A stretch of 42,293 bases of DNA from Actinomycetota bacterium (GTDB lineage Bacteria > Actinomycetota > Actinomycetes > S36-B12): positions 1 through 42,293 of the forward strand of contig VGBL01000017.1 of assembly GCA_016870515.1 (NCBI GenBank). The letters are read 5' to 3'. The notes beneath the pieces are model-generated. The model worked only from the letters and a program-made list of their open reading frames with translations. It searched no databases and had not been told where the DNA came from. The position numbers and the translations under genes were made by a program. The number at the start of each line of letters is the position of its first letter. The first letter of the stretch is position 1. Shown piece by piece: positions 1-42,293 of the stretch.

Positions 1-1219
<1,219 letters not shown>

Positions 1220-1223
<4 letters not shown>

Positions 1224-2416
1224 GACACCTCCCCCACAGCCGCCGCCCATCGCCCGGCCACCAGGTCGAGATCGGCGTCGTTGACGACCAGGGGCGGAGC
1301 GAGTCGGATCACATTGTTTCCGATGGCGTTGACGATCAAGCCATTGCGTCGGCAAGCGGCCTCGAGATCCGATGCCACAGGCACAGCGAGAACGATTCCC
1401 AGCAGCAGGCCCTTGCCGCGCACGTGCGACACCACAGGAGAGGAGCCGACGATCGAGCGCAGTCGATCTCCCTTCGCCTTCGCACCGTCGACGAGACCGT
1501 CGCGCGCGATCACCGCGAGGACGGCGAGTGCCGCCGCGCAGCTGACCGGGTTGCCGCCGAAGGTTGAGCCGTGACTTCCCGGGCCGAGAAGCGAGGCCGC
1601 ACGGCCGAACGCCACGCACGCGCCGATAGGCAAACCTCCGCCCAGGCCTTTCGCGAGCGTGACCACATCCGGAATCACTCCCTCGTGCTGAAGGGCGAAC
1701 CACGCACCTGTACGACCAATTCCCGTCTGGACTTCATCGAGGATGAGCAGTGCTCCGTGGGCATCGCAGGCCCGACGCGCTGCGGGGAGGTAGCCCTCGG
1801 GGGCCGGAATCACACCACCCTCACCCTGGATGGGCTCCAGGAAGACGGCGGCCGTGTCATCGTCGACAGCCGCATCGAGGGCGTCGACATCGCCGTATGG
1901 CACCACGATGACGTCGCCGGGAAGGGGCCGGAAGGGATCCTGCTTGGCTGGCTGGGCGGTCAGTGCGAGCGAGCCCATCGTGCGGCCGTGGAAGGACCGC
2001 TCGGCAACGATGACGCGCGCGCGGCCCGTGCACCGCGACAACTTGAAGGCGGCCTCATTGGCCTCGGCCCCCGAGTTGCAGAAGAAGACGCGGCCGCCAC
2101 GCTCGCCGGACGGGTCGAGCAAGGCCAGGAGCCGTTCGGCGAGCTCGACAGCCGGAGGGGTCAACGCCAGGTTGCTCGTGTGGCCCACGGTGGCCATCTG
2201 CGCGGCCACGGCCGCGATGAGATCGGGGTGAGCGTGGCCGAGAGCGTTGACCGCGATCCCGGCGAGGAGGTCGACGTAGTCGTTGCCCTCTGCATCCCAC
2301 ACGCGAGCGCCGTCACCCCGCACGATCGTCATTGCGGGCGTGCCGTAGTTGTCCATCAGCGAAGCCTGCCACCGGTCCTGCCAGGCCTGCGTCGACGCGA
2401 TACCCACGGCAGTCAT
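1220..2416 (-). CDS. argD: Acetylornithine aminotransferase
   Basis: This PLP enzyme makes N-acetylornithine from N-acetylglutamate semialdehyde; many homologues also serve as the succinyldiaminopimelate aminotransferase of lysine synthesis. It has 398 residues, the normal length for a class III aminotransferase. Visible motifs are NSGAEANE at 114-121 (phosphate binding), [10 protein letters not shown] near 141-150, [12 protein letters not shown] around 226-237 (the Asp that binds the PLP ring nitrogen) and TLAKGLGGG, whose Lys256 should form the Schiff base. The ATG at 2416 overlaps the argB stop (ATGA), and the stop overlaps the argR GTG. Confidence 0.96.
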
Positions 2417-3291
2417 CGCGTCACCTCATCAGGAAGGACCATGGTGCCCACTCCTTCGTCGGTGAAGACCTCGACCAGCAGTCCATGCGGCACGCGCCCG
2501 TCGATGACGTGAGCACGAGGCACGCCGCCCTGCACGGCACGCAAACAGGCCTCCATCTTGGGGATCATGCCCGAATCAAGTCCCGGCAGGACAGCAGCAA
2601 GCTCGCTCGCGCTGATCTCGGCGATCACCCGCTCGCTAGTGGGCCAGTCGGCATAGAGTCCGGCGACGTCAGTGAGCACGACGAGCTTCTCCGCTCCGAG
2701 CGCGACGGCGAGGGCGGCGGCGGCCGTATCGGCGTTGACGTTGTGGATGACGCCCTTGGCGTCAGGGGCGACCGTCGAGACGACCGGGATCCGGCCCTCG
2801 TCGAGCAGTGCAGTGACGAAGTCGGGGCGCACTTCAACCACGTCTCCCACCAGACCCAGATCGACCTCCTGGCCGTCGACAACGGTGCCGCGGCGCTCGG
2901 CTCGGAAGAGTCGTGCGTCTTCGCCCGAGAGTCCAACCGCGTAGGGCCCGTGGGCATTGACCAAGGTGACGATTTCGCGCTGCACCTGTCCGGTCAGGAC
3001 CATGCGCACGACTTCCATGGCCTCTGGCGTCGTCACGCGCAGGCCCCCGCGGAACTCGCTGTCGATACCAACTCGATCAAGCATCGCCGAGATCTGCGGA
3101 CCGCCACCGTGAACGACGACCGGGCGAAGGCCGGCCAGTCGCAGGAAGACGACGTCTTCGGCAAACGCGGCCTTCAACGCATCGTCTGTCATCGCGCTTC
3201 CGCCGTACTTGATGACGATCGTCGCTCCACGGAATCGCTCGAGCCAGGGCAACGCCTCAGCAAGCACCGACGCCTTCTCTCGTGCGCTCAT
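2413..3291 (-). CDS. argB: Acetylglutamate kinase
   Basis: ArgB phosphorylates N-acetylglutamate with ATP, the second step of arginine synthesis and in many bacteria the arginine-inhibited one. With the ATG at 3291 the protein has 292 residues. It shows the amino-acid-kinase fold: [10 protein letters not shown] at 25-34, [10 protein letters not shown] at 58-67, and [20 protein letters not shown] in the C-terminal half. The N-terminal extension before IVIKYGG (about 25 residues) resembles the helix that lets arginine-sensitive family members form hexamers, so feedback inhibition is likely but inferred. The start overlaps the argJ stop in ATGA. An upstream in-frame extension to 3456 runs through argJ and is rejected. 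Confidence 0.96.
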
Positions 3292-4439
3292 GTCGCGTAC
3301 GCCGAGTTCTCGTGGACGTAGTCGGCGGTGAGGTCGTTCGTCCACAGTGTTGCGGCCGCCTGGCCAGCGGCCAGATCGATGGTGATGACGACGTCTCGGC
3401 CCGAAAGGTCGACAAGGCTTCGCTCCTCGCCCACTCCCCCCGATCGGCACACCCATACGCCATTGATGGCGACGTCGACCCGATCAGGGTCGAAAGAGGC
3501 CCGCGTGGTGCCGATCGCGGAGAGCACCCGACCCCAGTTGGGGTCCTCGCCGTGGATGGCGCACTTCAGCAGATTGCTCCTCGACACGGCACGCGCGACC
3601 TCGACGGCATCGTCCTCTGTTAGTGCGTGTAGAGCATCGATGCGAATGTCCTTGCTGGCTCCCTCGGCATCGTGGATGAGCTGCTGGGCCAGATGTGCGC
3701 AGACGGCAACGACAGCATCGGTCAGCGCATCTGCGCCGGGAGATACACCGGATGCGCCACTGGCCATGATGAGAACGGTGTCGTTAGTGGACATGCAGCC
3801 GTCGGAATCTATGCGATCGAAGGTCACGCCGGTGGCCTGACGCAGGACAGCGTCGAGGGTGGACGCATCGGCTCTGGCATCAGTGGTGAGGACGACGAGC
3901 ATCGTCGCGAGTCCCGGAGCGAGCATTCCGGCACCCTTGGCCATGCCGCCCACCATGAAGCCGTCGCCGTGCGCCACCGCGGTCTTGGGGACGGTGTCGG
4001 TGGTCATGATCGCCATCGCCGCATCGGATCCACCGTCGGCATCGAGCGCCACCGCTGCCGAGGCGACCCCCGCGAGGAGGCGATCCATCGGGAGTCGCTC
4101 GCCGATGAGACCGGTCGAGCACACGGCCACCTCGCCCGCACCCGTGCCAAGTAGTTCGGCGACACGCTCAGCCGTTCGGTGAGTGTCGGCAAATCCATCG
4201 GGTCCGGTGCACGCGTTGGCTCCGCCCGAGTTGAGGATCACCGCGTGGAGCTCACCATCGGCGACCGCCTGTCGCGTCCAGTGCACGGGGGCCGCAGCGA
4301 ATCGATTGCTCGTGAAGACCGCTGCCGCTGATCGTTCCGGGCCATCGTTGACGACCAGGGCGACGTCAGGACGCCCACTGGCCTTGAGTCCAGCGGTGAC
4401 GCCTGAGGCTCGGAAGCCCCGCGCTGCCGTGACGCTCAT
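3288..4439 (-). CDS. argJ: Bifunctional glutamate N-acetyltransferase / ornithine acetyltransferase
   Basis: ArgJ moves the acetyl group from N-acetylornithine to glutamate, giving the recycling arginine route; some members also use acetyl-CoA. The chosen start, ATG 4439 overlapping the argC stop (ATGA), gives 383 residues, typical for the family. The precursor self-cleaves before a nucleophilic threonine; here the motif [18 protein letters not shown] spans about 166-183 and Thr179 is the expected nucleophile. Other family motifs seen are [11 protein letters not shown] near 69-79 and [15 protein letters not shown] in the C-terminal half. No argA-like gene is in the window, in keeping with a cyclic pathway. 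A longer in-frame opening to 5141 is only read-through of argC in another frame. Confidence 0.96.
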
Positions 4440-5464
4440 GGCGCCATTCCCGCAGCACTCAGCCCTGCTCCCTCGTCGAGGCCCAGCATGAGGTTGGCGT
4501 TCTGCAGTGCCTGGCCCGCAGCCCCCTTGACGAGGTTGTCGATGGCCGCGATGACAATCGCGCGACCGGAGTGGACGTCGGCGACGGCCTGCACGTGGAC
4601 GGCATTGCTGCCCAAGGTCGCGGCCGTGTGGGGCCATTGGCCGGGGGGAAGCACCGTGACGAAGCGCTCGCGAGAATATGCGCCCGCCAAGCACTCGTGC
4701 AGGTCCTCGGCGGAGACGCCCGGCGCCAGGTCGGCCGAGCTCGTCGCGAGGATGCCGCGGGGCATCGGTGCCAGCAGCGGCGTAAACGACACGACGACAT
4801 CGCGAACAGCGGCGTGGGTCAGGGCCTGCTCGATCTCCGGGGTGTGCTGGTGCACGCCACCGACCTTGTAGGGCGACATGGATCCCATCACCTGCGAGGC
4901 AAGCAGGGTCTCGCTCGGGGTACGGCCTGCGCCGGAGGTGCCGGAAGCCGCAACAACGCTCACGCGAGAATCGATGAGGCCCTCCGCGAGCAGCGGGGCA
5001 AGACCCAGTGCGATTGCGGTCGGGTAGCAGCCGGGATTGGCCACGCGAATCGACTCGCGCACCTGCTCGCGAACGCCGGGCAGCTCCGGCATCCCGTAGA
5101 GCCAGTGGCCCGCGTAGGAGTCGTTGTAGAAGGCCTTCCACTTGGACTCATCGCCCAGGCGGAAATCTGCGCCGAGATCGACGATGCACTGGTCGCCGGG
5201 GAGTCGCCGCACGATCGACGCCGACTCTCCGTGCGGCAGCGCGAGGAAGACGACGTCGGCTTCGCCCAGGACATCGGAATCTGCCGCCACCAGCGGCCGA
5301 TCGGCCAGGGGGACGAGTTGGGGATGCACCTCCCCCACGGTGCGACCCGCCTTGGTGCCGGCCGCCACCGCTCCCACGCACAGGTCGGGGTGACCGAGCA
5401 GCAGCCGAAGGAGTTCGCCGCCGGCGTATCCGGAGGCGCCGGCCACGGCTGCCGTGATAGTCAC
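4436..5464 (-). CDS. argC: N-acetyl-gamma-glutamyl-phosphate reductase
   Basis: ArgC reduces N-acetylglutamyl phosphate with NADPH to the semialdehyde. The protein has 342 residues from GTG 5464. The dinucleotide-binding loop GASGYAGGE is at 9-17, and the catalytic cysteine is Cys146 in VANPGCYPTA. KVGGVHQHTPEIEQ carries the conserved substrate-side histidines. It is the first gene of the arginine run. The GTG lies about seven bases after a TATACT hexamer, so the transcript may be leaderless, and no Shine-Dalgarno sequence precedes it. An in-frame opening continues upstream into pheT to 5686, but its sequence is not ArgC-like. Confidence 0.96.
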   Translation of the reverse strand: MTITAAVAGASGYAGGELLRLLLGHPDLCVGAVAAGTKAGRTVGEVHPQLVPLADRPLVAADSDVLGEADVVFLALPHGESASIVRRLPGDQCIVDLGADFRLGDESKWKAFYNDSYAGHWLYGMPELPGVREQVRESIRVANPGCYPTAIALGLAPLLAEGLIDSRVSVVAASGTSGAGRTPSETLLASQVMGSMSPYKVGGVHQHTPEIEQALTHAAVRDVVVSFTPLLAPMPRGILATSSADLAPGVSAEDLHECLAGAYSRERFVTVLPPGQWPHTAATLGSNAVHVQAVADVHSGRAIVIAAIDNLVKGAAGQALQNANLMLGLDEGAGLSAAGMAP

Positions 5465-5470
5465 GGCAAA

Positions 5471-5499
5471 AGTATACGCATACACGCATACGGGCCTCA
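5471..5499 (-). promoter_or_regulatory. Candidate argC promoter with overlapping ArgR-like operator
   Basis: Between the pheT stop and the argC start there are only 32 bases, and they are unusually A+T-rich for this genome. On the minus strand TATACT (5476-5471) is a good -10 hexamer and falls about seven bases before the argC GTG, so transcription should begin at or next to the start codon. No clear -35 is visible. Two copies of TATGCG (5490-5485 and 5482-5477) lie within the spacer; they resemble the TATGCA half-sites of ArgR boxes and reach the -10 box. Repression of argC-J-B-D-R-H by ArgR at this site is an inference. Confidence 0.5.
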
Positions 5500-7991
5500 G
5501 GACCCCCTCAGCACCGCCCCGTGGCGCCCGGCTGCCGCCGCGATGGCCCCCTCGCGCGCGGCCGTGATCTCCTCGGCCGAGAGCGTTCGATCCGCAGCCC
5601 GTAGGCGCAAGGCGAAGGCCAGCGACCGATGTCCCTCCGGCACCTGCGGTCCGACGTAGACATCGAAGAGCCGCACGTCCTCGCACAGTTCCCCTGCGCC
5701 GGCACGCACTGCTGCTTCGACATCGGCTGCGGAAACGGAGTCGGCGACCACCAGAGCGATGTCTTCCTTAGCCACCGGCTGGACCCCGACGTTAGGCGCC
5801 GGAGCGACGTCGACGGCCGCTTCGATCAGCGCGTCGAGGTCGATCTCGAGCGCGCACACTCTCGGTGGAAGGTCGTAAGCGGCGGTGACACGCGGATGGA
5901 GTTCGCCCGCGTGGCCGATAAGCCTTCCAGCGATCTCGAGTGCGGCAGTGCGACCAGGATGGAAGGGAGCGTCGGATCCCTGGCGGACGATGATGGTCGC
6001 GCCCAGCGCACCGCCCAGGTCTCGCGCGAGCTCGACCGCGTCGCTCCAGGTGGCGGGGCGACCCGGACCCCACCAGCCGCCCACCTCGATGTCGCCCACG
6101 AGGACAACGGCAGCGTGGTGCGGTTGATCCGGTAGCAGGTCTTCGAGGGTGTCAAGTTCCTCGTCGGAAGGACGACCGTCGACCGCGGGCCGCAGTGGCC
6201 CTACCGTGCCGTCGGGCTGCTGGTGATCGCGGAGCACGAAGACGCGGCCGATTTCGCTCACGGCGATGCTGTCGGTGCCGCGCGACAGATTGCGACGAGC
6301 GGCGGCGAGCAGGCCGGGCAGAAGGGTCGTGCGCAGCAGGGGCTGCTCGTCTGACAGCGGATTGGCCAGGCGGGGCGCACGCCGCCGGACATCATCCGCG
6401 CTCAGCAGGAGCGCATCGTGGTCGAGGTGGCCCGTGAAGGGATAGGTGAGGACATCGACGACGCCGAGGCCGGCAAGGGTGATGCCCGCGCGCCGGCGCA
6501 GGCGCTGGTGGCGCGTGAGCCCATAGCCAGCCGGCGCCATGGGGAGGCGGGACGGGATGTTGTCGTATCCCTCCAGGCGCACGACCTCCTCGACCAGGTC
6601 GGCGGGATCGCTGAGATCGGGACGCCATGGGGGGACCGTGACGGAGAGTCGGTCATCGCCGGCAACGGCACAGCCGACCTCGCTCAGCCGCGCAGTAGTG
6701 GTCGCATGGTCAATCGGCATGCCTGCCGTGCGGGCCGGCAGGTCGGCGTCGATTTCGATGATAGTGGGCACGTAGGGCGACTCCCACGCCGTCATGCCCG
6801 CGTATATGCCGCCGCCGTACTGCAGGAGCAACTGGGCCGCGCGAGCCGACGCGTAGGGCGCAAGTACGCGATCGACTCCCCGCTCGAAGCGCCTTGACGC
6901 CTCGGAGGACAGCCGGTGCCTGCGGGCTGTGCGCGCAACGGGCTCGGGAGTGAAGCGGGCGGCCTCGAGGACGACGTCGGTCGATCGCTCGTCGATCTCG
7001 GTGTGGAGGCCACCCATCGTGCCGGCCAGGCCGATGACGCCGGAGTCGTCGCGAATCACGACGTCATCGGCGTCAAGGGTGCGCACTACGTGATCGAGGG
7101 TCTCTAAGCGCTCGCCGGCGGCCGCGCGTCCTGCTCGCACGCTGCCCGTCAGCTTGGCACCGTCGAAAGCATGCAGGGGCTGGCCGAGTTCGAGCATGAC
7201 GTAGTTAGTGACGTCCACCGCGAGTGATACCGGTCGCATGCCCGCCGCGATCAACCGGCGGCTCATCCAATCCGGCGTGGGAGCCGTCGGATCGAAGCCC
7301 ACGATGCGACGGAGCGTGAAGAGGCCGCACATCGACGGATCGTCCACTCCGCAATCCCAGGGCGCGACGCTGGCGCCCGGCGGCGGAAGGTCGGCCAACT
7401 GGAGCCCCGGATCGTCGAACAGGAGGCCGAATGCCGTAGCCACCTCGCGGGCGACCCCGCGCACGCAGAGGGCGTAGCCGCGATCGGGAGTCACCGCGAT
7501 GTCGAGGATCTGCTCCCCCATGCCAAGCAGCGCGCTCGCGTCATCGCCAACGGCGCCACTGTCAAGCACGATAATGCCGTCATGATCATCGCCGAGCCCG
7601 AGCTCGCGCTGCGAGCAGATCATTCCGTCGGAGACGTGGCCGTAGGTGCGGCGCGAGGCGATGACGAAATCACCGGGCAGCACGGTGCCCGGGAGAGCGA
7701 CCACGACAAGATCACCGGATGAGAAGTTGCGGGCGCCGCACACGATGCCCCGCACGCCGCCATGAGCCTCACCGATGTCCACCTGGCACCAGCGAATGGG
7801 CTTCTTGAAGTCAGCGAGCTCATCGATCGAAAGGACGCGGCCAACGATGAGCGGGCCGGAGACACCGGCGCCGACCGACTCGACCGCCTCTACCTCGAGG
7901 CCAGCGGCGATCAGGCGGTCGGCAATCTCGCGGCCGTCAACGTCAGGGGGAAGCGAAACGAGGTCGCGCAGCCACTCGAGGGGAACCCGCA

Positions 7992-7992
<1 letters not shown>
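5497..7992 (-). CDS. pheT: Phenylalanine-tRNA ligase beta subunit
   Basis: PheT is the large subunit of the alpha2-beta2 enzyme that charges tRNA-Phe. With ATG 7992 the protein has 831 residues, normal for the long bacterial type. It begins MRVPLEWLRDLV, followed by the tRNA-binding OB domain (about 40-150, with PIRWCQVDIG and VCGARNFSSGDLVVVALPG), the B3/B4 editing region (about 210-400), the B5 domain and a C-terminal ferredoxin-fold anticodon-binding domain ending near RAADRTLSAEEITAAREGAI. The start overlaps the pheS stop as TGATG. An in-frame extension to 8259 lies in pheS and is rejected. Nothing suggesting a T-box or attenuator is seen upstream of the pair. Confidence 0.96.
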
Positions 7993-9101
<1,109 letters not shown>

Positions 9102-10991
9102 CTACTCGCCCACGATGCGCCGCACCAGGGCCTCGACATTGTTGTCGACGGCGGCGGTGCCATCGAGCCGGACGTCGGGGTGCTCCGGAGCTTCGTACTC
9201 CTGGCCGATTCCCGTCATGTTGGGAAGGGTGCCCGACCGCGCCTTTGCGTACAAGCCCTTGGGGTCGCGGGTCGCGCACATCTCGACAGGGGTGTCGACG
9301 TAGACCTCAAGGAAGTCGTCTTCGTCGAAGATCGCCCGTGCCGCGCGGCGGTCGGCCCGGAAGGGCGAGATGAGGGCAACGATCACGATGAGGCCTGCCT
9401 CGAGCATCAACTTGGACGCCTCGGCGACGCGGCGAACGTTTTCGGCACGGTCCTCGGGGGTGAATCCCAGGTCCTTGTTAATGCCCGTGCGGACGTTGTC
9501 GCCGTCGAGCACGAAGGTGTGCAAGCCGAGTGCATGCAGACGGCGTTCGAGTGCGTCGGCGATCGTGGACTTGCCGGAGCCCGAGAGTCCGGTCAGCCAC
9601 ACCACCCTGGGCGTTTGATGCTTCAGCTGTGCGCGGGCGTCACGATTGACCTCGTAGGCATGCGGCACCACGTTGAGCGATCGGCGCAAAGCCATGCTCA
9701 CCATGCCTGCTGCGACGGTGTCGGCGGAGACGCGATCGATGAGCAGGAACCCGCCGGTGTCTCGACATGCGGCGTAGAGATCGAGCGGAATCGGGATATC
9801 GGTGGCGATTTCGACACGGCCGATGTCGTTCATTTCCAGGACCCGCGCTGCCAGCTTCTGTCCGGATACGACATCGAGTCGATGCCTGACCACGGTGACG
9901 GTCGCGGGGACCGTGCGAGGACCGACGGCCAGCAGGTAGGAGCGGCCGTGCATCAAGGGCTCCTCGCCCACCCACACGACATCGGCCGAGAAGCGGTCGG
10001 CTGGCTGGGGCCAGGCCGTCGAGCCGTCGTCAGCCGTGCCGTCGGCAGCAAGGAGGTCGCCACGGGTGACATCCACCTCGCGGTCGAGCGTCAAGGTGAC
10101 GGCATCGCCTGCGCACGCCTCCGCGAGGTCGCCCTGGAAGCCCACGATCCGCTCGACCGCGGCCCTTTGGCCGGAGTCGGCGACGACGACGGCCTCGCCC
10201 GGACGGATGGCGCCAGCGGCTACCGTGCCGGTGTATCCGCGGAAATTGCCATCGGCGCGGACGACGAACTGCACCGGCAGGCGAAAGGTTGTCGTGGTCG
10301 TCGAAGCCGGAGGAGTCCACCCCTGCAGGGCACCCAGGAGCGACGGACCGTGCCACCACTTCATGTGGGTGGTCCGCTTCGTGACATTGTCGCCCTCCAC
10401 CGCGCTCACCGGGATGGTGACCACCTCGTCGAGTCCGAGGCGGGCAGCGGCCGCCCTGACCTGGCCCGAGAGGTCCTCGTGGATCGCGTGCTCGTAGCCG
10501 ACGAGGTCCATCTTGTTGATGGCGATGACGATGGTCTTCACGCCCATGAGCGCACACACGGTAAGGTGCCGGAAAGTCTGCGGTCGCACGCCGCGTGCGG
10601 CGTCAACGAGCAGGACTGCCACGTCGGCATTGGAAGCCGCGACTGCCATGTTGCGGGTGAACTGCTCGTGGCCCGGTGCGTCGGCGATGATGACACGGCG
10701 CCCGCTGGGTAGGTACATGTGGCGATAGGCGACATCGATGGTGATTCCCTGCTCGCGCTCTGCCTCGAGGCCATCGGTGAGCAGGGAGAAGTCGATCTCA
10801 CCAACGGGGATCGTGGAGCCCCCGCGACGGGTCTGGCGCGCGTACTCCAGTTGGTCCTCGGGAATCGAACCTGTCTCGGCAAGCAGGCGACCGATGAGGG
10901 TCGACTTGCCGTCGTCGACCGAACCGCAGGTGACAAGTCGCACGACCGGGGTGGCGTCGACTCCACTGGAGCGCTCGAGAAGCACGGTCAT
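9102..10991 (-). CDS. cysNC: Bifunctional sulfate adenylyltransferase subunit 1 / adenylylsulfate kinase (CysN-CysC fusion)
   Basis: The protein has 629 residues. The N-terminal part is an EF-Tu-like GTPase with GSVDDGKST (about 23-31), DAPGHEQF and NKMDL; it drives APS formation by CysD. The last 168 residues (from about 462) are APS kinase with a second P-loop, GLSGSGKST, LDGDNVRTGINKDLGF and ISPFRADR. Together they turn sulfate, ATP and GTP hydrolysis into PAPS. The fusion type is known in mycobacteria and some proteobacteria. The ATG overlaps the cysD stop (TGATG). No PAPS or APS reductase or sulfite reductase is in the window, so the use of the PAPS (assimilation or sulfation) cannot be decided here. 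Confidence 0.95.
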   Translation of the reverse strand: MTVLLERSSGVDATPVVRLVTCGSVDDGKSTLIGRLLAETGSIPEDQLEYARQTRRGGSTIPVGEIDFSLLTDGLEAEREQGITIDVAYRHMYLPSGRRVIIADAPGHEQFTRNMAVAASNADVAVLLVDAARGVRPQTFRHLTVCALMGVKTIVIAINKMDLVGYEHAIHEDLSGQVRAAAARLGLDEVVTIPVSAVEGDNVTKRTTHMKWWHGPSLLGALQGWTPPASTTTTTFRLPVQFVVRADGNFRGYTGTVAAGAIRPGEAVVVADSGQRAAVERIVGFQGDLAEACAGDAVTLTLDREVDVTRGDLLAADGTADDGSTAWPQPADRFSADVVWVGEEPLMHGRSYLLAVGPRTVPATVTVVRHRLDVVSGQKLAARVLEMNDIGRVEIATDIPIPLDLYAACRDTGGFLLIDRVSADTVAAGMVSMALRRSLNVVPHAYEVNRDARAQLKHQTPRVVWLTGLSGSGKSTIADALERRLHALGLHTFVLDGDNVRTGINKDLGFTPEDRAENVRRVAEASKLMLEAGLIVIVALISPFRADRRAARAIFDEDDFLEVYVDTPVEMCATRDPKGLYAKARSGTLPNMTGIGQEYEAPEHPDVRLDGTAAVDNNVEALVRRIVGE

Positions 10992-11917
10992 CAGAAGTAG
11001 CCCTCCGACTTCTTAGACTCCATCGAACTGCTTCCCTCTCCGTCGATCAGGCGGCCAGCGCGCTCGGACACATTGCTCTCGAGCATCTCGGCGATGAGGG
11101 TGTCGAGGTCGGCGGCGGTCGATTCGACCGCCCCCGAGAGCGGATAGCAGCCGAGCGTGCGGAAGCGCACGCTGCGCGTCTGCAAGACCTCGCCCTCACG
11201 CAGCGGGAAGCGGTCGTCGTCGACCATGATCCAGGTGCCCTCGCGTTCGACCACGGGTCGCGGACGGGCGAAGTAGAGGTCGACGATGGGGATGTTCTCG
11301 CGACGGATGTAGCGCCAGATGTCGAATTCGGTCCAGTTGCTGATGGGGAAGGCACGCATGCTCTGACCATCGGCTAGCGTCGTGTTGGCGGTTCGCCAGA
11401 ACTCCGGCCGCTGCTTACGAGGGTCCCAACGGTGGCCGGGCTCGCGCAGGGAGAAGATGCGCTCCTTGGCGCGAGACTTCTCCTCGTCGCGACGCGCCCC
11501 ACCGATCGCACAGTCGGCCTGCATCTCATCGAGGCCCTCGCGCAGGGCGACCGTCTTCATGATGCGGGTGTATTCGTGGGTGCCATGGGTGAACGGCGTG
11601 ACTCCCTCGGCCACCGCGGCGTGATTGGTCTGGACCTTTAGGTCGAGGCCGAGTTCGCGGGCCATGCGCCCGCGGAACTCGATCATCTCCCGGAACTTCC
11701 AGGTGGTGTCGATGTGCATGACCTTGAAGGGAATGGGCGCGGGCCAGAACGCCTTGCGAGCGAGGTGGAGGAGCACGCTGGAGTCCTTGCCGATCGAGTA
11801 CAGCAGGACCGGACGACGAAATGCGCCGGCCACCTCGCGGTAGACGTGGATTGCTTCGGCCTCCAGGGCGTCGAGGACATCGTCGTCGGAGACCGTCTCG
11901 GGGGCGGCCGAAGTCAC
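10991..11917 (-). CDS. cysD: Sulfate adenylyltransferase subunit 2
   Basis: CysD is the catalytic ATP-sulfurylase subunit that forms adenylylsulfate in complex with CysN. GTG 11917 gives 308 residues, the usual length, with GAGAGG six bases upstream as ribosome-binding site. The PP-loop [11 protein letters not shown] is at 40-50. [32 protein letters not shown] and the C-terminal [15 protein letters not shown] are family motifs. It overlaps cysNC. The 74 bases between it and the upstream oxygenase gene show no strong terminator, so all three are probably one transcript. An in-frame extension to 12223 is not CysD-like and is rejected. Confidence 0.95.
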
Positions 11918-11991
11918 GGGGTACCTCTCAGGCAGTCGGGTCCCAATCACGCTACCCCGAAAGTGGGGCCGCAGACCGGAGGGGTTGGGGG

Positions 11992-12753
11992 CTAGGCCTC
12001 GCTCATAACATCGGTCATGGCGCCGGACGCGGCGACCTTCGCCGCGCGCCTGCGGGCCACCTCGGCCTGGGCGGCGTCGATGGCCTCCTGGGAGAGCGGC
12101 CCGTTGGGCACCCGGGACCGCGGATGACGATCGCGGATGTAAGCGGCGAGTTCGGGTCCGGACTCCCACGAGGTGATCAGGCAGTAGCGCGGCTCGGGCC
12201 CTGGATGCCAGACGGCATGCCAAAGGCGCTGGGTGTCGATAATGACCTGGGCGCCTGCCGGCAGGGCAATGCGCGTCTCGGTCGAGGGATCGTCGCGGTC
12301 TTCGCGAAGGATCATGTAGGAGTCGGAATTATCCGTCAGGTTGAAGAAGCCCCGCACGATCCATCCGGTGCCCTCGGGATTGAGTCGGTTGTTGTCGTCG
12401 AGGTGGAGGTTGTAGACGCAATCGACGTATTCGTTGGGCTGCAACTCGATCACGCGGCACCGACCGATGTTGGCTCCTGGCTCCTCGGCGCGGGCCTTCA
12501 AGCGGGGCGCCTTGTCGATGTTGGCCTGCACCCAGACGCCGTCCTTGTCGGTCTTGGGCGGATTGTGGTGCCAGAAGCCGTTGCACTCGAGGTCGCCGTA
12601 GGCAGAGGCCAGGGGCGCGAACCGCGTCTCGCCGGAGGACTTCCAGTCGACGAACTCGATGTCGAGCCACTCCTGGGGATCGGCAGCCTGGTCGTACGAG
12701 TCGAGGACGACGTAACCGGTCTGCTCGAACTCGGGAAGCGTGATGTAGCCCAT
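11992..12753 (-). CDS. Putative Fe(II)/2-oxoglutarate-type oxygenase, function unknown
   Basis: I do not recognise a named family. The 253-residue protein has no signal peptide or membrane segment. It contains a double-stranded beta-helix signature: His117-x-Asp119 (YNLHLDDNN), then a distal histidine (His179 in QRLWHAVWH) 62 residues on, and Arg189 ten residues after that. This is the spacing expected for two iron-binding histidines plus Asp, and a 2-oxoglutarate-binding Arg. FWHHNPPKT near 60-68 and many Trp/His residues may form the substrate pocket. The last 50 residues are Ala/Arg-rich and probably helical. ATG 12753 is preceded by AAGGGA at seven bases. It lies 74 bases ahead of cysD-cysNC, so a role with sulfated or sulfonated substrates is possible but only inferred. 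Confidence 0.7.
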
Positions 12754-12981
12754 GGGCAGATCCCTTCGGTGAGCGGCGAACCGGCCCATTGTCCCTCAGG
12801 ACCGCTGGGGCCACCCGCTGCGCCGCGCCCGTGTCACGCTCGTCACTGTGGTCGCAGGAGTGCGGCCCGGGTTGCCCGGGTTACCCGGCCGTTGCTGTCG
12901 GCCTCGTCGACCACTTGGCCGCCCTTTCGTCGACGTGTAAGCGGAACTGCAACCACTTCGTCGACGGCACGGCCGCTACGG

Positions 12982-13037
12982 GACGGTCGGCGGCCGGCTC
13001 CAACCAGACGGTCGGCGGCTGGCCGACGGTCAGCGGC
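12982..13037. repeat. Three short direct repeats in the gap upstream of the oxygenase gene
   Basis: The 276-base gap 12754-13029 should hold the end of the infC transcript and the promoter of the oxygenase-cysD-cysNC module. Three copies of a 13-base unit are seen on the plus strand: GACGGTCGGCGGC at 12982-12994 and 13007-13019, and GACGGTCAGCGGC (one mismatch) at 13025-13037, the last crossing the methyltransferase stop. Start-to-start spacings are 25 and 18 bases. They could be binding sites or simple slippage in GC-rich DNA. I find no convincing -10 or -35 in the gap. Confidence 0.55.
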
Positions 13038-13851
13038 CGCGCTGTGCACGTGCGGTCGCGTAGAGGCAGATGGCGGCGGCCGCCGCCATGTTGAGGCTCT
13101 CCGCTCCGCCGAATTGCGGAATGGCGATCGTCTCGTGCGCCGCGGCCGCGAGGTCGGCGTGCACGCCGTGCGCCTCGTTGCCGAAAACCCAGGCGACCGG
13201 CCCGCCGAGCATGGCGTCGGCCCCCATGGTGCCTAGCTCGACATCTCCCCCGGCATCTGCCGCCACCACGATGAGCCCTGCGGAGCGCGCCGCATCGACG
13301 ACTGCGGCGATGGGCACGTCGGCCGCGAGCGGGACGTGGAACAGCGAGCCCGCACTGGCGCGCACGCACTTGCCGTTGTGCGGATCGACCGATCCCTCGG
13401 TCAAGATGACCGCCGACGCGCCCATGGCGTCGGCGGCCCGAATCACGGTGCCCGCGTTGCCAGGATCGTTCACGCGGTCCAGGACGACCACGAGTGGACG
13501 CGACTGCCCGCGCACCAGGGCCATCACGTCATCGAGCGGGCGGGTGATGAGCGGGCAGACGGCGAGAATGCCCTGGGGATGCTGCGTGTCAGCCATGGCC
13601 GTGAGCACCGCTTCGGAGACACGCCAAGCCCGGGCTCCCGTGCGCTCGACCGACCCGACCAGGTCAGCGAACCTCTCCTGCGCCTGGGCCGTGACGTAGA
13701 GCTCGAAGACGCCTGGGCCCAGGGCCGCCTCGACCCCTGCGGGCCCCTCCACGACGAAGGCACCGCGCGTCTGGCGGTGCCTTCGATCGTGAAGTCGGCG
13801 TATCTCGGCGACACGCCCCGACCTGGCGGACGTGAGGTCGAGGTCGACCAT
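13030..13851 (-). CDS. SpoU/TrmH-family RNA 2'-O-methyltransferase
   Basis: This is a SPOUT-fold RNA ribose methyltransferase of 273 residues. An N-terminal RNA-binding substrate domain (about 1-95, with GAFVVEGPAGVEAAL) is followed by the catalytic domain with the three SpoU motifs: NDPGNAGTVIRAADAMG, VFGNEAHGV and ESLNMAAAAAICLY near the C-terminus. The target (23S rRNA or tRNA) cannot be told from the sequence; relatives next to rplT in actinobacteria are annotated as rRNA methyltransferases or TsnR-like. ATG 13851 lies two bases after the rplT stop, so it is co-transcribed with infC-rpmI-rplT. Confidence 0.93.
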   Translation of the reverse strand: MVDLDLTSARSGRVAEIRRLHDRRHRQTRGAFVVEGPAGVEAALGPGVFELYVTAQAQERFADLVGSVERTGARAWRVSEAVLTAMADTQHPQGILAVCPLITRPLDDVMALVRGQSRPLVVVLDRVNDPGNAGTVIRAADAMGASAVILTEGSVDPHNGKCVRASAGSLFHVPLAADVPIAAVVDAARSAGLIVVAADAGGDVELGTMGADAMLGGPVAWVFGNEAHGVHADLAAAAHETIAIPQFGGAESLNMAAAAAICLYATARAQRGR

Positions 13852-13853
13852 AA

Positions 13854-14222
13854 TCAGGCCGCGCTGGCCGGCAGCGCCTTGCGAGCGATATCGACCATCG
13901 CGTCGAACGCCTTGGGGTCGTTGACGGCCATCTCGGCGAGCATCCTGCGATCGACCCGGATGTCAGCGGCCTTCAGGCCCTGGATGAACCTGTTGTAGGT
14001 CATTCCCCGGGCGCGCACCGCCGCATTGATGCGCTGGATCCAGAGGCGACGGAACTCGCCTTTGCGGTCTTTGCGGTCATTGAAGGCGTAGACGAGCGAG
14101 TGGGTGACCTGCTCTTTCGCCTTGCGATAAAGGCGCGACCGCTGGCCCCGGTAGCCACTCGCCTGCTCCAGGACCTCACGGCGCTTCTTGTGGGCGTTGA
14201 CGGCCCTCTTCACGCGTGCCAT
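13854..14222 (-). CDS. rplT: 50S ribosomal protein L20
   Basis: L20 is an early-binding 23S rRNA protein needed for large-subunit assembly, and in E. coli and Bacillus it represses its own operon by binding the mRNA. The protein has 122 residues, beginning [15 protein letters not shown], with a basic helical N-terminus and the conserved [16 protein letters not shown] and [12 protein letters not shown] segments. AAGGAG stands about seven bases ahead of ATG 14222. It is third in the infC-rpmI-rplT operon, 27 bases after rpmI. Autoregulation through the structured infC leader is possible but not shown. Confidence 0.98.
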
Positions 14223-14249
14223 GTCAGTTCTCCTTCGACGTGGGGTTGG

Positions 14250-14444
14250 TCACTTGGCGAGAAGGCGCTTGACCTTCTTGACATCTGCGGGCTTGACGGT
14301 CTCATCGAGCATCAGTCGACGGGTGCGCTTGCTCGGCTTGCCCTCCAGGAGGTGCCGGCGATTGGCCTGCTCATGGGTGATCTTGCCCGAACCGGTTATC
14401 TTGAAGCGCTTCTTGGCGCCACTGTGCGTCTTCTGCTTGGGCAT
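14250..14444 (-). CDS. rpmI: 50S ribosomal protein L35
   Basis: L35 is a small 64-residue basic protein of the large ribosomal subunit. [20 protein letters not shown] is the standard opening, followed by the [14 protein letters not shown] segment. AGAGGA six bases before ATG 14444 is a good ribosome-binding site. It lies 53 bases downstream of infC and 27 bases upstream of rplT, in the order conserved in most bacteria. Confidence 0.98.
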
Positions 14445-14497
14445 TGCTGTCCTCTCGGGTCGGTCGGGCGGTGTAGCGGTCTTGCGTATCGAGGTGC

Positions 14498-15076
14498 CTA
14501 GGCCTCGGCGACGAGTGCCTCGTCTTGGAGTTCGAGCGGTACGGCGGCCCGTGCGTGGGTCGCCTTGCTACGGTGCGGAGCGAGCACCATGATCATGTTG
14601 CGGCCGTCCTGCTTGGGTGACGACTCGACGAATCCGAGGTCCTGAACATCCTCCGCGAGCCTGGCCAGGAGCCGCAGGCCGAGTTCGGGCCTGGACTGCT
14701 CGCGTCCGCGAAACATGATCGTGATCTTTACCTTGTCGCCTGCCTTGAGGAACCGCACGACGTGACCCTTCTTGGTGTCGTAATCGTGCTGGTCGATCTT
14801 CGGCCGGAGCTTCATCTCCTTGATGACGGTATGTGCCTGGTTCTTGCGCGCCTCGCGCAACTTGACTGCGGCCTCGTACTTGAACTTGCCGTAGTCCATG
14901 ACCTTGCACACCGGAGGCTTGGCCATGGGTGCAACCTCGACCAGGTCCAGATCGGATTCCTGGGCAAGCCGAAGGGCATCTTCGATGCGAACGATGCCGA
15001 CTTGCTCACCCTGGGGACCGACCAACCGCACCTCGGGGACGCGGATCTTGTCATTGATCCTGGGCTCGACGCTGAT
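14498..15076 (-). CDS. infC: Translation initiation factor IF-3 (AUC start codon)
   Basis: IF-3 binds the 30S subunit, blocks premature 50S joining and proofreads start codons. The 192-residue protein has the N-domain (about 1-75, from [20 protein letters not shown]), the linker [17 protein letters not shown] and the C-domain (about 90-170, with [23 protein letters not shown] and [11 protein letters not shown]). No ATG, GTG or TTG fits the conserved start. The codon at 15076-15074 is ATC, with a perfect GAGGAGG (15087-15081) four bases upstream. Rare starts such as AUU or AUC are the known way IF-3 limits its own synthesis. The longer opening from an ATG at 15157 adds 27 residues unlike IF-3. 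Confidence 0.95.
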
Positions 15077-15268
15077 GGCGCCTCCTCGACTGCCTTCGCG
15101 CCGACGGCCTTCGCCGGCGCAGTTCCGAGGAGGGCTCCCCGACGCAGGAGCCGGCATGCGCGGATGCGGCCCCCGTGGGGCCGTGCGCGGACCTGACGCC
15201 CGAGGGCGGAAGGTGGGAACCGGGTTCCTCTTGCGTGACCGCCGGACCTTGGCTCGACAGCCGAACGA
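15077..15268 (-). promoter_or_regulatory. Structured 5' leader of the infC-rpmI-rplT operon
   Basis: About 190 untranslated bases carry a chain of inverted repeats in the direction of transcription. CGCCC/GGGCG lies at 15197-15201 with 15204-15208. CGGCCCC/GGGGCCG lies at 15167-15173 with 15177-15183. GGCTCC/GGAGCC lies at 15133-15138 with 15147-15152. A seven-pair stem (one G-U) lies at 15100-15106 with 15112-15118, ending 13 bases before the Shine-Dalgarno GAGGAGG. IF-3 and L20 operons are autoregulated in other bacteria, so a control function is plausible. I cannot match this leader to a named RNA class. Confidence 0.5.
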
Positions 15269-15304
15269 GGCGAAAGGCTACCAGGCAGGACGGCGTCGAG
15301 CCAA
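15249..15304 (-). promoter_or_regulatory. Long inverted repeat overlapping a candidate infC promoter
   Basis: TTGGCTCGAC at 15249-15258 is the exact reverse complement of 15295-15304. GCCG/CGGC pairs just inside extend the stem to about 14 pairs with one bulge. It begins two bases after the SseB-like gene's stop, so it may terminate the hisG transcript, although no T-run follows. On the minus strand the same segment holds TTGGCT (15304-15299) and TAGCCT (15280-15275) separated by 18 bases, a possible -35/-10 pair that would start infC transcription near 15268. The two readings are not exclusive. Confidence 0.4.
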
Positions 15305-15306
15305 AG

Positions 15307-15759
15307 TCAGGGTGGGCCGGCCAGCGCGCGCAGGGTCGGACCGTCGATCGCGAATCGCACCGGTCCGGCCACGTCGACGAGCACCCCGTCGGCCCCCTCT
15401 TCGAGGGCCGCACGGGCGACATCGGGTGCGCGGGCTGGCACGGGACGAGCGACCGGATCCCAGGCACGCAGGGTCTCGAGCGAGGTGAAGGCCAGCAGGC
15501 CGCGGCGACCGTCGGCCTGCACGAGGCTGACGGCGGCCATGTGGCTGGATTTCCCGCCTCCCCCACCGCCGGCGGCAACGGCCACGATCGGAACGAGCAG
15601 GCGTGCTCCCGCGAGGAGCAGGTCCAAGGCCGTATCGGCGTCGTCTCCAGCGAGCGCTTCTTTGAGTCGGGGGTCCGCAGAACCGTCGTCGTCGGCGAAG
15701 TCCGTCGGGGCCTGGATCAGTCGGTCATTCCCTGCGGCGCTGGCCTCGTCGAATGACAT
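15307..15759 (-). CDS. SseB-like protein of unknown role
   Basis: The 150-residue acidic protein resembles the SseB N-terminal domain proteins often found between hisG and infC in actinobacteria; the assignment rests on the pattern and the position. Supporting segments are DPRLKEALAG near 30-39, LDLLLAGARLLVPIVAV, the glycine run with GGKSSHMAAVSLVQADG, LAFTSLETLRAWDP and a C-terminal EEGADGVLVDVAGP. A run of six glycines with neighbours is odd but lies at a likely loop. ATG 15759 is two bases after the hisG stop, so it is in the same transcript. There is no membrane segment or catalytic motif. Confidence 0.8.
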   Translation of the reverse strand: MSFDEASAAGNDRLIQAPTDFADDDGSADPRLKEALAGDDADTALDLLLAGARLLVPIVAVAAGGGGGGKSSHMAAVSLVQADGRRGLLAFTSLETLRAWDPVARPVPARAPDVARAALEEGADGVLVDVAGPVRFAIDGPTLRALAGPP

Positions 15760-15761
15760 GG

Positions 15762-16607
15762 CTACAGGCGGCAGGCGTGGATGTCAGTGACGAGGATGCC
15801 CCTAGCTCCCAACTCATAGAGCTCATCCATGGCACGGTGGACGTCGCGCCTGGGCACCATCGCCCTGACCGCAACCCACGCCGTGTCGTGCAGCGAGGAG
15901 ATGGTCGGCGACTCGAAGCCCGGCGTAACGGAAACCGCCCTGTCGACCATTTCGGAGCGGATGTCGTAGTCGACGAGCACGTAGGCGCGGGCGACCATCA
16001 CGCCCTGCAGCCGCCGGACGAATGTGTCGACGGCCGCATCGGCTCCGGCCCCGCGACGACGAACGAGGACGGCTTCACTGACGAGCAGCGGCTCCCCCAC
16101 GATGTCGAGCCCGGCCTGGCGCAGGGTGGTGCCCGTGGCAACGACGTCGGCCACGGCATCTGCCACGCCGAGGCGTACGGCGTTCTCGACCGCCCCCTCC
16201 AGTCGCACGACCCGGGCATCAAGGCCCTCCCGCTCGAGGAACGACTCGAGGAGTCCGGGGTAGGAGGTGGCGATCCGGAGTCCGGCCAGATCGCGGGCAC
16301 TGCGGGCAGTCGATGTCGGGGCGGCCAGGCGGAACGCGGACTCGCCGAACCCCAGCGAGACCAGCTCGTCAGCGTCCGCGCCGGAGTCGAGCAGCATGTC
16401 TCGCCCGGTGATGCCGATGTCGACCGTGCCCGCACCGACATAGGTTGCGATGTCCTTTGGGCGAAGGAAGAAGAATTCGACGTCATTGTCAGGGTCGAGA
16501 ACCACGAGTTCGCGCACCGTGGCCGCGCGGCCGTAGCCCGCCTCGCGCAGCATGTCGCGAGCCGGGTCGGCAAGTTGGCCCTTGTTGGGCACCGCTACCC
16601 GAAGCAC
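15762..16607 (-). CDS. hisG: ATP phosphoribosyltransferase (long form)
   Basis: HisG joins ATP and PRPP, the first committed step of histidine synthesis, inhibited by histidine. It has 281 residues, the long form that carries a C-terminal regulatory ACT-like domain and does not need HisZ. Seen are MLRVAVPNKGQL at the start, FFLRPKDIATYVGAGTVD near 50-67, GITGRDMLLDSG, and the PRPP-binding VVATGTTLRQAGLDIVGEPL around 140-160. The regulatory domain covers about 205-281. The GTG at 16607 follows the hisE stop by three bases. Confidence 0.96.
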   Translation of the reverse strand: MLRVAVPNKGQLADPARDMLREAGYGRAATVRELVVLDPDNDVEFFFLRPKDIATYVGAGTVDIGITGRDMLLDSGADADELVSLGFGESAFRLAAPTSTARSARDLAGLRIATSYPGLLESFLEREGLDARVVRLEGAVENAVRLGVADAVADVVATGTTLRQAGLDIVGEPLLVSEAVLVRRRGAGADAAVDTFVRRLQGVMVARAYVLVDYDIRSEMVDRAVSVTPGFESPTISSLHDTAWVAVRAMVPRRDVHRAMDELYELGARGILVTDIHACRL

Positions 16608-16610
16608 GGG

Positions 16611-16880
16611 CTAGAGCCTTTCGTAGACATCGTGGAGCTTGACTCCGGAGGCGAGCATCAGGACCTGGGCGTGATAGAGAAGTTGGGCGATTTCCTCGGC
16701 CGTGCGCTCGCGGCCCTCGTGCTCTGCGGCCATCCACGCCTCGGCCGCCTCCTCGACGAGTTTCTTTCCGATCTCGTGCACGCCGGCGTCGAGGAGTCGA
16801 CGGGTATTGCCGGTGGCGTCGGGGAAGGCCGACTTCGCCTGGAGTTCGGCGTAGAGCTCGTCGAAGGTCTTCACGCGCAC
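16611..16880 (-). CDS. hisE: Phosphoribosyl-ATP pyrophosphatase
   Basis: HisE hydrolyses phosphoribosyl-ATP to phosphoribosyl-AMP, step two of histidine synthesis. It is a stand-alone all-helical MazG-like protein of 89 residues, not fused to HisI. The metal-binding acidic set is visible in [18 protein letters not shown] (E-E-x-x-E) and the following [13 protein letters not shown]. The GTG at 16880 is chosen; a second GTG two codons later is also possible. The hisE-hisG pair next to ribH is a known actinobacterial arrangement. Confidence 0.95.
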
Positions 16881-16883
16881 AGA

Positions 16884-17360
16884 CTAGGGCGTGGGCAGGT
16901 TGCGCAAGGCCAGGGCAGTGGCGATGGCAGCCTCGGCTGCCTCGCGTCCCTTGTCCTCGGCCGACCCGGGCAGACCGGCCCGATCGAGTGCCTGCTCGAC
17001 CGTGTCGCAGGTGAGGAGTCCGAAGCCAACGGGGGTCCGCGAATCCATGGCCACCCGGCTCAGGCCGCTGGTCGCGGCATCGCAGACGTAATCAAAGTGC
17101 GGCGTGCCGCCACGCACCACCGCTCCCAAGGCCACGACGGCGTCGTAGCCGGCATCGGCGCAGGCCGCGGCAGCGAGCGGGAGTTCGAAGGCGCCCGGAA
17201 CACGGATCACGGTGCTGTGCGCGCCGGCGCCGTCGCAAGCCGCCTGCGCCCCAGCCACCAGCCCGGACATCACGTCCGCATGCCAGGAAGCAGCCACGAT
17301 GGCGACCCGCAGCCCAATGCCATCGAGGGCTCCCATCCGGGCAGCGCCGCTACCGCTCAT
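16884..17360 (-). CDS. ribH: 6,7-dimethyl-8-ribityllumazine synthase
   Basis: RibH condenses the ribityl-aminouracil with dihydroxybutanone phosphate to lumazine, the step before riboflavin, and normally assembles as a 60-mer or pentamers. It has 158 residues with [12 protein letters not shown] near 19-30, [11 protein letters not shown] near 54-64 and [17 protein letters not shown], in which His88 is the catalytic base. The ATG at 17360 overlaps the ribBA stop in ATGA, closing a tightly coupled riboflavin block. Confidence 0.96.
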
Positions 17361-18589
17361 GTGAAGGCTCCGAGGTCATGGCCCATGCGCTCTGCCTTGG
17401 TGGCCAGGTAGCGGGCGTTGTGCGCGTTGGGCTCGACAACGAGGGGGACACGCTCGGCGATGGAGAGCCCGTAGCCCTCGAGGCCGGCTCTCTTCGCGGG
17501 GTTATTGCTCAGAAGGCGCATGGAGTGAACGCCGAGGTCGGCCAGGATCTGCGCACCGATGCCGTAGTCGCGCGCGTCGGCCGGCAACCCGAGTTCGAGG
17601 TTGGCGTCGACCGTGTCGCGCCCCGAATCCTGCAGTTGGTATGCCTGCAGTTTGTGCAGCAGACCGATGCCGCGCCCCTCGTGGCCGCGGAGGTAGAGGA
17701 TCACGCCACGGCCATCGTCTGCGATCGCCCGCATGGCGGCGTCGAGCTGGGCACCGCAGTCACACCTCAGGGAGCCGAGGATGTCGCCGGTCAGGCACTC
17801 GGAGTGGACGCGCACCAAGATACGCTCGCCATCGCCGATATCGCCCTTGACCAGCGCGACGTGATCGATTCCGTCGAGGAGATTGCGATAGCCGACGATG
17901 CGGAAATCACCGTGAAGGGTCGGCAGCGCCGCCTCCGCTCCGCGCTCGACGAACCTTTCGCTTGTCCGCCGGTAGGCGATCAGATCGCGAATCGAGATCA
18001 TGACGAGCCCGTGGGCGTCAGCGAACTCGCGGCACTGGGGCGCGCGCATCATGGACCCGTCGTCGTTGACGAGCTCGCACAGTGCGCCCGCCGCAACGAG
18101 CCCCGCCATTCGCGCGAGATCGACCGACGCCTCCGTGTGACCCGCCCTGCGCAGGACGCCCCCGGAGACCGCCCGAAGGGGCATCACGTGGCCTGGGCGC
18201 GTCAGGTCCTGCGGCTGGGTCGCCGGATCGGCGAGGGTGCGGATGGTGAGGGCCCGATCGGCCGCCGAGATACCGGTGCTCTCGACGTCGCGGGCATCGA
18301 CCGATACGGCGTATGCCGTTCCCTTGCGGTCTTCATTGATCGCCGTCATCGGCGGCAGGCTGAGGCGATCGAGGGTGTCGCCTTCCATTCCCACGCAGAT
18401 GTAGCCCGATGTGTAGCGGATCATGAATCCGGTGAGCTCGGCGGTCGCACACTGCGCCCCGAAGATCAGGTCGCCCTCGTTCTCGCGATCCTCGTCGTCG
18501 ACCACGACCACAGGGCGGCCAGCGCCAATCGCCTGGATGGCAGAGGCAATGGAATCCAGCCGCACCTGGCTGGCCACGGGCTGACTCAT
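17357..18589 (-). CDS. ribBA: 3,4-dihydroxy-2-butanone-4-phosphate synthase / GTP cyclohydrolase II
   Basis: This bifunctional enzyme makes both riboflavin precursors. It has 410 residues. The N-terminal synthase domain (about 1-205) shows [10 protein letters not shown] at 31-40, whose acidic residues bind magnesium, and [10 protein letters not shown]. The GTP cyclohydrolase II domain (about 206-405) has the zinc set Cys265, Cys276 and Cys278 in [17 protein letters not shown] and the [11 protein letters not shown] motif. Both active sites look intact. It overlaps ribE (ATGA) upstream and ribH downstream. No FMN riboswitch is seen, in line with a rib block that is internal to a longer transcript. 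Confidence 0.97.
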
Positions 18590-19200
18590 GCACCCACCCC
18601 GAACTCAGCGAGCCTCTCGACGTACTTGGCGATGACATCGACCTCGAGGTTGATGACGTCACCCGCCTCCCGCGTGCCGAGGGTCGTCGCCTCGAGAGTG
18701 GTGGGGATGAGCGACACGCTGAACCAGTGGCCCTGGGCATCCGAGCCGGTGTCGACGACGGTGAGCGAGACACCGTCGACCGCGATGGAGCCCTTCTCGA
18801 CGACGTAGCGCGCGAGAGGTGCCGGAAGGCTGATTCGCACCACGTCCCAGTGCTCAGCGTGCTGGCGCGACAACAGGGTGCCGGTGCCATCGACGTGCCC
18901 CTGGACGAGGTGACCCCCGAGGCGGGTGGCTAGCGTCACGGGGCGCTCGAGGTTGACCCGCGTGCCCGGATGGACATCGCGCAGTGACGAGCGGACGAGG
19001 GTCTCTCGCATGACATCTGCTGCGAAGGTGCCATCGCCTCGCTGCGCAACCGTGAGGCACACGCCGTTGACGGCGATGGAGTCGCCGAGCCCGGAATCGA
19101 CGATGACCGATGGAGCGGCGATCTCGAGCCGACGCGCGTCACCGGGCAGCTCGGTGACAGCGACGACCTCGCCGAGCTCCTCAACGATTCCAGTGAACAC
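18586..19200 (-). CDS. ribE: Riboflavin synthase alpha chain
   Basis: This enzyme dismutates two lumazine molecules into riboflavin and the ribityl-aminouracil. The 204-residue protein consists of two similar lumazine-binding barrels: the first begins [15 protein letters not shown] with [11 protein letters not shown], the second holds [14 protein letters not shown] with [15 protein letters not shown]. The start is GTG 19200, set by AGGAG that overlaps the ribD TAG. A longer in-frame opening to 19365 lies inside ribD and is rejected. Confidence 0.96.
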
Positions 19201-19208
19201 AGCTTCTC

Positions 19209-20231
19209 CTAGCCTTCGCGACTCACGATGCCCTGAATACTGGCATCCTCGCCCACCTGGGCGACACGCACCTCCGCGAGGCGCACCGCTTGCACGAGGG
19301 ACTCGATGCCGAGTTCGCCCACCGCGGGTGATCCCGCGCCCAAGAGCACCGGTGCGACGTACCACTGGACGCGATCTACGAGACCGGCGCGGAGGAAGGC
19401 GGCGGCTAGTGTGGGCCCGCCCTCCAGGAGCACGTGGCGAATCTCCCGAGCATGCAAGGTTGCGAGCACCTGCGCCGGATCCCGCGTGGCCAGGTGCAAG
19501 GAGGCCGTCGAATCATCGAGCACCCGCGAATGCGCAGGCACATCGCGGATGCCCACGACCACGCGAAGCGGCTGTCGAGTGGCTAGCTCACCGCTGTCAT
19601 CGCGAACTGTCAGGTGCGGGTTATCGCTGAGCACCGTGCCCGTGCCCACGACGATCGCATCCACCTGCGCCCGGAGTGCATGGACCTGGCTCCGCGACGT
19701 GTCGCCGCTGATCCAGCGACTGGTGCCGTCGTTGGCGGCCACGCGGCCATCGAGGCTGGCCGCGACCTTCCATGTCACGAGTGGGCGCCCATGCGTCACG
19801 GCGAATGTCCACGCTTCGTTGATCCTCAGCGCGTCGTCGCAGAGGACGCCGCCTTCGACGTCGATACCGGCATCCGCCAGTTGCACTGCACCACCTGCCG
19901 CGGCCGGATTGGGATCCGACTGGGCGAACACGACACGTGCCACCCCTGCCTCGATCAGAGCCTGAGAGCACGGCGGAGTGCGGCCATGATGCCCACAAGG
20001 CTCGAGGGTCACCACCGCGGTCGCACCGCGGACTCGGTCTCCCGCCTGGACGAGCGCGTCCGCCTCCGCGTGTGGGCTGCCTGCACCTCGATGGAGTCCC
20101 TCGGCGACAACCTCTCCGCGGCAATCGAGGATGACGCACCCGACGCGGGGGTTGGGCCCTGGCATGGACCCTAGCGACGTGGCGATCACCAGTGCCCTGC
20201 GCATGGCCTCGACCTCGGCGCTGGAGGCCAT
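19209..20231 (-). CDS. ribD: Bifunctional riboflavin deaminase/reductase RibD
   Basis: RibD deaminates the pyrimidine intermediate and then reduces its ribosyl side chain. In the 340-residue protein, residues 1-145 form the cytidine-deaminase-like domain with zinc ligands His54 and the catalytic Glu56 in SPHAEADAL, Cys79 in LEPCGHHGRTPPC and Cys88. Residues 150-340 form the NADPH reductase domain (VTWKVAASLDGRVAANDGTS, then IVVGTGTVLSDNPHLTVR). The ATG overlaps the rpe stop in TGATG. Confidence 0.96.
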   Translation of the reverse strand: MASSAEVEAMRRALVIATSLGSMPGPNPRVGCVILDCRGEVVAEGLHRGAGSPHAEADALVQAGDRVRGATAVVTLEPCGHHGRTPPCSQALIEAGVARVVFAQSDPNPAAAGGAVQLADAGIDVEGGVLCDDALRINEAWTFAVTHGRPLVTWKVAASLDGRVAANDGTSRWISGDTSRSQVHALRAQVDAIVVGTGTVLSDNPHLTVRDDSGELATRQPLRVVVGIRDVPAHSRVLDDSTASLHLATRDPAQVLATLHAREIRHVLLEGGPTLAAAFLRAGLVDRVQWYVAPVLLGAGSPAVGELGIESLVQAVRLAEVRVAQVGEDASIQGIVSREG

Positions 20232-20908
20232 CAGGAGCCCGTGGCGAGCGGAGATGCAGCCGTCGCCATCTCACGCAGTGTGCGCACCATGCGATAGGGG
20301 TCGTCGGCCCCGAAGACGGCCGAGCCCGCGACGAAGACGTTGGCGCCCGCCTCGGCGCATCGACCGATGGTGTCGACGCTCACTCCGCCATCGACCTGGA
20401 CCCACACGTCGCAGCCGCTGCGGCGGACGAGTTCGCGGGCCTCGGCGACCTTAGGCAGGACCATGTCGAGGAAGCGCTGGCCGCCGAATCCTGGCTCCAC
20501 GGTCATGAGCAGGATCATGTCGAGATCGGGCAGGAGGTCGGCGTAGGGAGCAATCGGCGTCGCCGGATTGACGGCGAGGCCCGCCCTCGCCCCGAGTGCT
20601 CGAAGGGTGCGGGCGAGGCGAACAGGCGCGTGCGCCGCCTCGGCGTGGAAGGTCACGCTGCCTGCACCGGCCTCGGCATAACTCGGAGCCCATCGGTCGG
20701 GGTCGGTGATCATCAGGTGGCAGTCGAGGGGGATGTCGGTCGCGGCCCTCAGGCTCTCGACCACCGGCAGGCCCACCGTGATGTTGGGCACGAAATGACC
20801 ATCCATGACGTCGACGTGCAGCCAATCAGCGTTGGGGACGCGCTCGATCTCCAGCGCGAGCCGGGCAAAGTCGGCCGACAGCAGGCTCGGGGAGATCTGC
20901 ATTTCCAC
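20231..20908 (-). CDS. rpe: Ribulose-phosphate 3-epimerase
   Basis: Rpe interconverts ribulose 5-phosphate and xylulose 5-phosphate in the pentose phosphate pathway. It is a TIM barrel of about 225 residues with [13 protein letters not shown] at the start, [35 protein letters not shown] and [11 protein letters not shown], containing the metal-binding His/Asp residues and the two catalytic aspartates. Start choice is uncertain: GTG 20908 or ATG 20902 both fit, and neither has a clear Shine-Dalgarno sequence. An opening to 21055 lies in rsmB. It sits 25 bases after rsmB and overlaps ribD. Confidence 0.95.
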
Positions 20909-20933
20909 GCCGCGAGGGTACCGTCGTCCTGGC

Positions 20934-22310
20934 TCAGGCATGGCGGCGCAGCAACGCGAGGTACATGCCGTCGGTGCCGTGGACGTGCGGCCAGAGCCGC
21001 AGTGCCGGCCCCTCGCCGAGGCCGGGTATCCCGGCAGGCACGAACGATCGAGCATCGATCCAGTCTAGATCGCCCCTTGACCGCATCACGTCGTCGACGA
21101 CCAGGTCGGTCTCGGCCAAATGCGGCGAGCAGGTCGCATAGGCGACGACTCCGCCAGGCCGGACCGCTTCGGCGCCGGCGGAGAGAAGCTCGCGCTGCAG
21201 CGGACCCAAAGCGGCCAGGTCGGCGGGGGTGCGCCGCCAGCGTGCCTCCGGGCGACGGCGCAGCGCGCCGAGCCCGGTGCACGGCGCATCGACGAGCACG
21301 CGATCAGCGCGACCAGCCACGATGGCCTCGCGCCCATCGCCGATGATCACCTCGTGTCGGTCGCTCATGCCCCTGCGCACGAGTTCGGCCCGGTGGCGGT
21401 GAGGCTCGACCGCGACGACTCGCGAGCCGCGCTGCTCAGCGAGGCCAGCGAGCAACGCTGCCTTGCCGCCGGGCCCGGCGCACAGATCGACCCACGTCTC
21501 ATCGCGGCCGTCGACATCGACAGCGGCGAGAGCGAGCGCGACGAGCTGGCTGCCCTCGTCCTGGATGGCGGCCCGGCCGTCGCGCACCGGCGCGAGATCC
21601 TCCGGTCGCCCCTGCTGCAGGATCGCGGCATACGGCGACCAGCGGGCCGGCGCCACACCCGGCGTCTGGCACAGCGTCGTCGCATCCATGCGGCCCGGGC
21701 GAGCGACCAGCGTCGGCCGCGCTGGGGCGTTGTCGGCATCGAGGAGCGCTCGCAGGGATGCGTCGTCGGCGCGCGGAGACGGCGGATGGGCGCTGAGTGC
21801 CTGGCTGAGAGCGCGCACGATCCACGCGGGATGCGACGTGGCAAGGGCGAGGTCCTCGACCGAGTCGCCGGGGGCCAAGCGCTCGACCCACGCGGCCAGA
21901 TCGCCGCCCTCGTCCACCCGGCGCAGCACGGCGTTGGCGAGCTTGGCCGGCCCCTCTCCCGCCACATCGCGGGCCAATGCCACAGATTCGGCCACCGCGG
22001 CATGCGGTGGCACGCGCATGGCGACGAGTTGGTGCGTGCCCATGCGCAGGACATCGAGGAGTCGGCCATCGAGGCGGTCGAGCGGACGATTGACGCAGGT
22101 CGACAGTATCGCGTCGTAAAGGCCCTGGCCTCGAAGCGTTCCGTAGGCGAGTTCGGTCGCCAGGGCCGCGTCACGCTGATCTAGGCGTGCCCCGGCAAGT
22201 ATCTGCGCCATCGCGATGTTGGCGTAGGCATCGTCGACGTGGACAGCATGGAGGAGGTCGTAGGCAGCGCCTCGAGGAGCCGTCCGACGCGAGCGTGACC
22301 GCGCGGTCAC
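20934..22310 (-). CDS. rsmB: 16S rRNA m5C967 methyltransferase (RsmB/Sun family)
   Basis: The 458-residue protein has a NusB-like RNA-binding domain (about 10-140) and a Rossmann methyltransferase domain. SAM-binding motif I is DLCAGPGGK at 275-283. Cys344 in DAPCTGLG and Cys394 in YATCSPH are the two cysteines used for m5C chemistry. The start is GTG 22310, overlapping the fmt stop as GTGA; the reading frame stays open to 22991, but that part is read-through of fmt in another frame. The order fmt-rsmB-rpe is common in actinobacteria. Confidence 0.95.
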
Positions 22311-23227
22311 TCGAATGCCTCGCCCGGCTCGGGTCGCACACCGCGAGCCCAGGCGGCGGCGCTCATGGCTCGCTTTCCCTGGTACGTGACTTCGCCGAGG
22401 ACGACACAGCTCGTGCCGCTGCCCACCTCCACCCACGATTTGCCCGCCCTGATGGTGCCCGGCGATAGGTCGTCGCCGGAGGCGGGCACCACCGGGCCGA
22501 CCTTCAAGCGCTCGCCGCGGAACGTCGTCCACGCCCCGGGAGCCGGAGTGCATGCACGGACTAGTCGATCGATATGCGTCGCGCTGGCGGACCACGCGAT
22601 CCGCGCATCGGCCACCTCGAGCCTGGGGGCGTGGGAGCCTCCCACGGGCGGCTGCGGGGTGGGCTCGAGGGTGCCTGCGGCGATGGCGTCGATGGTCGAC
22701 ACGATCAGGTCGGCTCCGACGAGCGAGAGGCGCCGAAGGAGCTCTCCGGTGGTGTCGCGGTCTCCGACGGGCTCCTCGACACGAAGCAGGGTGGGACCGG
22801 TATCGAGGCCGGAGTCGAGAAGGAATGTTGTGGCACCTGTGCAGGTATCGCCATTGATGAGGGCATGCTGCACTGGTGCGGCACCGCGCCAGGCGGGAAG
22901 CAGCGAGAAGTGCAGGTTGACCCAGCCATGGGGCGGGATGTCGAGCGCCTCCGCAGGAATCAGGGCGCCGAAGGCCACGACCGGACAGCATTCCACCGAC
23001 AGGTCGGCGAGCCAGCGCGAGAATTCGGGGTCACGAGGCGAGCGCGTCGACATCGCGATGCCCAACTCCCCGGCCCGCTCGGCGACCGCACTGCGCACCG
23101 GATGGCGGCCGCGTCCCGCGACGGTGTCCGGACGCGTAAGGACCGCGGCCACCTCATGCGTCGAGGCCGCGAGCGCGTCGAGCGACGGCACCGCAGCCTG
23201 CGGGGTACCTGCAAAGAGCAGGCGCAT
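22307..23227 (-). CDS. fmt: Methionyl-tRNA formyltransferase
   Basis: Fmt formylates initiator Met-tRNA using 10-formyl-tetrahydrofolate. The 306-residue protein has the N-terminal hydrolase fold beginning MRLLFAGTPQAAVPSL. The catalytic set is Asn104, His106 in VNLHFSLLPAWRGAAPVQ and Asp142 in DSGLDTGP. A C-terminal OB-like tRNA-binding domain covers about 205-306. It lies three bases after def, so deformylase and formyltransferase are paired, as in many bacteria. Its stop overlaps the rsmB GTG. Confidence 0.97.
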   Translation of the reverse strand: MRLLFAGTPQAAVPSLDALAASTHEVAAVLTRPDTVAGRGRHPVRSAVAERAGELGIAMSTRSPRDPEFSRWLADLSVECCPVVAFGALIPAEALDIPPHGWVNLHFSLLPAWRGAAPVQHALINGDTCTGATTFLLDSGLDTGPTLLRVEEPVGDRDTTGELLRRLSLVGADLIVSTIDAIAAGTLEPTPQPPVGGSHAPRLEVADARIAWSASATHIDRLVRACTPAPGAWTTFRGERLKVGPVVPASGDDLSPGTIRAGKSWVEVGSGTSCVVLGEVTYQGKRAMSAAAWARGVRPEPGEAFE

Positions 23228-23230
23228 CGC

Positions 23231-23776
23231 TCACAGCCACCGGGCGGACACGGTGTGCGGGCTCACGCGCACCTCGGGCGGCTGCTCGCCGAACCACTCG
23301 GCCTCGCGAATGGCCTTCATGGCCACCTTGCGGGTCTCGGCATCCAGTCGATCCACGAAAAGAATGCCGTCGAGATGGTCGGTCTCATGCTGAAGGGCGC
23401 GGCCCAGGAGTTCGCTCCCCTCGACGACGACGGGCTCGCCGTGCTCGTTGAGGCCCTTGGCGACCACGCGCAAGGAGCGCTTCGTGTCAAACGCCAGGTC
23501 AGGGATCGACAGGCAGCCCTCCTCGCCGTCTTGCATCTCATCGGAGAGATCGAGCACGGGGTTGCACAGGTGTCCGAGCTGGTCATCAACCCACCAGGTG
23601 AACACTCGAAGCGATACGCCGATCTGCGGAGCCGCCAGGCCGCTGCCAGGTGCGTCGCGCATCGTGTCGGTGAGATCCTGGACAAGTTTGCGAAGCTCCT
23701 TGTCGAATGTTTCGACCAGAGCCGCAGGAGTGCGCAGCAGGGGATCGCCGAAGAGGCGGATGGGCTGGACGGCCAC
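23231..23776 (-). CDS. def: Peptide deformylase
   Basis: Def removes the N-formyl group from nascent proteins with an Fe or Zn ion. The 181-residue protein contains all three motifs: GSGLAAPQIG at 44-53, EGCLS with metal ligand Cys88, and QHETDHLDG with His130, catalytic Glu131 and His134. GTG 23776 is preceded by AAGGAG at six bases. It lies 39 bases after priA and directly ahead of fmt. Confidence 0.97.
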   Translation of the reverse strand: MAVQPIRLFGDPLLRTPAALVETFDKELRKLVQDLTDTMRDAPGSGLAAPQIGVSLRVFTWWVDDQLGHLCNPVLDLSDEMQDGEEGCLSIPDLAFDTKRSLRVVAKGLNEHGEPVVVEGSELLGRALQHETDHLDGILFVDRLDAETRKVAMKAIREAEWFGEQPPEVRVSPHTVSARWL

Positions 23777-23815
23777 GCGGGTCTCCTTCGAGTGAGACGG
23801 CCAGTCTAGGTGGGG

Positions 23816-25759
23816 TCAGTCCGATCCCCAGTCGAGCGGGTCGACCGCGAGAGCGAGGGGTTCGGGATCCTTGCGCGCGCTGCGCGTCGCGGCTATCGAA
23901 TGAAATGCCTCCGCCAGCGCATCGCCACCCGAGCGAGGCACCGTCACCAGCAAGCGCACGGCCTGGGGCGAGCGGCTCGCTCCTTCGCGATCAGCCACCG
24001 GCAGAGGCCCGCGCGTGCGGGCACCCGCCGGTAGGAGGTGGGCGGCCTCCCGCACCGCCGCCGCGCTGCCGGTCAGCGTCGCGGCTCGGACGGCGGGGGG
24101 CATCGAGAGGGCGACGCGCGCGGCGAGCTCGCGTTGGGCGAGCCAGCCGGGATCCCATCGAATGAGTGCCTGCACCAGCGGTGCCGCCGCATCTGCCGTG
24201 ACGATCACGGGCGCACCTGGGCGAGCCAGGGCCGCGGCACCGAACCACCGCCGCGCGGTCTCCTCCCCCGCGCGCAGCGCAACGCGCGACAGGTGCAGGT
24301 GCGCATCGAGAATGAGTACGCCGGCATAGCCGCCCGCGGCCACGGGTTCGGCCCCGGGAGTGGCCACGACCAGCGCGGGCTCATCGGGAACATCGACGCG
24401 TATGCGGTCACCTCCCGAGGTCACGACCGGCAGGCCGGGGAATGCGCGCCCGAGTTCTTCGGCCGTGCGCCGCGTGCCGATGGCGACGGCCCTCAGCCGG
24501 CCTGATGCGCAGGCGGAGCATCGCCAGTCAGGTGATGATGCACCGCACCACCGGCACGACGCAGCGGCACCGGTTGCGCCCAATGCCAGGGGCCCGGCGC
24601 ATGCTGAGCACCGGGCAGGTGCCCGGCACTCCTGGCAGGCAAGAGCGGGAACGTAGCCGCGACGGGCCACCTGGACGAGTACCGGGCCGTCGACGACCGC
24701 CTTCTTCGCGGCCTCCCAAGCCCGATGCGGCAGCCGAGCCGGCCCGGCATCGTGGGCAGAGTCATCGGACTGGACGCGCGGCGCGATGCGCCGGAGCAGG
24801 TCGCGTCGTGGCGTGAGTGCGGCCGCCCAGCGCGTCTCGATCCACAGTTGCGTCTCGCTGCTGCGCGTGAAGCCCGCCGAAACGAGAGCTGCACCGGTGA
24901 GGTTGGAGCGAAGCGCCAGGACTTCGCGGGCGTGCCAGCCGGGAGCGTGCGGCTCGCTGAGGGATTCGTCTGCGTCGTCCCACAGCAGCAGCAGGCCGGG
25001 ATGGACAACCGGCGCGAACGCTGCTGCCCGCGTGCCCAGCACGATACGGACACGACCGGTCAGGACCCGCAGGAACTCGGCATAGCGGCGTTGCGGGCCG
25101 AGGTCGGCGGAGAGCACGGCGTGATGCCCCGAGCCTAGGATCCGAGTGAGTGCGCGATCGACTCGCCCGAGATCGCGGGCATCGGGGACGACCAGGACGA
25201 CACCGTGATGGCGGGCGCCGAGTGCTGCGAGTTGAGCGAGCAGCATCGCCCAGTCGCCCGCCGGCTCGACCGCACCGGCGGGTGCGCAGGTGAGCACGCC
25301 GCGCCATCCGGTGTCGCCGTCGCGCACACGTCGAATGAGCGCCTCGCCGCCAAAGTAGGCGGACCATGCGGGCGACGGATCGATCTCGGGGACATCATCG
25401 GGCTCGGTGCTGGAGGACAGGATCGATGCCTCGGCCCGCGCGTGTCGCGGAGGCACCGCTGCCCGCAGGACGTCGGGGACGCATCCGGCGTATCGATCAG
25501 AGACAGCGCGACACAGGCTCAGCACCTCGGGCGTGAGCACCGGATAGGACGTCGTCACTCGCTGCAGCGGCTGCAGCCTGTGCTCGCTCGTCTCGGCGAG
25601 CTCGATGACATAAGCGTCGACCAGGCGCCCGGAGAAGCGCACGCGCACCCGGCTGCCGACGGTCAGGGTGCCGGCCAGCTTGTCGGGCACGGCGTAGTCG
25701 AAGACCCGATCGAGGTGTGCCAGCGGCACATCGACGATCACTCGCGCCACGGATTCCAC
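23816..25759 (-). CDS. priA: PriA-like replication restart protein lacking helicase motifs
   Basis: The 647-residue protein keeps the PriA architecture: 3'-DNA-binding domain (about 5-105, with RVFDYAVPDKLAGTLTVGSR), winged helix, ATPase lobes and eight zinc-binding cysteines (375, 378, 384, 387, 402, 405, 414, 417). The Walker A loop is gone: the place of GSGKT, after about residue 155, reads CAPAGAVEPAGDW. The DEAH box is DDAD at 261-264. Loss of these motifs is typical of actinobacterial PriA, which is therefore thought not to be a helicase. Its role may be as a primosome scaffold. It is followed by def-fmt-rsmB. Confidence 0.92.
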   Translation of the reverse strand: MESVARVIVDVPLAHLDRVFDYAVPDKLAGTLTVGSRVRVRFSGRLVDAYVIELAETSEHRLQPLQRVTTSYPVLTPEVLSLCRAVSDRYAGCVPDVLRAAVPPRHARAEASILSSSTEPDDVPEIDPSPAWSAYFGGEALIRRVRDGDTGWRGVLTCAPAGAVEPAGDWAMLLAQLAALGARHHGVVLVVPDARDLGRVDRALTRILGSGHHAVLSADLGPQRRYAEFLRVLTGRVRIVLGTRAAAFAPVVHPGLLLLWDDADESLSEPHAPGWHAREVLALRSNLTGAALVSAGFTRSSETQLWIETRWAAALTPRRDLLRRIAPRVQSDDSAHDAGPARLPHRAWEAAKKAVVDGPVLVQVARRGYVPALACQECRAPARCSACAGPLALGATGAAASCRWCGASSPDWRCSACASGRLRAVAIGTRRTAEELGRAFPGLPVVTSGGDRIRVDVPDEPALVVATPGAEPVAAGGYAGVLILDAHLHLSRVALRAGEETARRWFGAAALARPGAPVIVTADAAAPLVQALIRWDPGWLAQRELAARVALSMPPAVRAATLTGSAAAVREAAHLLPAGARTRGPLPVADREGASRSPQAVRLLVTVPRSGGDALAEAFHSIAATRSARKDPEPLALAVDPLDWGSD

Positions 25760-25832
25760 GAGCCGATCGTGCCAGCCGGGTATGACGACGCCCAGGGGTT
25801 ACCACGATGGACTCTCGAACCGGGAGGTATGC

Positions 25833-26071
25833 GTGAGCCGCCGCTTCGTGACCATGCCCCTTTGCGAGCCCGGGGCGAGCAGGTCAACGGCGTTCTGCGG
25901 TCGGGGCGTCGTCCTCGTCGCGATCGCCTCGGTCATGGCAATGGGGTTAGTCGCCTACTCCTCAGCACCCTCATCTCCGTCGCCGGCCAGCCGGTGCCCG
26001 TGCAGGAGTGGTTCATCGGGTCGTGGGGATTCATCGACTACGGTGAGCGGCCGCCGGCCGGGTCGACCTAG
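25833..26071 (+). pseudogene. Small plus-strand membrane protein gene with a probable frameshift
   Basis: This is the only plus-strand gene signal in the window, and it fills the 308-base gap between priA and metK. GTG 25833 has GGGAGG five bases upstream. The first 42 codons, to about 25958, have G or C in the third position in 37 cases and encode a hydrophobic segment, GVVLVAIASVMAMGLVAY. Coding character then moves to another frame: from 25961 the 36 codons before TAG 26069-26071 have 34 G/C third positions and read LSTLISVAGQPVPVQEWFIG and so on. One missing base near 25959 would join them into a protein of about 79 residues with one membrane span. Decay, sequencing error and programmed shift are all possible. 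Confidence 0.5.
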
Positions 26072-27264
26072 ACTCCCGCGGCGGCCTTCAACGCCTCGGC
26101 CCGGTCGGTAGCCTCCCACGTGAAGCCGGGCAGTTCTCGCCCGAAGTGGCCGTAGGCAGCCGTCGGACGGTAGACCGGGCGCAGTAGGTCGAGATCGCGG
26201 ATGATCGCCGCCGGACGCAGGTCGAATACCTCGAGCACCGCCTCCTGGATCCGCTCGTCGGGGAGTACGCCGGTGCCGAAGGTCTGGACGAAGAGCCCGA
26301 CCGGGTGCGCCTTGCCGATGGCATAGGCCACCTGCACCTCGCAGCGTTGCGCTAGCCCCGCGGCAACGACGTTCTTGGCCACCCAACGCATGGCATAGGC
26401 GGCTGAGCGATCCACCTTGGACGGATCCTTGCCCGAGAACGCCCCGCCGCCGTGACGGGCCATGCCGCCGTAGGTGTCAACAATGATCTTGCGACCGGTC
26501 AATCCGGCATCGCCCATCGGACCGCCGACCTCGAAGCGGCCGGTGGGGTTGACGAGCAGTCGGTAGCCATCGCTGGCAAGGTCGACCTGCTCGAGCACCG
26601 TATCGACCACGTGCTTGCGAACCTCGGGAGCGAGCTGGCTCACGAGATCGACGTCGGCTGCGTGCTGACTGGACACGACCACGGTGTCGATCCGCACCGG
26701 CTGGTCGTTGTCGTCGTACTCGATGGTGACCTGGGTCTTGCCGTCGGGCCGGAGATAGGGTAGGTGGCCGTCCTTGCGGACAGAGGTGAGTTGCTCCGCG
26801 AGGCGATGTGCCAGCTGGATCGGCAGCGGCATGAGACCGGGGGTCTCGTCGGTGGCATAGCCGAACATCAGCCCCTGGTCACCGGCGCCCTGACGGTCGA
26901 GCGGATCCCCGCTATGCCCTTCGCGCTCTTCGATGGCATCGTCCACCCCCTGGGCGATGTCTGGCGACTGCGCGCCGATGGACACCGAAATGCCGCACGA
27001 GTTGCCGTCGAATCCCTTGTCGGAGGAGTCGTATCCGATGTCACGCACGACGTCGCGAACGATGCCCATAACGTCAGCGAAGCCCTTGGTGGTGACCTCG
27101 CCAGCGACATGGACCTGGCCGGTCGTAAGCATCGTCTCGACGGCCACGCGGCTCGTGGGGTCCTGCCTCAGCAGGTCGTCGAGGATGGCATCGCTGATCT
27201 GATCAGCCATCTTGTCCGGGTGACCCTCGGTCACCGACTCCGACGTGAACAGTCGACGTGACAC
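26068..27264 (-). CDS. metK: S-adenosylmethionine synthetase
   Basis: MetK makes SAM from methionine and ATP. The start is GTG 27264, with GGAGG six bases upstream, giving 398 residues. Motifs are [20 protein letters not shown] at the N-terminus, [16 protein letters not shown], and the phosphate-binding [19 protein letters not shown]. The in-frame opening to 27339 runs through the leader and is rejected. A SAM-sensing riboswitch lies in the 172-base gap before the gene, so product feedback at the RNA level is expected. Its TAG shares CTAG with the stop of the convergent small gene. Confidence 0.98.
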
Positions 27265-27292
27265 GAACTTCCTCCATCGTTGCGAGCGGGTA

Positions 27293-27404
27293 CCGCGCTT
27301 GCCGTCCGGGTGGATCGGCCGAGTCCTCACCCGGGGCACCCCACCACGCTCGCAGGGTTGCCGGCCAGCAAGCCGGGGCTACGCGCTGACGCTCATGACG
27401 CACA
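27293..27404 (-). promoter_or_regulatory. SAM-IV-type riboswitch upstream of metK
   Basis: The leader matches, from memory, the SAM-IV consensus of actinobacteria. In transcript order it has GTCATGAGCG (27399-27390), GCCCCGGCTTGCTGGCCGGC, AACCCT, GGTGGGGTGCCCCGGG, GTGAGGAC and downstream GGACGGCAAGCGCGG. GTC and GAC can close the P1 stem, and CCCCGG and CCGGC pieces make the internal helices. A TAGGGT hexamer at 27413-27408 could be the -10 box, placing the transcript start just before the aptamer. The element ends about 30 bases before the metK start codon. Family choice between SAM-IV and related SAM-I/IV forms is not certain. Confidence 0.85.
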
Positions 27405-27436
27405 CCGACCCTACCCGAAGCAAAGAGGGTACGGGG

Positions 27437-28645
27437 TCAGGGCAGGCGCTTGGCGACGGCGTCCCAGACGGCGTCGGCGAGAGCGTCCTTGCTGCCATGC
27501 GCATCGGCCACCACAGTCCCATCCACACCAAGGATTACGGCGTCGTTGATATCGGCGCCGAAGACGCGGCCTTCGGAGACGTCGTTGACCACGAGCAGGT
27601 CACAGCCCTTGCGGGCGAGTTTGGCGCGAGCGAGGGCCAGGAGTTCCTCCGGCGATGACGCGGTCTCGGCCGCGAACCCGACGATCACCTGGCCGGGTGC
27701 GCGCCGGGCCACGAGGTCGGCCAGGACGTCGGCATTGCGCACCAGCACGACCGGTGCGGGATCACTGCCGTCGTCGGACTTCTTGATCTTGCGATCTGCG
27801 TAGTCCGCGGGACGGAAATCCGCCACCGCCGCCGCCATCACCGCCACGTCGGCACCTGCGGACTGCCCGAGCATCACCGCGTGGAGTTCGGTCGCCGTGC
27901 CCACCCTCAACGTGCGTACGCCGGGAATCTCAGGAAGGTCGACATGCGCAGCCACGAGCACGACGTCAGCGCCGCGTGCGCGGGCCCTGCGCGCGAGTGC
28001 CCAGCCCTGTCGACCACTCGAGCGGTTGCCGAGGAACCGCACCGGGTCGAGGGGCTCGCGCGTGCCGCCGGCGGACACGACCACGCGGCGACCGGCCAGG
28101 TCGTGCGTCGCCCCTCCCGCGAGGATGTCACCGACGACCTGGGCCAGTTCGGCGGGCTCGGGGAGGCGCCCCGGCCCGGAATCCGCGCCAGTCAGACGGC
28201 CGACAGCCGGGTCGAGGACCGTTACGCCGCGAGCACGCAGGGTGGCGACATTGGTCTGGGTGGCGGGGTGGTGCCACATCTCGGTATGCATCGCGGGAGC
28301 CATGATCACCGGGCAGGCAGCGGTGAGCAATGAGGTCGTCAGGAGGTCGTCGGCGATTCCCGCGGCTGCGCGGGCGAGTGTGTTGGCGGTCGCGGGGGCA
28401 ACGATAACGACGTCGGCCCATCGCCCGAGTTGCACATGCTGCACGCCAGGAACGTCGTCCCAGACTTCAGTGGTGACCGGATGACCGGAGAGGGCCTCCC
28501 AGGTGGGAGTGCCGACGAAGCGAAGAGCTGATTCAGTGGGAACAACGCGCACGTCGTGGCCTTCTTCGCGCAAGAGCCTCAGGAGGCTGCACGCCTTGTA
28601 GGCGGCGATACCTCCTGACACGCCCAGGAGGACGCGCGAGGTCAG
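27437..28645 (-). CDS. coaBC: Bifunctional phosphopantothenoylcysteine decarboxylase / synthetase
   Basis: CoaBC makes 4'-phosphopantetheine for coenzyme A. The 402-residue protein has the flavin-binding CoaC half (about 1-190: [10 protein letters not shown], catalytic His70 in [31 protein letters not shown]) and the CoaB half ([36 protein letters not shown]). The family motif PxMNxxMW has His in place of Asn (PAMHTEMW), which I recall in other actinobacteria. No ATG, GTG or TTG precedes the conserved start; CTG 28645, overlapping the rpoZ stop as CTGA, is the best candidate. Further in-frame sequence to 28993 is rpoZ in another frame. Confidence 0.93.
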
Positions 28646-28956
28646 CTGAAGTCCTCGTCTGCCGAGACTGAGTAGTCGACGCTCACGACCTCGAGGGCGG
28701 GGTCGAAGGGCTCGGAGGTGAGCAGGCCGGCGTCGATCTCGCGCATCGCGATGGACAGCGGCTTCTCCTGCACGTGCGTCTCCACCAGGGGTCCGACGTA
28801 CTCCAGCAGCCCCTCGCCCAGTTGGGAGTAGTAGGCGTTGATCTGACGGGCGCGCTTGGCCGCGTAGATGACCAGCGAGTACTTGGAGTCGGACTTGTTG
28901 AGCAGGTCGTCGATAGGCGGGTAGGTGATGCCCTCGGGGCGCACGGAGCCGGACAT
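28642..28956 (-). CDS. rpoZ: RNA polymerase omega subunit
   Basis: Omega wraps the beta-prime C-terminus and aids polymerase assembly. The 104-residue protein starts [20 protein letters not shown] and carries the conserved [20 protein letters not shown] segment at about 22-42. The actinobacterial-type C-terminal extension ([16 protein letters not shown] and an acidic tail) follows. AAAGG stands about eight bases before ATG 28956. It is in its usual place between gmk and coaBC. Confidence 0.97.
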
Positions 28957-29025
28957 GAGACGACCTTTCGCGTGGCAGGGCCGCCCTCGGCAACCCGTGG
29001 CGCCAGACTTGGCACCTATAGCAGT

Positions 29026-29574
29026 CTACCCGGTCAGCAGGCCCACGATCTCCTCGGCGGCCAGTGGCACCGAGTCATTGACCACGCTCACGTCGAACTC
29101 TCCCTCGGCGGCCAGCTCGACCCTGGCCGTCTCGAGCCGGCGAGCGATATCCGCAGGGGCCTCTGTCGCGCGACCGCTGAGCCGGTCGACCAGGACCTCC
29201 CAGGACGGCGGGGACAGGAAGACCTGCAGGGCATCGGGCGCACTGCTGCGCACCTGGCGGGCGCCCTGGAGTTCGATCTCCACGATCACCGGACGCCCGG
29301 CCGCGAGCGACTCGCGCACCGGTACGGCCGGCGTGCCGTAGAGGTTGCCCGCGAATTCCGCCCACTCGAGGAGTTCGCCACCGGCGATCATGCGCTCGAA
29401 CTCCGCGGGATCGATGAAGTGGTAGTGGACGCCATCGATCTCACCAGGGCGAGGGGCCCGTGTGGTGACTGACACGGAGACATCGATCGCCGGGTGATTG
29501 GTGCGTAGATAATCGACCACGCTCGACTTGCCGACACCGGACGGTCCAGACAGGACCATGAGCCGGCCGGTCAA
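29026..29574 (-). CDS. gmk: Guanylate kinase
   Basis: Gmk converts GMP to GDP. With TTG 29574 the protein has 182 residues, the normal length. The P-loop is [11 protein letters not shown] near 8-18. Nucleotide-binding and lid motifs [20 protein letters not shown] and [13 protein letters not shown] are present. The TTG overlaps the mihF stop (TTGA); an ATG five codons later (29559) is a less attractive alternative because it would trim the first strand. The reading frame extends to 29661 through mihF but is not kinase-like. The mihF-gmk-rpoZ order is characteristic of actinobacteria. Confidence 0.95.
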
Positions 29575-29903
29575 CGTCGGCCCTGCCGGGTCTCTCGCAG
29601 GATGCCGGCCACCTGGTGCTCCCCGAGCCCCCGCAGGCGGCGCGACGAAGCGATCGAGCATCGGTCGAGCACATCGGCGGCGCGGACAGGGCCGATGCCC
29701 GGCAGCGACTCGAGGAGGTCGGTGACGCGCATGCGACCGATCACTGGGTCAATGAGCCGGTCGCCCAGGACCGCGTCAATGGTGAGCGCACCCGTGCGGA
29801 GCTCTTGCTTGACCTGCGCGCGACGCTGGCGGGCGATGAGCGCCTGGTCGCGTCCGCGGGCTCGCGCGTCGGCATCCAACCCCGGCGCTGACTCACCGGC
29901 CAC
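29571..29903 (-). CDS. mihF: Actinobacterial integration host factor (mIHF)
   Basis: mIHF is a small nucleoid-associated protein of actinobacteria, unrelated to the IHF of proteobacteria; it bends DNA and is essential in mycobacteria. From GTG 29903 it has 110 residues, close to the 105 of the mycobacterial protein. The N-terminal helix is basic ([20 protein letters not shown]). The helix-hairpin-helix core [17 protein letters not shown] and the [10 protein letters not shown] segment match the family. The start overlaps pyrF by 11 bases. The frame stays open to 30044 inside pyrF, without mIHF character. Confidence 0.93.
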
Positions 29904-30648
29904 GGTCGTCCGCAATCTCCTGGACGATGGCAGCGGCCGCCGCTGCGGGGTCGGCAGCCTCCGTGATCGGGCGGCCGATGACCAGCAGGTCGGCCCCGCG
30001 GTTGAGCGCTTCCACGGGCGTGGCCACTCGACGCTGATCGGCAAGCTCGGCGCCCGCCGGGCGTACGCCAGGCGTGATGAGCACGGTGTCGCCGGCTAGG
30101 TCGGGCAGTTGGTCGCGCAGGGCAGCGCGAATGCCGGCCACCTCCTCCGGCGAGCAGACGACGGCTCGCGCGCCCGCCGCCACCGACTCGATCGCCAGGC
30201 GCTCCGCGAGGGAACGCACGTCGTTGGCGTCGGCACCCGGCGGCAGGAGACCCATGCGCACGAGGTCGCCCGGAGTTAGCGAGGTCAAGACCGTGACGGC
30301 GACGATGCGCGTCTGCGGCAGCTCTCGAACCGCAGCCGCCACCATGTCAGCGCCGCCGGACGCATGGACCGTGAGGAAGTCGGGCGCCAAGCGAGCGACC
30401 GAGCGAGCCGCTCCGGCAACCGTTGCATGGATGTCGTGAAGCTTCAGGTCGAGGAACAACTGGCACGGCAAGCCGGTCGTCTCAGCGGACGCCGTGCGCG
30501 CTGCGATGACCGCCGCATCGCCGTCGCGCAGGTAGGACTCTAGGCCCACCTTGAGAGTGCTGACGTGGGGGCCCACCGCGACCGCCCAGGCGGTCATCGT
30601 GCTCAGATCGGGTGCATCGAGCGCGACGGCGATGGGTCCACGCGTCAT
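29893..30648 (-). CDS. pyrF: Orotidine 5'-phosphate decarboxylase (type 1)
   Basis: PyrF makes UMP from OMP, the last pathway step. It has 251 residues from ATG 30648, which overlaps the pyrD stop as ATGA; a GTG two codons earlier is also possible. The active site DLKLHDI fits the D-x-K-x-x-D pattern, with IAVALDAPD at the start and TPGVRPAG and VIGRPITEA for phosphate binding. This is the short E. coli/Bacillus-type sequence rather than the longer form of mycobacteria, by my recollection of those families. Confidence 0.95.
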   Translation of the reverse strand: MTRGPIAVALDAPDLSTMTAWAVAVGPHVSTLKVGLESYLRDGDAAVIAARTASAETTGLPCQLFLDLKLHDIHATVAGAARSVARLAPDFLTVHASGGADMVAAAVRELPQTRIVAVTVLTSLTPGDLVRMGLLPPGADANDVRSLAERLAIESVAAGARAVVCSPEEVAGIRAALRDQLPDLAGDTVLITPGVRPAGAELADQRRVATPVEALNRGADLLVIGRPITEAADPAAAAAAIVQEIADDRGR

Positions 30649-31676
30649 ACCCACTCCGGAGGATTGATCTCATCGTCTTCGAGCGCCTCCAGCGACTCGG
30701 CATCGGGCGGGCGGTGCGCGTGGGATATCGCGTCACTCAGGCTGGAGAATCCCCGTGCCGCCAGTTCGCTGGCGAGTTCGGCGTGAATGCGCTTGGGTGC
30801 GGATGGATCGTGGAAGACGACCGTGCCCACGGAGACAGCGTGCGCACCGGCGAGGATGAACTCGAGCGCGTCCCGACCGGTGCGGATGCCGCCGACGCCC
30901 AGGATGGGCATGTCGGGCAGCGCCTGGCGCACCTGCCACACGCAGCGCACCGCGATCGGACGGATGGCCGGCCCGGAAAGACCGCCGGTCACCCCCGCCA
31001 ATGCCGGCCTCATGGTGTCGACATCGATGACCATGCCCAACGTGGTGTTGATGAGCGTGAGCCCGTCGGCCCCCGCGCGGTGGCAGGCCACCGCGATCGT
31101 CGCGATGTCGGTCACATCGGGCGAGAGTTTGGCCAGGACCGGCACGCTCGGGTCGATGGACCGACGTACGCTCGCGATGACTCCAGAGGCGGTGTCTGCT
31201 CGGCATGCGAATACCTGGCCACGATCAGCGACATTGGGGCAGGATATGTTCACCTCGATGGCATCGACGCCGTCATGCGGTCGCAGGATCTTGGCGAGCT
31301 CCTCGTATTCCTGGGTCGTGCTGCCGGCAATGGACACGATGGTGCGCACCCCGCGTTGGCGCAGCCACGCCAGATCGTGCTCGATGAAGTCGTGGATTCC
31401 CGGACCTTGAAGGCCGATGGAATTGAGCATGCCACTCGGCGTCTCTGCCATCCGTGGCGTCGCCCGCCCCGAGCGCGGCTCGAGCATGATGCTCTTGGTG
31501 ACCATGGCTCCCAGCGTCGACACGTCGAAGAACTGGTCGAGTTCGCGGCCGGACGCAGCGCACCCGGATGCCGTGAGGACGGGGCTCGGCATTGCGAACC
31601 AGCCGAGTGTCGTGGTCATGTCGACACTGGGAGCGGGGGTATCGCCCTGGTCGTAGCCCACGACGGCCCGCGTCAT
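30645..31676 (-). CDS. pyrD: Dihydroorotate dehydrogenase, class 1B catalytic subunit
   Basis: PyrD oxidises dihydroorotate to orotate with FMN. The 343-residue TIM barrel carries the class 1 catalytic cysteine, Cys146 in EVNISCPN, where quinone-linked class 2 enzymes have serine. It also has NSIGLQGPGI, LAKLSPDVTDI and the phosphate-binding GVGGIRTGRDALEF. It is paired with the PyrK-like flavoprotein upstream, so electrons go to NAD+. The ATG at 31676 overlaps that gene (ATGA); a second ATG 19 codons later would give the more usual N-terminus. The last 30 residues are an acidic tail. Confidence 0.95.
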   Translation of the reverse strand: MTRAVVGYDQGDTPAPSVDMTTTLGWFAMPSPVLTASGCAASGRELDQFFDVSTLGAMVTKSIMLEPRSGRATPRMAETPSGMLNSIGLQGPGIHDFIEHDLAWLRQRGVRTIVSIAGSTTQEYEELAKILRPHDGVDAIEVNISCPNVADRGQVFACRADTASGVIASVRRSIDPSVPVLAKLSPDVTDIATIAVACHRAGADGLTLINTTLGMVIDVDTMRPALAGVTGGLSGPAIRPIAVRCVWQVRQALPDMPILGVGGIRTGRDALEFILAGAHAVSVGTVVFHDPSAPKRIHAELASELAARGFSSLSDAISHAHRPPDAESLEALEDDEINPPEWV

Positions 31677-32536
31677 GACCGCTCCCCCGGGGGCACGGGC
31701 GCACCTAGCGCATCAGCCGGGATCGACCCGACATCGTCCCAGCGCACGCGCTCGCCACGGAAGACCGGACCCTCGACGCATGACCGAACCATGCGGGTGA
31801 CGGCGTCGTCTCCGATCACGGGGAGGACGCAGGTCATGCACACGCCGATGCCGCACGCCATGGCTTCTTCCACGGCGCATTGGCTGTGGGCACCGCGCTG
31901 TCCGGCGAATCCGGCGATGGCCGCGAGCATGCCCATGGGTCCGCAGCCGTAGACCACCTCAGCATTGGCCTTGTCCATGACACTGGGCAGCAGGTCCGTG
32001 ACGCGCCCGGTGTCTCCGAGGGAGCCATCCTCCGTCGTTATGGTCACGGTCGACGCGATGCGCTTGCCCTCAAGCACTCCGAAGAGCTTCTCCTCGGTCG
32101 AGGCACCAAGGAGCATGTCGACCCGGCAGCCACGCGAGCGCAATTGCTCCGCGAGCATGAAGAGCGGGGCAGCACCGTAGCCACCGCCGACCAGCACGCA
32201 GCTCACCGGCTCCCTCGGCAGCGAGAACGGCCGGCCTAGGGGTGCGATGATGTCGAGGGAGTCGCCCCGGCGCCGTTGGGTGAGCCAATGGGTGCCGGGT
32301 CCGGAGTCCGCAACGACGACGTCGAGCGTGCCGCCGTAGATGCCCCGCGACTGGACACCGTAGATCGAGAAGGCCCGCCGCAGGATGAGCGACGATGAGT
32401 CGAGATCACCGATGGCCAGGGCGGAGAAGTGGCCGGGACGCGTCAGCTCGGGCACACCGGGGGCGGTCACCGTGAGCACGAAGTACTGGCCAGTTCGCCG
32501 CACGGATACGACCTCGCCACGCACCTGGAGCGGCAT
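31673..32536 (-). CDS. pyrK: Dihydroorotate dehydrogenase electron-transfer subunit (PyrK-like)
   Basis: PyrK carries FAD and a 2Fe-2S cluster and passes electrons from PyrD to NAD+. The 287-residue protein has the FAD site RRAFSIY at 53-59, the NAD-binding GGGYGAAP at 117-124 and GCGPMGML near 198-205. The cluster cysteines are Cys228, Cys233, Cys236 and Cys253 (ACGIGVCMTC ... RSCVEGPVF). It overlaps carB (TGATG) and pyrD (ATGA), so the two subunits are coupled for equal synthesis. Confidence 0.95.
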   Translation of the reverse strand: MPLQVRGEVVSVRRTGQYFVLTVTAPGVPELTRPGHFSALAIGDLDSSSLILRRAFSIYGVQSRGIYGGTLDVVVADSGPGTHWLTQRRRGDSLDIIAPLGRPFSLPREPVSCVLVGGGYGAAPLFMLAEQLRSRGCRVDMLLGASTEEKLFGVLEGKRIASTVTITTEDGSLGDTGRVTDLLPSVMDKANAEVVYGCGPMGMLAAIAGFAGQRGAHSQCAVEEAMACGIGVCMTCVLPVIGDDAVTRMVRSCVEGPVFRGERVRWDDVGSIPADALGAPVPPGERS

Positions 32537-35500
32537 CAGACCTCCTCGCGGTCGGCGTCTGCCCGAAGGCGACGCAGGTCGTTGGCGTGTTCTTGCAGCG
32601 AACGAACGCCGATCGGTGCCCGGCGCCCGGCTTCGGCCTCCACCAGCGCTTCGATACCGAGGACAGTAGCGGCGAGGCCCTGGATGGTCGTGATGCAGGG
32701 CACGCCGGAGAGCACCGCGGCTGTGCGGATCTCGTAGCCGTCCAGCCGGGGGCCGACGCCGAAGGGCGTGTTGATGATGAGGTCGACCTCGCCCGCCATG
32801 ATCGCCTGAACCGTGGTCGGCTCGCCCTGGGGACCGGGCCCGAATCGCGCCTTGCGCAGGAGCCCGACCTTGAGGCCGTGACGACGGAGCACGTCGGCAG
32901 TGCCATCGGTGGCCAGGATCTCGAATCCCAGATCGGACAGCCGCTTGATCGGGAAGATCATCGACCGCTTGTCACGGTCGGCGACCGACACAAAGACCCG
33001 GCCGGAGGTGGGCAGGCCGCCCGAGTAGGCAGCGTTCTGCGACTTGGCGAACGCGGTGCCGAACTCGCCGTCGATCCCCATGACCTCGCCGGTCGAGCGC
33101 ATCTCAGGCCCGAGCACCGTGTCGACCCCGTGAAAGCGTCCGAAAGGCAGAACCGCCTCCTTCACCGCGATCGGTCCCCCCGCCGGGAGGGTCCCTCCGT
33201 CGCCCCGACGCGGCAGGAGGCCCTGCTCGCGAAGGTCGGCGATGCTCGTGCCGACCATGACGCGCGCGGCGGCCTTGGCCAAGGGCACGGCGGTCGCCTT
33301 CGACACGAAGGGCACGGTGCGCGACGCGCGGGGATTGGCCTCGAGCACGTGCAGGACTCCGCCGGCCAGCGCGTATTGCACGTTGAGCAGACCGCGAACG
33401 CCTACCCCTGCGGCGATGGCGAGCATGGATTCACGGATGCGCTCGATTTCCTGCGGGCCGAGCGAGACCGGCGGCAATGTGCAGGCCGAGTCGCCCGAGT
33501 GAATGCCTGCCTCCTCGATGTGCTCCATGACTCCGGCGAGGAACAGCTCGCGGCCGTCGTAGAGCGCATCGACGTCGATCTCGACCGCGTCATCGAGGAA
33601 TCGATCGACTAGCACAGGGTGCTCGGGATTGATTTCGGCTGCACGACCGAGATAGTCGCGCAGCATTTCCTCGTCGTAGACGATCTCCATGCCGCGTCCG
33701 CCGAGGACGTATGAGGGACGCACGAGCACCGGGTAGCCGATCTCATTGGCAATCGCGCGCGCCTCCTCGAAGGAGAAGGCCGTGCCGAATCGCGGGGCGG
33801 GCAAGCCTGCGCGATGGAGCAGGTCGCCGAATGCCCCGCGCTCCTCGGCCAGGTGGATCGATTCGGGCGGCGTGCCCACGATCGGCACGCCCTCGTCCTT
33901 CAGCGCCTGGGCGAGTCCGAGCGGGGTCTGGCCGCCGAGCTGGACGATGACGCCGACCACCTCGCCGGACTGCGCTTCGGCGTGGACCACCTCTAGGACA
34001 TCTTCGAGGGTGAGGGGCTCGAAGTAGAGACGGTCTGAGGTGTCGTAGTCGGTGGACACCGTCTCGGGATTGCAGTTGACCATGACCGTCTCGTATCCGG
34101 CCTCGCGCAAGGTCATGGCCGCGTGCACGCACGAGTAGTCGAACTCAATCCCCTGGCCGATCCGATTGGGCCCGGAGCCGAGGATGATGACCTTGGGTGC
34201 CCGACCCGGCTCGACCTCGGATTCCTCGTCGTACGACGAGTAGTGGTAGGGGGTGCGAGCCTCGAACTCTGCCGCGCACGTGTCGACCGTCTTGTAGACA
34301 GGGCGGATCCCCATGTCGTGGCGCTGTCGTCGAATCTGCGCTTCGCTCACGCCGCGCATCTCGGCCAGCTGGCGATCGGAGAACCCGTGCCGCTTGGCCG
34401 TTAGCATGGCGGCCGAGTCGATCGGATCGGCCTGCCGGAGTCCTGCGGCCAGGTCATTGAGTGTGTCTATCTGGGCGAGGAACCACGGATCGATGGCGGT
34501 CGCCTCGTGCACCTCCTCGATGGACGCACCCCCCCACAGCGCCCGCTGGACGTTGGCCAGCCGACCATCGTGAGGCGTACGTGCTGCGTCGAGCTCGGCG
34601 GCCACGTCGATGGCCGTCCTGTCGTCCGCCCAGGTGAACGGCGCCTCCTTGCGCTCCAGCGACCGCAGGGCCTTTTGCAGGGCCTCGGTGAAGTTGCGCC
34701 CGATCGCCATCGCCTCCCCGACCGACTTCATCGTGGTGGTGAGCACGGGATCGGCCTGCGGGAACTTCTCGAAGGCGAAGCGGGGAATCTTCACCACGAT
34801 GTAGTCGAGGGTCGGCTCGAAGGACGCGGGGGTCTCGCGCGTGATGTCGTTGGGGATCTCGTCGAGGGTGTAGCCCACCGCTAACTTGGCGGCAATTTTC
34901 GCGATGGGGAATCCGGTCGCCTTGGAGGCGAGCGCGGATGACCGCGACACGCGAGGATTCATCTCGATGACAATCAGGCGCCCGTCGTCCGGATTGACGG
35001 CGAATTGGATGTTGCAGCCGCCCGTGTCGACCCCAACCGCGCGGATGATGTCGATGGCAACGTCGCGCATGCGCTGGTACTCGCGATCGGTCAGGGTGAG
35101 CGCCGGCGCCACCGTGATCGAGTCTCCGGTGTGCACGCCCATCGGATCGAGGTTTTCGATCGAGCAGACGACGACGACATTGTCGTGGCGATCGCGCATC
35201 AGCTCGAGCTCGTACTCCTTCCACCCGAGGATTGACTCCTCGAGGAGAACCTCCGTCGTCGGACTGGCCTGCAGTCCGATGCCGGCGATGCGCCGCAGGT
35301 CGGCCTCGTCGTAGGCCATGCCGGACCCGGCCCCGCCCATGGTGAATGAGGGGCGCACCACGACCGGGTAGCCCAGGTCGTCGACGGCGGCCAGGCAGTC
35401 CTCGAGGCTGTGGCAGATAGCCGATCGCGCGCTCTCCGCCCCGATCTGGGACACGATCTCGCGGAACTTCTCGCGGTTCTCGCCGCGTTCGATCGCGTCG

Positions 35501-35859
35501 ACATCAGCACCGATGAGTTCGACTCCATAACGCTGCAGGACACCGGAGTGGTAGAGCGCAATCGCCGTGTTGAGGGCGGTCTGGCCACCGAGCGTGGGCA
35601 GCAGCGCGTCGGGGCGCTCCTTGTCGATGATCTTCTCGACGAAGTACGGGGTGATGGGCTCGACGTAGGTCGCATCGGCGAATTCCGGATCGGTCATGAT
35701 CGTCGCGGGATTGGAGTTGACGAGGATCACCCGAATGCCCTCGGACCGTAGGACTCGGCACGCCTGGGTACCGGAGTAGTCGAACTCGCATGCCTGGCCG
35801 ATGACGATGGGGCCCGATCCGATCACCAGGACCGAGGAGATGTCATCGCGACGGGGCAT
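32536..35859 (-). CDS. carB: Carbamoyl-phosphate synthase large subunit
   Basis: CarB makes carbamoyl phosphate from bicarbonate, two ATP and ammonia channelled from CarA; the product feeds both pyrimidine and arginine synthesis, each represented here. The protein has 1107 residues, with two ATP-grasp halves that repeat each other: residues about 1-400 ([20 protein letters not shown]) and 550-930 ([20 protein letters not shown]), separated by an oligomerisation region. An MGS-like allosteric domain covers about 940-1080 ([23 protein letters not shown]). The ATG overlaps the carA stop and the stop overlaps pyrK. Confidence 0.98.
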
Positions 35860-36980
35860 CAGTCACCGCCCATGAGCCGTGCGAAGTCGTCGAACAGGTC
35901 CGCGGCGTCATGCGGCCCTGCGGCGGCCTCCGGGTGGTACTGCACACTGAACGCTGGCACGTCGAGGCACTGAAGACCCTCGACCACACTGTCATTGAGG
36001 CACACGTGGCTGACCCGAACGCGGCCGTAGGGGGTGCTCACCTGGGTGCCGATGGGTGCGTCGACCGCGAATCCGTGATTGTGCGCGGTGACGGCCACGC
36101 GACCCGTGCGCAGGTCCTGGACCGGCTGGTTGACGCCGCGGTGCCCGAAGCGCAACTTGTAGGTGCCGAATCCAAGCGCACGCCCGAGCACCTGGTGGCC
36201 GAAGCATATGCCGAACACCGGGCGATGCGCATCGAGAGCCGCCCGCACGAGGGACACCGCGTGGTCGGCCGTTGCCGGATCGCCAGGACCGTTGGAGAAG
36301 AACACTCCGTCGCGGCCGATGGCCAGGAGCTCGTCCGCGCCGATGGTCGCGGGGACAACGTGGACGGTCATGCCGCGCTCGGCCATGCGATGCGGGGTCA
36401 TGGACTTGATGCCGAGGTCGACAGCCGAAACGACGAAACGCTCCTCGCCGATGGCAGGCACGACGTAGGCCTCGTCGACGGTGACATCGGCGGTCAGATT
36501 GGCGCCGGTCATTGGAGCCACCGCCCGCACCGTCGCGACGAGTTCATCGGTGGGAGCGCCGGATACCGGGCCGCTGAAGATCCCGACGCGCATGGCTCCG
36601 CGATCGCGCAGGTGGCGGGTCAGTGCACGCGTGTCGATGTCGCGGATCCCGACGACTCCAGCGTCCTCAAGCTCGCCGTCAAGCGAGCGCAGGGACCGCC
36701 AGTTGGACGCCACCGGCGAGGGGTCGCGCACGACGTATCCGGCGACCCAGATGCGTCGCGACTCTTTATCCTCGTCGTTCATGCCGGTGTTGCCCACGTG
36801 CGGCGATGTCATGACGACGACCTGCCCCTGGTAGGACGGGTCGGTGAGGGTCTCCTGGTAGCCGGTCATTCCCGTGGAGAACACGGCCTCGCCAGTGGCG
36901 GTGCCGACGGCTCCGAAACTGCGGCCGCGGAAGGTCCGCCCGTCTTCAAGCACCAGCACGGCGGGCTGGGGGCCGGGCAT
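35859..36980 (-). CDS. carA: Carbamoyl-phosphate synthase small subunit
   Basis: CarA is the glutaminase subunit that supplies ammonia to CarB. From ATG 36980 it has 373 residues: the N-terminal CPSase domain ([35 protein letters not shown]) and a class I amidotransferase domain with nucleophile Cys259 in GICFGHQ (the more usual form is GICLGHQ), His349 and Glu351 in QYHPEA. The reading frame is open upstream to 37322, but this stretch belongs to the broken linker gene in other frames. The ATG overlaps that gene's final TGA. Confidence 0.97.
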
Positions 36981-37344
36981 CACGGCGTCCTCTCGTCGGC
37001 AAGCAGTCCGAGCAGTCCATCGAGGGCCGCGGCCTGCCCCCCGGAGGGGTCCGCGCGAAAGCCGGGGTCGATGAGCCTGCCACCGTGTTGCCACGTCACG
37101 ATAACCACCCCGTCGCGCTCGTAGGCCTTGCCGGCGTCGCCAGACCATCGGCGGCCCACGCCTCGGGCGCGACGGATTGGGGAGCCGGGATATCACCTTG
37201 CCGATCAGCGCGGGCGAGCCAACCGCAGCGCATGGCCAGGAGCACGAGGGCAAGGGTGGCGAAGAGCAAAGCGACCAGCGCGATACGGAGCAGCCCTTGG
37301 GTGACGGAAGCGGACTGCGCAAGCACGAGGGTCGCCTCGGTCAT
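36980..37344 (-). pseudogene. Remnant of the pyrC-carA linking membrane protein gene
   Basis: Actinobacterial pyr operons carry a small membrane protein of about 165 residues (Rv1382 type) between pyrC and carA. Here its N-terminus is present from ATG 37344 (68 residues: membrane span [20 protein letters not shown], then [15 protein letters not shown]). The frame then stops at TGA 37096. The family C-terminus occurs in another frame from about 37141 to TGA 36982-36980: [32 protein letters not shown]. The middle part, an estimated 45-60 codons, is absent. The C-terminal piece keeps coding composition (45 of 53 third positions G/C) and its stop still overlaps the carA ATG. Deletion plus frameshift, or an assembly fault, would explain it. 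Confidence 0.7.
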
Positions 37345-38627
37345 GTCAGGCGGCCTTCGAGCACCGTCGGACGCCCGGCCAAAAAGGTGGCCACGACGCG
37401 TCCGTGCATCTCTCGCGCGACGAAGGGAGTGTTGCGGCTACGCGATGCCAGACGCGCCGGGTCCACGGTCCAGCGTGCGGAGGGATCGACCAGCACAAGG
37501 TTGGCCGGCTCCCCCACCTCGAGCGGGCGACCGTGGCCGTCGAGCCTGCCGATCCGGGCGGGCCGGACGGACATGCGATCGGCAACGCCGCGCCAATCCA
37601 GGCGCCCGGTGTCGACCATGGTCTCGATCACCACGCTGAGCGCGGTCTCGAGCCCGAGCATGCCGAATGCGCCGGCGGCCCACTCGCAGTCCTTGTCCTC
37701 GTGCGGGTGCGGCGCGTGATCGGTCGCCACGGCGTCGATGGTGCCGTCGGCCAGACCCCTTCGGACGGCTTCGACGTCGGCGGCAGTGCGCAGCGGCGGA
37801 TTCACCTTGTAGCGGGGGTCGTAGGTGCGGGCGATCTCCTCGGTCAGCACGAGGTGGTGGGGGGTAACCTCGGCGGTGACGTTGATGCCGCGCTCCTTGG
37901 CCCACCTGACGATCTCTACCGATCCCCGGGTCGACAGGTGGCAGATGTGGACGCGGGAGTCGACGTGATCTGCGAGCAGCACGTCGCGCGCGATGATCGC
38001 CTCCTCGGCTACCGACGGCCAGCCCCGCAGGCCGAGCACCCCGGAGAGTGCTCCTTCATTCATCTGCGCGCCCTCGGTGAGACGAGGCTCCTGGGCATGC
38101 TGGGCGATCACGCCGTCGAATGCCTTCACGTATTCCAGAGCCCTGCGCATGAGCACCGCATCGTTCACGCAGACGCCGTCATCGCTGAAGACGCGTACGC
38201 GCGCCGCCGACTCGGCCATGGCTCCTAGTTCGGCAAGCTGCTCTCCCCGCAGCCCGACGGTGACGGCTCCCACGGGGAATACGTCGCATAGTCCGGCATC
38301 GACGCCACGGCGCCAAACTTGCTCGACCACGCCGGCGGTGTCGGCCACCGGCTGGGTGTTGGCCATGGCGTGCACCGCGGTGAAGCCACCGAGTGCGGCA
38401 GCGGCGGATCCGGTCTGGATCGTCTCGGCGTCCTCGCGCCCGGGCTCACGCAGATGCGTGTGGAGGTCGACGAGGCCGGGGAGCAGGACGAGGGATCGCG
38501 CATCGACGACCAGGTCGCCATCCGACGCGCCGCCGGGCGGCTCGAGCCCGGCAATGCGCCCTTCGGCGATGACGACGTCGACCGCCTCCTCGCCGTAGAG
38601 AAGGGCACCCTTCAGCAGGACACTCAT
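37341..38627 (-). CDS. pyrC: Dihydroorotase (class I)
   Basis: PyrC cyclises carbamoyl aspartate to dihydroorotate. The 428-residue amidohydrolase has metal ligands His56 and His58 in [22 protein letters not shown], a second histidine pair in [11 protein letters not shown] and the catalytic Asp in [13 protein letters not shown]. The length and the HTHLREPG motif place it in the class I (Bacillus-type) group. The ATG at 38627 overlaps the pyrB stop, and its own stop overlaps the remnant gene, both as ATGA. Confidence 0.97.
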
Positions 38628-39580
38628 TGTGACGCCTCCGTCAGATCGGCCTCAGCGCGAGCACCGAGGATGAGGTAAAGGACAGCCATTCGGACGTTGA
38701 CGCCGTTGGTCACCTGCTCGACGATCACCGACCGCTGCCCGTCAGCGACGTCAGCCGTGATCTCCATCCCCCTGTTCATCGGACCTGGGTGGAGGACGAT
38801 CCCATCGTCGGCGAGCAGGCTCGCTCGACGGGTGTCGAGCCCGTAGCGACGGCTGTATTCGTGGGTGGAGGGGAAGTACGCCGCGTTCATGCGCTCCCGT
38901 TGGACCCGCAGCATCATGACGGCGCTAGCGCCCGGCAGCGCATCATCGAGGTCGTAGGACACCTCGCACGGCCAGGTCTGGACTCCGACGGGCATGAGCG
39001 TGGGTGGCGCCACGAGCGTGACGGAGGCTCCCAGCGCATGCAGCAGGAGGACATTGGACCGCGCGACCCGGCTGTGCAGGACGTCGCCCACGATGACAAC
39101 CCGCCGACCGTCCAGCGCGCCCTCGCCACCCGATAGGTGGTGTCGCAGCGTAAAGGCGTCGAGGAGCGCCTGCGTCGGGTGCTCATGGGTGCCATCGCCG
39201 GCATTGATGACCGCGCAGTCGATCCACCCGGAATGGGCCAGACGGTGGGGAGCCCCGCTGGCCTCGTGCCGAACGACGACGGCGTCTGCACCCATCGCCT
39301 CGAGGGTGAGTGCGGTGTCCTTCAGGCTCTCTCCCTTCGACACACTCGAGCCCTTGGCGCTGAAGGTGATGAGATCAGCGGACAGTCGCTTGGCCGCTGC
39401 CTCGAAGGAAATGCGGGTGCGCGTCGAGTCCTCGAAGAAGAGGTTGACGACGGTCCGGCCACGAAGCGTGGGCAGCTTCTTGACCGCGCGATCGGTCACT
39501 TTGCCGAGCTCGCCAGCGGTGTCGAGGATGAGGAGGGCTTCGTCGCGGGTGAGATCGGCCGCGCTGAGTAGATGGCGCAT
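38624..39580 (-). CDS. pyrB: Aspartate carbamoyltransferase catalytic subunit
   Basis: PyrB joins carbamoyl phosphate and aspartate. It has 318 residues, with the carbamoyl-phosphate site [13 protein letters not shown] (STRTR at 52-56), a second site [16 protein letters not shown] and [12 protein letters not shown]. There is no pyrI regulatory-subunit gene, as expected for the Bacillus-type trimer. The ATG overlaps the pyrR stop as TGATG. Confidence 0.97.
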
Positions 39581-40149
39581 CAGCCCTCCACCGCGACCTC
39601 GTCCACCCCGTCGACCTCGGTCAGGCGCACGCGGACTGCCTGCTCGCGAGACGTAGGGATGTTCTTGCCGACGTAATCAGCGCGGATGGGAAGCTCGCGG
39701 TGCCCGCGGTCGACGAGCACAGCGAGCTGTACGGCTCGGGGTCGACCAATGTCACTCAGCGCGTCGAGGGCAGCCCTGATGGTGCGCCCGGAGAACAACA
39801 CGTCGTCGATGAGCACGACGATCCGGTCGTCGACTCCCAGAGCCGGGACGTCGGTGACCTCCAGGGGGCGCGCACCACGAAGGCGCAGATCGTCTCGGTA
39901 CATCGTGATGTCGAGGGAACCCAACGGGACTTCGACTCCCTCGATGTCCTGGATGCTCCCCGCAATGCGCTGCGCGAGCGGAACGCCGCGGGTCTGGATC
40001 CCCATGAGGACGACGTTGGAGGGACCGTGGGAACGCTCGAGGATCTCGTGCGCGATGCGCCGCGTCACGCGTGCGATGTCGTCGGCGTCAAGGACCCGAC
40101 CACTGGCGTCGGGGCCCGTGGACCCGCGTCGGGCTTCGGCATCCGCCAC
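39580..40149 (-). CDS. pyrR: PyrR, pyr operon RNA-binding regulator / uracil phosphoribosyltransferase-like
   Basis: PyrR senses UMP/UTP and binds pyr mRNA to reduce expression. The 189-residue phosphoribosyltransferase-fold protein has the PRPP loop [18 protein letters not shown] at 110-127, with [13 protein letters not shown] and DITMYRDDL upstream. It heads the operon. GTG 40149 follows GGAAGGGAG, which lies against the 3' arm of a hairpin carrying the PyrR recognition sequence, so autogenous control of translation is likely. Confidence 0.96.
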
Positions 40150-40165
40150 TGCTCCGACTCCCTTC

Positions 40166-40183
40166 CCCGCCTCACTGGACGGG
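40166..40183 (-). promoter_or_regulatory. PyrR-binding hairpin in the pyrR leader
   Basis: The minus strand reads CCCGTCCAGTGAGGCGGG, with CCCG pairing to CGGG around TCCAGTGAGG. This closely fits the known PyrR recognition loop, ARUCCNGNGAGGYU. It ends five bases or fewer from the purine-rich Shine-Dalgarno region and 16 bases from the pyrR start codon, so bound PyrR would cover or hold the ribosome site, as described for Mycobacterium smegmatis. A TAGGCT hexamer at 40210-40205 is a possible -10 box, giving a leader of about 50 bases; the -35 is not clear. No terminator/antiterminator pair of the Bacillus kind is seen. Confidence 0.8.
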
Positions 40184-40257
40184 TCGTTAAAGGTTGTCGG
40201 CCAAAGCCTAGCCCAAGGCTCGCGGAGCGGGCGCCGGGGCCAGTCCGGTGAGTCGCG

Positions 40258-41088
40258 TCAGCCGCCGGTCGCCCAGGTGAGCGCGGCCGAGAACACGAAG
40301 CCGCCGGTGCCGACGATACCGGCCCAGCCCTTCACGCTGCGTACGGCGATCGGGATCATTTCGTTGATGACCACCACGAGCAGCGCCCCGGCCGCAACGG
40401 ACTGGATGATCGCCTGGGTGGCATCCGAGGCGTTGGCCAGCAGCGTGTAGCCGATCGCCGCGAAGACCGCCCCGATGACGACGACTGCGGAGAACCTCAG
40501 CAGGATTGAGGCCATTGCGATGCCGCCGGCCAGGAGGGCCGCGGAGATGCCGATGGCCTCGGGCACGGCGGAGATGAAGATCGAGCCTACGAGGGCCGCG
40601 GAGATGCCCGCGGTTGCGGTGTGCAAAGTCAGGCCCACGGCAATGGACTCGGGCACCCCGTCGATGACCATGCCGATCGTGAGGTTGCGCGCCTCCTTCT
40701 TGGAGGCCCCGTGCCCCTCTCCCTCACCATGACTGACCGCACCCCCGGATGCGGTTGCAGCCGCTTCGACTGCCGCGATTTCGCTCGACACGATCCCCTC
40801 GACATCGAGCGACTTCTCACCATCCCCCTTGCGTTCGAGGAGGGCGACGATGCCGAAGTACAGCAGGGCGCCGATGCTCACGCCAATGGCCGTGGGTCCT
40901 GCCCCGGCCTCGTCATAGGACACCGCCACGAGGTCGATAGCCACCGCCGAGATGACAGCGCCCGCGCCGAACGCCATCAGGACGCCCACGACGAAAGGCT
41001 TCTTCAGGCTTGGGAACTTCCACGCAAGGAGCGCGCCCACGATGAGCGCGGACTGGGCGATGGCACCGAAAATGGCTGCCTCAAGCAT
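40258..41088 (-). CDS. ZIP-family-like metal transporter
   Basis: The 276-residue integral membrane protein has about eight hydrophobic segments. It is split by a charged loop (about 85-135) holding the His-containing SHGEGEGHGASKK, as in the variable loop of ZIP transporters. The following segment has IDGVPESIAVGLTL and the next SAVPEAIGISAALL, which resemble the metal-coordinating H/D-x-x-P-E helices of ZIP proteins. The ion is unknown. It lies ten bases after pyk and about 110 bases before pyrR, with no evident functional link to either. No strong ribosome-binding site precedes ATG 41088. Confidence 0.8.
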   Translation of the reverse strand: MLEAAIFGAIAQSALIVGALLAWKFPSLKKPFVVGVLMAFGAGAVISAVAIDLVAVSYDEAGAGPTAIGVSIGALLYFGIVALLERKGDGEKSLDVEGIVSSEIAAVEAAATASGGAVSHGEGEGHGASKKEARNLTIGMVIDGVPESIAVGLTLHTATAGISAALVGSIFISAVPEAIGISAALLAGGIAMASILLRFSAVVVIGAVFAAIGYTLLANASDATQAIIQSVAAGALLVVVINEMIPIAVRSVKGWAGIVGTGGFVFSAALTWATGG

Positions 41089-41098
41089 GGAGTGAAAC

Positions 41099-42293
41099 CT
41101 ACACTCCGCCGCCCTTGCCCCCGCTGCCGATCAGGTGAACACGCATGCCGTTGGTCGTGCCGGGGATCCCGGGGGGAACCCCGGCCACGATCACCACGCG
41201 ATCGCCGTAGGTGACGCGCCCGATCTCCAGAAGCGCTCTATCGACCTGGACGACCATGTCGTCGGTGTGCATCACCTTGGGCACCAAGAAGGTCTCGACT
41301 CCCCAGACGAGCGCGAGCTGGCTGCGCACGCGGGGATTCGGGGTGAAGGCCAGGATCGGAGCCGGAGTGCGCCACCGGGCAATGAGTCGGGCCGATGAGC
41401 CGGTCTCGGTGAAGGGTATGAGGCTCGCCGCCGACACGGCTCGCGCCACGTCGACAGCGCCCTTGGTCAGCGCCTTCGCTGTCGAGGCCGGCGCATCAGG
41501 GGGCAGTGGCGCGAGGCGCTCGAGGCCGTTCTCCTCGACGTGCTGGATGATGCGGCTCATCGTGCGCACCACGTGACAGGGGTGCTCCCCGACGCTGGTC
41601 TCGCCTGACAGCATGACCGCGTCGGCACCGTCGAGGACCGCATTGGCGACGTCGCTGGCCTCGGCTCGCGTGGGACGCGTGGCCGTGATCATGGAGTCAA
41701 GCATCTGCGTGGCCACGATGACCGGCTTGGCGGCCACCCGGCACAGTTCGATGGCTCGCTTCTGCACGAGCGGGACGGCCTCAAGGGGCAACTCGACGCC
41801 CAGGTCTCCTCGGGCCACCATGACGCCATCGAACGCCGCGACGACATCCGCAAGGTTGTCGACCGCCTGGGGCTTCTCGACCTTGGCCAGCACGGGTATG
41901 CGTACGCCCTCTTCGTCCATGATCCGATGCACGTCGGTGATGTCCTCCGCCGTGCGGACGAATGACAGGGCGACGAGGTCGACGCCCATGCGCAGGCCCC
42001 AGCGCAGGTCGTCGACGTCCTTTTCGGACATGGCGGGGACACTGACCGCGACACCCGGGAGGTTGATGCCCTTGTTGTCGGATACCCGTCCGCCCTCGAT
42101 CACCGTCGTGACGACGCGCCGTCCATCGACCGCGGTGACCTCGAGGGCAACGCGGCCATCATCGATGAGCACGGTGTCGCCAGCCTGCACGTCGCCGGGT
42201 AGTCCGGCGTAGGTCGTGGATGCCATGGCGGCATCTCCGGGGACATCTTCGGTCGTGATCGTGAAGGTCTGGCCGACCGTGAGCAGCACGGGA
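41099..42293 (-). CDS. pyk: Pyruvate kinase, C-terminal part (cut by window edge)
   Basis: Pyruvate kinase makes pyruvate and ATP from phosphoenolpyruvate. About 398 residues are visible; the N-terminal 75 or so, including the usual RRAKIVCTLGP-like opening, lie beyond base 42293. Seen in order are the end of the B domain, SEKDVDDLRWGLRMGVDLVA, the catalytic lysine in VLAKVEKPQA, metal-binding MVARGDLGVELPLEAV, and the signature ATQMLDSMITATRPTRAEAS with DAVMLSGETSVGEHP. The C-terminal allosteric domain ends RVHLIGSGGKGGGV. Sequence before the first visible Met is still in frame, so no start lies in the window. Confidence 0.96.
   Translation of the reverse strand, partial: PVLLTVGQTFTITTEDVPGDAAMASTTYAGLPGDVQAGDTVLIDDGRVALEVTAVDGRRVVTTVIEGGRVSDNKGINLPGVAVSVPAMSEKDVDDLRWGLRMGVDLVALSFVRTAEDITDVHRIMDEEGVRIPVLAKVEKPQAVDNLADVVAAFDGVMVARGDLGVELPLEAVPLVQKRAIELCRVAAKPVIVATQMLDSMITATRPTRAEASDVANAVLDGADAVMLSGETSVGEHPCHVVRTMSRIIQHVEENGLERLAPLPPDAPASTAKALTKGAVDVARAVSAASLIPFTETGSSARLIARWRTPAPILAFTPNPRVRSQLALVWGVETFLVPKVMHTDDMVVQVDRALLEIGRVTYGDRVVIVAGVPPGIPGTTNGMRVHLIGSGGKGGGV

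Follow-up and report, generated by a model that had tools for sequence, protein, structure and literature searches.

The infC-rpmI-rplT operon analysed here is preceded by a stack of hairpins which, judging from sequence comparison, forms part of an RNA leader conserved across the Actinomycetes. This leader, including the copy in the window (the whole 42,293-nt stretch, contig VGBL01000017.1, in which the studied leader occupies positions 15077-15268, minus strand), is most likely a variant of the L20 leader that lies outside the formal cut-off of the Rfam family RF00558. We consider it probable that it constitutes the 5' untranslated region (UTR) of infC-rpmI-rplT, diverged from the L20 type, with predicted L20 feedback on the whole operon. 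Because this leader shares the core of the Bacillus L20 leader, expression of the operon is probably lowered by a ribosomal protein that it encodes itself.

Pfam analysis placed infC first, followed by rpmI and rplT, on the minus strand, in agreement with the original prediction of a leader of the IF3-L35-L20 operon; an SseB-domain gene (15307-15759) lies upstream of infC (Table 1). The window leader, being located upstream of infC-rpmI-rplT, has the gene context of RF00558. The coordinates and strand previously given for the stacked inverted repeats ahead of infC were also right, and the fold of 15077-15268 yields stacked stems. This segment fills the gap from a promoter-like pair to the infC start. 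A sigma-70 consensus scan found no promoter, and a TANNNT motif is present 32-80 nt ahead of the AAG in 172 of 177 leaders (a raw count, without control).

Table 1. Coordinates of the operon genes and of the elements of the leader in the window.
Feature	Position	Strand	Basis and remarks
infC (IF3)	14498..15076	-	Pfam IF3_N + IF3_C; AUC start codon 15076-15074
rpmI (L35)	14250..14444	-	Pfam
rplT (L20), proposed ligand	13854..14222	-	Pfam
Shine-Dalgarno (SD) AGGAGG	15081..15086	-	read in the sequence, ahead of the infC AUC
Hairpin e GCCGGCG/CGUCGGC, genus-specific, directly ahead of the SD	15098..15120	-	fold, genus covariation
CCUCCUCGG, capable of pairing with the SD	15125..15133	-	pairing p 0.033 in the window
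Ht hairpin GGCUCC/GGAGCC, in the position of the class terminator, without U tract	15133..15152	-	fold
P4 hairpin, 7 pairs around ACG, variable among relatives	15158..15188	-	fold only
P3 hairpin, ACCU/AGGU + inner CGCC/GGCG (4+4 pairs)	15191..15214	-	fold, covariation
P2 hairpin GGAAC-CCG-GUUCC	15216..15228	-	fold; strongest covarying pair class-wide
AAG, AA of the proposed L20 site	15230..15232	-	same place in RF00558 and 116/125 leaders (written descriptor)
P1 hairpin	15237..15262	-	fold; genus double changes in 3/8 pairs
R1 model match (class-wide Actinomycetes infC leader core)	15185..15294	-	32.3 bits, E 3.2e-4
Promoter-like pair TTGGCT-18-TAGCCT	15275..15304	-	by eye; predicted RNA start near 15268

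The infC start was obtained for 196 of 201 loci. Behind the SD the codon was AUC at 190 of 192 infC loci (four copies excluded), and AUU and GUC at one locus each, as read by a script that considered near-cognate in-frame codons only. E. coli infC has a non-AUG start as well, AUU. A second control, on IF3 alone, probably operates through the AUC start codon. In other Actinomycetota (L238, L241, L243 and L248) short leaders without the AAGNGGA core were found, with a GUC start of infC behind a GGAGGUGAUGCGG stretch. That the segment is coding, either for an IF3 extended to the in-frame ATG at 15157 or for a leader peptide, is extremely unlikely: the frame is open from 15157, but relatives within the genus (e.g. 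L005, L007 and L012) have in-frame stops shortly ahead of the AUC, there is no common uORF start in the conserved core, and the AUC with its SD keeps the same place at 190 of the 192 loci.

IF3 was matched in all 11 genomes of the window's genus and in 147 of the 148 of the class, and the loci comprised 80 named from genome contigs together with 80 further stretches. The covariance model R1 was built from 23 infC leaders, none from the window's genus and with the window outside the training set; these leaders were chosen for a P0 3' arm adjoining P3, a choice which favours P0. In a search of 182 kb at E<=1, R1 matched 97 of 100 infC loci (18 of the 100 being training loci). Of these matches, 95 were confirmed 30-320 nt ahead of infC and the other two lacked an assignable position; L122, L127 and L173 gave no match. 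The best R1 match in the window is the infC leader itself, upstream of infC and with P1-P3 covarying. A second, weak match at 31763-31838 (minus strand; 20.5 bits, E 0.043) is probably due to chance. The leaders have in common the core YGACCG-[P1]-NGC-AAG-N-[P2]-C-ACC-[P3]-GGU-CCGGUC, and those of the Kitasatospora type (L036, L037, L039, L045, L062, L075, L077 and L085) bear an insertion of ~30 nt in the P2 loop. When the best ten candidates per genome were scored, R1 found a match in at least 37 of 396 genomes, one in each. The idea, raised in PMC3207917, that the M. tuberculosis leaders of infA and infC are homologous is unsupported by this single match per genome among the ten candidates scored.

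The window leader is a real feature, because it is conserved well beyond chance, although the fold of the single sequence alone fails to show so. The folding energy of the 192 nt at 15077-15268 gave z -1.06 (30 of 200 shuffles equally or more stable) and that of a longer stretch of 247 nt z -1.89 (7 of 200); these values are not decisive, and single-sequence folding was therefore discarded as proof of structure. To the reading that the hairpins are chance products of G+C-rich DNA, which these energies, no better than those of shuffles, would favour, we attach almost no credence in view of the conservation and the covariation described below. It is refuted for the core, and P4 may still be a hairpin of this kind.

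Compensatory base changes, the check named in the original prediction, are present. In the R1-fitted alignment, which leans to the structure and includes five non-leader matches, 91.4% of cells pair and both partners change in 21 of 25 pairs, with 395 double-change cells against 116.5 in shuffled and 67-92 in slid controls. In a structure-blind test (MAFFT alignment of 121 leaders, tree-based null), the top four of 3916 column pairs all fell within P2 and P3, i.e. the fourth P2 pair, an inner undrawn P3 pair, the fourth P3a pair and one P3b pair (E 0.035, 0.058, 0.53 and 1.1, respectively); the fifth-ranked is not a structure pair. For this test, 177 of 195 leaders passed a motif filter and were thinned to 121, excluding L001, the window copy. 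AAGNGGA and CCCACC are invariant in the set because the filter selected for them.

Within the window's genus, 11 leaders gave 23 double-change cells against 10.3 in shuffles, located in P1, P2, P3, Ht and hairpin e. The arms of P1 (15262-15255/15244-15237) form 8 pairs, 3 of them G-U, and one P2 pair changes from A-U to C-G in two members of the genus. Both sides change in 3 of the 7 pairs of Ht (62.1% of cells paired) and in 3 of the 9 pairs of hairpin e (91.9%). Hairpin e occupies the same place in L003-L012, with strong covariation and an ANGGY-type loop; in L011 four U's follow directly. The closing helix P0 of R1 consists mostly of non-standard pairs in the window leader and, while it closes the core elsewhere in the class, it is unconvincing in this genus.

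RF00558 is the leader of the infC operon of Firmicutes, according to passages of PMC10931766 and PMC6097659. In the window leader neither this model (Rfam cut-off 58.7 bits) nor any other Rfam family gave a match at E<=10, and the RF00558 cut-off was passed by none of 30 genomes of the class. The sole above-cut-off Rfam match in the window is a SAM-IV riboswitch at 27290-27400 (minus strand, 89.7 bits); 3' of infC in another locus (L119:2132-2227) there is a sub-threshold match to the L31-Actinobacteria leader (27.3 bits versus a cut-off of 35). The comparison with Rfam L20 leaders that had been proposed fails by score but agrees in core layout. The RF00558 consensus reads AAG-N-[AGAAGC...GCUUCU]-C-[gCC...GGc + distal helix], followed by a U-tailed terminator, and the window at 15232-15191 reads AAG-A-[GGAAC CCG GUUCC]-C-[ACCU...AGGU with CGCC/GGCG], in which P3 corresponds to gCC/GGc and the distal helix. 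By consensus comparison and in the R2 alignment (see below), the window contains the AAG-N-[P2]-C-[RCC...GGY] core with a distal P3 helix. The earlier statement that the architecture matches no described class has to be abandoned, since this layout is that of RF00558, albeit unscored, and the Streptomyces counterpart is RF02830. A descriptor of the RF00558 order, written after the sequences had been seen, matched 116 of 125 leaders, compared with 43 of 2500 shuffled sequences; it had seven matches in the window (both strands), one of which is the leader.

Further evidence comes from Actinomycetota outside the class, represented by 20 stretches, of which two were short and 18 were scanned with Rfam (the script gave no infC start for L252 and L256). 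RF00558 matched four of the 18 infC stretches at E<=1: L249 with 56.1 bits, slightly under the cut-off, L246 with 42.3, L250 with 28.1 and L245 with 27.8. A second model, R2, was made from five of 12 outside-class leader cores, chosen because they were alignable. In a search of the window together with 63 infC loci, it placed infC leaders at ranks 1-8, the window at rank 7 (13.8 bits, E 0.25). It matched the leader in 13 of the 64 sources only (13 leaders among 27 rows), including all six sources from the window's genus.

These leaders also bear on whether the ligand is another one, i.e. IF3, L35 or a further factor, the likeness in AAG, P2 and ACC-GGU being convergence or chance. The nil score of RF00558 in the window and the helices P0 and P1, absent from RF00558, speak for such a ligand. 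Nevertheless, we regard it as unlikely, as the leaders of other Actinomycetota classes connect the two forms, rplT lies within the operon and the RF00558-order descriptor is rare in shuffles. According to a passage of PMC7247131, the features common to known L20 leaders and the rRNA site are an AA dimer plus two neighbouring G-C pairs; the AAG and CC/GG of the window core agree with this. The core also resembles 23S rRNA near H40/H41 directly (UAAGUGG versus CAAGYGG), over a stretch too short to count.

Under the preferred reading of an L20-type leader, we infer that transcription begins near 15268 and that P1 forms, followed by AAG, P2 and P3. Like the rRNA site, the AAG/P2/P3 core would present an AA pair together with two stacked G-C pairs; L20 in excess over new 23S rRNA would bind this core, with the expression of the whole operon being lowered as a result. 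In B. subtilis, L20 promotes the terminator, as described in PMC10931766. Of 121 leaders, 56 have a U-tailed hairpin with a score of at least 15 in the interval from core to infC, compared with 10 of 1210 shuffles, and these terminators lie mostly 40-130 nt ahead of the infC start; in much of the Actinomycetes, the output is presumably such an intrinsic terminator. For Streptomyces, a candidate two-way antiterminator, GGCGGUGCUCC versus GGAGCCCCGCC, was recognised by eye. A passage of PMC3207917 reports for M. tuberculosis infC a 326-nt 5' UTR, whose reads exceed those of the gene 2.6-fold during growth and 4.9-fold at stationary phase, an excess which fits attenuation.

No U-tailed intrinsic terminator was found ahead of infC in the window: Ht, 56 nt ahead of the infC start, is followed by CUCCUCGG and no U run. 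As Ht has no U tract, the output in the window's genus would be U-less termination, Rho or an SD masked by CCUCCUCGG. The pairing of CCUCCUCGG with the SD reached a combined p of 0.053 over the 11 leaders of the genus, in which it showed no covariation (70.7% of cells paired versus 72.5% when shuffled), and SD masking is kept as one possible candidate output only. It could be supposed, rather tentatively, that an L20 sensor common to the Actinomycetes has two output modes, a terminator elsewhere and, in the window's genus, where the U's would have been lost, a translation switch with CGAGG-type, CCUCG-type and SD segments pairing in turn.

The Streptomyces form of the leader is the Rfam family RF02830, 'Scr1601', which is typed as sRNA. 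RF02830 matched 3 of 59 genomes, all of one genus and all at infC; its cut-off of 100 bits was exceeded in Streptomyces L030 and it had no match in the window. If the Rfam typing were taken literally, the leader would be a trans-acting small RNA, with infC regulation secondary. In addition to the typing, PMC8388888 states in a passage that expression of Scr1601 as ncRNA was confirmed. Yet its position is always directly 5' of infC on the same strand, the same paper locates a homologue in a UTR, and a passage of PMC3765725 (in which Scr1601 is not named) finds that 12 earlier sRNAs resemble 5' UTRs; a trans-acting role is therefore very unlikely.

If the L20 reading is right, L20 feedback on infC-rpmI-rplT, otherwise present in Firmicutes, Gammaproteobacteria and, as a candidate, Deltaproteobacteria, extends to the Actinomycetes including Streptomyces, and Scr1601 would be reclassified from small RNA to ribosomal leader. 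This reading would also agree with the abundance of infC 5' UTR reads in M. tuberculosis, and the intermediates would connect two leader forms regarded as unrelated by present models.

In the literature searched, we found no actinobacterial infC or L20 leader, and Table 1 of PMC7247131 contains no actinobacterial L20 leader. Compared with known systems, Scr1601 is this leader as it occurs in Streptomyces, where it sits at infC in all three matched genomes, differing in its sRNA typing and in a 209-nt model which is confined to one genus and misses the window. The E. coli L20 operator is similar in that L20 controls the r-protein genes of the cluster and IF3 regulates its own gene; unlike the window leader, it is built of a long-range pseudoknot and a hairpin and leaves infC uncontrolled (as described in PMC10931766). 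The Deltaproteobacteria L20 leader candidate shares the proposed rRNA mimicry, through an AA dimer plus two G-C pairs, but, by the description in a passage of PMC7247131 and not by model comparison, has a different scaffold. In contrast to RF00558, the window leader is unscored by that model, has a P2 stem of GGAAC rather than AGAAGC, has P1 as an additional helix (most of the Actinomycetes have P0 too) and lacks the U-tailed terminator. With RF00558 it shares the operon, the AAG-N-P2-C-P3 order, RCC/GGY and the distal helix, as well as, in many of its Actinomycetes relatives, a terminator ahead of infC.
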